Source: Chroococcidiopsidaceae cyanobacterium YX2bin18 (GTDB lineage: Bacteria; Cyanobacteriota; Cyanobacteriia; Cyanobacteriales; Chroococcidiopsidaceae). Taken from it: a DNA stretch of 64,000 nt. Every line of letters begins with the position of its first letter. Position 1 is the first letter of the stretch. The notes under the pieces were generated by a model that had not been told where the DNA came from, did not search any database, and saw only the letters and a list, made by a program, of their open reading frames with translations. Of this stretch, positions 1-64,000 are shown one piece after another. The stretch covers positions 1 to 64,000 of the forward strand of contig JAUJND010000008.1 of the NCBI GenBank assembly GCA_030446505.1, written 5' to 3'. The position numbers and the translations under genes were made by a program.

Positions 1-1929
1 TGGAATGACTTGCGGCAGCTATCATTTCCAGCGTTGCTACACTGGGGACGGGAAAACTGGGTTGTGGTGTACGCACTTAAGGGCGATCGCTTGCTGATCG
101 CTAACCCGCTAAATCCCAGTCAAACTTGCGAAAGTATCCCCCGATCTGTAGTTGAACCTGCTTGGGACGGGCAATTGTGGCAAGTAGAACTGATCCAGCG
201 CCAGGATAAATTCAATCTCAGCTGGTTTTTGCCTGCGGTTTGGCGTTATCGGAAATTGTTAGGAGAGGTGCTATTTGCCTCTTTCACCTTACAGTTATTG
301 GGTTTAACTACACCACTACTAACTCAAGTCATCATCGACAAAGTGATGGTGCAAGAGAGCATAGCAACTTTAGATGTAATGGCGATCGCTCTTTTGGGTG
401 TCGCTGTCTTTGAGGCTGGTTTAGGGACATTGCGGCTATTTATCTTTACCCATACAGCCCGCCGCTTGGATCTAAGTTTATCTGCCCAGGTATTTCGGCA
501 CTTGATGCGGCTACCCCTAGCTTATTTTGAGTCGCGGCGAGTTGGAGATACAGTCGCACGAGTTCAAGAACTCGAACAAATCCGCCAGTTTCTTACAGGT
601 ACAGCAATCACGGTCATTTTAGATAGCGTCTTTGCCGTGGTATATCTAGCACTGATGTTCTACTACAATGTCCAACTTACGTGGATTGCCCTGGCGGTTT
701 TGCCACTATTTGCCATCCTGACATTAGTGTCAACGCCGATTCTCCGCACCTGGCTGAACGAAACTTTTAACCGCAGTGCCGATAGTCAATCTTTTTTAGT
801 AGAGACAGTAACAGGAATTCATGCAGTCAAGGCTCATGCTGCCGAGAGAACTGCCCGCGATCGCTGGGAAGGACTATTTTCTCGCTTCATCCGCACCGGC
901 TTCAAAGCTTCCACTACCTCCAATATCAGCAGCAACATTGGTGACTTTCTCACCAAATTCTCCAGCTTACTAATTCTTTGGTTTGGCGCACTGCTAGTAA
1001 TTGACCAGAAGCTAACTATTGGGCAATTGGTAGCCTTTCAAATGCTTTCGGGTAGGGTTACAGGACCACTTTTACGATTAGTGCAGCTGTGGCAAAATTT
1101 GCAACAAGTGTTGCTGTCTGTAGACCGAATTGGAGATATTCTCAACGCTGCCCCAGAATCTGAAGCCGGAACAGGTCTAGTTCTCCCCCCTCTCCAGGGT
1201 GGAGTTACCTTGGATCAAGTCTTCTTCCGTTATAGCCCTAACACTGAACCAATACTGCGGGGTATTTCCTTCAGTGTTCAGCCAGGAATGTTTGTCGGAA
1301 TTGTCGGTCGCAGTGGTTCTGGTAAAAGTACCCTTTCTAAACTTTTGCAACGCCTTTACCAAGCTGAGTCAGGTCGGATCTTGGTTGATGGCTTTGATAT
1401 TAAAAGTGCTGACTTAGGTTCCTTACGGCAACAAATTAGTGTGGTACTCCAAGAAGATTTCCTGTTCAATGGTTCTATTCTAGAAAATATTACTCTGGGT
1501 AATCCAGATATTACTGCTGAACAGGTAGTAGAAGCCGCGAAACTAGCAGTAGCTCATGATTTCATTAGTGGACTTTCTCAAGGTTACGAAACTAACGTTG
1601 GAGAGCGAGGCACAGCGTTATCTGGTGGGCAACGGCAGCGTATTTCCCTAGCGCGGATGTTTCTTTCGCAATCGCCAATTTTGATTTTGGACGAAGCTAC
1701 AAGTGCCTTGGATAGTGAGACTGAGCAAAAATTACTCCAAAATCTCCAGCGTGTTTCCCAAAACCGTACCGTGTTTATGATTGCTCACCGTTTTGAGCCA
1801 CTCAAACGTGCTGATTTAGTTGTAGTTTTAGAGCAAGGGATTTTAATGGAGCAGGGAACTCATCTAGAGCTAATCCAGAAGAAAGGATTGTACTGGTCGC
1901 TATATCAGCGGCAACGCTCTGAGGCTTAA
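1..1929 (+). CDS. Type I secretion ABC exporter, 5' end outside window
   Basis: Half-size inner-membrane exporter; the reading frame is open from base 1 and closely parallels the complete-looking paralogue ending at 28801, so the true start lies upstream of the window. Visible parts: the end of a C39-peptidase-like domain (LLHWGRENWVVVYALKGD, with the His retained), a six-helix transmembrane domain (about residues 80-370) and a nucleotide-binding domain with Walker A GRSGSGKST, signature LSGGQRQR, Walker B ILILDEATS and the H-loop AHRFE. This order is that of HlyB/peptidase-domain exporters, which hydrolyse ATP to move proteins through a channel completed by an HlyD-type adaptor and TolC. No adaptor gene follows. 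The next gene is convergent, separated by a hairpin. Substrate unknown; RTX proteins elsewhere in the window are candidates. Confidence 0.9.
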   Translation, partial: WNDLRQLSFPALLHWGRENWVVVYALKGDRLLIANPLNPSQTCESIPRSVVEPAWDGQLWQVELIQRQDKFNLSWFLPAVWRYRKLLGEVLFASFTLQLLGLTTPLLTQVIIDKVMVQESIATLDVMAIALLGVAVFEAGLGTLRLFIFTHTARRLDLSLSAQVFRHLMRLPLAYFESRRVGDTVARVQELEQIRQFLTGTAITVILDSVFAVVYLALMFYYNVQLTWIALAVLPLFAILTLVSTPILRTWLNETFNRSADSQSFLVETVTGIHAVKAHAAERTARDRWEGLFSRFIRTGFKASTTSNISSNIGDFLTKFSSLLILWFGALLVIDQKLTIGQLVAFQMLSGRVTGPLLRLVQLWQNLQQVLLSVDRIGDILNAAPESEAGTGLVLPPLQGGVTLDQVFFRYSPNTEPILRGISFSVQPGMFVGIVGRSGSGKSTLSKLLQRLYQAESGRILVDGFDIKSADLGSLRQQISVVLQEDFLFNGSILENITLGNPDITAEQVVEAAKLAVAHDFISGLSQGYETNVGERGTALSGGQRQRISLARMFLSQSPILILDEATSALDSETEQKLLQNLQRVSQNRTVFMIAHRFEPLKRADLVVVLEQGILMEQGTHLELIQKKGLYWSLYQRQRSEA

Positions 1930-2159
1930 AAATAAGGCTTGAATTGTTATGTATTGCTGCTTCGCAGTTAGCAACCGTTTAAGAGAAAGTATTATACGTT
2001 CCCAGATTGTTCCCGCTAATCCTTATGTGGACTAGCGATCGCTCCTAATCTATCTGACTAAAAATACTTTGCTGAATCAATAAGTCAAAATGAAATATCA
2101 ATTCTAATTTTTAGTTAGCGATCGCCTGCCAAACTAAATCCCTAGGGTACATTTACGCT

Positions 2160-2200
2160 AGTCAGCGTTGAAGTAAATACTATCATTTTCAACGCTGACT
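2160..2200. terminator. Perfect 13-bp inverted repeat between convergent genes
   Basis: AGTCAGCGTTGAA (2160-2172) and its exact complement (2188-2200) flank a 15-base loop. It lies between the exporter (ending 1929) and the convergent beta-helix gene (ending 2223). There is no long T run on either side, so it may terminate both transcripts weakly or protect 3' ends. Confidence 0.55.
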
Positions 2201-2222
2201 GCTGATGGGTAGGGCAGTAAGC

Positions 2223-3581
2223 CTATCTAAAGGTATTATTTTTGATCACATTGTTGCCGGTAACCCATTTAATTCCCCTGGCGACTTCAGCCTTATTTTT
2301 GTTTACGCGTTTCGAATCCTTGACTATAATTGGCTCTTTGAATCTATTATTTACTACTCTATTGTTACGTACCTGAATACTAGAGGTATCTGCAAGCATA
2401 ATACCCGCGCCGTTGTTAGCTACCAAATTCCCACTAACCGTACCCAAGTGCGAAAGTTCATGTTGAATACCAATGCTTGCGTTATTTCTACTGGTATTCC
2501 CTGTAACTGTTGACTTATAGACTGACCCATCTAGCCATATTCCAGTTGCTAAATTGTTTTCAACAACATTATTGCGTAGTGTCAACCCAGTAGTCTTCAT
2601 AATTTTAGTACCCGCTCCACTCCAGGTTCTCGCAAACTGCTCAATATTGTTGAAACTGATCGAATTGTTTTCCAACAGTAGATGGTCAGTATAGTATCCC
2701 TGAATCCCATTCATCGCGTTATAGCTGACGTTATTGCCACGCAAAACAGCATTTGTAGCACTTGTTAACCGGATTCCGCTCAGCCCATTCCAAACAAAGG
2801 TATTGTTCTCAAGCGTCGCCCTATCTGCCATAACTAGAATGGCTTGATCAGCATAGTGGGCAAACCCTAGACCTCGTATAACTGTAGACGAACCTTTTCG
2901 CGTCAGGGAAAATGCCTTTTCTATTGCTGTGGCTTCCACCGTCTTGCCTGCTGGATTCTTACCAATATAGAGTTTATTTTTAGCGTAATCTACATAGAAT
3001 GTCCCACCCACTACCCTAGATTTGCTTCCTACTTGTTTAAGAGCAACACCGTCGACATAGACCATGTCGCGGTTACCTGCCATTGGGTGTTCCCGATCCA
3101 GGGCTTTTTTATCCATGTGACGAGGAAGAGGAAATGAGTAGTTCCAGCCATCTTTGCGCCATTTATTACCTTCACGTACCCAGTCTCCAACTACAACACT
3201 TCCTTTAAGCCAGGGTTCGGCATTGGGATATGCTTGCAGCGTCAGTTTCTTGTTGATGTTGGTATTGACGTTACGATAAATACCGTCCTTAAAGACAATT
3301 GTTGCTCCACTTGGGGCTGAGGCGATCGCTTTTTCAACTGAACAAGGTGAGTTAAAACTTTTACAAGAGTTAGCACCTCTACGATCTCCTTTGTCATTTT
3401 TTCTACCAGAATTAGAATCTCTGCCATCTGGAGATACGAAATAAGCTCCAGCAGGAATCGGGTAGTTCGTGTTTTTAACATTAACAGCTGCAGAGGTTAC
3501 TTCTGGGGAAGCTAGGGAAAGGGCAAATACGCTCTGCACAAAAACCAGAAATTTGAGTTGCAAGCTGGTTCTAGTATTCAT
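2223..3581 (-). CDS. Secreted right-handed parallel beta-helix protein
   Basis: 452-residue protein starting with a signal peptide (hydrophobic segment about residues 9-30, ending near TSAA). From about residue 50 it has the DUF1565/pectate-lyase-like layout: a GAYFVSPDG opening, SAPSGATIVFKDGIY, then many short repeats of the type xxNNxxxxNxxxGIxL typical of right-handed beta helices (PbH1 repeats; GLSGIRL, ATGIWLDG, NNGAGIML). Proteins of this fold bind or cleave extracellular polysaccharides. No specific catalytic residues can be assigned, so the substrate is open. Cys79 and Cys87 (in NSCKSF and SPCSV) could form a disulfide. It is a single gene with no co-oriented neighbour and about 1 kb of non-coding sequence upstream. 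Confidence 0.8.
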   Translation of the reverse strand: MNTRTSLQLKFLVFVQSVFALSLASPEVTSAAVNVKNTNYPIPAGAYFVSPDGRDSNSGRKNDKGDRRGANSCKSFNSPCSVEKAIASAPSGATIVFKDGIYRNVNTNINKKLTLQAYPNAEPWLKGSVVVGDWVREGNKWRKDGWNYSFPLPRHMDKKALDREHPMAGNRDMVYVDGVALKQVGSKSRVVGGTFYVDYAKNKLYIGKNPAGKTVEATAIEKAFSLTRKGSSTVIRGLGFAHYADQAILVMADRATLENNTFVWNGLSGIRLTSATNAVLRGNNVSYNAMNGIQGYYTDHLLLENNSISFNNIEQFARTWSGAGTKIMKTTGLTLRNNVVENNLATGIWLDGSVYKSTVTGNTSRNNASIGIQHELSHLGTVSGNLVANNGAGIMLADTSSIQVRNNRVVNNRFKEPIIVKDSKRVNKNKAEVARGIKWVTGNNVIKNNTFR

Positions 3582-4698
3582 TGTCGTTCTCCGTAGTGTA
3601 ATACAAGTGATACAAAAGCTATCTTGTGAATAGGAGATTATCCAGTTCTAGTAATACTTTCACAAGATTTATAGAGTGTAACCAAAAGCATGAAAACACA
3701 ATTATTGCGTTTTTTAGCAGGTTGTGTAATAGAGAAGCGTAATTTGATTATGGATTATGAACGTAAACACTTCAGTTCAAAAAAGAGGTGACCTCCCATC
3801 TAACGTTTTAATGTAGCTTGACATAACAAAACTACATATAAAATAACGAATCTACAAAAGACTAACTTGAACTTCACTGGATGTCGAGCGTAATATCATT
3901 GAACAATTTGTTCTTACTATCAGTTATAATATTACACTTACTCAGCATATATACTTAGAAGAATTGGCGGCGTTATGCTTTGGCAAACAAGTGCTAAATA
4001 ATATATTTGCAAGAAAAATCCTAGCCATTTAAGCCTGGTAGGATCAGTGTTAGTATTTATACTTTAAAACTGTATTTAAAGCAGGAGCGATCGCCCTTCA
4101 TGCCAAATTCCGTCTTAAGCTTGGAATGGATCAACAATACTTCTGCTTAGTTTGATTAATGGATTGAAGTTCGTTCCTTAAAGAGGGCAAAGATGCTTGA
4201 TTCTGAACTCCAACTTCGCTAGTGAGCTTGATAAGCTTATCTAAAGCAGTATTCATCTCAGCCTGAACAGTTTGAGCATAGGCACACAATAAAATTTTCA
4301 GAACACAAAGCATTATGCAAATACTTTGACCTATTTCCCTGATTAATTTTTTGTGCATAAGAAGGAGCTTTGTCTTTGATTTTATTGTTGTCTCCCCGTG
4401 TCAGAACCCAAATATTAGCCAAACCATTAATTTCTTTTCCAATAAATCCTTGCTTTTCCAAAAATTTCTGAGAGAAGATAGTAATTTGCTACTCGACAAA
4501 TCGCATGATTTATAGCTATAGGCTGAATTGAAGTGGTCAAGGAGTACAGAGTCCCCCCCAATCCTTGATCCCCTTTATTGTTAAACTGCTTTGTCCTCTA
4601 GTTAGGAGCGAACCATAATTCTATGGTGGAGCGCTCGCCTGCTAGCGGCAGTAACAAAACATTCGCTAAACTACGTGATACCGCAATTAATGCCCACC
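3582..4698. other. Long intergenic stretch with one possible gene fragment
   Basis: About 1.1 kb between the divergent beta-helix and methyltransferase genes. It is AT-rich, has no convincing gene, and holds one possible broken reading frame on the minus strand at 4258-4500. The 5' regions of both flanking genes must lie here, but I see no clear promoter boxes. Confidence 0.4.
4258..4500 (-). pseudogene. Possible C-terminal fragment of a DUF262/HNH-like protein
   Basis: A minus-strand frame reads KFLEKQGFIGKEINGLANIW followed by VLTRGDNNKIKDKAPS. The pattern NxLANIxxLTRxDNxKI followed by a PS motif resembles the stretch after the HNH core in DUF262/DUF1524-type proteins. There is no start upstream and the frame decays into Cys-rich nonsense at its end, so if real it is a remnant. 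An overlapping frame (4131-4358) with a hydrophobic start is probably chance. Confidence 0.22.
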
Positions 4699-5832
4699 AT
4701 GTCAGATCAAGCGATTAGCGCTGCTGTTGCTAAACTCTACGATACCTATCCGTTTCCGCCAGAACCCTTGCTAGACGAGCCACCTCCTGGTTACAACTGG
4801 CGTTGGAATTGGAATAGCGCCTATAACTTTTGCACCGGACAAAAACCGCAAAAACAAAACATTCGGATTCTTGACGCTGGCTGTGGCTCAGGAGTGGGGA
4901 CTGAGTATTTGGTGCATCTGAATCCTCAAGCGCAGGTAGTTGGAATTGATTTGAGTGCTGGCACTTTGGCAGTGGCACAAGAACGCTGTCAACGGTCTGG
5001 GGCAAATCGCGTTCAGTTTCACCAACTTAGCCTCTACGATCTAGACCAACTCCCTGGGGAATTTGATTTCATTAATTGCGTTGGGGTCCTGCACCATTTA
5101 CCCGATCCAATTCGGGGAATTCAATCTCTGGCGGCAAAATTAGCGCCTGGGGGATTGATGCACATTTTTGTATATGGGGAACTGGGGCGCTGGGAAATTA
5201 AATTGATGCAGCAGGCGATCGCTCTCCTGCAAGGCGACCAACGGGGTAATTATCGCGATGGTGTCCAACTTGGACGTAAATTATTCTCCGTACTCCCAGA
5301 AAATAACCGTATTGTCAAGCGCGAACGGGAACGTTGGTCTTTGGAAAACCAGCGAGATGAATGCTTTGCTGATATGTATGTTCATCCCCAGGAAATTGAC
5401 TACAACAGTAAGACGCTATTTGAACTAATAGATGCCTCCGGTTTAGATTTCCTTGGCTTTTCAAATCCTAGCTACTGGCAGCTAGAAAGGCTTTTGGGTA
5501 AAGAGCCAACGTTGATGGAACGGGCTAAAGAATTGAGTGATACCTCCGGTGGGCTAGACCAACGCACGCTATATCGCTTAATTGAACTGTTAGATCCAGA
5601 AGTCACTCATTACGAGTTTTTCCTTGGTCGACCGCTTCTACCCAAAACTGACTGGTCATCAGATAATGACCTCTTAGCGGCAATTCCAGAGCGTAACCCT
5701 TGCATGGATGGATGGCCTAGCCGTTGTCTATTTAACTATGATTACCAAATTATCAAGTTGTCAGAAGCGGAATTTGAATTTTGCAAGCCTGCGATCCGAA
5801 TGCAACTGGCAGCCAAGATGCTAGTCCAATAA
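4699..5832 (+). CDS. Class I SAM-dependent methyltransferase
   Basis: 377 residues from the ATG at 4699 (MSDQAISAAVAKLYDTYPFP); an earlier in-frame Met at 4675 is less likely because the conserved part begins just after 4699. The SAM-binding fold is seen at ILDAGCGSGVGTEYL (motif I), VVGIDLSAGTL (acidic loop) and FDFINCVGVLHHLPDP (motif IV region). The C-terminal half is a family-specific extension with no domain I recognise. The substrate cannot be told from the sequence. It stands about 190 bases upstream of the ATP synthase operon on the same strand, probably as its own unit. Confidence 0.85.
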   Translation: MSDQAISAAVAKLYDTYPFPPEPLLDEPPPGYNWRWNWNSAYNFCTGQKPQKQNIRILDAGCGSGVGTEYLVHLNPQAQVVGIDLSAGTLAVAQERCQRSGANRVQFHQLSLYDLDQLPGEFDFINCVGVLHHLPDPIRGIQSLAAKLAPGGLMHIFVYGELGRWEIKLMQQAIALLQGDQRGNYRDGVQLGRKLFSVLPENNRIVKRERERWSLENQRDECFADMYVHPQEIDYNSKTLFELIDASGLDFLGFSNPSYWQLERLLGKEPTLMERAKELSDTSGGLDQRTLYRLIELLDPEVTHYEFFLGRPLLPKTDWSSDNDLLAAIPERNPCMDGWPSRCLFNYDYQIIKLSEAEFEFCKPAIRMQLAAKMLVQ

Positions 5833-6017
5833 GAACAGTGAGAGAAATTTTGGCTGGGGTGCAGCTAGGGCTGGAGGAAGTAAGATTACTCCTCAAACAA
5901 CAACTAATTATGTTGACACCAAGGTAATTCTTTTTTAAGTAGTGTTACCCCAACGTGCTATGATTTCAACTGGCTCGTCAGAGTCAAGTCAATTAGCTGG
6001 GCTGGTTTGCGAGTTTT

Positions 6018-6455
6018 GTGAACTTGTCAGATGAATCACTCGAATCCACATCCGTAACCGAAGAAAATGCTCTATCTGGTTCTGCTTCAGAATCAGCTAG
6101 CTCGATGCAGGAGTTCTATCAACTTTCCCAGGAATTGTTGCTAGTAACATCTGTGTTGACAGCAATTATTTTTATCTGTGTGTGGATTTTTTATTCTCTT
6201 AACATCGCCCTGAATTATCTGATCGGGGCGTGTACAGGTGTGGTTTACTTGAGAATGTTGGCAAAAGATGTTGAGCGCTTGGGTAGAGAAAAAGAGCGGT
6301 TGAGTAAAACTCGCCTAGCTCTATTGATTGGATTGATTTTACTTGCATCTAAGTGGAATCAACTTCAAATTCTGCCTATATTTCTGGGGTTTCTCACCTA
6401 CAAAGCTGCACTCATTATCTACGTAATTCGGACGGCATTTATCTCAGACTCTTAA
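6018..6455 (+). CDS. atpI: ATP synthase accessory protein I
   Basis: First gene of the ATP synthase operon, 145 residues from a GTG start. After a Ser/Glu-rich N-terminus of about 35 residues come four hydrophobic segments ([20 protein letters not shown], a segment around [28 protein letters not shown], and a C-terminal one), matching the small membrane protein AtpI. In other bacteria this protein helps assemble the c-ring or supplies Mg2+. Position directly ahead of subunit a is typical. The GTG start is the only good one before the first membrane segment, but the exact N-terminus is not certain. Confidence 0.85.
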
Positions 6456-6524
6456 AAAGTCGGGTAAGCCGAAGAATGCTCCCCAACGCTCGAAGATCGT
6501 TGAGGAATTTAGTTGAAGGGAAAA

Positions 6525-7274
6525 ATGAATCTTCTGAATGTCTTCAATTCTATTCACTTGGCCAAATTAGAAGTAGGTCACCATCTGTACTGGCAGGTGG
6601 GTAACTTGAAACTCCATGGGCAAGTGTTCCTCACCTCGTGGTTTGTTATTGCCCTGCTAGTGATAACTTCCATTGCTGCAACTCGGAATGTTAATCGAAT
6701 TCCCCGTGGGCTACAGAACTTCATGGAGTATGCCCTGGAATTTATTCGAGATCTGGCTAAAAATCAGATTGGTGAAAAAGAATATCGCCCTTGGGTGCCA
6801 TTTGTTGGCACTTTGTTTTTGTTTATATTTGTGTCGAATTGGTCGGGTGCTCTAGTTCCCTTTAGGCTGATCAAGCTCCCAGAAGGTGAACTAACTGCAC
6901 CAACTAGTGACATCAATACAACTATTGCCTTAGCGTTGCTGACATCTCTAGCGTATTTTTATGCAGGTTTCAGCAAAAAGGGCTTAGGGTACTTCGGTAA
7001 TTACGTGCAGCCTGTACCTTTTATGTTGCCGTTCAAAATTATTGAAGATTTCACTAAGCCTCTCTCCCTCAGCTTCCGTCTTTTTGGCAACATCTTGGCG
7101 GATGAATTAGTAGTGGGGGTGCTGGTGCTACTAGTTCCCTTGTTTGTTCCTTTACCAGTGATGGCTTTGGGGCTGTTTACCAGTGCAATTCAGGCGCTGA
7201 TTTTTGCTACCCTGGCAGCAGCTTACATCGGAGAAGCGATGGAAGATCATGGGCATGAAGGCGAACATAGCTAG
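6525..7274 (+). CDS. atpB: ATP synthase Fo subunit a
   Basis: 249 residues from the ATG at 6525, preceded by GAAGGGA; a TTG four codons earlier is in frame but less likely. Subunit a forms the two proton half-channels against the c-ring in the thylakoid (and plasma) membrane. The family signature is present: [20 protein letters not shown] with the essential Arg in SFRLFGN, and a final helix [20 protein letters not shown]. Five to six membrane helices are visible. Second gene of the operon, 69 bases after atpI. Confidence 0.97.
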
Positions 7275-7314
7275 GATTCATCATCAATGTGTGTCGCAAT
7301 TAGAGTTAGTCTAA

Positions 7315-7602
<288 letters not shown>

Positions 7603-7617
7603 TTAGTATTCTGTTGT

Positions 7618-7652
7618 GTAGAGACGCGATCGCTTAGGGAAAGCGTCTCTAC
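7618..7652 (+). repeat. GTAGAGACGC palindrome between atpE and atpF2
   Basis: GTAGAGACGC (7618-7627) and its exact complement (7643-7652) enclose a 15-base loop that contains a HIP1 octamer overlapping the stem. Palindromes built on GTAGAGACG are dispersed repeats in many cyanobacterial genomes (from general knowledge). Its place straight after the subunit c gene would leave a stable stem at the 3' end of the most abundantly needed cistron. Confidence 0.75.
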
Positions 7653-7729
7653 ATACTTTAAGTATTTTGGTACGAGTCCTACTTAAAATTACTTGACCCC
7701 TGACAATTTGCTCTAAGGGGCAACCAACC

Positions 7730-8221
7730 ATGACACACTGGATAACCCTACTAGCTGTAGAAACTGCTGGCAAAGAGGGAGGGCTGTTTGATATTGATGC
7801 TACCCTACCTTTAATGGCTATACAGTTTCTCGTTTTGGTCTTAATTTTGAACGCAACTTTTTACAAGCCAGTGGGAAAAGCAATTGATGAGCGAGATAAT
7901 TACATCCGCACAAATCAATTACAAACACAAGAACGCTTGTCAAAAGCAGAACAATTAGCAAAGCAATATGAGCAAGAGTTAGCTGGAGCAAGGCGGCAGT
8001 CGCAGACTGTTATTGCTGATGCTCAGGCAGAAGGTCAAAAAATTGCTGCTGAAAAGATAGCAGTGGCGCAAAAAGAAGCTCAAGTACAACGAGAACAAGC
8101 AGCTCAAGAAATAGAGCAGCAGAAGCAAGCGGCTATGGGTTCATTACAACAACAAGTCGATGCTCTTAGTCACCAGATTCTAGAGAAGCTTTTAGGCTCT
8201 GATCTGGTAAATCAGCGTTAG
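7730..8221 (+). CDS. atpF2: ATP synthase Fo subunit b'
   Basis: 163 residues. One membrane helix near the N-terminus ([20 protein letters not shown]), then a long charged, Gln/Glu/Ala-rich coiled coil to the end. This is the b' half of the b/b' peripheral stalk heterodimer that photosynthetic organisms carry in place of a b2 homodimer. It holds the F1 head static against the rotor. Its paralogue atpF follows 104 bases later. Confidence 0.95.
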
Positions 8222-8325
8222 CCAACTGAGGCTGAATGAATCAGGAAAGCAACACAGGATCAAAAAAGCATAGTTCCTATTAAAACTAAGCTTGACAATT
8301 AGCAGCGCAATTGTGGATAGGTAGA

Positions 8326-8886
8326 ATGGGTACTTTTTTATTTTTGATGGCAGAAGCCAGCGCTGTTAACGCTGAAGTGGCAGCAGGTTCAGAAGGTGGT
8401 ATAGGTTTAAATTTCGACATTTTAGAAACAAACCTAATCAACCTTGTGATTATTATTGGTGTGCTGTTCGTATTTGGAGGCAAAATTGTCGGTAAAACGC
8501 TTAGTGATCGCGCTGAGCGGGTTGAAACAGCAATTAAGAGCGCCGAAAAACGCGCAACAGATGCAGCGATCGCCCTTTCTGAGCAGCAGCAAAAGCTGGC
8601 TCAAGCGCAAGCAGAAGCAGAAAGAATCCGTAAAGCAGCTGAAGATAATGCTAAGGTTGCCAGAGAAAACATCCTGGCAGTAGCTGCTCAAGATATTGAA
8701 CGCCTACGGGAAACAGCTAACCAGGATTTGAACTCGGAAAGAGAACGGGCGATCGCCCAATTACGCTCTTCAGTTGTAGCTATGGCATTGCAAAAAGTAG
8801 AATCGCAACTTCAGTCGGGAGTAGATGACGCTGCTCAACAACAATTAATTGAACGCAGTATTGCGTTAATGGGAGGTAGTTCATGA
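8326..8886 (+). CDS. atpF: ATP synthase Fo subunit b
   Basis: 186 residues from the ATG at 8326 ([12 protein letters not shown]). A TTG 15 bases earlier is in frame, but the MGTF start fits cyanobacterial b subunits. Membrane helix at [19 protein letters not shown], then a long coiled coil (Ala/Gln/Glu/Arg-rich) that pairs with b' and contacts delta. The stop overlaps the start of atpH by four bases (ATGA), so the two are probably translationally coupled. Confidence 0.95.
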
Positions 8887-9431
8887 GCAGTACCGTAGAT
8901 GCCCAAGTTGTTCAACCTTACGCCCAAGCACTAATGTCAGTGGCGCGTTCAAAAGATATGACGGAGCAGGTTGGTGAAGATGTCCGTTCCTTGATATCCC
9001 TGCTGCAATCCTCCGAGCAACTGCGTGATTTTTTGGCAAATCCCTTTGTTAAAGCTGAAGATAAAAAAAACGTAATTGGACAAGTAGTTAGCGATAACCC
9101 TTACCTCCGCAATTTTATGATGCTGCTGGTAGATCGGCGGCGTATTCTATTGCTAGAAGCAATTTGTCAGGAGTACCTAGCTCTTTTACGGCAGCTAAAT
9201 CAAACTGTGTTAGCAGAAGTTATCTCCGCAGTTCAACTAACAGAAGCGCAGCAGCAGGCAGTCCGGGAAAAGGTTAAAAGCATGACCAATGCCCATGAAG
9301 TAGAACTCGACACCAAGATTGAGAGAGACTTGATTGGTGGTGTGATTATTAAAGTTGGCTCCCAGGTAATTGATGCTAGTTTACGGGGGCAATTGCGCCG
9401 TCTTTCTTTACGCTTAGGTACTGGCACATAA
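8883..9431 (+). CDS. atpH: ATP synthase F1 subunit delta
   Basis: 182 residues. OSCP/delta family: N-terminal six-helix bundle ([21 protein letters not shown]) and the conserved C-terminal segment [26 protein letters not shown]. It links the top of the alpha3beta3 head to the b/b' stalk. The start overlaps the atpF stop by four bases. About 110 bases without a gene follow before atpA. Confidence 0.96.
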
Positions 9432-9543
9432 AGTAATGAATCATGAAACCTAGTTCACTCTTTATCCGCTTGATGATTCAGAATTCATAGTTTTCTTGAC
9501 TTTCTGACTCCTGAATTTTTCTTTTAACACCTAATACAGAATT

Positions 9544-11061
9544 ATGCTAAGTATCAGACCTGACGAAATCAGTAACATCATCCAACAGCAAATTGAGCAA
9601 TACGACCAAGAAGTTAAAGTTGCTAACGTTGGCACCGTATTGCAAGTGGGAAACGGCATTGCCCGAATCTATGGTCTAGAAAAGGCTATGGCGGGGGAGC
9701 TATTAGAGTTTGAAGACGGTTCAATTGGTATCGCCCTGAACTTAGAAGAAGACAATGTGGGCGCAGTGCTAATGAGCGACGGTCGTGATATTCAAGAAGG
9801 AAGCTCTGTTACTGCTACCGGAAAAATTGCTCAAGTGCCGGTGGGAGAAGCAATGATTGGACGGGTTGTGGATGCTTTGGCTCGCCCAATTGATGGCAAA
9901 GGAGATATTCAAACCACAGAAAGTCGTTTAATTGAATCTCCAGCACCAGGAATTGTAGCACGGCGGTCTGTATACGAACCGATGCAAACTGGAATCACAG
10001 CCATTGATGCGATGATTCCAATTGGACGCGGTCAGCGAGAACTGATTATTGGCGATCGCCAAACTGGTAAAACTTCAATTGCTGTTGACACGATCATTAA
10101 CCAAAAAGGTGAAAATGTCGTCTGTGTCTATGTAGCGATCGGTCAAAAGGCTTCCACAGTTGCTAATGTAGTCAACGTCCTGCAAGAAAAAGGAGCAATG
10201 GAGTACACGATTGTAGTTGCTGCCCAAGCTAATGAGCCAGCGACGCTACAGTACCTAGCTCCCTACACTGGCGCGACCTTGGCGGAATCCTTCATGTACA
10301 AGGGTAAAGCTACACTTGTAATCTATGATGACTTGTCCAAACAGGCTCAAGCTTATCGCCAAATGTCCTTACTACTGCGTCGTCCACCCGGTCGTGAAGC
10401 TTATCCTGGTGATGTGTTTTACTTGCACTCCCGGCTATTAGAACGGGCAGCAAAGTTGAGTTCTGAGTTGGGTGAAGGCAGTATGACAGCCCTACCGATT
10501 ATCGAAACTCAAGCGGGTGACGTATCTGCTTACATCCCTACAAACGTGATTTCAATTACGGATGGTCAAATATTTCTGTCCTCAGATTTGTTTAACTCCG
10601 GTATCCGCCCCGCTGTCAACCCCGGTATCTCAGTTTCGCGCGTAGGTTCAGCTGCCCAAACTAAGGCAATGAAAAAGGTAGCTGGTAAGATCAAGTTGGA
10701 ACTAGCGCAGTATGATGATTTGGCAGCTTTTGCTCAGTTTGCCTCGGATCTAGATCAAGCAACTCAGAATCAACTGGCACGAGGGCGGCGGTTGCAAGAA
10801 CTATTAAAGCAACCCCAATATTCTCCCTTGCCGTTAAATGAGCAAGTGGCAATCCTTTATGCCGGAATTAATGGCTATTTGGATGACATTCCGGTGGAAA
10901 AGATTAGTACTTTTACAAGAGAACTGCGGGAATACTTGCGAACCAGCAAGCCAAAGTATGGAGAATTAGTTCAGAACGGCAAGCAGTTAAGCGAGGAAGC
11001 AGAAAAGCTGCTGAAAGAAGCGATCGTAGAATCTAAGCAAGCGTTGATGGCAACAGCATAA
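9544..11061 (+). CDS. atpA: ATP synthase F1 subunit alpha
   Basis: 505 residues, the normal length. Regulatory nucleotide-binding subunit of the F1 hexamer. Walker [12 protein letters not shown], the [15 protein letters not shown] segment, the phosphate-binding region [29 protein letters not shown] and the family signature [17 protein letters not shown] are all present and uninterrupted. The gene is followed by an unusual heptamer repeat before atpG. Subunits beta and epsilon are not in the window, as expected for cyanobacteria, which keep them in a separate operon. Confidence 0.98.
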
Positions 11062-11071
11062 ATAGTTATTG

Positions 11072-11137
11072 GTCATTAGTCATCAGTCGTTAGTAGATAG
11101 CTTAATGACTAATGACTAATGACTAGTAACTAATGAC
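11072..11137 (+). repeat. TAATGAC heptamer repeats with inverted copy, atpA-atpG spacer
   Basis: Three perfect tandem copies of TAATGAC (11103-11123) and a fourth at 11131-11137. GTCATTAGTCAT at 11072-11083 is the exact complement of 11105-11116, so the spacer can fold into a 12-bp stem. Short tandemly repeated heptamers of this kind are known from filamentous cyanobacteria (STRR). Confidence 0.8.
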
Positions 11138-11152
11138 TAAGGACTAAAAATT

Positions 11153-12100
11153 ATGGCTAATCTCAAAGTAATTCGCGACCGGATTAAGTCGGTCAAAAAC
11201 ACCCAAAAAATCACAGAAGCGATGCGTTTAGTGGCTGCTGCCAGGGTGCGTCGTGCTCAAGAACAAGTGATTGCTACGCGCCCTTTCGCTGATCGATTGG
11301 CGCAAGTGCTGTACGGTTTGCAAACTCGCCTGCGCTTTGAAGATGTAGATTTACCACTATTGAAACAACGAGAAGTGCAATCTGTCGGGTTACTGGTAGT
11401 TTCAGGCGATCGCGGTCTCTGTGGAGGCTATAACAATAACATCATCCGTCGTGCTGAAACTCGTGCCAAAGAATTGCAGGCAGAAGGTCGAGACTACAAA
11501 TACATCCTAGTAGGGCGCAAAGCAGTCCAATACTTCCAACGCCGTAATCAGCCTATTGATGCAACCTATACAGGATTAGAGCAAATTCCCACGGCAGCAG
11601 AAGCCTCTAACATTGCTGACGAACTGCTTTCCTTGTTTCTGTCGCAAAGTGTAGACCGGATTGAGTTAGTTTACACCAAGTTTGTCTCCTTAATTAGCTC
11701 ACGACCAGTTGTTCAAACCTTGCTTCCTCTTGATGCTCAAGGTTTAGAAACAGCGGATGATGAAATATTCCGGCTCACAAGCCGTGGTGGTGAGGTTGAA
11801 GTGGAGCGCTCTAAGGTACAAACCCCAACTCGCACTTTTCCGCGAGACATGATTTTTGAGCAAGATCCTGTACAAATTCTCGATGCTTTGCTACCTCTGT
11901 ACCTGAATAATCAGTTACTACGAGGGTTACAAGAATCAGCAGCCAGTGAACTCGCCGCTCGGATGACAGCAATGAACAATGCTAGTGACAACGCTGGTGA
12001 AATCATTGATCTTCTCACAACGTCTTATAACAAGGCAAGGCAAGCAGCAATTACCCAAGAAATCCTAGAGGTTGTTGGCGGTGCTGAGGGACTAAGTTAG
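11153..12100 (+). CDS. atpG: ATP synthase F1 subunit gamma
   Basis: 315 residues, the cyanobacterial length. It is the central rotor shaft. The N-terminal helix [26 protein letters not shown] and the C-terminal helix [27 protein letters not shown] form the coiled coil. An insertion around residues 195-230 ([20 protein letters not shown]) matches the extra segment of photosynthetic gamma subunits and has no cysteine pair, so the thiol switch of chloroplast gamma is absent. Last gene of the operon; an IS remnant begins about 60 bases downstream and no clear terminator is left. Confidence 0.97.
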
Positions 12101-12158
12101 GCAGTAACTTACCTTAATCGCAATCTGTAGCTTTTTTAAATTCAAGCGCACTTGTATT

Positions 12159-12874
12159 GGGGTGTGGTCAAAAGTAATTGGTAGCGCGGAAAAACTGTAT
12201 TGTGGAAAGCTTGGAGGTGAAAAGAGCTTCTTTTTGGGGCAGTGTCACAGATAGAACTCTTGAATAACGACCAACACCGCCCCGAAAATGGGATATAGCG
12301 ACATTATCTTTGAAATAAGTCAGAAGCTTTCTCAGGCATTGCTGGAGCGAAAACCAGATTTAGTGCAAAAAGTCAACAACTGGATGGCAACGCTTTCAGG
12401 AGCATTATGGTTGTGGTTGGGCGATTGATAGAGCTACGGTGTGTCGAGAGGTAGAAAAAACGGCAATCAAAGCAGAGCAATATGTAGAAACTCGACTATG
12501 GGAGGCTGATTGGGATTACATACAAACATTGACTACTAGACCCGAAATGGAACAGGTGTTAGTAGAACTAGATGGAAGTCATGTTCGTACAGGCAAGAAG
12601 GTAGCGCTCTTAGGAGCCGAACTGACCAAAAAACGTTGGCTGCCCAAGTGCCAACGTCCTCTTGATTAGCGTCAGGTCAGAGTAGGATTCGCTCGACCAC
12701 TTGGAGGGCAAAAGGATGAACGAACGTTCGTAGCACAGATGAGCCAATACCCAGAGTTAGTCTGGCTTTAAGAATTATTCGGGCTAATGGTTGGTGGGAT
12801 GATTTTTGGTCGCAAGGATTGCTCTGCGCCAAGGTCAGCTAAGTTTCTGACTAACTCAACACACCCTGTATTGT
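12159..12874 (+). mobile_element. Degenerate ISKra4-like insertion sequence
   Basis: The left edge is GGGGTGTGGTCAAAAGTAAT (12159 on) and the right edge an imperfect inverted relative ending AACACACCCTGTATTG (to 12874). Between them lies a broken transposase. The left-end sequence recurs at 14331, 14415, 14512 and 17081, which supports it as an element end. Boundaries are approximate. Confidence 0.6.
12298..12790 (+). pseudogene. ISKra4-family transposase remnant
   Basis: Fragments in different frames read in order like one transposase: MGYSDIIFEISQKLSQALLE, then WAIDRATVCREVEKTAIKAE, then LVELDGSHVRTGK with the first catalytic-type Asp, then (after a stop and frame change) RQVRVGFARPLGG followed by a KDERTFVAQ segment. 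The ELDGSxVRTG and VRVGxARP motifs are those I associate with ISKra4-family DDE transposases. At least two frameshifts are needed and the C-terminal half is missing, so it is dead. Confidence 0.65.
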
Positions 12875-13002
12875 TATACCACGAGCTTCTACCTTGCGGT
12901 ATGTCATCTCCAATCCAATCACTAAAGAATGTAAAAGTTCCTTCTTACGAGACTGTGATATGACAGGGGCTTATCCAAAACTGTCTCTTCTCGTCAGACA
13001 AA

Positions 13003-13311
13003 TCATGAATTCGATGATCCTGAAGCTTTAGACTGCTGAAGCTCTTCGATGCGATGTATGGCTTTCTCATACATATAATCATCCTCTTCCTTTGAAAAGA
13101 GTTCTAAAAATTTCTGATAGTCTTTAATAGCTCCTTCATATTCTCTTAATTTTTCACGAGCATCAGCACGTAAGTAGTAAGTCGAGGCACTATCACGATT
13201 GATTTTTAGGAACTCTGTACATTGTTCAGCAGCTTCCTGAAAGTCTCCTTGTGTAAGCTTTAATACTGCCTGCCCAATGAAGCTACTATGGTCTAGCAAG
13301 CCTCTCTTCAT
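13003..13311 (-). CDS. Small TPR-repeat protein
   Basis: 102 residues with two tetratricopeptide repeats: FIGQAVLKLTQGDFQEAAEQCTEFLKIN and STYYLRADAREKLREYEGAIKDYQKFLEL (key positions W/L-G-Y-A-F-A-P are partly met). TPRs mediate protein-protein contacts, so it is probably an adaptor for the gene just upstream, whose 3' end it overlaps by 26 bases in another frame. The overlap and shared strand suggest coupled expression. No membrane segment or signal peptide. Confidence 0.7.
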   Translation of the reverse strand: MKRGLLDHSSFIGQAVLKLTQGDFQEAAEQCTEFLKINRDSASTYYLRADAREKLREYEGAIKDYQKFLELFSKEEDDYMYEKAIHRIEELQQSKASGSSNS

Positions 13312-13927
13312 TCTTTACAGGTGAATTCAACAAATGAAGCTCGGCTCCAACCTCGGCATCTGGGTAGTCGTCACGGAGCAGATCATGGACAAAGTATAAT
13401 TGTTCTTTCGTCTGCTTTTCCATTGCCACATACTCGGTAACGAAGGCATGGAAACGGAAGAAAGCCTTGTTTACCTTCTCACAACCTAGAAGTTGGCAAA
13501 TAAAATCTGATGAACCTGCGATGACATCATACTCACAGTCTGTGGAGACGACTACCCAGTCAGGCTCCCCAGCAAAAAGAGCGTAGTTGAAAAATCCCCA
13601 AAATCGATTAAGCTCCTCAATGGCCTCAACCGTTGTAGGTACGACGTAAACTGAAGGATAGTTGCCCATTGAGTCCAACGCTACTGCCCATAGCTCATGG
13701 TATCCACGTTCTAAAAAAATTCGCTGTAGTTGTTCTCGATTCATCCAGATAGCATGAGTGTATGTTTCTGCGGGAACAGCAACCCACTCCGCTCGCTTGA
13801 TGAGTGATACGTTCATCAACGTTAGCCCTTCAATAGGGTAATGCAATACCTGGTTCAGCTTTTCGTTGATTCTAGCGACTTCTTTAGGAGTAGAAATTGG
13901 ACGTAAAAACTTTGTCTCGAATGACAT
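13286..13927 (-). CDS. Conserved protein of unknown function
   Basis: 213 residues from the Met at 13927 (MSFETKFLRP); an upstream in-frame Met at 13957 is possible. I do not recognise the family with certainty. It is soluble, with aromatic-rich stretches (ELWAVALDSMGNYPSVYVVP, RFWGFFNYALFAGEPDWVVVSTDCEYDVIAG) that resemble the style of SMI1/KNR4- or DUF-type immunity-like proteins, but this is only a likeness. It is the first gene of a two-gene unit with the TPR gene. The pair sits between IS-derived repeats. Confidence 0.65.
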   Translation of the reverse strand: MSFETKFLRPISTPKEVARINEKLNQVLHYPIEGLTLMNVSLIKRAEWVAVPAETYTHAIWMNREQLQRIFLERGYHELWAVALDSMGNYPSVYVVPTTVEAIEELNRFWGFFNYALFAGEPDWVVVSTDCEYDVIAGSSDFICQLLGCEKVNKAFFRFHAFVTEYVAMEKQTKEQLYFVHDLLRDDYPDAEVGAELHLLNSPVKNEERLARP

Positions 13928-14059
13928 ATTATTGTTTATCTTAAATTTACCTTTCAACTAAGTGGTTAATCTGTGCCATTGGCAAACTTTCCCATTATTC
14001 GGGTTTAACTCACTTCGCTATATAAAATCAAGGTAGTGTTTTCCCTGTCGGGAGAATTT

Positions 14060-14233
14060 TCACCTTAATTGCTCTTCTAGATCCAGGCGGAGTAATTTCC
14101 ATTGTTGGACCTTGAGTGCTTGTACTAAAGGGTCGGGCAAAACCGTCGTACCATCACTAGGCAAAACAATTGTTCCAATATAAGTCCTTAACCAACCGTA
14201 AAATAGACAAATACCGGTATATCCAATCTTCAT
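14060..14233 (-). CDS. Possible 57-residue protein
   Basis: Open frame from ATG at 14233 to a TGA at 14060-14062: starts MKIGYTGICLFYGWLRTYIG and ends VQQWKLLRLDLEEQLR. The composition looks protein-like (an internal TIVLPSDGTTVLPDP turn and an amphipathic C-terminal helix), but no good ribosome-binding site or family is visible. It may be a fragment of a longer gene. Confidence 0.3.
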   Translation of the reverse strand: MKIGYTGICLFYGWLRTYIGTIVLPSDGTTVLPDPLVQALKVQQWKLLRLDLEEQLR

Positions 14234-14330
14234 AGCAGTTGCGGTAGTTACTCAAGTTCTAATGTGACACTGCCACAAAAAACCAGATGTTTCACAACCT
14301 TCCAGCTATTTCCCACACAGTTGCTCCTCT

Positions 14331-14362
14331 ACCAACTACCTTTGACACACCCCTTGTATTGG
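14331..14362 (-). repeat. Copy of the ISKra4-type end repeat
   Basis: ACCAACTACCTTTGACACAC followed by CCCTTGTATTGG is an inverted relative of the element end at 12159 (which is preceded by CTTGTATTGG). It has no clear partner and is read as a solo end. Confidence 0.5.
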
Positions 14363-14414
14363 ATAAGGCGGGATTTTTGCAGGTTCTTCCAGCTACACCG
14401 TCAACTTCTTCCAC

Positions 14415-14533
14415 GGGTGTGGTCGCAAGTGGTTGGTAGGGTTTAGGTAGAAAAGCTGCGAAAGAAGTTGCAGACTGTTTTTGTACACACCCTGTCCCCC
14501 TACTCCTATTCACCAAGTGATTTTGACTACACC
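14415..14533. mobile_element. Candidate 119-bp MITE
   Basis: It opens with GGGTGTGGTCGCAAGTGGTT (14415 on) and closes with ACCAAGTGATTTTGACTACA (14512 on, ending at the CCC at 14533). The two ends are imperfect inverted repeats of each other and of the ISKra4-like element end at 12159. There is no coding capacity. Size and structure fit a miniature inverted-repeat element mobilised by the parent transposase. Confidence 0.5.
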
Positions 14534-14626
14534 CATTCTAGTCATGTATATGAGGGAAACACTGCCAAAATAAACTTACTATATGTCACAACTTAAATCG
14601 TAAGTTGGCGTAGGAGGCTCAGTCTA

Positions 14627-16882
14627 TCACGGTTCCAGTTGGGTAGGGGTCTCTGGTCTCGATATCCGGTTATTGAGTGGGAGCGTGACTATAAATACTG
14701 TACCAACTTCGACTTCACTCTCTACCCTGATTTGACCACCGTGTACGTCCACTGATTTTTTAACAATGGCTAGCCCTAATCCTGTACCCGATATGGTACC
14801 CACATTGCTAGCTCGTTGAAATGAATCAAACAGTTGAGCTTGGTCTGCTTTAGGAATACCAATGCCTTCGTCTTGGATCTGGAATATTGCTTCTCCAAGT
14901 TTGCAAATGAGGTCAAACCGGATCGTGCCTCCTTGGGGTGAATATTTGATGGCATTGGATAGCAGATTGCTGAGAATGTGCAGTAGCAATTTTTCATCTA
15001 TATAAGCATCGACACATTCACCTTGGCTGCAAAATTCGATTGTGTGAGCGTCCGTAGTGATTTGCATCTCTTCCACCAGCTCACGGCAGAATTTTGTGAC
15101 ATCCAGCAATGTTGGATTGAACTCCAGTTTGCCTGCTTCGGCCTTACCAAGTAGCAGCACATCACTCAATAACCCGGTCATGCGCTTGACTGCTACTTGG
15201 ATCCGCTGTAGCTGTTCAAGTTTTTTTCCCTCAGCCAATTTGTGGCTGTAGCGTTCTAGTATTTCGGCGGAAGATAAGATCGTGGTCAACGGCGTGCGAA
15301 ACTCGTGAGAGGTTATAGTGACAAAGCGAGATTTGAGGAGGCTAAGTTCTTTTTCTTTTTCCAGAGCCCTACGCAGTTCTGCCTCTACTTGCTTCTGATC
15401 ATCAATATCTGTACTGGTCCCAACCCACTGAACGATCGCTCCGTTCTCGTTTTTCATCGGCAGGGCTCGACCCAGGTGCCACCGGTAGGTTCCGTCTGAC
15501 CTCCTTTTAAAGCGGTACTCAATTTCGTAACTCTCTCCTGTTTGGTAGGCTTGGGTCCACCGATCAATTGATAGTTGTAGGTCATCCGGATGCAAAACGG
15601 GTCCCCAGCCGCAGTCCTCGGTCTGCTCCAGCGTCATGCCAGTGTAGTTGTGCCAGCGTTGGTTGTAGTAATCGAGATAGCCATCAGGTCGAGCCGTCCA
15701 GACAATCTGCGGCATAGCATCTGCCAAGAAGCGGTAGCGTTCCATACTTTGGTGCAGTGACTCATCAGCTTGCTTACGCTCAGTGATTTCCCTTTGTAAA
15801 GCAGAGAGTGCAGATGATAACTCTGCGGTTCGCTCGCTAACCCGGTCTTCTAACTCGTCATGGGCTTGACGCAGCCCCTCCTCTGCCTGCTGGCGCTCCC
15901 TGTCCATTTGATTTAAAACTCTGGCGTTCCAATAAATTAAGACTGCAAAGGTGATGATATTGGACAGCACCAGCAACGCTATGCCAAACTTAGTTCCATA
16001 TAGTCCTGCTGTTTCCCCCTGCAACCGTAACCATCCTAGTAGGAAGGGGACAACAACAGTAGCTGGCAGCAAGCGCCGTGCCGTTACCCCTCCAACCGTA
16101 TCTGCCAGGATTGTCTGAATCAGGGTACGGTCTGAAGAGACCAAGAGGATGCCAATCGAGAGAATAATAAAGGTAATGGCAGTGTGCAAAGCCATTGTTG
16201 CCAGATTGAAAATAATTCCGGTAAAAGCTGTAACGCCATAGGCATAGCCAATCAATGTCATTAAACCGAGCAGCGTGGGTACGAGGGTCAACCCTTGAGC
16301 AAGTTGCTGGAGTTTTTGCTTTCTTGCCTTTAGCAGGATTAAAGAAAGACCTGATAAGAAAAAGGATAGAGCTGTACTAAACGCCATCCGTCCAGGGGCA
16401 ATTGTACCAAAACTGTCACGAGTTGCAGTTTGAATAAATAGCAATTGGTCAATATGCAAGTCCCACCTGAAAAAATACTCAACCAGGGTTAGCCCTCCGA
16501 GCAGGAATACGAGAATCGAGCAACCTTTGCCAATCAACCGTCTCCAAAAGACATAAGAACCCCTGTCTTGGAAAATTGCTCCTCTTGGGGGGACTCTGCG
16601 TACCCGCCATTTTCCGCTGCTACGCTTTTTGGTAGATAATTGTAGCCATAAAGAGCCGCCCGCCAGGATAAACCCCAGTGCTGTATTTGGTCTCATAGCA
16701 ACAAATCCTGGGAGGATGCTCTTCAGCACTGCAATATTATAAATCCACCCCACCAGTACCACGCAGCCTACAAAGATAACGCTAGCGCTTGCAACTTGGG
16801 CAGCTTTGTTGAGCGAAGCGTCTCCTGGGAGGAACGTTCCCCTCTTAGGAGAGGTTCTGCACGGAGCAGAGTGAATGGTCAT
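14627..16882 (-). CDS. Membrane-bound PAS sensor histidine kinase
   Basis: 751 residues. The N-terminal ~320 residues contain about eight hydrophobic helices (for example ASVIFVGCVVLVGWIYNIAV) forming a MASE-like integral membrane sensor. A coiled-coil linker (QAEEGLRQAHDELEDRVSER) leads to a PAS domain (about 379-505, with its PAC end WVGTSTDIDDQKQ), a HisKA dimerisation helix with the phosphorylated His in SHEFRTPLT (about residue 525), and a HATPase domain with N box NLLSNAIKYSPQGG, G1 DEGIGIP and G2 GTGLGLAIV. All catalytic motifs are intact. No response regulator is adjacent, so it is an orphan kinase. Ligand unknown. Confidence 0.9.
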   Translation of the reverse strand: MTIHSAPCRTSPKRGTFLPGDASLNKAAQVASASVIFVGCVVLVGWIYNIAVLKSILPGFVAMRPNTALGFILAGGSLWLQLSTKKRSSGKWRVRRVPPRGAIFQDRGSYVFWRRLIGKGCSILVFLLGGLTLVEYFFRWDLHIDQLLFIQTATRDSFGTIAPGRMAFSTALSFFLSGLSLILLKARKQKLQQLAQGLTLVPTLLGLMTLIGYAYGVTAFTGIIFNLATMALHTAITFIILSIGILLVSSDRTLIQTILADTVGGVTARRLLPATVVVPFLLGWLRLQGETAGLYGTKFGIALLVLSNIITFAVLIYWNARVLNQMDRERQQAEEGLRQAHDELEDRVSERTAELSSALSALQREITERKQADESLHQSMERYRFLADAMPQIVWTARPDGYLDYYNQRWHNYTGMTLEQTEDCGWGPVLHPDDLQLSIDRWTQAYQTGESYEIEYRFKRRSDGTYRWHLGRALPMKNENGAIVQWVGTSTDIDDQKQVEAELRRALEKEKELSLLKSRFVTITSHEFRTPLTTILSSAEILERYSHKLAEGKKLEQLQRIQVAVKRMTGLLSDVLLLGKAEAGKLEFNPTLLDVTKFCRELVEEMQITTDAHTIEFCSQGECVDAYIDEKLLLHILSNLLSNAIKYSPQGGTIRFDLICKLGEAIFQIQDEGIGIPKADQAQLFDSFQRASNVGTISGTGLGLAIVKKSVDVHGGQIRVESEVEVGTVFIVTLPLNNRISRPETPTQLEP

Positions 16883-17080
16883 CGCTTAACCCTCAAAACT
16901 GATTGATATCTCTACTATTCCCAAGAATTTTCTCTTAATCACAAGCATCCTTAGAAAAAGCGATGTGTCTTCGCTGGCGGAATGTGTGCCAATTGTAGAG
17001 AAGCGCTCTCTCTCCTCTTCTATTTCAGCTAACCATCTAATCCGCGCTCAAAGAAGCCTGTACGCTCAGCTTGCCTACAC

Positions 17081-17105
17081 ACCAACCACTTTTGACCACA
17101 CCCCA
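17081..17105 (-). repeat. Solo copy of the ISKra4-type end repeat
   Basis: ACCAACCACTTTTGACCACA followed by CCCCA is the reverse complement of GGGGTGTGGTCAAAAGT as found at 12159. It lies about 120 bases before ssrA. Confidence 0.55.
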
Positions 17106-17226
17106 CCACATTGCCGCTTACCTTGCCAAAAAAGGTGGGAGGCACAGCCACACAACCTTTTTGCCGCTTTTTAGTTAGCCATATCACATTTCTAAATAAC
17201 GTACTATAATAAGAGATATCAGACAT

Positions 17227-17615
17227 GGGGCTTTAATGGTTTCGACAGGTTGGCGAACGCTGCTCTGTGATACAGGTCGAGAGTGAGTCTCCTCTCGTAA
17301 ATCAAAGGCTCAAAAAAAAAGTAAATGCGAACAACATTGTACCTTTTGCTCGTAAGGCTGCCACTGTAGCTGCCTAAAAACCTCTAATCAGGTCCGAGCG
17401 TCTATAGTCTGACTCCGTTAAAGGCTATAGACCAACCCCCAACGGATGCTCTAGTAAGTGTTCTCTGGGTGGCTTGCTAGCTAAGACTTAACCAGTGCAT
17501 CCCACCGTTCGGGATAAGGAACGGTTCCCGCCTTGAGGATTAGATAGGATAAACCTGTGAATGAGCGGGGGGTAAATACCCAATTTGGACACGGGTTCAA
17601 TTCCCGTAAGCTCCA
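17227..17615 (+). ncRNA. ssrA: tmRNA
   Basis: The 5' end GGGGCTTTAATGGTTTCGAC and the 3' end with the T-arm GGGTTCAATTCCCG followed by TAAGCTCCA form the tRNA-like domain. The tag frame begins after GTAAAT and reads ANNIVPFARKAATVAA before TAA, a typical cyanobacterial proteolysis tag ending in VAA. The molecule rescues stalled ribosomes and marks the unfinished protein for degradation. The genome does not appear to encode the terminal CCA (CTA follows). It is a one-piece tmRNA, about 389 bases. Confidence 0.95.
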
Positions 17616-17636
17616 CTAGATACAATAATTTTCTTT

Positions 17637-17667
17637 TCCACCGACAAAATGTTAGGTGGATTTTTTT
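17637..17667 (+). terminator. Terminator of ssrA
   Basis: TCCACC and GGTGGA pair around a 12-base loop and are followed by seven T residues, 22 bases after the tmRNA end. Confidence 0.8.
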
Positions 17668-17737
17668 AGGAATCAGGACTAGCTGAGGTTAGTTGATATC
17701 GCAACGGATGATTATCCCTGATAATGAGGGTATAACA

Positions 17738-17916
17738 TCCCTACCCAATAGCGATCGCATCTTTAACACTTCTCGCAGGTGAGAGGAAAATCATACGATG
17801 AATATAGTTTAGGATTGGGTTGACACGCAGCTGAACTGATAGAAGTCAAAACTAAATAATAAGCATAATTCCTAAAGTTTCCTAAACACAGCCATACTAG
17901 AAAACTCGTTGGGCAA
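17738..17916 (+). repeat. Upstream copy of the duplicated secA leader
   Basis: Imperfect copy of 17932-18157. Shared blocks include TAGCGATCGCATCTTTAACA, CATACGATGAA(T/C)ATAGTTTAG, a GGGTTGACA box and CCTAAAGTTTCC(T/C)AAACACAGCCAT. The copy extends through the first nine secA codons, but the start codon reads ATA instead of ATG, and the codons read ILENSLGK against MLKNLLGD. Confidence 0.85.
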
Positions 17917-17931
17917 GAGTAAGGGCGTGAG

Positions 17932-18157
17932 ATCCCTACCATAGCGATCGCATCTTTAACACTCTCCCAGGCGAGAAGGAAATGATACGATGAACATAGT
18001 TTAGTTTTAGGTTAACCATGTAGGTTGACAAAAACATAGTTTAGGTTTGGGTTGACAATATCTTTCTGCTAAATCTGCCCCTCCATACTCAAAACTAAAC
18101 AATAAGCTAATTCCTAAAGTTTCCCAAACACAGCCATGCTGAAAAACTTGCTGGGCG
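17932..18157 (+). promoter_or_regulatory. secA leader (downstream copy), with TTGACA boxes
   Basis: Functional copy directly before and overlapping the secA start. It holds two TTGACA hexamers (near 18026 and 18052), each inside repeats of CATAGTTTAGG(T)TTNGGTTGACA type. The insert of about 50 bases relative to the upstream copy comes from a further local repeat of this box. Which TTGACA is used cannot be told. Confidence 0.6.
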
Positions 18158-20928
18158 ATCCCAACGCTCGGAAGCTCAAAAAATTCCAACCCTTAGTTAC
18201 AGATATCAACCTATTAGAAGAAGATATCCAGGCACTTTCCGATGAGGCGCTAACTGGTAAAACAGCAGAGTTTAAACAGAGGTTAGAAAAAGGCGAAACT
18301 CTGGATGATTTGCTACCAGAAGCATTTGCCGTAGTCCGAGAAGCTGGGCGACGGGTGTTAGAACTACGACACTTTGATGTCCAACTCTTAGGTGGGATTA
18401 TCCTACACAAAGGGCAGATTGCGGAAATGAAAACCGGCGAGGGAAAAACCCTGGTTGCTACGCTACCAGCGTACCTTAACGCACTTACTGGTAAAGGAGT
18501 GCATATTGTAACAGTTAACGATTACCTAGCGCGTCGGGATGCCGAGTGGATGGGGCAGGTACATCGCTACTTAGGGCTTACGGTAGGATTAATTCAGCAG
18601 GGAATGAACCCATTTGAGCGTAAGAAAAATTACGACTGCGACATTACTTATGTCACAAATAGCGAGGTAGGCTTCGACTACTTGCGAGACAACATGGCTA
18701 CCTCAATGGTGGATGTGGTGCAACGTCCCTTCAACTACTGCATCATTGATGAAGTTGATTCGATCTTAGTTGATGAAGCGCGGACACCGCTAATTATCTC
18801 TGGGCAGGTAGAACGACCAACAGAGAAATACCTGCAAGCGTCACAAGTGGCAGCGATGCTAAAAACCGAGGAGCATTACGAGGTAGATGAAAAGGCTCGT
18901 AACGTGCTTTTGTCTGATGAAGGTTTTGCTGAAGCTGAACGCCTGCTGGAAGTACAAGATTTATACGACCCCAACGACCCTTGGGCGCACTACATTTTCA
19001 ATGCAATTAAAGCTAAAGAACTGTTTCTTCCAGATGTAAACTATATCGTCCGCAACAATGAAGTTGTAATTGTGGATGAGTTTACAGGGCGGGTGCTACC
19101 AGGACGGCGTTGGAGTGATGGACTGCATCAGGCGATTGAAGCGAAAGAACGGGTAGAAATTCAACCAGAAACTCAAACTTTAGCGACGATTACCTATCAA
19201 AACTTGTTCTTGCTGTTTCCGAAATTAGCCGGAATGACAGGGACAGCAAAAACAGAAGAAGTTGAGTTTGAGAAAATTTACAAACTTGAAGTAACAATAG
19301 TACCGACAAATAGACCCAGAAGCCGTCATGACTTGGCTGATGTGGTCTATAAAACCGAGGAAGCAAAGTGGCGGGCGATCGCGGAAGAATGCACCCAAAT
19401 GCATGAAATGGGACGACCAGTACTGATTGGAACCACAAGCGTCGAGAAGTCGGAATATCTCAGCAATTTGTTAGAGCAGCAGCAAGTTCCCTACAATCTC
19501 CTCAACGCTAGACCAGAAAACGTGGAGCGAGAATCAGAAATTATTGCTCAAGCAGGGCGTAAGGGTACATTGACGATCGCGACCAATATGGCAGGGCGAG
19601 GCACAGATATCATCCTGGGTGGTAATGCGGAATACATGGCGCGACTGAAACTGCGGGAATACTTTATGCCCCGAATTGTGCAGCCGGAAGATGAAGATAT
19701 TTTTGGGGTAGGGCAGGCATCCGGAATGCCGATAACCAGTGGCAGTGGGCAAGGATTTGTTCCTGGTAAAAAAGTTAAAACCTGGAAAGCGTCACCACAA
19801 ATTTTCCCAGCCCAACTAGCAAAAGAGACAGAGCAACAGCTGAAACAAGCGGTAGAATTTGCTGTTTTAGAATATGGGGAACGCAGCCTACCGGAACTAG
19901 AAGCAGAAGATAAAGTAGCGATCGCTGCTGAGAAAGCGCCAACAGATGATCCTGTAATCCAAAAATTACGGGAAGTTTACAATCTACTGCGTCATGAGTA
20001 CGAACAGTTTACTAGCCGAGAACACAATGAAGTTGTATCGCTTGGAGGTCTACACGTAGTTGGGACAGAACGCCACGAATCACGGCGGATAGATAACCAA
20101 TTACGCGGACGTGCGGGACGACAGGGCGACCCAGGAACGACTAAATTCTTCCTGAGTTTGCAGGATAACTTGTTACGGATTTTTGGTGGCGATCGCGTAG
20201 CTGGCTTGATGAATGCCTTCCGCGTTGAAGAAGATATGCCGATTGAATCGGGGATGCTTACACGCTCTTTAGAAGGCGCTCAGAAAAAGGTTGAAACTTA
20301 TTACTACGACATCCGTAAGCAGGTGTTTGAGTATGACGAAGTGATGAACAACCAACGTCGGGCAATCTACGCCGAACGTCGCCGCGTTTTAGAAGGTGAA
20401 GACCTTAAAGAACAGGTGATTAAGTACGCCGAAAAAACAATGGATGAGATTGTTGACTACTATGTCAACCCAGATCTGCCATCGGAAGAGTGGGACTTAA
20501 CCACACTGGTCAACAAAGTAAAAGAATTTGTTTATCTGCTAGCAGACTTGGAACCAGAGCAATTAGAGGATCTTAGCGTCACTGAGATTAAAACTTTCCT
20601 GCACGAGCAAGTGCGAATTGCTTACGACATGAAAGAAGCAGAAATTGAGCAAGTCCAGCCTGGATTAATGCGCCAAGCCGAGCGGTTTTTTATCTTGCAA
20701 CAGATTGATACCCTGTGGCGGGAGCACTTGCAACAGATGGATTCTCTGCGGGAATCTGTTGGACTGCGTGGCTACGGACAAAAAGATCCGCTGATTGAGT
20801 ACAAGAGTGAGGGTTATGAACTGTTTTTAGATATGATGACCAATATTCGCCGGAATGTTGTTTACTCTATGTTCCAGTTCCAGCCTCAAATTCAGCCTGC
20901 ACTTGCCTCGCCGTCAGAGTTGGTTTGA
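18136..20928 (+). CDS. secA: Preprotein translocase ATPase
   Basis: 930 residues, full length and intact. SecA drives protein export through SecYEG at the plasma and thylakoid membranes. Seen: Walker [12 protein letters not shown] (about residue 100), Walker B/DEAD-like [21 protein letters not shown] (about 203), the preprotein cross-linking region, the second motor domain [15 protein letters not shown] with [28 protein letters not shown], and the C-terminal helical scaffold. A cyanobacterial-type insertion is present in the second motor (residues about 515-610). The C-terminal Cys-rich zinc motif of many bacterial SecA proteins is absent; the protein ends in SPSELV. The start is fixed by MLKNLLGD. 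Confidence 0.98.
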
Positions 20929-20967
20929 GGTGAGTTAGTAATGACTCGCACCCTGCACGTTTGATAT

Positions 20968-21012
20968 ACCTCTGGATGAGTGATTTAAGGTATCGCTTGT
21001 GCAGAGGTTTTA
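20968..21012 (+). terminator. Likely secA terminator
   Basis: ACCTCTG (20968-20974) pairs with CAGAGGT (21002-21008), followed by TTTATTATT. The loop is long (27 bases) but contains no gene. Confidence 0.55.
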
Positions 21013-21097
21013 TTATTAGCAGCTACTTGCTTTTATAGTTCATTTGTACTACTGCATCGGTGAAAATATTTTTGCAGGTAGTCAAGCGGGAGTTGGG

Positions 21098-21629
21098 ATG
21101 AAAGAACTCAAACCAAAAATCACACACATCAACGCCAAGCGTAAACGTGCAGCGAGTTGTCATCAGACATCACAACACCATTCTCTGCCAGTATTTGGTA
21201 GGCAACGTCAGGGTGTGACTACTGCAATTGCAGCACTGCAACCTCAAATGAAGCAGGAAGTGCTGCAACAGAAACAGAGAGAAGGATGGCAGAGTTTAAC
21301 AGCGCAAGCGGAACGGATCAACCAGCTTGCAGGCTGAATTAGAAGTGGCAATGTTTGAATTTAAAGCAATTGCTAATAATGTTAATCTTGAGCGACGAAT
21401 GATTCGGGCGACTAAAAGTCCGATAAAAAGCGTGTGAATATTTGACAGCGCTTGTTCCTTGTGTTAAGCGCAAAAAGGTGGTGCATTTGTACTAACGACA
21501 AGAAAGGTTGATTTATTCCAGGCAGAGCGAGAAGCAGTACAGGTAGCACGAGAACTGCGTCGTCAAGCAAGAAGACGAGTAGCATCACCATTAAAGCAGA
21601 AGCTTCCAGTTCTAGGTTGGCTGATTTGA
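21098..21629 (+). CDS. Conserved cyanobacterial protein, frameshifted
   Basis: Three or more frames read in sequence give one protein-like product of about 175 residues: MKELKPKITHIN, then HSLPVFGRQRQGVTTAIAAL and MKQEVLQQKQREGWQSLTAQ, then LQAELEVAMFEFKAIANNVN, then CEYLTALVPCVKRKK, then GGAFVLTTRKVDLFQAEREA and VARELRRQARRRVASPLKQK followed by LPVLGWLI and stop. The breaks lie near 21330, 21436 and 21475. Each needs one base. The Gln/Glu/Ala-rich centre suggests a helical coiled coil. I do not know its function. The start at 21098 is a choice; the frame is open from 21044. Confidence 0.55.
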
Positions 21630-21777
21630 GAAGCTGAGGTTAAGTGATTTAGTAGTAGCTGATGATTGGCGATCGCTTGTTATTGCTTTACTAAGTAGCA
21701 GTTTTCTGACCTCAAATGCGGAAAAACAATGAAAATAGAATATTAAAAGCGTTTTGTAGTTCAGAGGTAAATACAAG

Positions 21778-22100
21778 GTGTTAGAAACACTCTGGGTTTT
21801 TGCCGTTGCTCTAATGCCACCACTGCTTTCTCTGTGGATGATGCGCCGTAGCGAAGCACGGACACGAGCCAAGTTGAGAGCAATGACTGCAACGAGGGTG
21901 AGGATACGTTCTATCAGTCAGCCCAAGCGATCGCTACTATCTTGAAGGAGTTGGGTATCTTATCGGCGATATCACCTGCCAATATAATGCACGTTCTGGC
22001 TATATTCGCTGTGCCGTAAATCCGCAGGGACCTTTGGTTGGGTTGCCGCCACTATCAGTCGCTGGAAATTTTTTTAATTCATCGTTACACGGTATTTTAA
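21778..22100 (+). CDS. DUF6464-like small membrane-anchored protein, frameshifted
   Basis: Reading GTG at 21778: VLETLWVFAVALMPPLLSLW, MMRRSEARTRAKLRAMT, then after a shift near 21940 YYLEGVGYLIGDITCQYNAR and SGYIRCAVNPQGP, then after a second shift near 22035 GCRHYQS. The pattern of one N-terminal membrane helix followed by EGVGYxIGDxxCxxNARSxYIRCAVNPxGPCxxCRHYQ is that of a cyanobacterial family I recall as DUF6464. Four conserved Cys may bind a metal. Role unknown. Both breaks are single-base. Confidence 0.6.
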
Positions 22101-22216
22101 CCCGTTTTTACCGATGACCGTATGCCGCGTTAACAAAATTTTTAACTGACACTCAATATTAATTGCAGTTAAGAAAACAGCAGCGCCTTGTTAGTGGGTA
22201 TGAGGTATAAGTAAAA

Positions 22217-22240
22217 GATCCTCCACTTTTGTGGAGGATC
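22217..22240 (+). promoter_or_regulatory. Perfect hairpin 18 bases ahead of the glycosyltransferase
   Basis: GATCCTCCAC, TTTT, GTGGAGGATC: a 10-bp perfect stem with a four-base loop. No T run follows, so it is not an ordinary terminator. The loop-proximal arm GTGGAGGATC contains the GGAGG core, so folding would hide a possible ribosome-binding site for the gene at 22259. Confidence 0.45.
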
Positions 22241-22258
22241 ACATCTAGTTAAATACCA

Positions 22259-24151
22259 ATGAGATCTAGATATCAGCCGCCGCCTAAAACACAGAAAAAA
22301 TACTTTTTAAAAAGCTGGCGACAACGGGCAGGCGCTACTAACTACCAAGACAAGCAGTTCTTCAAGTTCAATAGTAGCTGGTTTCATTTACTCCTACTCT
22401 TGATGTGGCTAGCTATTGGTACTGGCTTACGCTTTACTAATTTGGCAGCGAAACCTCCTTGGAACGATGAATTTGCAACTCTCGTTTTTAGCTTAGGTAA
22501 TAGTTTTCGCACAGTGCCTCTGGATCAAGCGATCGCACTTGATACGCTCTTGATGCCATTGCAACCTAACCCTAATGCTGATATCAGAACAGTTATTCAC
22601 CATCTAATGACAGAGAGTACCCACCCACCTGTCTACTTTGTGCTAACTCATCTGTGGATGCAGCTGTTTCCGACACAAGACGGACTTGCTTCATTTTGGG
22701 CAGCGCGATCGCTAAGTGCTATCTTGGGTGCTGCCTCAATTCCAGCTATCTTTGGTTTAGGCTGGTTAGCTTTTCGCTCTCGGTTAGTTGGGCAAATAGC
22801 GGCAGCAATGATCGCAGTTTCGCCCTTTGGCATCTATCTAGCTCAAGAAGCCCGTCACTACACATTGGCAATTTTGTTGATTATCGCTTCTTTATGTTGC
22901 CTAGTCATAGCTACGCGGACTATCCACCATCGGATGCCCCTACCTATCTGGCTAGGATTAATCTGGGTAGGAGTTAACAGCTTAGGAATTACTATTCATT
23001 ACTTCTTCATGCTCACCCTCGCTACCCAAGCTTTAGTTCTGATTGTTTTGGCAGCGCGACATAAGTTTAATCGGGTATCCCTTGCTCGCCCTGCTACTTC
23101 TCACTCCTCTCATTGGTGGCGGCTCTACGCTGTTGCTGTAGGTACTCTAATGGGAGGCTTAATCTGGTTACCCTACTGGCAGAACATCTCTGACAATCGC
23201 GTGACGCAATGGATTTACAATGACAGTCCCTTGAGCAATTGGCTGGAGACAATTACAAGAGTCTTAGCTTGGATAATTACTATGCTGTCGTTGCTGCCTG
23301 TAGAAGGAACAACTCAACCAATTATGCTTGCTTTTGGTGCGGTATTGGTAATTTTTGTTTTCTGGACGCTGCCAATCTTCATCGGTGCCATCAGAATTCA
23401 ACTTATGTCCCCGCCGATTATTAGGGACAACCCCCGCCACGGACTAGCGCTGATGGTTCTAGAAACGCAAGTTTTGGGTGGGTATATTTTAGCAGCGATC
23501 GCGCTAGTGTTCGGCATAACTTACGGTTTAGGTGCTGATTTGACCATTGCTGCTCGATATCACTTCTTTTACTTTCCAGCTGTAATAGTAATGCTTGGAG
23601 CCGCGCTTGCCATCTGTTGGAATGCTTCTACTTTGGCAGCAAGAATTAATTTAAAATGGACTGTTCGTCAGCAAGCTATCCTATCTTTTTTGAAAGCAAG
23701 GGGGAAAAAAGCGGTAGTACTAATTCTTAGCATGGGGTTCCTTGGTGGGCTAATTGTTGTCTCTAATTTTGGTTATCAAAAGCCTGATCGCCCTGATCTT
23801 TTAGTTCCGATTATTCAAAAAGTATCTCAGGTGCCTGTCCTGATTGCCACTAGTCACTTCACCCATGAACAAACAGGAGAAATGATGGGATTAGCTTTAG
23901 AATTTAAACATTACAGTTCTTTAAAGTCAACGACAAACTCTCCTTTGTTTCTTCTAGCACATCTAGAACCTAATTCCATAACCTCTATAGATACACTTGA
24001 AAAAAGTGTTACTCAACTGCCACGCCCGTTAGATTTGTGGATAGTAAATTTCTTTCCTACAGCTGAACCAGAAGTAAAAGGTTGTTTTATTGACACTCAA
24101 TCTAGACCAAAGATGAATGGCTATAAGCATCGACTTTATCACTGTCCGTAG
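22259..24151 (+). CDS. GT39/ArnT-like membrane glycosyltransferase
   Basis: 630 residues with about ten membrane helices. The first extracytoplasmic loop carries the acidic pair expected in GT-C enzymes (AAKPPWNDEFATLVFSLG), followed by a THPPVYFVL motif and AQEARHYTLA, the usual landmarks of the ArnT/PMT/RgtA superfamily, which move sugars from polyprenyl-phosphate donors to acceptors on the outer face of the membrane. The C-terminal ~120 residues form a soluble domain. Acceptor unknown. It is monocistronic, with nothing of its pathway nearby. Confidence 0.82.
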   Translation: MRSRYQPPPKTQKKYFLKSWRQRAGATNYQDKQFFKFNSSWFHLLLLLMWLAIGTGLRFTNLAAKPPWNDEFATLVFSLGNSFRTVPLDQAIALDTLLMPLQPNPNADIRTVIHHLMTESTHPPVYFVLTHLWMQLFPTQDGLASFWAARSLSAILGAASIPAIFGLGWLAFRSRLVGQIAAAMIAVSPFGIYLAQEARHYTLAILLIIASLCCLVIATRTIHHRMPLPIWLGLIWVGVNSLGITIHYFFMLTLATQALVLIVLAARHKFNRVSLARPATSHSSHWWRLYAVAVGTLMGGLIWLPYWQNISDNRVTQWIYNDSPLSNWLETITRVLAWIITMLSLLPVEGTTQPIMLAFGAVLVIFVFWTLPIFIGAIRIQLMSPPIIRDNPRHGLALMVLETQVLGGYILAAIALVFGITYGLGADLTIAARYHFFYFPAVIVMLGAALAICWNASTLAARINLKWTVRQQAILSFLKARGKKAVVLILSMGFLGGLIVVSNFGYQKPDRPDLLVPIIQKVSQVPVLIATSHFTHEQTGEMMGLALEFKHYSSLKSTTNSPLFLLAHLEPNSITSIDTLEKSVTQLPRPLDLWIVNFFPTAEPEVKGCFIDTQSRPKMNGYKHRLYHCP

Positions 24152-25489
24152 ACGTATCAAGCCTGACTAGACAACACAACTTTATAATCGCCAAAAGATG
24201 ACTATTTACTTCTACAGCACGCGTAAGCGTGTGTATCAAGTAATCTCTCCTTTGAGCTACCATCTGCTAAAGTTAATCAATTGAGCGGCATCGCATTAAA
24301 GCTAACTCCAAGCACTACAAGTACTAATAACGTAATTCCAGAAATCCGTATTGTTATGGATGCAAGCTAAATGATCGACAGCTACAGAAGATAATTTTGT
24401 GACTTGGCTCAAGGCGATCGCGCCCGAAATGTTTAAGTGGAACGCGGCTTTTATCGGTTTTGGTGTGCGGTTGATCGCTTTGCTGGCGCTTAATGAAGCT
24501 TGTATCCTAGTATACAACCACCAAATTGCCCCAGTACTGGTTGATGGCAGCTTGTAGTTTAGCTTGTACATCTGACCAATTCTCTGACTTAATTGCTGCT
24601 GCAAGCAATTGCCATAATATCTTTCATTGGGCAACTGCTAATGATAGTGTGACAACCTAAAAGGCAGATAAATAAACAACTTCAATTTGAATAAACTGAC
24701 TATTGCTTTACCGTAGCTTTATTAAGTATCTTCCTAAAACTCAGTTTAAGCGTAAGATAAAGTTATCTTCAATTAGCTGTAAATTTGATACATCTTAACG
24801 TACAATTTAATACAATACTCTAGCTTCCATAGCTGCTTAACTATAAAACTAACGAAATTAAAACTAAGGAGGTAGCTTTTGGTCCAGGTTAGTACGACCG
24901 TGTTTACATTTATAAGCACTGTATAAAATTTTATAGTCTTAACAAAATAACTAAGTCTAGTGATGTTAGTTCTTCTGATATTTAGTTTCTAATAATTCTG
25001 ATAGGTGTCTGAATTTTAAAGGGTTTAAGCCAAAATCGGCTGCACCAACAATTAACCACTACGTAGTTCATTTATTACTTATGGGTTTGTTCCTACAAGC
25101 GGATACTCGGTTGTGGAGTAAGCTTAACAAGTTTCCATAAGGCTTGACTACGGACACGACCGAAGCTAGCTTTGTTACAAAAGTAAAGTTTAGAGAAATC
25201 TGCTATTTATTTTGGAACCTGTGATTTAATGTGTCTGTCAAAAACCGGAGAATCTAATCATCGCTACCGCAATCTATTCACCCCCGGCTAATGGTGGTTG
25301 GAGTGTACTTTAAAACAAAATACATACCCGGAGCAAACACCAAAAACTATATAGCAGATGTCTTTACTTTTATGACTTTAATATGGACAAATTAGGACAG
25401 TGATCGCAGTGGCACTTAGTTATTGTATAGTCGTACCATTAATTTTCCGAATCCGCAATAATCATATAAGTTTATAATTTATACTCTGT
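24152..25489. other. 1.3-kb stretch without a clear gene
   Basis: A plus-strand frame at about 24402-24557 reads WLKAIAPEMFKWNAAFIGFG followed by VRLIALLALNEACILVYNHQ and stop, hydrophobic and protein-like, but it has no start; it may be the tail of a lost gene. The rest is AT-rich and multiply stopped in all frames. I see no terminator or promoter I would defend. Confidence 0.35.
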
Positions 25490-26255
25490 ATGCAAGACAT
25501 AAAATCTCCATCATTTTTGATAGTTGATGAGCAGCCAGTTTCTTTAGCCGAAGCATTGAAATATCTGCAATCATCTGGAAAACTTCAGACTTTTATACTA
25601 GATATTTTACGCCAAAGAATCATAGAGCAAGAAATACAAACACGGGATGATCTTGATATTAACCCTGGTGTAATTGAGCAGTCAGTTATTGATTTTCGAT
25701 TACAGCAGCAGCTTACTGATCCCAATAAGTTTCAAGAGTGGCTCAACAGTAATGGCTTAGATTATCCTAGTTTTCACAAGCAAGTTGGTTCTGGCTTTAA
25801 ACTAGAAAAACTTAAAGCTCAAATTACGCAACCAAGACTTCAAGAATACTTCATTGAGCAGAAACTTTTTCTAGACAGGGTGGTACTTTCTCGACTCATT
25901 GTTAATCAGAAAGAACTAGCTGAAGAATTAAAAAGCCAAATTTTAGAGGGAGCTAGATTTGAGCAGCTAGCTCAGGAGTATTCTGTAACAGATGATCGGA
26001 TTGTCAACGGTATGATGGGAGCAGTCAGCCGAGGGCAGCCAGATTCAGTTAGGGCTTTAGTTGATCTAGCAAGTCCAGGTGAGGTGGTTGGACCAATAGA
26101 AATTGAAGAGTGGTACTGTTTATTTAGGATTGAGAAATTTCTCCCAGCAGAACTGGAAGGTCAGCCTGAAGCTAGAGCTAGAAAATCAGCTTTTTGAAAA
26201 ATGGCTAGGAGAAAAACTGCAAAAACTTGATATCAAGCTTCAGGTGAATTCATGA
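25490..26255 (+). CDS. Parvulin-type peptidylprolyl isomerase, frameshifted near end
   Basis: About 254 residues when one frameshift near 26165 (CAGCCTG, probably one extra C) is bridged: the tail then reads LKLELENQLFEKWLGEKLQK and ends in IKLQVNS. The N-terminal part is SurA-like helical. The PpiC rotamase core spans about residues 125-220 (EELKSQILEGARFEQLAQEY, VSRGQPDSVRALVDLASPGE, VVGPIEIEEWYCLFRIEKF). The stop overlaps the start of the ABC exporter by ATGA. Isomerases of this kind commonly precede HlyB-like exporters in cyanobacteria (recalled, not searched). It probably acts on the exported substrate. Confidence 0.75.
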
Positions 26256-28801
26256 TTGCTGATGAAGTTAAAAATGTTGCCTGGGATGACTTTGCCCCTT
26301 TGCTTACTGAGTCCAGAACAGCAAGTTAAATTTAAAATCAAGCTGAAACTCGTCGCTATGTGCTTGGGGAGATAATTTGGGGTACAGATTTAGTAGCCAG
26401 CGACAATGGAACTAAAGCCAATTCTGGAAGTCAGTTTTTGGTAATTTCTGGTAAGGTGCGATTGGTCCCAGAGCAAGGTGAGTCTGTCATTTTGCAGAAA
26501 GGTGATTGGCTAGGCGATTTGCTAGACCTTTCAGGAGCGTGGAAAGCCAGAGCGTCTAGTAAAGATGTAGTTGTCCTGCGGTGGGATTCAGGGCTTTGGA
26601 CTACAGTTTCCTCCCCAGATATTCAGCAATTCTGGGTTTCCCTAAAATTCCGTTATCAGCCGCAAACGAGCGATGCACCCCAGCCAGTGTCGGGTTATCC
26701 GTTTGTCTCTAGTCTTAATACTGCGGCTGCCTGCTTGACAATGGTAACTCAATACCTCCAAAGTCCAGCCCAGCTAGAGTGGACGCAACGTCAGCTACGG
26801 GGACAAAGCCCAAAAAATGTGATCGAAGCCGGGGAAAAACTGGGAGTACAACTGCAACGGTTACAAGTTGAGTGGAGTGATTTACGACAATTATCATTTC
26901 CGGTTTTGCTGCATTGGCAACAAGAATCCTGGGTTGTGGTGTATGGAGTCAAAGGCGATCGCCTGATCGTCGCTAACCCTCTAAACCCCAGTAGAACTTG
27001 TGAAAGTATTCCTAAAACTGTAGTTGAAGCGGCTTGGAATGGGCAACTTTGGCAAGTAGAACTAATCCAGAAACAGGATAAATTTGGTCTTAGTTGGTTT
27101 TTGCCTGCGGTTTGGCGCTATCGAAAATTGCTGGGAGAAGTGCTCTTGGCATCTTTTACGTTGCAGCTATTTGGGTTAGCAACGCCAGTAATTACTCAGG
27201 TAATTATTGACAAAGTGCTAGTACAGGAAAGCCTTGCTACTTTAGATGTAATGGCGATCGCTCTTTTAGGGATTGCCATATTCGAGGCGCTTCTTGGCAT
27301 CTTACGGATATTTATCTTTACCCACACTGCTCGCCGCCTTGACCTTAGTTTATCTGCTCAGGTATTTCGTCACCTGATGCGCTTACCTTTGGCTTATTTT
27401 GAGTCGCGTCGGGTTGGAGACACTGCTGCACGCGTCCAAGAACTGCAAAATATTCGTGAGTTTCTTACAGGCACTACTCTGACTGTGATTTTAGATAGCC
27501 TGTTTGTGGTGATGTATTTGGCACTAATGTTTTATTACAGTGTCTCACTCACCTGGGTTGCCCTTGCTGTTCTGCCTTTATTTGCAATCCTAATTCTGGT
27601 ATCAACTCCAATTCTGCGAAATTGGTTGAACGAAAGTTTTAACCAAAGTGCTGATAGTCAATCTTTTTTAGTAGAAACCATAACTGGGATTCATGCAATT
27701 AAAGCGCATGGAGCAGAAAAACCATCCCGCGAACGCTGGGAGGGATTATTTGCGCGTTACGTGCGGACAAACTTTAAAGCTTCTACAGCCTCTAGGATCA
27801 GCAGCAACCTTGGTACCTTTCTCACCAGTTTTTCTACTTTGCTGATTCTTTGGTTTGGCGCAAAATTAGCGATCGAGCAGCAACTAACTATTGGTCAACT
27901 TGTAGCGTTTCAAATGCTTTCTGCTAGAGTCACAGGTCCGCTTTTACGCCTGGTTCAACTTTGGCAAACTCTCCAGCAAGTTTTTCTTTCTGTAGACCGC
28001 CTGGGAGATGTTCTCAATGTTGCCCCAGAAGCCGAGCCAGGATCTGGTCTAGTTTTACCTCCTTTAAAAGGTCAAGTAACCTTCGATCAAATCTTTTTCC
28101 GTTACAAACCTAACCAAGAACCAATTCTGCGCGGAATTTCTTTCACAGTTCAACCAGGGATGTTTGTCGGAATTGTTGGTCGTAGTGGTTCTGGTAAAAG
28201 TACCCTTTCTAAGCTTCTACAGCGACTCTACTTACCTGAGTCTGGTCGGATCTTGATTGACGGCTTCGATATCAAAAGTGCTGATATAGGCTCTCTTCGC
28301 CAACAAATTTCTGTAGTTCTGCAAGAAGATTTCCTATTCAACGGCTCTATTTTGGAAAATATTACTTTAGGTAATCCAGATATTACAGCCGAGCAAGTGG
28401 TAGAAGCTGCACGAATGGCAGCAGCCCATGATTTCATTAGTGAATTATCTCAAGGCTACGAATCTAGTATTGGAGAACGCGGTACAGGACTGTCTGGAGG
28501 TCAGCGTCAGCGCATAGCTCTAGCACGCCTATTCCTATCTCAAGCCCCACTATTAATTTTGGATGAGGCTACTACTGCCTTAGATAGTGAAACTGAGCAG
28601 CAAGTTTTACAAAACATCCAGCGGATTGCTAAAAATCGCACTGTTTTCATGATTGCCCACCGATTTGAGCCGCTCAAAAAGGCAGATTTGATTTTGGTGC
28701 TGGAGAAAGGTGTATTGATGGAACAAGGAAGCCATGCAGAATTAATGCAGAAAAAAGGTCTGTATTGGTCGTTATACCAGCGTCAGCGTGCTGAGTCATA
28801 A
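26252..28801 (+). CDS. HlyB-like type I secretion ABC exporter, 5' end frameshifted
   Basis: Paralogue of the gene at the start of the window. From the ATG at 26252 (MIADEVKNVAWDDFAPL) two single-base shifts near 26305 and 26338 must be bridged (LSPEQQVKFK, then NQAETRRYVLGEIIWG); from 26360 on 813 residues are uninterrupted. Order: a cyclic-nucleotide-binding-like beta barrel (SGSQFLVISGKVRLVPEQGE), a C39-like domain in which the cysteine position is Thr/Ala (LNTAAACLTMV) with the His kept (LLHWQQESWVVV), a six-helix membrane domain, and an ATPase with GRSGSGKST, LSGGQRQR, LLILDEATT and AHRFE. Loss of the Cys is the HlyB hallmark: it binds but does not cleave substrates. No HlyD gene follows; an IS630 remnant does. 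Confidence 0.88.
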
Positions 28802-28832
28802 ATATTTTTGTTAAACCAGACACTAATTGCTT

Positions 28833-28861
28833 ACAGGTAAAGGCAGTTTTTACCTGTTTTA
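28833..28861 (+). terminator. Terminator of the ABC exporter
   Basis: ACAGGTAAA and TTTACCTGT form a 9-bp stem with a seven-base loop, followed by TTTATA, 32 bases after the stop. Confidence 0.75.
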
Positions 28862-28863
28862 TA

Positions 28864-29444
28864 CTAAGTTGCGTTTAAAGGTAGTAACCTAAGATGAGGG
28901 AAAAAAGTTAAAGAACGTAGGCGGACACAATCAGAACAAAGTTCAAGTAAGCCCTGGCAGAGTATATCCTCAACTTGGTCTAAAGATTGAAAGACTTGAT
29001 TGTAAAAGTTGTTTTCTCGAATATCTGGGAAGATATGTTCAACAGGCATTAATTCTGGGCTGTGAGCAGGTTGGAGGAGCAACCGAATATTTTCAGGAAC
29101 AGTCAAACAATTAGAGCGATTGCCTTGATGCTTTATCCAATTGTAAAATCACAAAATAATTGGCAAATTCAATAGAAACTTGTTCTCAGAATAAATTCAT
29201 CATCTTGGTATGGGCATAGGGCAAAGTTAACAAGTCATTTTGCCTGCTGAATTACTTTTCGGACAAATCCTTTCGATACCCCTAGGTGTAAAGCAATCTC
29301 GGCTGCCGTTCTTGGGTCAGCGAGCGCATTATATATAACCAGCCATTTTTGTTTCTCCCAATGCGATGATGTCAACTTTACTTTTTGCTTGACCGTTTCT
29401 AGGTCTAAATGAGGAAAGGCTTGCGTGAGTTGACTCATCTGCAC
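28864..29444 (-). pseudogene. IS630-family transposase remnant
   Basis: N-terminal part at 29235-29444: a helix-turn-helix (DPRTAAEIALHLGVSKGFVRKVIQQ). C-terminal part at 28864-29150: SNCLTVPENIRLLLQPAHSP followed by ELMPVEHIFPDIREN, which is the last third of an IS630 DDE core (the NPVEH-type motif with the final Glu). About 130 codons between the two are missing, and only about 85 degenerate bases remain. Not functional. Confidence 0.75.
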
Positions 29445-29597
29445 CTGTAAGACTTCAAGTCTGTTCTCGTAATACCGTCTTAATATCCTACTACACTTGA
29501 TTGCAACTCGGTATCACTTGCCAGGCTAGCCCTTGGTAATATCGTACTGACCTAGTTTCAGCCCTTTACTGCTGCCTTGTTTATGACATTACCACTA

Positions 29598-29633
29598 ATA
29601 AAAAAATAGGTGGCACTTTTGGAAGTGCCACCT
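29598..29633 (-). terminator. Strong terminator of the malectin-domain gene
   Basis: On the minus strand AGGTGGCACTT, loop CCAA, AAGTGCCACCT (11-bp perfect stem, 29608-29633) is followed by ATTTTTTTATT. It lies 85 bases after the stop. Confidence 0.88.
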
Positions 29634-29717
29634 GCAAAATTATTCTCAAAGCTGTGTTCAGTGCTGAGCATCAACCTCAAATTCACTTTAAACGCAGCAT
29701 TATCTAATTGAATTACA

Positions 29718-32105
29718 TTAGGCAGCTGAGCGCAGTACCTCGATACCGTTAATCGCACCAAAGTTTACTTCTGACCTGAAATTGATATTCAGTGTACCGC
29801 CTGTAACTTGGATACCTTCAAGAGGTACGACTACAGCAGTTAAGGCACCCCCAGCGGCGGCTGTGATGTCGAAGTTGTCAAGCACAGTTTTACCTTCTAT
29901 GGCGACATCAAAGATACGTCTGCCAATGCCAGCAGGACCTTGATTTGGAGTGCCAGTGAAGTTCACTTCCGCAAAGTGCAGACGCACATCAACTTTCCCG
30001 CTCACAGGTAGATTGTAGGAGATGAGACGAGATTCTATCGGCGAGGACTCAAGACCTGTCTTGGCACGGTAAGTCCAGTAGAGTCTGTCATTAGTTGTGT
30101 TAAGAATATTGGGTGTGCCTCCAGCATTCTCAGCAGTTGCTGGACCGGGGCTTGAGGTGAATAAGCCTTCGTCTGATGACCAACTACCAGATGCATCTGT
30201 GTACGGGGTACCGGCTACATCAAGGCGATATATAGGGGCGCGGGCTGCTGTTGTCTCATTGGACTTAACTGCAAAATCATCGACGGTTGCAGTGAACAGC
30301 GCTCCACCTTTATGACTAGTAATAAGCCCTGCTTTGCTTTGAGCAGCAAAGAAATGACCAAACTCACTTCCCTTATCCTTGAGCGATATGAAGCTAGGCA
30401 TATTTACTAGCGTGCTATTTCCCGCAGCATCAACAACCTCAAACCCAGCCCGAATTGTTCCTGCTACTGGGTCAGTGAATAGTTTCAAATCTAGTGACTG
30501 CAAGGTTGAGGCGTTAGCAATCGGCACAATTTCGCCTATGCGATCAGACACCCCATTATTCTCGAACAAGAACTCTACACCAACGCCGCCATTGAGATTT
30601 CTCGCTACTAGCTTGACGTAGTTATTTTGGTCATAACCAAACATCACACCCGCCTGCTCAGCCCCTGCATTAAGGTAGCTCAGCGAGCCGAGCAGTTTAG
30701 TGTTGATTACAGCCTTACCTGCCCTGCCGTCAAATTTAGTCTGCAACCCATTTACCAGGTTATTGTCGCTGCTGTTAATGCCTGCGGTGCTAGTAACTTT
30801 TAGGGTGCTTGCAGTTGGATTGATGTCTAATAGCGACTTCTGATAGGATGCGGTTGAGGTGTAGCCATCGTTTTTGTTAAGTTGAGTACTGGTAAAGCCA
30901 ATAGTCTGCCCATCCTTATCAGTTAGGCTACCTTGATATGTCTTGTTGAAGTTAAATATCAAATCGGGTGAACCAGGGACTAAACCGCCTACGGCTGGGT
31001 CTAAAGCTGGTGACTCAGGTTTAGCATTCGTGAGCAAGTAAACATTGTCGTTGTAGTCAAAGTTCTTCTGTGGATTGATACCAGTGTCGGAAGCAGCTAT
31101 CCAAGTGTTAGGGATAATAGCGCCATTCTCATCCCGTGCAGTGTATATCCGCCATTCATGCGTTGTAATGCCATTGATGATATTCTTACTATCATCTGTC
31201 GAACCTGGACCACGCTTAAGGGCAAAGGGACCACTTGGATTAAAATCTACGTTGTTGCTTGTAGGTGCAACGATTTTACCACCAACCAAAATATTAGCGG
31301 GCAGCAACTTTTGATTTTCTCCGCCACCTCGGTCTTCACCGCCTGGCAGCGCATAGAGAAAATTACCGCTACTGCTGCCTTTTGGCACAAATTCTACACC
31401 ATCGTGTGGGATCGTGTCGGGGCTACTGTATACCGCGATTGGGAATAATTCTACAGGAGCGCTGGCATTGGCACGCACCCAGTAGGGGGAGTAAACCTCA
31501 TCTCCTAGCAGAGTTTTTGTCCCACCCATTCTTTGGTTTTCCGTACCTACATTAGTACCAAACCCAAAGGAGCGAACTATCTCTGCTACCGAAGGCTCAA
31601 ATCTACCAGTGACGTTGTCAGCATTAAGCCCTGCCAAATCAACTGTTTTTGTCGGCTGATCCGGGTCATTACTGCTAATGGTCAGTGATGCGTAGTTTTC
31701 GCCGTTTAATGTATGGGTCACCCCCGATGCACTAAGTGTGGCAGTCCGCTGAGGCAAAAATCGAACGGGGAGGCTGTAAGAACCACCAGGTGCGATGGTA
31801 ATAGGCAGATTCGCCGTAGATTTAAAGTCCTCATCCCTTTCATGGTCGGCAGGGCGTACAGCGTTAAACTTTTCTTGCGAGTCACCGAAAGCCAGCGCTG
31901 TAATCGTTAAAGCTTGACTGCCTGTGTTTCTGAGCGTCAGGTCTTTCTCTGCGCGCGGTTGCTCCTTGAACGTGCTGAACACCATCCGGTTCTGCAAGGT
32001 GTTCGAGACTTCTGAACTAGGGCTGAAAACTTCGAGGTTGGGTCCTGCTGCAAGAGCTTGGGCGCTAGTAGGCTCCAAGCCTAACGTAGAAACTTCATTA
32101 GCCAT
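29718..32105 (-). CDS. Large extracellular protein with C-terminal malectin domain
   Basis: 795 residues. No signal peptide (MANEVSTLGLEPTSAQALAA). Residues about 25-160 are an Ig-like choice-of-anchor/DUF1573-like domain (EKDLTLRNTGSQALTITALA, FLPQRTATLSASG). The middle (about 440-630) looks like a laminin-G/concanavalin-like jelly roll (AGVMFGYDQNNYVKLVARNL). The C-terminus (about 640-795) is a malectin domain: PIYRLDVAGTPYTDASGSW, a WTYR block, VDVRLHFAEVNF, RIFDVAIEGKTVLDNFDI and NFGAINGIEVL. Malectin domains bind carbohydrate, so a surface or matrix protein is likely. Export without a signal peptide would need a type I or other leaderless route. The terminator is strong; the next gene upstream is 430 bases away. 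Confidence 0.8.
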   Translation of the reverse strand: MANEVSTLGLEPTSAQALAAGPNLEVFSPSSEVSNTLQNRMVFSTFKEQPRAEKDLTLRNTGSQALTITALAFGDSQEKFNAVRPADHERDEDFKSTANLPITIAPGGSYSLPVRFLPQRTATLSASGVTHTLNGENYASLTISSNDPDQPTKTVDLAGLNADNVTGRFEPSVAEIVRSFGFGTNVGTENQRMGGTKTLLGDEVYSPYWVRANASAPVELFPIAVYSSPDTIPHDGVEFVPKGSSSGNFLYALPGGEDRGGGENQKLLPANILVGGKIVAPTSNNVDFNPSGPFALKRGPGSTDDSKNIINGITTHEWRIYTARDENGAIIPNTWIAASDTGINPQKNFDYNDNVYLLTNAKPESPALDPAVGGLVPGSPDLIFNFNKTYQGSLTDKDGQTIGFTSTQLNKNDGYTSTASYQKSLLDINPTASTLKVTSTAGINSSDNNLVNGLQTKFDGRAGKAVINTKLLGSLSYLNAGAEQAGVMFGYDQNNYVKLVARNLNGGVGVEFLFENNGVSDRIGEIVPIANASTLQSLDLKLFTDPVAGTIRAGFEVVDAAGNSTLVNMPSFISLKDKGSEFGHFFAAQSKAGLITSHKGGALFTATVDDFAVKSNETTAARAPIYRLDVAGTPYTDASGSWSSDEGLFTSSPGPATAENAGGTPNILNTTNDRLYWTYRAKTGLESSPIESRLISYNLPVSGKVDVRLHFAEVNFTGTPNQGPAGIGRRIFDVAIEGKTVLDNFDITAAAGGALTAVVVPLEGIQVTGGTLNINFRSEVNFGAINGIEVLRSAA

Positions 32106-32533
32106 GAAATATACTCCAGTAGTGTTTAGGATAAAGATAAAGACAATCTAGGAGTTTAAGCAATACCCGCAGACGTATTGTACCTTGTTATTTAAGCTAC
32201 TTTGTCTGAGTAAGTACTGCACCTGGATCAGCGTAACCAAGCAAAAGCCTATGTTTTCTTTAAAAGATGGTTGAATGTAAAATAATTAACTTACTTTTCA
32301 ACCTAAAGCCAAAAATACTGTCGTTAAAGCATCGCCCTCATGTTAATGATGTCGGATTAATTAAGCACATTTGCAGTAGCTATAACATCAAAAACACTTT
32401 CCTAATGCTAATAACACTTTTATTTTTACTAAGAGAATCTCAGTACAAATTCTTTCTGTCAAGAGTAGCAATAAATTAGCTAATGTATCTAACTATACAG
32501 TGAGTTTAAACTGTAACCATATGAGGTGTTGTC
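32106..32533. other. Non-coding spacer
   Basis: About 430 AT-rich bases between the kelch gene's 3' end and the malectin gene's 5' end. No gene, no convincing hairpin. Confidence 0.4.
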
Positions 32534-33733
32534 TCATTTTTGCCTACGTTTGTTCCCAAAATTTGCTAGTAAAGTATTGTCATCAGTGTTAGCAGTGTTA
32601 TTCAAAGTAATACTCCTAAGAAAGGCTTGCTTTTTAGGACTCGCACTAGAAGCAGAAAGCCACACGTTTGATAAAAAAGTATTGTCGGTATCTATATAGG
32701 AGGAACGACTACTTCTAGCAAGGCGATTTAAGGCTTGGTTATTGATAGGTACACCTTTGTAAGTTGTTGTCCGGAAGAAACCTTTGTTATTACCCATGCT
32801 GTAGAAAATTTGATTCCCAATGCTCCCGGCAGCACCCGAATGGAGTGATGCAGGTAGAGGAGTAAGTGCTTTCCATGAATTCAATCTTGCATCGTAAGCT
32901 GTTACGTCTGACACAGACTGAGCGTGAGAAATTTCGCCTCCAGCAACAATAATCCGACCATCCATTACAAAAGTTGCGGCTCCAATGTGCGATCGCGGAC
33001 GCGGCAGAGGTGCAACTGAAGTCCAGATATTTGGCTTGGCAGGATTCCATACATATACAGATGTCGAGGTAACTGAGTTACTGTCCTGACCGCGCTGACC
33101 AGCGATCGCGTAGATTTTGCCGCCAAGTACAGCGTTCCCTAGATGATTGCGTGGACTAGGAAGCGGAGCAGCAGAAGTCCATCTTGTACCGCCAAGAGAC
33201 AGAACCCAGTGATTACGCTTATCCAAGCGGTTAATATCTGAGCCGCCAAAGAAGTGAAGTTTTTGACCCAGAAGCGCTAACGCTCCACCTCCGCGTGCTT
33301 CAGGAAGTGTTGGCATAGCTAGCCAGGTGTTTGTGTCTACGTTGTATCTCCAGACAGCTTTTGTAGCGTACCTCTGACCGCCAGTTGGTTTACCTGGGTA
33401 GCCGCCAGCTAGATAGATATTTCTGCCATCCACCGCTGTCGAAGTATGTGTAAGCGGAGTTGGCAAATCTGCTATCCGTCTCCAAGTATTGTTCGCTGGG
33501 TTGTACACGTCTGATCTGCTAATCGGTCTTGGAAACGGATCTACACTGCTTTTAATAAACCCACCGAACACATATAGCTTCCCGTCAACAACAGCACTCG
33601 CAGTTTCAGAACGCGCAACTGGCGATGGTGCTACTGTCCTCCAGGCAAACTTTGTCGGGCTTGTCTGCGCTATCAAGTTTGCAGCGACATTCGGATCTGG
33701 TGAATTCAGCATCAAGGTCAGAATAGCCAGCAT
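32534..33733 (-). CDS. Kelch-repeat beta-propeller protein
   Basis: 399 residues. At least five kelch blades are visible by the repeated pattern hydrophobic-GG-(~6)-Y/W-(~6)-W: KLYVFGGFI..VYNPANNTW, NIYLAGGYP..RYNVDTNTW, KLHFFGGSD, KIYAIAGQR..VWNPAKPNIW, RIIVAGGEI..AYDARLNSW. Short hydrophobic N-terminus (MLAILTLMLNSPDPNVAANL) could be a weak or truncated signal peptide. Kelch propellers act as binding scaffolds; no enzyme signature is present. It lies in a row of co-oriented extracellular-type genes, but each has its own spacer of 400-600 bases, so co-transcription is unlikely. Confidence 0.8.
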   Translation of the reverse strand: MLAILTLMLNSPDPNVAANLIAQTSPTKFAWRTVAPSPVARSETASAVVDGKLYVFGGFIKSSVDPFPRPISRSDVYNPANNTWRRIADLPTPLTHTSTAVDGRNIYLAGGYPGKPTGGQRYATKAVWRYNVDTNTWLAMPTLPEARGGGALALLGQKLHFFGGSDINRLDKRNHWVLSLGGTRWTSAAPLPSPRNHLGNAVLGGKIYAIAGQRGQDSNSVTSTSVYVWNPAKPNIWTSVAPLPRPRSHIGAATFVMDGRIIVAGGEISHAQSVSDVTAYDARLNSWKALTPLPASLHSGAAGSIGNQIFYSMGNNKGFFRTTTYKGVPINNQALNRLARSSRSSYIDTDNTFLSNVWLSASSASPKKQAFLRSITLNNTANTDDNTLLANFGNKRRQK

Positions 33734-34242
33734 GATTAGTTACCTCGTACATATTGCATAACTGAAACTGTCATTAGAGGTGAAAGCATCTGGACATCAG
33801 CAGTAGGTATACCGAACACATAGACACATTTAGGGCATGATACCCAAAATGATTTAGTATCTCCTTATTCTTATCTTGATTTATTTTTTTGGTTAGCAAC
33901 GCTCAGTAATCTTTTCTTCATCCAATCTTTAAGAAACGTTCAGTATTAGTACCTAAAATTTGGTAGAACGCATAGCAGCAAAGCGAATGATTTCGTATCT
34001 GATTGCCTGAAATGTCATTTTTTTATTAATTAGCTAGCTTCAATCAGCTTTTCTTCACATAACCTATTAATACAGTTCAGTGTTAGCACGTAAGCAAGTC
34101 GGACTAAATAAATTCAACCGACACATGAGCTACTACACTAGAGCGGCTTGTTGATTCCTGCTAGCATACTCATCTTCGTCTACAAACACACTGTTGTTAT
34201 CTCGTGATACTTCAGTTTTGATAGGTTGTATAAGGATAGTAA

Positions 34243-34273
34243 GAGCCACCCATCTGATTCTGATAAGTGGCTC
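34243..34273 (-). terminator. Terminator of the CHRD gene
   Basis: GAGCCAC and GTGGCTC extended by wobble pairs give a 12-bp stem with a seven-base loop. On the minus strand it is followed by TTACTATCC. It lies about 80 bases after the stop. Confidence 0.6.
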
Positions 34274-34351
34274 GATCCAACCAAAGCAGATTATTTTTCT
34301 GGTATTTAATCGTACTGCGATCGCGGTATTGAAGTAAGTAGGGTAATCAAA

Positions 34352-34828
34352 TTAATGGAGTTGACCTCTTACAGCACCTGTTGGAAGCTTCTCAGTGTGA
34401 AGGTTGACGTAGTAGTTCAGCGGATCGGTTTGGATAGCCAAGCCTAGTGCAAGCGGTACATCAACACACCCACTAGAGGCAGAAAATCCGTTCGCAGGTG
34501 GTATCAGGTTTACTACAATCGGACCATTAGTACCAGCAGTTCCTCGATGGATATGAGTCGCTATCGGCTTATCAACACCAGCAACAGTAATTCCAAAACA
34601 GATTTTTGCTTGAGAATTGTTTAATTTGGTTATCTTGACAGTTGCGCCGCCAACGCCATCAGGATCGCCGACATTTGCAGTACCTGTTTCTGAAACCTCA
34701 TTTCCGCCTAGAAGTACTGCGGATAAAGGTGGAATTCGTGCGCTTTCAACAGAGGCGTTAATCGCAAAAATGCTAGAAACCCCTACAAAGGAAGCCATAG
34801 TAAGACGATGAAGTTGCCGCATAAACAA
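34352..34828 (-). CDS. Secreted CHRD-domain protein
   Basis: 158 residues. Signal peptide about residues 1-29 (RQLHRLTMASFVGVSSIFAI, cleaved near NASVESA). The rest is one CHRD domain: LSAVLLGGNEVSETGTANVG, ATVKITKLNNSQAKICFGITV, the THIHRGTAGTNGPIVVNL core and a GxVRGQLH end. CHRD domains occur in chordin and in many bacterial extracellular proteins of unknown function. Two Cys may form a disulfide. About 780 non-coding bases lie upstream. Confidence 0.85.
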   Translation of the reverse strand: MFMRQLHRLTMASFVGVSSIFAINASVESARIPPLSAVLLGGNEVSETGTANVGDPDGVGGATVKITKLNNSQAKICFGITVAGVDKPIATHIHRGTAGTNGPIVVNLIPPANGFSASSGCVDVPLALGLAIQTDPLNYYVNLHTEKLPTGAVRGQLH

Positions 34829-35604
34829 TTCCTCTTGTGTGTATTGGCTGATTGGAAGCTTTGTCTATTTAACCGACTACATCGGTAAATATAGTTATTA
34901 ATATTACTATTTAACTGAGTTCTTAACAAGTTAATTAGATAACATTAAATAAATTAAATTTATTAAGTGTAACTGGATTAGCACTTGCTTAATGTTAGGC
35001 AAACTGGTTTGAGTTTCGTAGAGTTAAATACCAGTTTTAGAAACCTAACCTATGATAGATTTCTAGATCAATTCTCCAACTTAAGTCTAAGATATGTAAA
35101 TTTTATGTCTAATTAATGTCTAATTTTTGACTAAATAAGTGAAATAGTTAAAACCATTAGCAATTACGTCAGCAACTATAAAAATGCCTTCAGTAATACC
35201 AGATAACTTGCTTGACTAAAAATGGATTTGCTGATTTGATGTTGTTAGCGTTATCTGATATCTTGCACCTAAGTAGGCTGGCTCAGAGAATTCATACTTA
35301 CGGATGTAGATGCTTTCAACTTGCTGAAGACTAGCTCGGCTAAACGGGTTTGAACCTTAATAGCGGACGAGCATTTTTCTGCTTTGCTACTTTAAGCTAA
35401 AGATGAATAAAAGATATGAATTCTTCTAGCTTTTTCAAATATTGAAAATACTACACTTTCCTTAATCGCTACAATAGAGTATCACGAGTTATAACTATCT
35501 GTTGTATCACGAAGAGTAATGTAAATACTAACTAATAAGTCTTATTAAAAGCCAGTATTCAACTAACTTTTAATAAATTACATCTTCTAAATTAGAGCTA
35601 TTAA
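34829..35604. other. Long AT-rich spacer with a dispersed repeat
   Basis: No gene seen. At 35260-35282 is the sequence ATCTTGCACCTAAGTAGGCT plus GGC, found again with one mismatch at 43889-43911 next to an IS1 remnant. The rest holds no hairpin or coding signal I would defend. Confidence 0.5.
35260..35282 (+). repeat. 23-bp repeat shared with the IS1 remnant edge
   Basis: It matches 43889-43911 at 22 of 23 positions. At that second site it lies 24 bases beyond the end of the IS1 transposase frame, where an element end is expected, so this copy could be a solo IS1-type end. Confidence 0.55.
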
Positions 35605-35640
35605 AAGGATTACATCTCTTAATCAAGAGGTGTAATCCTT
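35605..35640 (-). terminator. Terminator of the phytase fusion gene
   Basis: AAGGATTACATCTCTT (35605-35620) pairs with 35625-35640 over 16 positions with one wobble; four-base loop. On the minus strand it is followed by TTAATAG. It lies 35 bases after the stop. Confidence 0.8.
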
Positions 35641-35674
35641 GTTTCAACAGCTTGTTAAAATTTCACTTGCCCTG

Positions 35675-38600
35675 TTAAACGAAAATGAAATTATTACTCT
35701 CAAGGCTACTAGCTTGAATTCCAGTGAGGATAGCAATGTCTTGACCAAGGATATTTAGAGTAGTGTCATTGACGTTACTACCAATACCCTGAGTAATTGC
35801 CAACTGCTCAAATGTCACTCCTGCCAATTGAATTCGATCTTGTTGACTAGTGAAGTCACTGATAGTGTCAACTCCCTGATTAACGCTCAATACAAATAGG
35901 TCATTGCCACTACCACCATTCAATAAATCGTCACCATCGTTACCTAATAGGCGATCGCTACCCTTGCCACCTGAAAGTGTGTCGTTGCCAGCACCACCCC
36001 GTAGCAAATCATCACCGCTCAACCCCTTGATAGTGTCATCCCCACCCTGACCATTGATAACGTCTTGAGAGCGATTAAAGCCTTTAATGTTGTTATCTAA
36101 ATCATTGAGGAACGTCACGCTGTCGCGGTGGAAAATTCGCTGACGTTGCGAGTCGGCGTTGAAGACATCAAAGTTGTCTTGAATTTGGTCTTGCCCGTTA
36201 AACAGGATATTGCCAGGGTTAGCATTTGTAGGCTTTTGGAGGTTATCCAGGTTTTCGAGATTGAAGTCGTTAAGGATGACTTGAGTACGATCAATATCCT
36301 CAAACGAAATCACCAAATCAGTTTCATCCTGAGTTAAGAGCATATTCTTAGCAGTTAGCTCCTCCCCCTGGAATTTAATGATGTCGAATTCAGTAATTAC
36401 ATTTGGCGACACTCTGCCACCAGTGCCAACACCAGTGAAATCTGTGACGGTATCAATACCATCACCACGATTAATTACAAAAGTGTCGTTATCGCCACCT
36501 CCTGTTAAGCGATCATTGCTCAACAGACCTGTAATCATGTCATCACCCTTGAAGCCGTTAAGGCGATCGCTTCTGAAACTGCCAATTAAGTTATCGTCTG
36601 CGGCTGTACCCTCAACTACGTTGAATAGAGGATCACGGGGATTAAAACTAGTAGTATCAATCGCCAAGGGATTCGGGAAAGCATTAGCGACATTCTCCCA
36701 AGGAACAAACTTAAAGTTACTGCTGACATTTTCTATTTCACCGTCCTCATTGACGACAACAGCAGGCTCATTTGACCCATCCTGAACGACCAATAGCCCA
36801 GAGGGGAACTGCGCTCCTAGCGGCACATTGATCACATCAGCGCCATCAGATTCCTCAACACTATCAACACCACCAGATTTACCGATCGCAAAATTGCCGA
36901 GGTAAGCGTTGTTGCCTTCTCGCGTGAAGGCTGCATAGGTGCTGTCTCCTTGGCTAGAGGCAAGTAGGTAGCCCTTACCATCAGCGGCGTAATAAATTGT
37001 TAGTCCCTCAACATCAGCTTCTAAGTTGCTACCATCTGGCTTAACTGCTTCAATTAGATCGCCTGTATCACCACCGCTAGGTTCAGCCGAAAACTTAAAG
37101 ATGCCTCCTTTTTCCTGAGCCACGTAGAGGTATCCGAGTTCACGGTCTGCCACCATACCTTCAACTTGAGCATCTTCCAACTCACCTCCAGCGGGAATGG
37201 GAACGGTCAGCGATCGCACGAGACTTGCACTAACTTGATTATTCCCGTCATCTACCAATTCTAGTTGAGCAACCTTATTACCCTCTCGCTGGCTGACAAA
37301 GACATAGGACTTGCCGGAAACGGGGCTTGTGTAGGTCGCCAAGCCATAAGCCGTTTGTTCGCCGTCATCTATACCAAAGATTGATGCAGTGATATTGTCA
37401 TCAGTAACATTGGTAAGTTGGCGGGTTATTGGGTCAACTTTGAAGATAGCTAGCGTGTCATTTTCTCGGTCAGAGGCTACAGCCAGATCGACACTCTGCC
37501 CATCAAGATTGAAGCCATAGACCAAATCGACGTTGTTATAGCGCACATCACCAGGTGAACCTGGTGAAATTGTCTGTGTTACTTGACCATTCAGGTTATA
37601 CACTGATAAGCCACCATCTTTCAGCGTCCCAATGACCAAACTTTTTGCCGCATCAGTGGGATGAACGTAGATCGCTGGATCATCCGCATCACCTGGTTGC
37701 TGGTTGTTAGAGGCTCATCCAAGTCGACAACCTGCGGTGTCTCTAATGCAGGCAAAACTTCAGGAATAGTGTTTATGTCAACCGCAAAGGATAGAAACTG
37801 GGTAAACTGCGTCGCACTGAAATTGTTGTCGCTGACAACTATCAGAGATTGCCGTCCGTCTGGTAGCGTCGGACCTAGAGTAATGCCCTCGATGTTGTCT
37901 AATTGCACTCCCTAACTCAGCGAAGTCAAGCAGCAGTCTTTTCTTGCGCCACCGCTTCAACCTCAAGTCCGTCAACGCTATCAACGCCACTAATATCAGT
38001 TGCTCCTTGCAAGCGCACCTCATACAGCTTAATGTTGTTGCCCACGCCAACAGAAAAAGATCGCTCTAAAGCTAGCAAAGTACCACTATTATCTAGAGCT
38101 AATAACTCAACCAATCCATTCGTACTAAATTGATCGGCAGGAATTGGCGGAGCAGCAACTGGATCAGTCTCATACAAAAATTCTGCTTCTGGTTTGCCCG
38201 TAACTAAGTTGTATTTCAAGATCCGCGAAGGGCTACCATTTTCAATTGTGGCGATCGCCCCATCTTGCGCTAAGGCATTTTCTGTAGCTGTGAACAGAAA
38301 TTTTTGATCGGGGGTAATTGTTACGCTTCAAAAGCCAAATTGTCACGGATACCGCTAGAGCCTGTTGTCGGCAAAAACTTTTTGGGAACTGGTAGTTCCC
38401 GGAGTTGCTCTCCTGTAAGTGAGAACTCATTAACAAAGGGATTAACTTGGGGAGTGGCTGTAACAGATCCTTCAGAAGAGATAAAAACAGTACCCTTGTC
38501 AGTTAGACTAATACCTTCTGGGTCAAGACTGGATGCCGCGAAAGGATTGCCATTTTCATCCGTGAGAGTCGTCACATCCCGGAATTTGATGTCTCCGTTG

Positions 38601-39967
38601 TTCAGTTCACCGTCACTAAGATTGATGTCAAGTGTATAGAATCGAGCCGGATTAATTTGGCTGCGATCATCAGAAATGCTGTAGTAGACATTCTTGGATG
38701 GATCGTAGGTAAGACCGGATAGTCCGCCTACTTCAGTGCTGTCAAATAGGAGTCCCGTTGGAAATGTAACTTCGCCTATAAAGTCCAGATCGTTAACCGT
38801 CTTCCTATTATTCGGAACCGTTACATCTGTCCAAACCAGACGATGATCGGAGCTGGGAAAGCCGCCAGGGAGAGCCGGATCAAAGTCTCCAACTAGGCGG
38901 AACAAAGGGTCGTCACTCTTTGGCCAAAATACAGCTGCATCAGTAATCTCCAGATTATGCGAGGGCAAGACATAATCTGCCCGTAAGTTACCAGGTGCAG
39001 TATCTGCAAAGTCAGCAGTATCAAATGCTGGATTTCCTACATGGTCATCATTGGCAGCATTCTGACGGGCTGCTGCGTCTGGACCACCATTGCTATCTGG
39101 GGTAACGCTAGTGTTAATTAGGGGATTATCTAGCAGTTGCAGAATCGCATTATTGGTACTGTCTCCATCAAACGGATCAGCATTCTGGTCGCCCATAATT
39201 ACAAACCGTGAACCAGGAGTGAGCCCACCAAGGCTGCCAGCATCATCGTAGATATAGTCGCCCTTTCCAGGTGTCACGTAGTCTGCCCAGAAGCGAATTT
39301 CATCGTGGTTGCGCGTGCCGTTGCGGTCTTCTGGACCGTCAAATACAGGTGGGGTCGGATGGCTAGCAAGGACGTGGACAATCTGTCCGTTGACGTTGAT
39401 TGGGATATCCCAGTGGCTCTTGGAAGAGAGGCGAAAAACCTCCAGTTCCTCAGGCGAATACCAGTCGTTTGGCTCAGGTGTTGCTGGATCGTCAGGTAGT
39501 AAAGCACCTGGCATATCCTTCCAGAGAAAGTTTTGGAAGGTGCGGATGTTTTCCGTGTCGATTGGATACTTGGAGTACAATGCCATGCCAAACTGCCCAG
39601 GGAAGAAGCCAAATCCAAAGGCATCATTTGGACCCCCAACTGAACCATTATTGTCAAGGTCAAATCCGGAAGGGATACCTGTGTTTGACGGGTCAACGTG
39701 AATGTAGGGAAACTCAATCGGGTTTGCCCCGTTCTGGCTCACTTCGAGATAGTTCTCCCGGAAAAGCCGAGCAGCTGCGTCATTTGGCTCGAAGTCGAAC
39801 TCATTAATCAGCACGATATCTGGATTAGTCCGCTGAATAATTTCAGCTACATTCTTAGCTTGCTCGTTGTCTGGAGTTGATAGATCGTCGATCAGTTGAC
39901 CTTCTTCATTGCGATTTAGTGAGGCGTTAAATGTTGCGAAGCGAATAGGTTCTTGAGTACCTGTCAT
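35675..39967 (-). CDS. Nuclease / esterase-like phytase / beta-propeller phytase / RTX fusion, frameshifted
   Basis: About 1,430 residues if four single-base shifts are bridged (near 38325, 37937, 37914 and 37699). The domain order is visible across the breaks. Residues 1-390: endonuclease/exonuclease/phosphatase fold (RFATFNASLNR, DIVLINEFDF, VIMGDQNADPFDG, SSDHRLVW). Then an esterase-like phytase domain (GGLSGLTYDPSKNVYYSISD, SLDPEGISLTDKGTVFISSE, QLDNIEGITLGPTL). Then a beta-propeller phytase domain with its DADDPAIYVHP signature, NVDLVYGFNL and AQVEGMVADRELGYLYVAQE. The C-terminus has RTX Ca-binding nonapeptides (GGAGNDTLSGGKGSDRLLGN). There is no signal peptide, so RTX-dependent type I export is expected. 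Role inferred: releasing phosphate from extracellular DNA and phytate. It may be a decayed gene or a sequence-error victim. Confidence 0.8.
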
Positions 39968-40034
39968 GACTTCCTTAATTGCAGTAGAAGGGGGATTTTA
40001 AGTTAATTAAGATTGCCAAGCATATTTGCTTTTT

Positions 40035-40192
40035 GTGGACTAAATCACGTAAAAAAGGCTCACAAACTCATCATCAAGTCTTTGAACCTCATGGTTGAGA
40101 TTCTGATACTCATCATCGAGTCTTTAAACCTTGTGGTTGAGTCCTAAAACCTCAGCATCAAGTCTTTGAGCCTCTCTTGGCTGAAGTTTAAA
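40035..40192 (-). repeat. 42-base tandem repeat, remnant of a coiled-coil frame
   Basis: Three imperfect 42-base units begin near 40066, 40108 and 40150. Read on the minus strand they give 14-residue (two-heptad) units: EAQRLDAEVLGLNH, then (after one stop) RLDDEYQNLNHEVQ and RLDDEF. The period equals two heptads of a coiled coil. There is one in-frame TAA and no start. Confidence 0.65.
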
Positions 40193-40200
40193 TAACTGTC

Positions 40201-40242
40201 ATAACAAGAACCAGTGAGTGTTTATTCCCTGGTTCTTGTTAT
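40201..40242 (-). terminator. Terminator of the extracellular nuclease gene
   Basis: ATAACAAGAACCAG and its exact complement form a 14-bp stem with a 14-base loop, five bases after the stop codon. There is no strong T run. Confidence 0.7.
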
Positions 40243-40246
40243 GGCG

Positions 40247-43200
40247 CTAAGCGATCATGAAGTCAGCAGATGTGATAGTGCTAGATTGTACTCCAGTTAG
40301 AATCGCTATAATTTCACCACTGCCAACACCGAGCAAGGTGTTAGCTGCATTGATACCATTACCTTGAGTAATGCTCAGGTCTCCAAAAGTCAGACCAGGG
40401 AATAATTGAATCAAATCTTGATCGTTTGTGAAGTCGCTGATAGTGTCAGTTCCATCACCAGCAATCAGCATAAATCGGTCAGAACCACTACCACCAAGCA
40501 GAGTATCATTACCGAAACCTGCGTATAGTATGTCATCGCCATTGCCGCCGCTCAAACTATCGTTGCTAACCTGCCCTAAGAGAATGTCGTTCCCGTTACC
40601 ACCGTTGAGGGTATCGCTGCCATTACCCCCACTGAGGCTGTCATTCCCATTACCGCCATTAATTTGATCTCTGCCAGACGCACCGTTGAGTGTATCGTTG
40701 ACATTGCCACCGTTGGTTGTTGTTAGGGGACTGAATAAATTCGCACCAACAATAACTGGGTCGTGGTCTGATGAGCGGTAAGGTGTTGGTGTATAGAGAT
40801 CTGGCGACTGACTCCCACCTTTAAACTCAAGGTTGTAATCTAGAATTCTAGGTTCATCAGCGTTGATATGCCATTCGGTAACATCTGTGACTTGAGAATC
40901 CAGACTAGACGTTGCTAGAGCGTGATCCAATCGTCCTGATTGTCCATCGAAGAGGAATGAATAAGGATCTGGGACAAATCGATCCAGTTCATCTACTAGT
41001 CCACCAGCACGCAGCACATCAATGGGGTCTTCCTCCCCATAGGCATTCAAGTCACCCATGACTAGCACATCGCTATCACCTGATGAGGTTTTAAGACCGT
41101 TCACAAAGCCGAGCAGTGCTTCTGCCTGCTGGGTACGTTGGGCATTAAAAGCACCTTGTCCATCACCTTGGTCTGCATCTGAGCCAGTACCTGTTCCACC
41201 CTTGGATTTGAAGTGATTTACTACTGGCGTAAATGTCTCACCGTTGGAGTTGAGAACAAACGTCTGCGCTACTGGTAAACGATTGTAGATTGCGTCAGTG
41301 TCACTGACGGCTTGACCAACAGGTGTGACATTATGTGGTTTGTAAATAAAAGCTACTTTGATTGCATCAGTCCCGACTCCTGAAGCTGGGTCGCGGATGT
41401 AATCGTAAGTCCCTGCGCCAACAGAGGTATTAAGACGATCAACTAGTTCAGTGATCGCGGAATTAGCGCCATCACCATCGTTCTCCATCTCAATCAAGCC
41501 AAGCACATCTGCATCAATTGCAGATATTGCACTGACAATTTTGTCGCTCTGGCGTTCAAATTCAGCCAGGGAACTTGCGCCACGAGATGTCGGGAATCCG
41601 CCGCCCATCCCATCGCCGTTGAAGTAGTTCAGCACGTTAAAGCTAGCAACCTTGACATTACCGCCAACATCTTCTGGTGCAGCTGTGCGCGGGTTTGTTG
41701 CCGCAAAGGTAGGATCTACTGTTGGCTGAACACGGTAACTGCCAAAGCCGAAACCAAGAACACCAGTAAGGTCTGTAGTAGTGTCGCCGACGCGGAGTGT
41801 ATTGCCTTCTCGTAGGAAGGGAATTGTCGTGGGATTTTGAGTATTTCTCGCATCGTCCAGCAAGATTTGATTGCGATCGTTGAAGTTTTGCTGCTCGGTT
41901 ACAGCACCAATGTTGTTTTCATCGTTCTCAGTTTCGGAAGTAGGAATGTCTGTTGGGTCGATGGAGTTGGTAGGGTTAAACAAGCGTCCATCAGCTGAGA
42001 GCGACACTTCGCCAAAACGAGCTAGGTTAAAGTTCTCGGTAACGGTCAGGGTTTCTGGAAAGTTGACCAGCATTCCCTCGAAGCTTTCCAGGTTGTCTAC
42101 CGCAGTTACGGGTAGGTTAATAGCAGTGGGGGCGATCGCTCCAGAACCCACGATGTCTAAGGCGCTAAGATTGCCCACTTGGGTCTGACCGAAGTTTTCG
42201 GAAACGGTTCCGGTTAGCTGTACTGCATCGCCAACATTGACATTGACACTGTTAGGAGCAAAAACAAAGATGCCATCGGAGGTTGACGAATTGCCATCTC
42301 CTGTGTCGTCTTGGATGTAGAAACCGTTTAGACCAGTGCTGCCTTGGAAGTCACCGACAACTACACCCTTGGTAGCAACAGTATTATTAACAAAAGGACT
42401 AGCTGCGCCACTCCCCTGAATGTTGTAGATGGGAGTGAGTACAATGTCGTTATCGGTAATGTTAACGCTGACATTGGGAATTGGTGTGGAGGCGTTGGAG
42501 TAGGCAGGGTCAGCGCTACTGATAGTGTGGCTAATTACGCCTGGATGTGGAGAGCCTTCTGCCTCTAAGTCGTTAACTGCTCTAACCGTGATTGTTTGAG
42601 GATTGGTATTGTTCAGATTTACTGTGACGGAGTTAAAGAAGTTAACACCATCAGCGCTAATTTGAGTTTCTCCATCCGCTGCGATCGCAATATTAACGGT
42701 TCCATTTGGGGTTGTATTTAAAGCGATCGTGTAAGTGTCCCTTGTTTCCCCTTGCTCGTTTACGTCCGTGCTGCCACCTGACTGGGTAATTGTTATGCCA
42801 GCAGTTGTACCACCGCCATTAAATGTCTGCCCATTATTAGCAGCATTGTAAGTGCTAGTTGCAGGGGCAGTCCAGGCGAAGTCTTCATAGACATTACCAG
42901 TTCCCGTCAACTGTAGAGACTGACCAATTGGCTCCGTACCCGCTTCTCTCACGCCAATATCCGTACTAGCTAGACCGTTCGCCGGGCCACCGACGGCTGT
43001 AAAAGTGCCTTCGTAGCTGAGAAACTGTACTACAGTTTTATTGGGATCGACTAGAGCAATGCCGTCAGGTGAGCCATTCTGGATACCATTGAGCGGATAC
43101 TGGACAGAGAGCGTCCCAAAACCATTTTGCTGATCAGGAATGATGCCGCTAAGAATGTCAGTGTCGTAAACAGCACCGCCATTGCCGTTATACAGAACAA

Positions 43201-43312
43201 GGCTCCAGCCTGTAAGGTCAGTTCCCGCTGGTCCAGCAATTTCTATGCCTTCACCAGCATCAGTACCTACGTTGTCGTAATGAAGTTCGTTGATGAATAC
43301 GTTAGTTGCCAT
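40247..43312 (-). CDS. ExeM/NucH-like extracellular nuclease with RTX repeats
   Basis: 1,021 residues, uninterrupted. Residues 1-150: lamin-tail domain (FINELHYDNVGTDAGEGIEI, LTGWSLVLYNGNGG). About 170-290: Calx-beta-like. About 300-430: OB-fold region of ExeM nucleases (GVVVGDFQGSTGLNGFYIQD). About 545-850: endonuclease/exonuclease/phosphatase core with NVKVASFNVLNYFN, the catalytic Glu in LGLIEMENDG, VMGDLNAYGEEDP, GRLDHALAT and SSDHDPVIVG. About 870-960: RTX nonapeptides (GGNGNDSLSGGNGSDTLNGG). No signal peptide. Such enzymes degrade extracellular DNA. The C-terminal ~55 residues resemble those of the neighbouring phytase fusion (DGTDTISDFTNDQDLIQL against QGVDTISDFTSQQDRIQL), as expected for a shared type I secretion signal. 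Confidence 0.9.
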   Translation of the reverse strand: MATNVFINELHYDNVGTDAGEGIEIAGPAGTDLTGWSLVLYNGNGGAVYDTDILSGIIPDQQNGFGTLSVQYPLNGIQNGSPDGIALVDPNKTVVQFLSYEGTFTAVGGPANGLASTDIGVREAGTEPIGQSLQLTGTGNVYEDFAWTAPATSTYNAANNGQTFNGGGTTAGITITQSGGSTDVNEQGETRDTYTIALNTTPNGTVNIAIAADGETQISADGVNFFNSVTVNLNNTNPQTITVRAVNDLEAEGSPHPGVISHTISSADPAYSNASTPIPNVSVNITDNDIVLTPIYNIQGSGAASPFVNNTVATKGVVVGDFQGSTGLNGFYIQDDTGDGNSSTSDGIFVFAPNSVNVNVGDAVQLTGTVSENFGQTQVGNLSALDIVGSGAIAPTAINLPVTAVDNLESFEGMLVNFPETLTVTENFNLARFGEVSLSADGRLFNPTNSIDPTDIPTSETENDENNIGAVTEQQNFNDRNQILLDDARNTQNPTTIPFLREGNTLRVGDTTTDLTGVLGFGFGSYRVQPTVDPTFAATNPRTAAPEDVGGNVKVASFNVLNYFNGDGMGGGFPTSRGASSLAEFERQSDKIVSAISAIDADVLGLIEMENDGDGANSAITELVDRLNTSVGAGTYDYIRDPASGVGTDAIKVAFIYKPHNVTPVGQAVSDTDAIYNRLPVAQTFVLNSNGETFTPVVNHFKSKGGTGTGSDADQGDGQGAFNAQRTQQAEALLGFVNGLKTSSGDSDVLVMGDLNAYGEEDPIDVLRAGGLVDELDRFVPDPYSFLFDGQSGRLDHALATSSLDSQVTDVTEWHINADEPRILDYNLEFKGGSQSPDLYTPTPYRSSDHDPVIVGANLFSPLTTTNGGNVNDTLNGASGRDQINGGNGNDSLSGGNGSDTLNGGNGNDILLGQVSNDSLSGGNGDDILYAGFGNDTLLGGSGSDRFMLIAGDGTDTISDFTNDQDLIQLFPGLTFGDLSITQGNGINAANTLLGVGSGEIIAILTGVQSSTITSADFMIA

Positions 43313-43934
43313 CTAAGGGTTCCTTCAGAAATAGTGTGATTTGATTCAACTAGGGATAATGAGAAGCCGCGTTGAGAGCGATCGCGTCTGAAATGCAAAA
43401 GTTAGTTAGCGATCGCATAGTTAAAATTGCATAACACCAAATTTTTGCAGCCCTGACTGAGCGTGAGCTTTCGTCCGCTCAAACAAATTTGTAAGCATAG
43501 TTTTAGATATGTTGAAAGAGCCTGTCTTTCTTGCTCTCCAATCTTCCAAAATCTCACAGGAACATTAAGGAGAGTCTATATTTAGATTAAATTGTGTGTA
43601 ATTATACTGAAAGTTTTTGATAAAGTAGATGTGTACTAGGTAGTAGTAATAGAAAAGAATTGTCTACTTTAGTTTATAAAGCAAAGCTCGACGGATAATG
43701 TCGATAAATTTTTTTGGCGAAGATACTAAAAAATACCGTACTTACTGAATCAGCGTCTGACTTTACTTAACTTAAAAGGCTTTATAAGAGATATCAACTA
43801 CACACTATATATGAACTCTCAAATATCGATTTATAGATGAATTTGATATAAATTTATCTGGCTTTTTCGGAATAACACCTTTATTGACATCTTGCACCTA
43901 AGCAGGCTGGCGAATAGAATTTGCTGATAGTGCC
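43313..43934. other. Upstream region of the nuclease gene
   Basis: About 620 bases, AT-rich, with two HIP1 octamers and no gene. It should contain the nuclease promoter. The repeat at 43889-43911 marks the edge of the IS1-like remnant. Confidence 0.4.
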
Positions 43935-44767
43935 TCACCAAAGTGTGGAATAGACTGTAATATCTTTCCAGGTCCAGGGTTCTAAGGTTAAATCTGCTCG
44001 TTGAGCTGCTGTAGTCTTTAAAGAAGAATGTAGCCAAATCCAGTTAAAGTAGGTGATGAGCAAATGTAGGGCAACTTTAGTTTGAGTCCAGGCTTTACTA
44101 AATTTGTTCTGGCGCCGATGCCAACGTCCTGTCTGCTGCCGAAGGGGGAGCCATTAGTGCGCTCCAATCGTTGCGTCAAAACTTTACTGATAAAGTGATC
44201 TACCTCGTCGTCTGGCAGCACTGGCTCATATCCTCCCCAACCATCCGTGTGCCACTCAGTACAGCCAGTTTTCCTTGGGTATTAACCAATAATTCTGCTA
44301 CCAACTCATCTGTATGCTTGCCTACACGGCCAGTCAAAATCAAGCCGCTCAATTGAGCTAAACTTAAGGCTATCCAACAGTCTCCAATTGCAAGTTCTTC
44401 GGGCAAGCAGTGCTTTTGTTTTTTCGACGAACGACCACATTTCATCTGCACTAATAGCATCCGTATCAACAGCTTATACTTCGCCATTGTGAACCAGTTG
44501 TGCTTTTTGACTTGCAGCTCGAATCAGGCTAACTCTAGTGTTGTATGACAATCCACTAATTCGACTAATACCACGCAAACTTGTTCCTTCGCAGTGCGAC
44601 TGCAATACAATTCTCACTTCTTCAAAGCTTACTTGCCGTCGATAATAAATTGTGTCAAAGGTGCTAGTAAACGTCTGTTTGCAGTTTAAACATCGGTAGC
44701 GTTGGCTGCCTTTACTCGTTTTCCCGTGTTTATAGGTCTTCTCATGACCACATAGTGGACAAGGCAT
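43889..44767 (-). mobile_element. Degenerate IS1-family element
   Basis: It consists of the transposase remnant (43935-44767) and the repeat at 43889-43911 that recurs at 35260. The far terminal repeat was not identified. Confidence 0.6.
43935..44767 (-). pseudogene. IS1-family transposase (InsA/InsB-like), broken
   Basis: InsA part at 44474-44767: zinc-ribbon MPCPLCGHEKTYKHGKTSKG, QRYRCLNCKQTF, then a helix-turn-helix (GTSLRGISRISGLSYNT). InsB part in other frames: ISADEMWSFVEKK, then PEELAIGDCWIALSLAQLSG, then LERTNG, then GRWHRRQNKFSKAWTQTKVA and LHLLITYFNWIWLHSSLK. One shift at the A-run near 44425 might be the programmed InsA-InsB slip, but further shifts near 44470 and 44130 show decay. 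Confidence 0.75.
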
Positions 44768-44808
44768 GGCTTCTTAGAACAGGAGTATTTTTCTTCACCC
44801 ATATAATA

Positions 44809-45057
44809 TCAATTCCACGCTTTCTTGACGCACGACCGAAATTTACCATGATTATACTCTGACCAGACAATGTGAAGATGAGTGCCACGCATTACTCTGC
44901 TGGAATTGATTTTCTGGGTGCATGGCGAATAAGAGCAGTTCAACTCCTCCGGTCCAGAAATATCATAGATTTATTCATGACCAAGGCTGCACTTTAAAAC
45001 AACCCGCTTGGGATCAATCATATAGATCCAACCTGGGCGAGGTTTCTGTCCAGCCAT
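44809..45057 (-). pseudogene. Small Cys-rich protein with in-frame stop, Panacea partner candidate
   Basis: From the ATG at 45057 the frame reads MAGQKPRPGWIYMIDPKRVV and LKCSLGHE, meets TAA at 44971-44973, then continues in the same frame as IYDISGPEELNCSYSPCTQK and INSSRVMRGTHLHIVWSEY to a stop at 44809. The two Cys groups (CSLGH and CSYSPC) could form a zinc site. The RPGWIYMIDP opening faintly recalls PemK/MazF-type toxins, which I cannot confirm. The single nonsense codon makes it a dead or leaky gene. Its ATG overlaps nothing but directly follows the stop of the small frame upstream. Confidence 0.5.
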
Positions 45058-45177
45058 CTAAACTGCAAGTTCTTGCAAGAGCTTTTCATTCTCTTTGAAA
45101 AGATCGAGAGGTTGCTGCTCTTTAGAGGAGCAATCACTGTTCAACACCTCTTTCATGGGAGCAGTGTTAGTAGACAT
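45058..45177 (-). CDS. 39-residue frame overlapping the Panacea gene
   Basis: MSTNTAPMKEVLNSDCSSKE then QQPLDLFKENEKLLQELAV. Its ATG lies inside the last codons of the Panacea-domain gene (11-base overlap in another frame) and its stop is directly followed by the ATG of the next frame. The tight packing suggests a three-gene translationally coupled unit. The C-terminal half is a plausible short helix. Confidence 0.45.
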   Translation of the reverse strand: MSTNTAPMKEVLNSDCSSKEQQPLDLFKENEKLLQELAV

Positions 45178-45577
45178 ATTCAAGTAAGTTTTCAAGGTTC
45201 TCCCTACCTGAACCTGCCCACTCTCGTCTAATGTTGTCTAGCATCAATTTCATGGACTCAGGAAGTTCCAGCTTATCTTCAGAGGGAACGTTGGAACCAA
45301 TCTGAATCAAAACTGCTCCACTAGGTAGGCTACATTGATTGATTTCTTTGCCGTCCATTCTTTCTAGCTCGGCTTGAATATCATCCTCCCAGGGACCATG
45401 ATGGTAGTATACCCACTCCAAGTCTGTGATCTGCTGACCCAGCCACTTGATTGCATAGAGATCAGCAAGGTATAGGAATTTGACAAGCTGAGTTTTCATG
45501 ATATGTCCTTTAGTGCGTAGCACAAAGAACAAAATCAACTTTGTTGTCATTGAAGGAGAAGTTTGGTTATGTTCCAC
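45167..45577 (-). CDS. Panacea (DUF4065/SocA-like) antitoxin-type protein
   Basis: 136 residues, or 127 from the Met at 45550 (MTTKLILFFVLRTKGHIMKT). The Panacea domain is recognised by KTQLVKFLYLADLYAIKWLG, ITDLEWVYYHHGPWEDDI and the C-terminal helices. In PanAT loci this domain neutralises varied small toxins and serves as a chaperone-like antitoxin. In this window the only adjacent coupled frames are the two downstream, making them candidate partners. IS1 lies on the far side, so the locus is in a mobile-rich setting. Confidence 0.75.
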   Translation of the reverse strand: MEHNQTSPSMTTKLILFFVLRTKGHIMKTQLVKFLYLADLYAIKWLGQQITDLEWVYYHHGPWEDDIQAELERMDGKEINQCSLPSGAVLIQIGSNVPSEDKLELPESMKLMLDNIRREWAGSGRENLENLLEYVY

Positions 45578-45872
45578 AGTGAATTACCTCTACGCTCCGC
45601 CTGACCGCTGATAATAGCCTTACTCTACTCAATTAAGAACCTGTCACCCTAACCTAATTGAGTTGAAGTGTCAAAGCATTAATCTACCTGATACAAGTGT
45701 ACTGCAACCTGGTTCATAAGAAATTAAAGTTTCAGAAAATTAAGATATTTAGGTAGTATCAGCCATAAGTAGGAATCCTTAGTAATTTCTGACCAAGTTA
45801 TCAAAAGTGATAGATCCCTAGCCTGAAGCAGCTGCGTTAAAATTTATTAATATTACTTAACATTTACTAATT

Positions 45873-46829
45873 ATGCAGGCAACCGCAGCCTCTACAACTC
45901 CTATTCCTGGCAAATACTGGCAGTGGCGAGGGCAATCCATCTACTACGTACAAGCTGGAGCGCGTAGGCATAGCCCGCCGCCGCAGGCATCGCTCCAACG
46001 CCCGCCCCTGCTTCTAGTGCATGGGTTTGGTGCTTCTACAGACCACTGGCGGAAGAATATTAGTGAACTTTGTCACGATTTTGAAGTTTTTGCAATTGAC
46101 CTCTTGGGTTTTGGACGTTCGGCAAAACCGAATTGGCAGTACAGTGGTGACTTGTGGCGGGATCAGCTTAATGACTTTATCACTGAAGTTATTGGTCAGC
46201 CATCTGTGTTAGCAGGTAATTCTTTGGGGGGATACGTTTGCTTGTGTGTTGCTTCCCAGGGCAGCACAGCAGCAGGGTTAGTGTTACTCAACAGTGCTGG
46301 TCCCTTTGCTGATGCCGATTCCGCTGAACCCGATTCTTTACAATCTGAAGTTCAGCCCCCGAAACAGCCTGATTCCTGGCAAAAATTATTAGGTGAGGCG
46401 GCTAAATGGATTTTTCAGCAGTCTTGGGCGCGGTTTCTGATATTTCAGTACGTGCGGCAACCTTGGGTGATTCGGCAGACTCTGGAAAAAGTTTATCTTG
46501 ACAAGAGCGCAATTACAGATCAGCTAGTAGCAGAAATTCAGCGCCCTGCGTGTGATCCTGGTGCTGCTGAAGTATTTGCTTCAGTATTTAGCACACCTCA
46601 AGGCGAAAAAGTTGATGTCTTGCTGAAACAGTTAAAGTGTCCACTGTTGCTGCTTTGGGGTGAAGGCGATCCCTGGATGAATGCTAGAGAGCGATCGCCT
46701 AAGTTTCGGCAATATTATCCGCAGCTACAAGAATACTTCCTCCGGGCTGGTCATTGTCCTCATGATGAAGTACCAGAGCAGGTTAATTCCCTACTGCGAT
46801 CGTGGGTACTATCTTTGCCAGCATCATGA
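45873..46829 (+). CDS. Alpha/beta-fold hydrolase
   Basis: 318 residues. Canonical fold: oxyanion loop LLVHGFGASTDHW, nucleophile elbow AGNSLGGYV (Ser), acid LLWGEGDPWM (Asp) and base AGHCPHDEVP (His). It is close in layout to the chlorophyll/haloalkane-dehalogenase-like hydrolases common in cyanobacteria; the substrate is unknown. Residues about 30-47 (ARRHSPPPQASLQRPP) look out of place: the DNA there is a dispersed repeat read in frame. A terminator follows. Confidence 0.85.
   Translation: MQATAASTTPIPGKYWQWRGQSIYYVQAGARRHSPPPQASLQRPPLLLVHGFGASTDHWRKNISELCHDFEVFAIDLLGFGRSAKPNWQYSGDLWRDQLNDFITEVIGQPSVLAGNSLGGYVCLCVASQGSTAAGLVLLNSAGPFADADSAEPDSLQSEVQPPKQPDSWQKLLGEAAKWIFQQSWARFLIFQYVRQPWVIRQTLEKVYLDKSAITDQLVAEIQRPACDPGAAEVFASVFSTPQGEKVDVLLKQLKCPLLLLWGEGDPWMNARERSPKFRQYYPQLQEYFLRAGHCPHDEVPEQVNSLLRSWVLSLPAS
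45962..45993 (+). repeat. Nostoc-type dispersed repeat inside the hydrolase gene
   Basis: GCGTAGGCATAGCCCGCCGC followed by CGCAGGCATCGC. The reverse complement, GCGATGCCTGCGG(CGG)CGGGCTATGCCTACGC in parts, is a family I recall as abundant in heterocystous and related cyanobacteria, normally between genes. Here it lies in frame in a coding region. Confidence 0.6.
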
Positions 46830-46863
46830 CCAAGCAACTGTAAGTCGTCGACCAGACAAATCA

Positions 46864-46922
46864 AGTCCGCCTATGCGGACTCAATAGGGCTAAATTTTGA
46901 ACCCGCATCTGGCGGGTTTTGC
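46864..46922 (+). terminator. Double hairpin terminator of the hydrolase gene
   Basis: First AGTCCGC, CTAT, GCGGACT. Then AACCCGC, ATCTG, GCGGGTT followed by TTGCC. The second is the likely intrinsic terminator, about 70 bases after the stop. Confidence 0.8.
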
Positions 46923-47013
46923 CTTTCTGACCCATGACTTATAGCAGTGGTCAGGAAGATGAGGACAATAATGAATTTAGAAAAGTCTCAGCTGAGGTTA
47001 ATTATTGTGAACT

Positions 47014-47405
47014 GGTTTTGTTGCAAAAAGTGACGATAGGTTGGTAAGAGTAGTTAAGTAATAATGCTTAATCTGCTTACTATTTACTTGCATGAATCCC
47101 AAGTATGCCTTCAAGTAGCGGCACTTCCAACCGGAAATTATCCTGGTCTGCGTTCGGTGGTACTTACGTTAGATTTGTAAAATGACTAGTTAACCCTGGA
47201 CTAGGATTCAAATCGTTTCACACTGCTTGGAAAACAATTAGAGTTATGAAATGATGGATATGATTAGGAAGGGGCAAGTTCAGGGATTAGCCAAAGGTGA
47301 CATTTTGGCTCAAGTAAAATTCGTTGCTCAAATCTTTGGAGTAGCTGCATAAACAACTCCTTTTCCAGAAAGTCTTTATCTTCCTATAGTTTTTGCAACA
47401 CAACT
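47014..47405 (+). mobile_element. Internally deleted IS6-family element
   Basis: The left end GGTTTTGTTGCAAAAAGTGA and the right end TATAGTTTTTGCAACACAACT are imperfect inverted repeats of IS6/IS240 type (TGTTGCAAA core). Only about 390 bases remain. Between them lie the first ~30 and last ~50 codons of a transposase. Confidence 0.75.
47092..47352 (+). pseudogene. IS6-family transposase remnant
   Basis: N-terminal part MNPKYAFK, stop (TAG where Trp is expected), RHFQPEIILVCVRWYLR, stop. C-terminal part LGFKSFHTAWKTIR, one-base shift, YEMMDMIRKGQVQGLAKGDI, then KFVAQIFGVAA and stop. These are the two ends of an IS6-family transposase; the whole DDE core is deleted. Confidence 0.75.
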
Positions 47406-47467
47406 TGTGAACTTGCCCTAACCTATATGGCACCTGCTATACAATCATGCTTATGCAAGATTTAGGA

Positions 47468-48427
47468 TCAAGAATTCCAGTTCCACATCACTGGATTTTC
47501 GTCAAGATGATCGGTAACAATCTTACCAATAGCATCAATTTCTTGCAGATCCTCGGCAGAAAGTTGAATATCTGCGGCTTTGGCATTTGCTGCTGCTTGT
47601 TCAGCATTTCTAGCACCGACGATCGCCTGAGTTTGGGGTTGAGCGATTAACCAGGCGATCGCCAAGTTGCCTAAAGACGTATGATGGCGTTCAGCAATTG
47701 GACGCAGTTTGTCTAGAGATTGTTGCGCCCGTTCGTAATTTTGTCCTTGGAAAAGCTTGTTTTTAGCGCGATTATCTGCTGGATCGAATTTATGACCAGA
47801 ACCAAATTTTCCAGTTAATAATCCTTGAGCTAAAGGAGAGTATGCAAGGATTGAAATATTGTTTTCAATGCAATAAGGCATAGCTTCGCGTTCTACTTGC
47901 CGCCAGAACAAGGAGTAGGGAGGCTGGAGACTGTCAATCCGTCCGTAAACGGCTGCTTCTTCAAGCTGGGTGCGAGAAAAATTGGAAACGCCAATCGCCC
48001 GAATTTTGCCTTGTTGCTTCAACTGATTTAAAGCACTCATTGTTTCGGCAATTGGGACAATTTCACTATTAAATGCACCAGTTGGCCAGTGAATTTGGTA
48101 AAGGTCAATATAGTCTGTTTTCAAGTTTTCTAAAGAGCGATCGCAAGCTTCAAGCACCTGGTCATATTTCAAATGATTGGCAAAAACTTTAGTTGCGTAA
48201 ACAGCCTTGTCTCGCACATCAGATAAGGCTTGAGCAACAATTTGCTCAGAGTGACCTTCACCGTAAACTTCGGCAGTATCAATTGTAGTAATGCCAGCCT
48301 CAAACGCCGCCCGAATTGCTTTGATGGTTTCTGAATCCTCAATTCCTACCCACATTTTTTTTCCGGCTTGCCAAGTCCCCATCAAAATAGGCGTAATCTG
48401 AACATCTGATGTGCCTAAGCGTCTCAT
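47468..48427 (-). CDS. Aldo/keto reductase
   Basis: 319 residues, intact. NAD(P)H-dependent reductase with a TIM barrel. The catalytic tetrad is visible: Asp and Tyr in DTAEVYGEGHSE, Lys in AVYATKVF, His in LYQIHWP. GVSNFS and QPPYSLFWR are strand landmarks, and the cofactor-binding end reads IVGARNAEQAAANAKA. The substrate cannot be assigned; the tail is close to the general YajO/PLP-synthesis-like group. Monocistronic, between the IS6 remnant and divergent murD. Confidence 0.92.
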   Translation of the reverse strand: MRRLGTSDVQITPILMGTWQAGKKMWVGIEDSETIKAIRAAFEAGITTIDTAEVYGEGHSEQIVAQALSDVRDKAVYATKVFANHLKYDQVLEACDRSLENLKTDYIDLYQIHWPTGAFNSEIVPIAETMSALNQLKQQGKIRAIGVSNFSRTQLEEAAVYGRIDSLQPPYSLFWRQVEREAMPYCIENNISILAYSPLAQGLLTGKFGSGHKFDPADNRAKNKLFQGQNYERAQQSLDKLRPIAERHHTSLGNLAIAWLIAQPQTQAIVGARNAEQAAANAKAADIQLSAEDLQEIDAIGKIVTDHLDENPVMWNWNS

Positions 48428-48580
48428 GTTTGAACTCCTAACTTGTAATAATGCCTTTATTTACTGTATTCCTTGTGTCTTAGGGGAACCCTTTTTGGAT
48501 TAATCAGAGCGCTGACTATGTTTCAAGGCTACCAGAACGGTAATATAGGTGTTGCTTAATTAGGGACTGCGATTCAATCT

Positions 48581-49981
48581 ATGCCCAATGCTCATGTGAT
48601 CGGATTGGGGAAATCCGGTATTGCCGCTGCACGACTATTAAAACTAGAAGGCTGGGAAGTGACAATGAGCGATCGCAGCACTTCTGAATCAGTGCGCCAA
48701 CAGCAACAACACCTAGAGCATGAGAAGATTACAGTTCACCTGGGTGCTTCTTTAGAATTAAACACCCTGAACTTACCTCAGTTGATTGTCGTGAGTCCTG
48801 GTGTGCCTTGGGATGAACCCGCATTAGTTGCAGCGCGATCGCTTGGGATTGAGACGATTGGAGAAATGGAACTAGCTTGGCGACATCTCCAGTCTTGTCC
48901 TTGGGTAACAATAACTGGTACTAACGGCAAAACAACTACCACTGCTTTAATCGCCGCAATTTTTCAAACAGCTGGATTTAACGCTCCAGCTTGCGGCAAT
49001 ATTGGCTATGCCGCCTGCGATTTAGCTCTAGAAGTTAAAAGTAACTCCTCTATCAAACCGCAAAAGCTTGACTGGGTAATTGCCGAAATTAGTAGCTATC
49101 AAATTGAGTCTTCCTCCTCAATTGCTCCGAGAATTGGAGTTTGGACGACTTTTACACCGGATCACCTCAGTCGTCACAGAACTTTAGAAAACTACTACAA
49201 CATTAAAGCGCATTTACTACATCAATCTGAGCAGCAAGTGTTGAATGGTGATGACGTTTACTTGAGCCAAAGAGGTGTTAATGGCTGGAAGTTAGACGCT
49301 TGTTGGACAACTGTTAGAGGTAAGGCTCATTTGATTAGTAACCCAAATCAGGGAACTTACATTGAGGATGGCTGGGTAATAGCTCAGGGTAAACCAATTG
49401 TCATGGTGTCGGCTTTGCGGATGGTGGGGGAACACAATCACCAAAATCTGCTCATGGCAGTGGCAGTAGCTTACTTAGCAGGAATTGAGAAAGATGCAAT
49501 TGCTGAAGCGATCGCCAACTTCCCTGGTGTTCCTCATCGTTTAGAACATATCTGCACGTATTTGGGAATCGACTTCATAAATGACAGCAAAGCCACTAAT
49601 TACGATGCTGCTCAAGTTGGGTTAGCCGCTGTTGGTAGTCCAGTTATTCTAATTGCTGGTGGTGAAGCTAAAGCCGGAGATGATCACGATTGGCTACAAA
49701 CAATTCAATCCAAAGCAGCAGCTGTAATCCTCATTGGTAATGCAGCAACTGCCTTTGCTAAACGACTAGAACAGAGCGGCTATTCTAGTTATGAAATTGG
49801 GGAAACAATGGAGCAGGCTGTACCTAGAGCCGCCCAATTAGCTAAACACTATCAAGCTCGTGTTGTTTTACTGTCTCCTGCTTGCGCTAGTTTCGACCAG
49901 TATCAGAATTTTGAACAACGCGGCGATCATTTTCGGCAACTCTGCCTAAGTCTGCTTCAAAACCCTAAAGAGGCTTCATAA
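48581..49981 (+). CDS. murD: UDP-N-acetylmuramoylalanine--D-glutamate ligase
   Basis: 466 residues. It adds D-Glu to UDP-MurNAc-L-Ala in the cytoplasm, the second amino-acid step of peptidoglycan precursor synthesis. Rossmann-like N-terminal domain ([16 protein letters not shown]), the ATP-binding P-loop [13 protein letters not shown], the conserved SSYQIESS segment, [20 protein letters not shown] before the C-terminal domain, and [21 protein letters not shown] near the end. Complete and uninterrupted. Divergent from the aldo/keto reductase gene; about 150 bases between them. Confidence 0.97.
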
Positions 49982-50343
49982 CATTTATAGTCCTACTTTG
50001 AAGAGTTGGTATAAGGCAATAATCCCTATTGATTTAATTAAGCTTTAGTTGTGTCATGGTTATGTAGAACAGAATCGTCAATAGGTAGAATGGATTTTTG
50101 CTAAATTTACTACGCTCAAACACACAAAAAGCCCACTAGCTTAATACTGTCTCCCTACGACGACATTGTTAATGAACTATAGCTTGCTTGATACAAGAGT
50201 AAAAATATAGCTACCAGCTTGTATGAGCAGGATTACTATCTTTGGTTGGAGAAAAATGCCAAACTTTTACAGAACGGTTTTCTTACTAAGCTAAACATCA
50301 TGGGTAAGGCTTTTAGAAATATATAACTAGCAACCTTATGGTC
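49982..50343. other. Spacer without features
   Basis: About 360 AT-rich bases between murD and the convergent HNH gene. No gene or clear terminator seen. Confidence 0.4.
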
Positions 50344-51132
50344 TTAACTTTGCATTGCATCGATAAAATAACGACTTTTAGTGGTACCAAATAGAAGCCC
50401 TACTTTGCAACAATTCCCTAAGTTACCACTGTATTCATTTCTATTTCCATTTGGCAACTCCACTACTAGCTTTTCAGGACTGCCAAAGAAGCGAAACCCA
50501 CCCAAATACGTATCGACCAAATACATATCAAGTTTATCTACCACCACCCTTTCTGGTGAGTCTACAACGAGACGAAGCGAGATATGCCCAGGATTATCTC
50601 TTACTGTGATTACGCCTCCAATAGCTTCTACGTCCCAGTTCGTTGTATAAGCACGCCATTCATTGTCAATGATTTGCAAGCTAAGTTCGCCCTGTGAGTT
50701 GTAGAAGTTCGCACTTAATCTGAACGGTCCTCCTGGCTCTTCAGCTTCCTTTACTTCAAATAAAGGAGTGTTTTCAACTGCAACTGGTACTTGACAGTTC
50801 TCTAACGTTGTTCCAGCAAAGATAATTTTCGGATGTACCTTTCCGATATCTAAAACTCTCTTGAGAACGTAACTCCCCATAATATGGCTCCCTTCTCTTC
50901 TGCTTCACAGTCTCTTTGGACAAGAACTTTCTTGTTACTTTTCCGTGGCATTGTGAGCAAAGGGAGCGATCTTCTCAGGGTCATGCTCGTGAGCTTCAGT
51001 AAAAGGTGGATCTATGTGTTCATATGTAATGCTTGCACCACAAATGACGCAACCAAAACTACAGGCTCTACGGACTTGTAGTTTGACAGATGGAGGAATG
51101 TCACGGGAAAGACCGTATTTATTTTTTGTCAT
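50344..51132 (-). CDS. HNH-endonuclease-like protein, frameshifted
   Basis: About 262 residues if two single-base shifts (near 50970 and 50885) are bridged. N-terminal part: MTKNKYGLSRDIPPSVKLQV, RRACSFGCVICGASITYEHI, DPPFTEAHEHDPEKI, then LCSQCHGKVTRKFLSKETVK. The Cys pairs (CxxC and CxxCHGK) with YEHIDP form a zinc-stabilised HNH nuclease core. The C-terminal ~180 residues (SYVLKRVLDIGKVHPKIIFA, GPFRLSANFYNSQGELSLQI) are an extra beta-rich domain of unknown role. Possibly a defence or restriction-type nuclease, but no partner genes are near. Confidence 0.65.
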
Positions 51133-51329
51133 TGTATAGCTCTAAAAAGGACATTAGCTCAAAAATTAAAGCTGCAGATAACGTAGGCAGAGATTAAGCG
51201 CGTCAAAGAAGGAGGCAGTTATCCACCAGGTTTGAATTGGGGGCGATCGCTAAGTCAACAAAAGCTTGATAAAAGGAGTTTGCTGAAAGTCAATTGTCAC
51301 AAATACTGTTAAACGTTAATTTACACAAG

Positions 51330-51893
51330 TTATGAAAAACTCAACCAACCAAATAAATCTGCTGCCGATAGTTGCCAATCTTCTAGCACATCCAGGACTG
51401 GTAAAATATCCTGTCCTTCCTTCAATTCTGGTAGCTGGTTGGGTTGAAATATGGTCACAGATTCATCTTCGGGATCTACGAACCAACCCAGCTTTGTTCC
51501 CTGCTTAAGACAAAAGCTAATTTTACTAATGACCCGATTGGGGCGGTTCTGGGGAAAGAATTTCAATAGTCCAATCTGGAGGAATTTCAAACTTATTAGC
51601 AATCCTGCCATTAGGAAGTAAAGGAATATGTTGCCATTCAAAAACAGCGATATCTGGCACTACTGAACTGTTACCAAATGTGCAGCGTAACTCCGTAAGC
51701 GCATAAGCTAACTTTTTGTGGTTTACCAACCTGATTTATAGCAGATGCCAACTCAATTTGAATTGTGCTGTGTTCTCCTTGAGGCATAGGTTTTTTGGTA
51801 GATATTACCGTCGATATACTCACTCGCTGGTTTGGTTTCTGGTAATTGTAAGAATTCTGCTAGAGAAATCCTTGTAGACTTTGATAAAGCCAT
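51330..51893 (-). pseudogene. Uma2-family (DUF820) endonuclease, multiply frameshifted
   Basis: Fragments in order: MALSKSTRISLAEFLQLPET, KPASEYIDGNIYQK, then MPQGEHSTIQIELASAINQV, then ELRCTFGNSSVVPDIAVFEW, RIANKFEIPPDWTIEILSPE, then KISFCLKQGTKLGWFVDPED and QLPELKEGQDILPVLDV. These are the landmarks of the cyanobacterial Uma2 family (the PD-(D/E)XK-like SxVPDIAVF and the WxIEILSPE strand). At least three shifts are needed, more than its neighbours, so decay is plausible; such genes are commonly degraded. Confidence 0.7.
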
Positions 51894-51974
51894 AAGTCAT
51901 ACCTCCTGAAATAATCCCAGTGAACAAATAATCAGTAAAAAATATAAGTTCAATTCCCTACTTCTAACTATGAT

Positions 51975-52986
51975 TCATTTATTCCCAACCACAACGTTTT
52001 GAGGTACTCCTTGGGTGAACGCAGTGATGTTATCCAAAGTAGTGTTGAGAATCCGCTCTCTTGCCTCGCGGGTGTTAAAGGCGCTGTGGGGTGTGACGAT
52101 GACATTGGATAGGCGCAGCAGAACTAGGTCAGCCAGCAGCGTTTCTAGCTCGTGTTGTTTGCGGTCAACAGTGCATAGTAGTTTGCTTGCCTTACGCAAT
52201 ACAAGTTCCTCTGGCAGCACATCTAGACCTACAGCCGCTACTTTGCCTTCGGTGATCGCGTGCAGCAATGCCTGAATGTCAACCACACTACCTCTGGTGG
52301 TGTTAATCAAAATTACGCCGGACTTCATCAGCGTGAACTGCTCAGTAGAAAGCAGGTGATGTGTCTTCTCGTTAGCTGGGACGTGTAGCGTGACGATATC
52401 AGCAGTTGATAAGAGTTCATCCATTTCGGCATAACGAAACCCCAACTTAGACGCTAACTCCTGTTTCGGCTTTGGCTCGTATGCCACAACCTCCATCCGA
52501 AATCCCTTGGCAATTTCAATGACGCACTGCCCAATGCTGCCTGTGCCAATAACACCCAACGTTTTGCCACGCAGATCGAAGCCCTGAAGTCCTTTGAAGG
52601 AAAAATCGCCTGTGCGGGTGCGCTCAAGCTGCTTCAATGAGATTGTGGCTAATCGCTAGCAGCAAACCAAATGTGTGTTCAGCGACGGTATGTTCTCCGT
52701 AGTTTGGAACATTACACACTGTTACACCCTGCTCTTGGCAATAGTCTGTATCGATCTGGTCAAAGCCAGTTGAGCGAGTGGCAATTAGCTGCAACTGGTT
52801 GAACTGTTCGAGAATCTCAGCACTGAGGTCGGAATAGATGAAGGTCGAAATTACCTGAGCGTCGGCGTACTGAGCGGCATTGTCAGCCGTCAGCGGCTCA
52901 TCTATGTACTCAACTTCCGCGATCGCGCGCAATTTCTCGAATATCTCGCGCTCCCAGTTTTCAACCTCAAACACAACAATCTTCAT
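51975..52986 (-). CDS. D-2-hydroxyacid (D-lactate type) dehydrogenase, frameshifted
   Basis: About 336 residues when one base near 52630 is corrected. N-terminal substrate domain at 52624-52986 (MKIVVFEVENWEREIFEKLR, LQLIATRSTGFDQIDTDYC, NVPNYGEHTVAEHTFGLLLA). NAD domain at 51975-52637 (GKTLGVIGTGSIGQCVIEIA). Catalytic Arg in INTTRGSVVD, Glu in VGLDVLPEE and His in VIVTPHSAFNT are all present. It interconverts a 2-keto acid (probably pyruvate) and the D-hydroxy acid with NADH. The break is TGAGATTGTG/CAAGCTGC context, one base. Confidence 0.82.
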
Positions 52987-53039
52987 GGCATTTGCATAAC
53001 GGAAAGCGTTTTAAGTGGCTATGTCTAATCCTGTTCTAG

Positions 53040-53857
53040 CTAAAAATGAGACGCGTTTTGCAACCCTAAAGCTAATTTTTCCCGACAGTTTTTAGATACA
53101 TCAAAATTAAGATTTGGCTTAATTTCCAGGACAGGTTGCGCTGTTATAGCCTCCCATTCAAACTGGGAGAGAGTTTGCACAGTTGCATTGAACACCGAAG
53201 CAATCTCTAGCTGCCATAATTAATGACTCTGTTATGATTTGAAACAAAGCTTCCCCTCTTTGTCTAAGAGGCAGATAAATCGGGCTAAACGATTCAGCAC
53301 TAAAAACCTGGGTAAACAACTCAGGATTTGGTTCTAAACGAATTGAACTGTGTTGCAAAATTGCCTTGCCACGCCGTAACTGGGCGCTACCAATGAATTT
53401 GGCACTATTAGCTAAGACTAAATCTTGCACCCGTAGCAGTGCCAAAACAGTCGGGATTGTGAATATAACCCCGCCCCGCTGAGCCGTAGTGCAACTCCAC
53501 ACCCAAGCGTAGCCAACCTTCAATTAAAAACTCACAAATCTTTTGATACACTTGGACGCGATCGCCACTCAGTCTAGATGTCACTACGGCATAAATCTCC
53601 TTGGTGTAACACTGCTCGCCACCTGTAGGACGACGGATTAATTCTATAGGTGCGCCTTGCCAACTCAGATGCTGCCAATGTTTAGGGTAATTAGATTGAT
53701 GGTGTCCAAGTGAAATTGCTGGTGGCGACCAAGTATAAAACCGCAAAGTTGAGGGATGCAAACCTAGCTGGTGCTGCTTGAGTAACCAACTGTCGATCGC
53801 CATTTGCACTTCGCCTGGTGCATCCAGTAGCGGAATTAGCCGCCAAACCTGTGTCAT
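53040..53857 (-). CDS. Lipoate-protein ligase A family protein, frameshifted
   Basis: About 270 residues if shifts near 53435 and 53178 are bridged. MTQVWRLIPLLDAPGEVQMA, YTWSPPAISLGHHQSNYPKH, the conserved IELIRRPTGGEQCYTKEIYA (family RRxTGG motif), HYGSAGRGYIHNPDCFGTAT, then DLVLANSAKFIGSAQLRRGK and AILQHSSIRLEPNPELF (KxxGSAQ signature), then QTLSQFEWEAITAQPVLEIK. The family attaches lipoate or octanoate to carrier domains. Cyanobacteria usually carry one such divergent copy. The N-terminal half is clean. Confidence 0.75.
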
Positions 53858-53873
53858 TTAAATGATTAATCTA

Positions 53874-54340
53874 CTATTGCCCAAACTCAGACTGTAAAAT
53901 TTCGTCGTTTTCATCCGCGATCGTTGCTACGGTAACGATGCGGGAAATTTCACTGGGAGACAACTCCGCCAAGGTGCGTGTTGACAGCACAACTACTTGT
54001 TCGTTGAAAATGCCGAAACAAGCTTCAAATGTGTCAGACCAATTCTTCTCCAACGGCCGACGCATTAATCGCGCTTCATCCTTAGCAGGCAACCGAAGTA
54101 CAGAAGACCAAACCGTTAAGGTGTCCTCATCACCTAGCCCCGTGAGTTGGACAAACACTTCAACACTACCGTACTTAAACTTCCAGAGATAGGCTGAATC
54201 AGTCTGACTGACCATCGCGCTTTCGTCTTGGTCTAGACTGGCGATGACTGTTTGAATTAGCTCTACATAGTTAATGCCGCTGATTTCGCTCAGATCGTAC
54301 CAGATGGATTTGCATCTGGATTGGGCTGGTAGTTCGTCAT
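53874..54340 (-). CDS. YbjN-domain protein, frameshifted at 5' end
   Basis: About 155 residues from the ATG at 54340 (MTNYQPNPDANPS), one shift near 54305, then IWYDLSEISGINYVELIQTV, IASLDQDESAMVSQTDSAYL and 113 clean residues onward (WKFKYGSVEVFVQLTGLGDE, FGIFNEQVVVLSTRTLAEL). The fold is the type III chaperone-like YbjN group, common in cyanobacteria with unknown function. It lies 16 bases upstream of the ligase on the same strand, probably co-transcribed with it. Confidence 0.65.
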
Positions 54341-54531
54341 AGAGATTTTGTCTAACATTGAGTGTCTAGACCCACTTTATCTCTAGTAGGCATAATTCTG
54401 GATAGCTGATTATTTTAACTTTAGGTTAAAAAAACAAGAGCGATCGCTTAAAACTTTTTTGGAAAAATTCCCAACTGGTGAGATATTTTTAGCAAGCTGT
54501 ATAGTGCGATCGCTCTATAGCATCTTAGAAA

Positions 54532-55423
54532 TTAAACCGCTGTCTTCTGCTTGTCACCACGATTTAAGCCATTTAAAAACATCGGCACAAACTTCTCCAT
54601 CAATGCCATTGGGTCACGCTGCATAGCTCGTTGCAGCACATCAATCCGGGTCATTTGCAGGTCAGGCGCAACAGAGTTTGCGGTAAACGCTCCATCAGGT
54701 ACTGAGGACGTTGCCAAATCGGCATTGTATTTGCTACTTCCAGGAGTTTGCCCTGCGCGACGCAGTTCTGCTCCCACCGTAATATCCAGCCCTGCTTCAA
54801 ACGCTGCCTGTTCAATTGCCGTGTATTTCCGCTTCGCCTGTTCCACTTTTTGTTGATGTTCTGGGCTTTTCCGGCGATTTCTGTCAGCAAACGGGGCACC
54901 CCAACGTACATGACCAGCTTCTTCCGGCAGAATACGTTCAATCGTTTCACGGATTTTGATATTCTCTTCTGTTTGCGCGGCTTGCTTAAGGGCGTAAATG
55001 TGGGCAGAGAAATACTCACAACCGCGTTTCTCGGTTACATTAATCGCGGCGAGGGCAGAAATAATCCCGTCCTCTAGATTGCGTGTTGGCTCAAAAAATT
55101 CTCGGTCTACAAGACGATCAAATTCATCGATATAGAAGCTCCAGGCGGCGTACCAATGTCAGCACCCAAATCCACTAATAAGCCGTCAACCACATAGCAT
55201 GACGCGCTTCATCTGATATGTGGCGGGACAGATCCCGCACCAATTCCTTTGGCTTGCCATCCAGCAGTTCAATCAAGTCAGTGAGGTCTTTGGTAACCAC
55301 GTTGCTCACTATAGCGATAGCGATTTGGGTGAGCAGATTAAGTTCGCGATCAAGGACAACTATTTTTAGAATATCTCTAGCACTCAAAGCATTTTGCAAT
55401 TTCCGAGGATAATTAACTGTCAT
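54532..55423 (-). CDS. Ferritin-like di-iron domain protein, frameshifted
   Basis: About 296 residues from MTVNYPRKLQNALSARDILK. Two shifts near 55165 and 55138 are bridged by LLVDLGADIGTPPGAS and YIDEFDRLVDREFFEPTRNL. Helices carry the metal-ligand pattern: RHISDEARHAMW (ExxRH), ITEKRGCEYF-type segment (NVTEKRGCEYFSAHIYALKQ) and ILPEEAGHVRWGAPFADRNR (ExGH). This is a di-iron ferritin-like family of cyanobacteria whose substrate I do not know. A C-terminal tail of about 85 residues (AELRRAGQTPGSSKYNADLA) follows. Confidence 0.7.
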
Positions 55424-55804
55424 AATTATTGAGTTTTGTAAACTATTATTTTGATCGTAACTCAGTTTTTTAATGTGCAACTTAACTTTTTTCGATCAGT
55501 TGATTCAGCCGATGATTAAGTTTTAGGAGAAGTTCGGGTGCGAGAGGTCTTCTCTTCACCTCAACTGCGGGAGAAATTGAGTTCAGTAACTGTGTACTGA
55601 TAATTTTGTGAGAGCTAGACCAAAATAATTTTTGCCCTGCTGAAAAGTCTGATAAGTCAGTTTAGTTAGAGTGTCAGACATCGGAATGATAGGGTTTTAT
55701 ATTTTAATGATTACCGTTCACTGTAAACAAGTGTAACGAAGAAATCATATACCTGTAGTAAGTAATAACGGGTTGAATTCGCGTAAATATATGTGCTGGT
55801 TGAC

Positions 55805-55829
55805 ACAAAAAGCCACCCTGTTGGGTGGC
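55805..55829 (-). terminator. Terminator of glnA
   Basis: On the minus strand GCCACCC, AACA, GGGTGGC, followed by TTTTTGTG. Perfect 7-bp GC-rich stem, about 50 bases after the glnA stop. Confidence 0.88.
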
Positions 55830-55880
55830 GAGGAAGTATTTTAACAGCAATACCTACACGGCGAGGTTAACTCTACCCAA

Positions 55881-57301
55881 TTAACAATCGTAGTAGAGAC
55901 CAAACTCGTAGGGGTGAGGTCGTAGCCGCATTGGGTTGATCTCCTTGTCGAGTTTATAGGAAATCCAGTTTTGAATGAAGTCTTCTGTGAACACGCCACT
56001 CTCTGTTAAGAAATCGTGGTCTTTTTCCAAATTCTCCAGCGCCCCTTCCAGGGAACCAGGCGTTGAAGGTACTTTACTCAATTCCTCTGGGCTGAGTTCA
56101 TAGATATCCACATCCAGGGGTTCACCAGGGTCAGTCTGGTTTTTAATTCCATTTAGACCCGCACAGAGCATCGCGGAAAAGGCTAAGTAGGGGTTGGAAC
56201 TGGGATCGGGGCAACGGAACTCTAGCCGCTTTGCCTTGGGATTACCGCCCGATAGAGGAATGCGGATGGAAGCAGAGCGATTTCCCGCAGAGTAAGCCAA
56301 GTTCACTGGTGCTTCATAACCAGGTACTAGTCGTTTGTAGGAATTGATAGTGGGGTTAGTGAAAGCCAAAATTGAAGGTGCGTGCTTGAGTAAGCCGCCG
56401 ATGAAATGTAACGCTAGTTGGCTCAAGTCGGCGTACTTATCACCTGCGAACAGTGGTTGTCCATCTTTCCAGATAGACATATGGGTATGCATACCAGTAC
56501 CGTTGTCGCCAAACATTGGCTTTGGCATAAAAGTAGCAGTCTTGCCATGTTTTCTAGCAACATTTTTAACTACGTATTTATAAGTCATCACGTAGTCGGC
56601 TGCATGCACCAAGGGAGCAAAACGCAGTCCTAACTCGCACTGTCCGCCCGATGCCACCTCATGGTGATGCTTTTCAATCGGTACACCGCATTTCCCCATC
56701 GTCAGCAGCATTTCGCTGCGGATGTTTTGCAGGCTATCGGTTGGTGCAACTGGGAAGTAACCCCCTTGTTGGCGATTTTATAACCGAGGTTGCCGCTGGG
56801 TTCATCCTTACCAGAATTCCAATTCTCTTCTATAGAATCTATGAAGTAATAGCCTTCATGCCCTGTTTGGTTAAAGCGGGCATTATCAAACACAAAGAAC
56901 TCTGGTTCTGGTCCACAGAAGGCCGTATCACCAATACCACTGGCAATTAGGTAGTCGATCGCCTTTTGGGCAATGGAGCGGGGGTCGCGGTCATAAAGTT
57001 CTCCTGTACGGGGTTCTACAATACTACAGATCATGCTCAGGGTCGGTACTTCCATAAAAGGATCGATCCAAGCAGTCGTTGGATCAGGCAACATCGACAT
57101 ATCTGAAGCGTTAATGGCTTTCCAACCCCGAATACTGGAGCCATCAAAGGCTATACCAGAGGAAAATGAGTCTTCGTCAATTAGACTGCGGTGGAACGTG
57201 CAGTGTTGCCAGATGCCTAGCATATCAACGAATTTGAGATCGATTAGCTCAATGTCTTGGTCTTGAATCATCTGCAAGACTTCTTGTGCAGTTTCAGCCA
57301 T
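55881..57301 (-). CDS. glnA: Glutamine synthetase type I, single-base frameshift
   Basis: About 473 residues from the ATG at 57301 ([16 protein letters not shown]), with AAGGAG eight bases ahead. It makes glutamine from glutamate, ammonia and ATP, the entry of the GS-GOGAT cycle. Landmarks: [116 protein letters not shown]. The frame breaks at the C5 run 56761-56765 (G5 on the coding strand): one more base restores [11 protein letters not shown]. Glutamine synthetase is normally essential for growth on ammonium or nitrate, so a sequence error is the simplest reading. NtcA-type promoter upstream. Confidence 0.93.
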
Positions 57302-57399
57302 GAATAACTCCTTATCTACAAATTTGCTCAAATTTACAAAAAATCTTCAAAGACTAGCTGGCAGGGTAGTTAGAAACTCGAATGTATCACTTTTGAATC

Positions 57400-57441
57400 A
57401 TCCTAAAGAGAGGATTGTAGGGATTTTGTATCTTGTTATAC
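57400..57441 (-). promoter_or_regulatory. NtcA-activated glnA promoter
   Basis: GTATCTTGTTATAC (57428-57441) is a perfect GTA-N8-TAC NtcA box within the palindrome TTTTGTAT-CTTGTT-ATACAAAA. Read toward glnA, 22 bases after the box comes TAGGAT (57405-57400), a TAN3T -10 element at the class II spacing. The start codon is about 100 bases further. Confidence 0.85.
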
Positions 57442-57746
57442 AAAATGCAGGTTTAGAGCTTTCTAGTAGCCTTTCGTTGACAAGCTGGTTGAGACAGAGA
57501 GAGGCTTGGTGATCTCAAAGGAGCCAAATTTGGCTTAAAATCCTTAAATAGCGAATGTACCTCTGGCTATAAAATTTCAGACTGTTTTTTGGAGGAATTT
57601 TTCCCATAGAGTTTGGATGGGGAGTATCACTTACAAATTTTTCATCTGAAAATAACAGCAGTGGTAGACAAAGAAGTTGATACCGAATAAAAAAAACAGG
57701 TCAAAAATATCAAACTACAAATAGGAAAAACTGGGAGAACAATTTT

Positions 57747-58256
57747 ATGCGGGATGCAGTAACGAGCTTAATTGGAACTTACGACGTTGCAGGTCGGTAT
57801 TTCGATCAGAATGCGATCGATAAGATGAAGTCTTATTTTGAAACAGGGACGGCAAGAGTCGCGGCAGCGGCAACGATCAATACTGATGCTGCTGAGATTG
57901 TGAAGCGCTCTGGAAGAAGGCTATTTGATGAATTGCCAGAACTAATTCGTCCAGGAGGGAATGCTTACACGACGCGGCGCTATGCTGCCTGTTTGCGGGA
58001 TATGGACTACTACTTGCGCTACGCTACTTATGCAATGGTCGCTGGCAGTATGGACGTGCTAGATGAACGGGTGCTGCAAGGCTTGCGGGAAACTTACAAT
58101 TCTTTAGGGGTGCCAATTGGTCCGACGATCCAAGGTATCCAGATTATGAAAGGAATTGTTAAAGAACAAGTTGCGGCGACGGGTATTGATAATACTGACT
58201 TTGTGGATGAGCCGTTTGATTATATGACCCGCGAGTTGAGTGAGGAAGATATTTAG
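57747..58256 (+). CDS. apcF: Allophycocyanin beta-18 subunit
   Basis: 169 residues. A phycobilisome core component that replaces one beta subunit in the terminal-emitter trimer next to ApcE. The globin-like phycobiliprotein fold is intact, with the phycocyanobilin-binding Cys82 in RRYAACLRDMDYYLRYATYA and the characteristic LRETYNSLGVPIGPTIQGIQ and MTRELSEEDI ends. The sequence MRDAVTSLIGTYDVAGRYFD at the start distinguishes it from ApcB. Divergent from glnA with about 445 bases between them. GGGAG lies about 12 bases before the start. Confidence 0.96.
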   Translation: MRDAVTSLIGTYDVAGRYFDQNAIDKMKSYFETGTARVAAAATINTDAAEIVKRSGRRLFDELPELIRPGGNAYTTRRYAACLRDMDYYLRYATYAMVAGSMDVLDERVLQGLRETYNSLGVPIGPTIQGIQIMKGIVKEQVAATGIDNTDFVDEPFDYMTRELSEEDI

Positions 58257-58281
58257 GTTGACAAATACAAACTAGAAATAG

Positions 58282-58328
58282 AAGCGATCGCATCTTCAAC
58301 GTAAATGTAAGTATGTGATCGCTTTTTA
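58282..58328 (+). terminator. Terminator of apcF
   Basis: AAGCGATCGCAT (58282-58293) pairs with ATGTGATCGCTT (58313-58324) with one wobble; TTTATA follows. The stem is built from a HIP1 octamer. Confidence 0.8.
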
Positions 58329-58415
58329 TATAGAGTTAGCAGTCGAAACAACATCAACTGCGGTCATGCTACTTTCCTAAAGAGAACTAATGCGCGATTA
58401 ATAAAAATAAAGATA

Positions 58416-60008
58416 TTATTTTACAGGCTGAGGTAGTTGTACTGATAGGGATTGTACAAGACTAAGGTTTAGAGGAGCTTGACTAATTGCTTGAGCGGAG
58501 GTTGCACTTAGGTAGGGGTGGTATTCTGGCATTTCGGCAATATAAGTCTGGAAGAAAGCCACACTTAAAGCACTGGTGTAACCACGAGCGATCACCGGGT
58601 TTGGACCAATCACCTGGGAAGGTAGGATAAACGGGTCTCTGGTTGGATCTGTTAAACCAATTGTAGAAAAGTGGGTGCCATTTTCAATTATGGCAAGATA
58701 CTTTTCCGGAGTGGTCAACCAGGTGAAGGGCAGAATCTGTTCTGATAAAGCGGGTGCAACTGTATCGCCGCTAGAGCTAACAATCATCACTGGTACTTGA
58801 ATTTTGCTAAGACTATCCCCAAACACACTGCTTGTTATCGGGTTAAGGGCGATCACTGCTTTAACTCTTGGATCGTGCAAACTATACTGAGTACGAGGCA
58901 GTTGTAGCACCTGACATTGAAGCAACAGCGACGCATTCCAAGAATCATTAAGCTTGTCACAATCTTTGTGCAGTTGGTCAAAATTAAGCGTAGCACCAGC
59001 CAAAGCTAGCGCCGTGTAACCACCGAACGATTGACCAATTACCCCAACTTGTTCCAGGTTAAGTTGAAAGCTTGGTTCAGAGTTATCCAGGCGCTGTAAT
59101 TGATCTAGCAAATATTTCACATCTAGAGGACGATTAATAAATTCGCTCGGTTGTTCCACTTTATATGAGCGACCAGCAAGCAGCGCTCCCACTTGTTCGG
59201 CACTACTACCTGGATGTTCCGGAACAGCAACAGCAAAGCCATAGCTAGCTAAGTGCTGAGCTAAATATTCAAAGCTAGTGCGGTCTGAGCCTAAACCGTG
59301 GGAAATCACAATTATTGGCGCTTTAGTTTTAGTACTAGGAAGATAAATATCGGCAAGAAAACGGCGATCGCGTCGGCGATCATCAAGTGTTAGCGTTCGT
59401 TTATTCCAAGTAAACTTTCCTCGCCGCCGTAAGTTTGGCAGCTGGGATGGAGTTTGAGCGCTTGCTTCGGTAATTGACTGCTGCTTGATAAGGGCGATCG
59501 CTTGATTTGTTTGGTTAATCAGTGCTTGTAGCTCTTCAGAAATCTGGAGACTACGCGCCAGATCAATCCGAATGCTGGAAGTCGGAAACTTACGCAATAC
59601 ATTTAGCAGTGTCAAGCCTTCTGGATCTGCTGCTGCTAAAATTAACGCCGACCGTAAAGCATAAAAACCAGGTTGACGAGATTCTGTTTGAATCATTTGT
59701 CCCAGCCTTTCTAGCAACGTTTCCCCAATAGGCGTGTAGAAAAACTGCGAAGTCGCAACTACATCTAGATCAACACGCGCTAACAAAACACGTCGTAACT
59801 GAGCTAGTTGTTCAGGATTAAGGTACTTAACGTATAAGCCTAAGTTGTCTACAAGTTTGCCCTCTTTAGCATAAGTTTCCAGAGCATCGACGGAAATGGA
59901 GCGCTCTAAAGCTGCATAAGAAGCATAAATTCGCTCAGAAAATGCTAGGGCAGAATTACTTATACCAGTTGTTGGGATCAGCCATCCACAACAACCTAAT
60001 ATTAATCC
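58416..60008 (-). CDS. DUF1400-type alpha/beta hydrolase, 5' end unresolved
   Basis: From the TTG at 59786, 456 residues; but the same frame stays open to 60008 and is clearly coding (LAFSERIYASYAALERSISV, DALETYAKEGKLVDNLGLYV), so the real start lies further up and is masked, probably by a frameshift just past 60008, before GLILGCCGWLIPTTG (signal-peptide/lipobox-like). The N-terminal part is the DUF1400 domain of cyanobacterial hydrolases. The C-terminal part is an alpha/beta hydrolase: VISHGLGSDRTSFEYLAQHL, nucleophile VIGQSFGGYTAL, Asp in VSSSGDTVAPA and His in IIENGTHFS. It is a predicted secreted or periplasmic lipase/dienelactone-hydrolase-like enzyme. Confidence 0.82.
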   Translation of the reverse strand, partial: GLILGCCGWLIPTTGISNSALAFSERIYASYAALERSISVDALETYAKEGKLVDNLGLYVKYLNPEQLAQLRRVLLARVDLDVVATSQFFYTPIGETLLERLGQMIQTESRQPGFYALRSALILAAADPEGLTLLNVLRKFPTSSIRIDLARSLQISEELQALINQTNQAIALIKQQSITEASAQTPSQLPNLRRRGKFTWNKRTLTLDDRRRDRRFLADIYLPSTKTKAPIIVISHGLGSDRTSFEYLAQHLASYGFAVAVPEHPGSSAEQVGALLAGRSYKVEQPSEFINRPLDVKYLLDQLQRLDNSEPSFQLNLEQVGVIGQSFGGYTALALAGATLNFDQLHKDCDKLNDSWNASLLLQCQVLQLPRTQYSLHDPRVKAVIALNPITSSVFGDSLSKIQVPVMIVSSSGDTVAPALSEQILPFTWLTTPEKYLAIIENGTHFSTIGLTDPTRDPFILPSQVIGPNPVIARGYTSALSVAFFQTYIAEMPEYHPYLSATSAQAISQAPLNLSLVQSLSVQLPQPVK

Positions 60009-60021
60009 CTAGCCAATTTAA

Positions 60022-60294
60022 TTGCTTGAGTGTGGTGCGAAGGTCTGGATTCCGCTTGTTGGATCTGACGCTGATCAAAGCAAAAAAACGATTCACAACG
60101 CGTGTTTGATTATGACGCAAAAAAACGATTCATTGCACACAACGAGCGTGTTCGCTGACACGAAAAGCGTAACCAGTTTCTTTTGGGACGCTGTGGCACA
60201 AACCCACACTTTGCTAGCGCACCATAACAATCGCAAAGATGCTTCTACCCTAACCAATTATCAGGATCTGTCCAGTCTTCTTCAGTCGAAGTAA
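60022..60294 (+). CDS. Doubtful 90-residue reading frame
   Basis: MLECGAKVWIPLVGSDADQS onward. No family recognised, no good ribosome-binding site. It overlies the region where the 5' end of the DUF1400 hydrolase should be. The DNA contains a short direct repeat, CAAAAAAACGATTCA type, at about 60082 and 60118. Probably not a gene. Confidence 0.15.
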   Translation: MLECGAKVWIPLVGSDADQSKKTIHNACLIMTQKNDSLHTTSVFADTKSVTSFFWDAVAQTHTLLAHHNNRKDASTLTNYQDLSSLLQSK

Positions 60295-60437
60295 CCGTCC
60301 TTAATTACTAAATATCACTCTACTAAGCATCTAATTCGACAATAAAAACAAGGTATAAAAGAAATGGAATTAAAAGTGCAAGCAAATAAAAACTATTTCA
60401 AACTCAAATATTCAGGGTAAGTGATGAGTGAATACGC

Positions 60438-61054
60438 TTAATCTTCCAACCAGCGCCAATTGTAGCGATTCCACTGATACACGCCTTGAATCTCATACTC
60501 AGCACCGTTAGTGAAGCGGATAATGCAATTGGTAGCAGTACTGTCGCTATTATTAATACCAATTACGGTGCAGTTATACCACTCGCGGCTACAAGGACCA
60601 GTTTCTTGCACCCACTCCCATAGACCATTCGAGATTTCAATGCGATCGCCTACTTTTAGCTTTAACGCTTCTTCGCCATCTGCATACTGAGTAAAATGAA
60701 TTGGCTTGATTCGGTTAAGCCACTGCATACCATAGCGATCGCGAATAAATTGTACTTGTCCAGAGTCACGATCATGTAGCCAATCATTTAGTAATTGAAT
60801 TTTCCAAGGGCGATTTTGTTCCTCTTGTCCTTTGACAAACTCCAAAAAGTAGGAAAGTTGCTCGGTGGTAAGTTCATCTAGGGGATTAGTAGTATCTGAT
60901 TCCAGGGGCTACTATCGAGTACCTCCGCTCCCCGCATCTGTTCTGCAATTATCTGTAGTATTATTTGTTTTTGCCTATCCATGAGAGGGCAGTTGGCTGA
61001 GGCCTGGCTGTTAAAGGCTGCTTGCAGAGCTGCTTTGATCTCACCTGGTGTCAT
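60438..61054 (-). CDS. Conserved cyanobacterial protein, frameshifted
   Basis: About 206 residues from MTPGEIKAALQAAFNSQASA. A single-base shift near 60905 links GAEVLDSS to ESDTTNPLDELTTEQLSYFL and the clean C-terminal part (PWKIQLLNDWLHDRDSGQVQ, FIRDRYGMQWLNRIKPIHF, LKVGDRIEISNGLWEWVQET, YEIQGVYQWNRYNWRW). The C-terminal half is rich in Trp and looks like a small beta barrel. Function unknown. Single gene. Confidence 0.65.
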
Positions 61055-61162
61055 AAGCGATAGCACTTTAAGGCTAGTTTCTCTAATTATGCCAAAATAA
61101 TTACCTAAACACTTTTATTCTTGATTTAGGGTAAGCTGAGGTTGCCCTTACTGGTGCAGTTT

Positions 61163-61591
61163 ATGCGTCGAGCCTTCGCTGTCGTTGTGCTAACCTGCTT
61201 CCTGGGGATAATCACCTGGGTATTTACTCCCCCTGCTTTAGCGCTGACTCAAATTAAATTGTCTGACATATCTTATCAGGAATGTCCAGAAGAACTTGCC
61301 CAAGGAGCCGTTACCAGTGGTACTACAATGAGTGCTAATTGTTTTATTGTCACTGGCAAAGCTGAAAATAATTCTGGCAAACCTGTTTACGATGCTGATA
61401 TTTTTGGTCGCATTTACGATGCCAATAACGACTCAGTAATGCAAAACCGCACTCGCCTTGGCTCAATTGCAGAAATATTACCAGGCGTTAGTGATTTTCA
61501 ATTGAGAATTTCTGTACCAGCCAATCAGCCTTTGCCCCTAAAGCTGAAGCAATTTAAGGCAGCTGGTTTTAGCGCTCAAGTCCGGCGGTAA
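61163..61591 (+). CDS. Secreted small protein, FxLYD-like
   Basis: 142 residues from the ATG at 61163 (MRRAFAVVVLTCFLGIITWV); a TTG seven codons earlier is also possible. Signal peptide to about ALA (TPPALALTQ). The mature part is a short beta-sandwich (CFIVTGKAENNSGKPVYDAD, IFGRIYDANNDSVMQNRTRL, GVSDFQLRISVPANQPLPL) with the pattern of FxLYD-type domains. Two Cys may form a disulfide. Role unknown. Convergent with yggT. Confidence 0.7.
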   Translation: MRRAFAVVVLTCFLGIITWVFTPPALALTQIKLSDISYQECPEELAQGAVTSGTTMSANCFIVTGKAENNSGKPVYDADIFGRIYDANNDSVMQNRTRLGSIAEILPGVSDFQLRISVPANQPLPLKLKQFKAAGFSAQVRR

Positions 61592-61654
61592 TTGCTATTA
61601 CTAGTAGATTTTAAACTAAGTTCCGTAACTAGTCTAATTTTTGAGATCAGGAAA

Positions 61655-61682
61655 ATCACCTGCATATTTAGACGCAGGTGAT
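61655..61682. terminator. Bidirectional terminator
   Basis: ATCACCTGC and GCAGGTGAT form a 9-bp stem with a ten-base loop, between the convergent gene ends at 61591 and 61690. On the minus strand TTTTCC follows. Confidence 0.7.
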
Positions 61683-61689
61683 CTTAATA

Positions 61690-61953
61690 CTAAACCAACA
61701 TTCCTGGGAGACCGCTAGCCACTTGGAGCAGAAAGATAGCCAGCATAGGAGAAAGGTCAATGCCACCTAATGGGGGAATAATGGAGCGGAACAGGTTTAG
61801 GTAAGGATCAGTCAACTGGCTCAAAGTTGAGAACGGTTGCTTATAGAAGTCAATATTGGGAAACCAGGTTAAGAGTACCCGAATAATTGTCAGATACATA
61901 TAAATGGTGATAAAACTAGCCAGCGTAGTAGCTAGTAGTGCGATTGAATTCAT
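61690..61953 (-). CDS. YggT family membrane protein
   Basis: 87 residues with two membrane helices (LLATTLASFITIYMYLTIIR and LSPMLAIFLLQVASGLPGML) and the family core LLTWFPNIDFYKQPFSTLSQ followed by LTDPYLNLFRSIIPPLGGID. YggT/Ycf19 proteins are linked to septum, nucleoid or thylakoid-membrane organisation in cyanobacteria and plastids. Monocistronic. Confidence 0.92.
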   Translation of the reverse strand: MNSIALLATTLASFITIYMYLTIIRVLLTWFPNIDFYKQPFSTLSQLTDPYLNLFRSIIPPLGGIDLSPMLAIFLLQVASGLPGMLV

Positions 61954-62115
61954 GAATGAATGATCCTGCTAAATTTCAATAGTGTAGAGAATTGCTTTTA
62001 ATTTAGCCGATATCAGCCCTTTTCGGATCTTACATAGGGAAGAACAAAGTGGTAGCGTTTACTCCAAATTCAGAACGTCTAAAACCCAGCTAATAGGTTC
62101 TCTAGCCAAAGTGGA

Positions 62116-62469
62116 TTAGCGTGTTAGCTCCTCGCGAACTGATCGCTCAGTGTTCGCCTGAGGTTGTCCATTAACTTCCCCTAAAGTCAGGCGTACTTCA
62201 TCAATCGTTTCATTTAGTTGAGCAATTTTATCTTCTAGGCTGCGGCGTGAAACTTCAATGCTTTGTTCAGAGGAAAAGGGTTTAAGTTGCCGCCGCTTTC
62301 TTTTGCTATTGTTAGCATCTGACAAGTTATTGTTCCGTCGCAGGTCTACATCTGCTGCCAATTCTTTAGCAGTTTGAGAAGTAAGAAGTGCTCCGATAAC
62401 ACCACCTACTACACCGCCTACAATTGTTCCAGCTATAAATCCGCCTGCGAATCCATCACGCTGATTCAT
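62116..62469 (-). CDS. Small YtxH-like membrane-anchored protein
   Basis: 117 residues. Glycine-zipper helix at the N-terminus (AGGFIAGTIVGGVVGGVIGA, ending LLTSQTAKELA), then a basic linker (NNSKRKRRQLK) and a C-terminal coiled coil (SLEDKIAQLNETIDEVRLTL). Same layout as the YtxH/gas-vesicle-protein-like group. Function unknown; likely a membrane-tethered scaffold. Confidence 0.75.
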   Translation of the reverse strand: MNQRDGFAGGFIAGTIVGGVVGGVIGALLTSQTAKELAADVDLRRNNNLSDANNSKRKRRQLKPFSSEQSIEVSRRSLEDKIAQLNETIDEVRLTLGEVNGQPQANTERSVREELTR

Positions 62470-62611
62470 GTTATTACCGCCTTAGGGAAACTCTGCAATT
62501 CTTTTAAAATAACTACTAACTGTTCTAGCTAATCCTAATTTAATATTAGATACTAACAAATCGCTCTTTTAAAAGGATAAGGGATAAATAACTTGGGTAT
62601 AAAGATTGAAA

Positions 62612-63262
62612 CTAAGTGCCAAACGTTCGATCGCCTGCATCTCCCAACCCAGGCACAATGAAACCCTGCTCATTTACCCTTTCGTCGATGGTTGCGGTAT
62701 ATACGATTAAACCCGGATAAGCCGCACTCAGTTTCTGCAAAGCTGGGGGAGCTGCTACTACTGAAATAATCCGAGTTAAGGCTGGATCAGCGCCGCGAGC
62801 AAAGATTTCGGCCATTGCAGCCATAATCGAGCCTCCAGTTGCCAGCATCGGTTCTGGGATTAAAACTCGTGTTTGGGGGTCAAACCGTTCTGGCAATTTG
62901 TTTAGGTAACAACTTGGAGAGAGCGTTTTTTCATCCCGCACTAAACCAAGATGGTAAACCGATGCTAAAGGCAGTAAAGTTTGCGCTCCCTCAAATAAAC
63001 CTAGCCCTGCCCTCAGAATTGGCACTACTGCGATCGGCACTTCTGGATTAATCAGAGTAGCAGGGCAGGGAGCCAAAGGAGTTTGCACTATCGCTTCTTC
63101 AGTGGGCAGCCAGTCTCGAACCGCCTCATAGGTAAGCCAGCGTCCTAATTCCGTCATTGCACTACGGAAAAGGACTGAAGGCGTGGCAGCATCACGGGCG
63201 ACACCTAGCCAGTGCTTAATTAACGGGTGAGGGGGAACGTAGACACGCAATTGCAGCGTCAT
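62612..63262 (-). CDS. upp: Uracil phosphoribosyltransferase
   Basis: 216 residues. It salvages uracil with PRPP to UMP. Landmarks: VVPILRAGLGLFEGAQTLLP (Arg/Ala loop), HLGLVRDEKTLSP, the PRPP-binding region PEPMLATGGSIMAA (first D replaced by E/P in a variant DPMLATG), VVAAPPALQKLSAAYPGL and the uracil-binding end GFIVPGLGDAGDRTFGT. Complete. Faces crtH and a candidate sRNA across about 430 bases. Confidence 0.95.
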   Translation of the reverse strand: MTLQLRVYVPPHPLIKHWLGVARDAATPSVLFRSAMTELGRWLTYEAVRDWLPTEEAIVQTPLAPCPATLINPEVPIAVVPILRAGLGLFEGAQTLLPLASVYHLGLVRDEKTLSPSCYLNKLPERFDPQTRVLIPEPMLATGGSIMAAMAEIFARGADPALTRIISVVAAPPALQKLSAAYPGLIVYTATIDERVNEQGFIVPGLGDAGDRTFGT

Positions 63263-63372
63263 AGCCTAGTAGGGCGATTATCTAAGGTCTGAATCATCAT
63301 ACTCTCTCTAGGTAGAGCTTGAGCATTACCAGAGGATATTCTAAACTTGTTGAAAATTATTTGCATTAACTA

Positions 63373-63402
63373 TTGACATCTATTCTCAATCAAGCTTATA
63401 TT
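63373..63402 (+). promoter_or_regulatory. Sigma-70-type promoter of the candidate sRNA
   Basis: Perfect -35 TTGACA (63373-63378) and -10 TATATT (63397-63402) with an 18-base spacer. Expected transcription start near 63409. Confidence 0.65.
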
Positions 63403-63408
63403 GTCTTT

Positions 63409-63479
63409 CAGTGTTCTCCTCTCTTTAAAGATCGGCAGACGGGATTAGTCGGCAGTAGCAGACTGATCCCTTTTTTTTT
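63409..63479 (+). ncRNA. Candidate intergenic small RNA (about 70 nt)
   Basis: Bounded by the promoter above and a strong intrinsic terminator: GGGATTAGTC (63441-63450), ten-base loop, GACTGATCCC (63461-63470), nine T. No open frame lies between. The unpaired 5' part contains a CU-rich stretch, GTTCTCCTCTCTTTAAAG, complementary in type to Shine-Dalgarno sequences, as in the cyanobacterial sRNA Yfr1, but the Yfr1 core motif itself is not present. Confidence 0.6.
63441..63479 (+). terminator. Strong intrinsic terminator without an upstream gene
   Basis: 10-bp stem (one wobble) followed by TTTTTTTTT. The gene to the left (upp) runs the other way, so this must end an RNA that starts in the spacer. 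Confidence 0.85.
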
Positions 63480-63692
63480 GGAAAGGCAAGCAAAAAATTC
63501 TATTTTGTAGTTCCTAAAAGTAAAAGAAGCTACTCTATACATCCAAAAGGCAAAAAGTAGTTAGAGGATGCTGGAGCAGTTTGCTTTGGAGATTGATGCG
63601 GCAACTTTTGGGTGAGTTTTCCTGCAAAACTTGCTGCCGCAACATTGCGTCCGCTTTACTACCATAAAATTCTTGGAAATTGCTGTATTTAT

Positions 63693-64000
63693 ATGCCTAC
63701 TACATTTTCTGCTCAACCTCCCGTTCTTAGTTTTGATGTCATTATTATTGGTTCTGGTATTGGGGGACTGGTGAGCGCAACTCAGCTAGCAGCAAAGGGC
63801 GCTAAGGTACTGGTACTAGAACGCTACATAATTCCTGGGGGCAGCGCTGGATACTTCGAGCGAGAAGGGTATCGATTTGATGTCGGGGCATCAATGATTT
63901 TTGGGTTTGGTACTCAAGGCACTACTAATCTGCTTACTAAGGCGCTGGATGCCGTAAATGTGAGCCTAGAAACAATTCCTGACCCAGTGCAAATTCACTA
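63693..64000 (+). CDS. crtH: Carotene isomerase, 3' end outside window
   Basis: First 102 codons from ATG at 63693 ([20 protein letters not shown]). FAD-binding dinucleotide fold [20 protein letters not shown] with the acidic end of the second strand ([20 protein letters not shown]) and [14 protein letters not shown], the start of CrtISO/CrtH. The enzyme converts poly-cis lycopene to the all-trans form in carotenoid synthesis. The frame is open to the window edge. Related desaturases (CrtI) cannot be fully excluded from the N-terminus alone, but [15 protein letters not shown] fits CrtH best. Confidence 0.88.

Follow-up and report, generated by a model that had tools for sequence, protein, structure and literature searches.

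The enterobacterial RyhB is a Fur-repressed small RNA (sRNA) that shuts off iron-using proteins at iron shortage. The cyanobacterial IsaR1 is a trans-acting sRNA that is activated by iron stress and prevents iron-rich proteins from being made. In PCC 6803 it measures 68 nt (PMC6202907), and no other non-coding transcript of that organism is induced nearly as strongly when iron is depleted (PMC5386190). Fur represses the IsaR1 gene, homologues of which are widely conserved in cyanobacteria (PMC7760821); its published targets are fed1, petJ, sufBCDS, sodB, petABDC1, acnB, hemA and chlN (PMC8136909). Here I compare with it a locus from a window of cyanobacterial DNA (the whole 64,000-nucleotide stretch that was analysed).

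The gene and its promoter

The features of the locus, in order along the window, are:

62612-63262, minus strand: upp, uracil phosphoribosyltransferase; divergent neighbour, its place kept in most genomes of the family and many of the order
63350-63366, plus strand: upstream Fur-box-like palindrome TTGAAAATTATTTGCAT, putatively bound by FurA
63373-63378, plus strand: -35 box TTGACA, near-invariant among homologues
63373-63389, plus strand: second Fur-box-like palindrome TTGACATCTATTCTCAA, extending over the -35 box and into the spacer
63397-63402, plus strand: -10 box TATATT, TATANT in nearly all homologues
63410-63479, plus strand: probable IsaR1-type sRNA of about 70 nt; covariance model match of 85.5 bits, E 1.6e-18
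63410-63423, plus strand: 5' pairing block AGTGTTCTCCTCTC, predicted to pair with GAGAACACT or GAGAGGA in sufB, fed1 and chlN
63430-63438, plus strand: second pairing block GATCGGCAG, its predicted partners being CTGCC/TGCCG ahead of sufB and fed1
63441-63470, plus strand: terminator stem-loop with a 10-bp stem, its pairs kept by compensatory changes
63471-63479, plus strand: terminator T run (T9), read directly from the sequence
63693-64000, plus strand: crtH, carotenoid isomerase, running off the window; in the same place in Synechocystis (TIGR02730)

An earlier note on this DNA had described, within 63373-63479, a TTGACA box, an 18-base spacer, TATATT, about 70 transcribed bases with no reading frame and a terminator with a 10-bp stem and T9, and the sequence is exactly so. 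The two promoter boxes together match the consensus at 11 of 12 positions. The transcript likely starts at A63410, 8 bases past the -10 box, judging from the position of that box and from the point where conservation begins. In the terminator stem, GGGATTAGTC (63441-63450) pairs with GACTGATCCC (63461-63470) over 10 bp including one G-U; the predicted fold of the sRNA has an energy of -23 to -24 kcal/mol, and that of an 81-nt stretch a z of -2.1. A simple terminator scan reported no site at the sRNA locus, probably because the loop exceeds the 8 bases that the scan permits. The sole overlapping plus-strand open reading frame has 45 codons and begins with TTG within the -35 box; in relatives it is broken by indels of lengths not divisible by three and therefore encodes no protein. 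The note had also seen a stand-alone gene whose terminator has no protein gene to serve, and this holds as well: the RNA has its own promoter and terminator, and upp runs away from it on the left. According to the covariance model the gene is single-copy in the window's genome. Elsewhere, the window carries a tmRNA gene (17227-17618; Rfam RF00023, 135.7 bits).

The two Fur-box-like palindromes are 17 bases each and lie 23 bases apart, the upstream one (63350-63366) falling outside the span that had been noted earlier. Measured against the Fur palindrome template TTGAGAATnATTCTCAA, which was taken from general knowledge, the upstream site has 12-14 of 16 matches in many homologues, and in one of them (L018) it is a perfect dyad, TTGAAAATTATTTTCAA. 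The second palindrome has 13 of 16 (p 0.005 against shuffles), a score to which the -35 box itself adds. In a set of 65 distinct promoters, the highest-scoring palindrome reaches a median of 13/16 matches with a median shuffle p of 0.005, and tandem Fur-like boxes are present in most homologues. Compared with the published 19-mer consensus for Anabaena FurA, AAATAAATTCTCAATAAAT (PMC4005646), positions 63376-63394 match at 14 of 19 (p 0.025); across homologous promoters the agreement is modest, with a median p of 0.06. The layout is that of a Fur-repressed promoter, and suggests that Fur represses the gene here.

Conservation and the neighbouring genes

The earlier note had proposed a covariance search for conservation of promoter and hairpin in relatives, and both are widely conserved. 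The covariance model finds one copy each in 297 of 391 Cyanobacteriales genomes and also matches a few other Cyanobacteriia; among the matches listed, none lies outside the class Cyanobacteriia. With a 126-base query from the window, most genomes of the family gave matches at 83-91% identity, and weaker ones turned up across the order. Conservation within the family, expressed as the mean percentage of sequences sharing the majority base in each segment, is far beyond chance over the sRNA element: 100% in the 5' block (the first 14 bases of the RNA), 97% in the second block, 90% from the -35 to the -10 box and 81-89% in the terminator and T run, as against only 47-55% in the flanking intergenic DNA. 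Among 32 diverse sequences the 5' block retains 12 invariant columns. Furthermore, compensatory changes, confined to the terminator stem, occur in five of the seven consensus pairs; the stems show 31 double-changed cells where 6.7 are expected, and none of 500 shuffles scored as high in covariation over the structure as a whole. Judged on these sequence comparisons, the element is a genuine stand-alone, single-copy sRNA gene.

Could the RNA instead be the terminated 5' leader of crtH, an attenuator starting at 63410 whose hairpin decides readthrough into that gene? In most genomes crtH, found by tblastn in most homologous loci, does follow the core on the same strand, at a distance of 88-381 bases. 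However, the spacer between the sRNA and crtH is of freely variable length and unconserved in sequence, and the most conserved part of the element is the 5' block, as in a trans-acting sRNA. At three loci of the same family (L003, L005 and L007) the sRNA has kept upp beside it, but the gene that follows is not crtH and is convergent, and at five others (L026, L036, L072, L073 and L075) both neighbours differ, yet the sRNA with its promoter and terminator is still present. The RNA thus persists after crtH has been lost, with eight loci that have no crtH downstream, and is independent of it. I consider the attenuator very improbable and reject it; readthrough into crtH in some lineages is possible.

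Several variants deserve mention. In L026 the 5' block is tandemly duplicated (CAGTGTTCTCCTCTAAACCGGCAGTGTTCTCCTCTC, 1540-1575), and upp and crtH are absent. L072 has, about 1 kb from the sRNA, a match to the Cyano-1 RNA family that stays below threshold (535-603; 35.2 bits, gathering score 41). In one genus (g56), represented by L032 (core at 1500, minus strand) and L033 (core at 1500), both pairing blocks are kept, as is the terminator in L032; the RNA lies downstream of genes that, judged by eye, resemble urease-accessory genes, and no Fur-like or -35/-10 promoter can be recognised for it. It is possibly a rewired or 3'UTR-derived variant.

Predicted pairing with target leaders

The earlier note had thought the CU-rich segment suited to pairing with ribosome-binding regions, and such pairing is indeed predicted for the leaders of sufB, fed1, chlN and acnB. 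These four and petC, all published targets of IsaR1, were tested in 11-12 genomes, with pairing computed as plain duplex energies without accessibility terms. The median predicted duplex is -26.6 kcal/mol for sufB (median shuffle p 0.0025), -26.3 for fed1 (p 0.005), -23.9 for chlN (p 0.0075) and -22.4 for acnB (p 0.02). The leader of petC, the sole petABDC1 gene taken and located through petA, gave no signal (median p 0.575), and likewise none in Synechocystis; as petABDC1 is a published target there, the petC test evidently misses the target.

For the window's genome, the energies of sufB (-33.5) and fed1 (-23.5) are both stronger than those of all 36 background genes, which come from the window and never reach p <= 0.02. 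There chlN gives a weak signal (p 0.18), and no acnB was detected in this genome, which is 73.5% complete. Reversing the sRNA loses most of the pairing signal. The predicted sufB duplex consists of AGUGUUCUC:GAGAACACU together with a long second block around CUUUAAAGAUCGGCAGACG. Upstream of sufB in this genome (L100), the leader complements the sRNA almost perfectly in two parts.

The second block of the Synechocystis sRNA is altered to CAGTAG, and CTACTG occurs in the ferredoxin leader there. With its own sRNA, Synechocystis fed1 pairs at -35.2 kcal/mol, as against -21.1 with the sRNAs of others; when fed1 and sRNA partners are swapped between Synechocystis and other genera, the energies are -18.6 and -21.1 kcal/mol. 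This advantage of the own pair, a single contrast, fits co-evolution of sRNA and target. A tentative and rather doubtful extension is that IsaR1 acts through two separate blocks that co-evolve with its targets, and that in genus g56 the RNA has been relocated beside the seeming urease-accessory genes, has lost its Fur-type promoter and has perhaps been rewired to a different signal. Two-block pairing is made directly testable by the alignment, the model and the target pairs, with the sufB leader as a candidate.

A mechanism can be proposed as follows. When iron is sufficient, Fe-loaded FurA would occupy the two palindromes, one of them over the -35 box and spacer, and hold the gene off. When iron drops, Fur would depart and the 70-nt RNA would be transcribed, ending at its own terminator. 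Its blocks AGUGUUCUCCUCUC and GAUCGGCAG would then bind the mRNAs of iron-using proteins (sufBCDS, ferredoxin, ChlN and AcnB) by pairing at their leader and ribosome-binding region, and in this organism the pairing would presumably block translation and so spare iron.

Identity and relation to known systems

The earlier note had called the sRNA likely undescribed, and here it can no longer be followed, since locus, size, promoter layout and targets match IsaR1. At 70 nt (63410-63479) and with its own terminator, the RNA compares well with the 68 nt of IsaR1. In the genus containing Synechocystis salina, all five genomes hold a homologue by model match (one record is S. salina LEGE 00031), and in four of the five a carotenoid isomerase gene follows about 60-105 bases downstream; the core reads AGTGTTCTCTTCTCAAGGATTCAG in most of this genus. 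For PCC 6803 itself, I take IsaR1 to start at 3164320 and crtH to be sll0033; an sRNA near position 3164320 was present in none of the Synechocystis-genus genomes examined. IsaR1 is presumably also the NC-181 of Hernandez-Prieto et al. 2012. The identification was made through published descriptions and the Synechocystis-genus homologues. On the coincidence with IsaR1 in locus and size, in the Fur-like promoter, in phylogenetic range and in four of the five tested targets, I put the probability that this stretch is the IsaR1 gene at about 95%.

The same coincidence would have to be accidental if this were an undescribed sRNA, unrelated to IsaR1, that shares its locus by chance. Such a reading could appeal to the missing Rfam match and to a comparison with the PCC 6803 RNA made by description, and I rate it as still less probable than the crtH attenuator. 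In Rfam 15 no family reaches its gathering score at the sRNA locus or in Synechocystis, and relaxed thresholds yield only chance-level matches at the sRNA. A full-text literature search for the core sequence found no cyanobacterial paper. The note had treated an Rfam match as the test of novelty, a test that fails here: IsaR1 is published yet matched by no Rfam family at either place. Thus, for cyanobacterial sRNAs a missing Rfam match is no sign of novelty. The sRNA that had been spotted by eye is real, yet by this identification already described; its novelty is low, and a few of the accompanying findings are possibly new. From the alignment, covariance model and target pairs an IsaR1 entry in Rfam could be built.

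A 2026 review gives the targets of IsaR1 in its Table 1 as 'upp, crtH', citing Georg 2017 (PMC13414033). These are the exact neighbours of the sRNA in the window, and neither mRNA has a pairing signal with it (crtH -11.4 and upp -15.0 kcal/mol, against a background median of -13.75). As both are also conserved neighbours of the sRNA gene, the likeliest explanation is that the review (PMC13414033) took genomic neighbours for targets.

The earlier note had likened the RNA to Yfr1 of cyanobacteria, and the likeness stands for the general mode of action, a CU-rich element directed at ribosome-binding sites, whereas locus and regulation differ. In S. elongatus Yfr1 is flanked by guaB and trxA (PMC6202907), and in Nostoc it has relatively high expression without marked response to light or nitrogen (PMC6974561), in place of which the present gene has Fur-like boxes; nor does any Rfam family match the sRNA. 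That it is a Yfr1-type sRNA is therefore the least credible of the readings weighed here. RyhB is a functional analogue only, and a sequence relation to it is not expected. The Synechocystis homologues (L078-L080) differ from the window in the second block (GATTCAGTAG in place of GATCGGCAG), in the 5' block (CTTC where the window has CCTC) and in the terminator loop, while pairing with petC is seen in neither. With IsaR1, finally, the sRNA has in common a length of about 70 nt, its own promoter with Fur-like boxes, the crtH neighbourhood, a single copy, and predicted pairing to the sufB, ferredoxin, chlN and acnB leaders.
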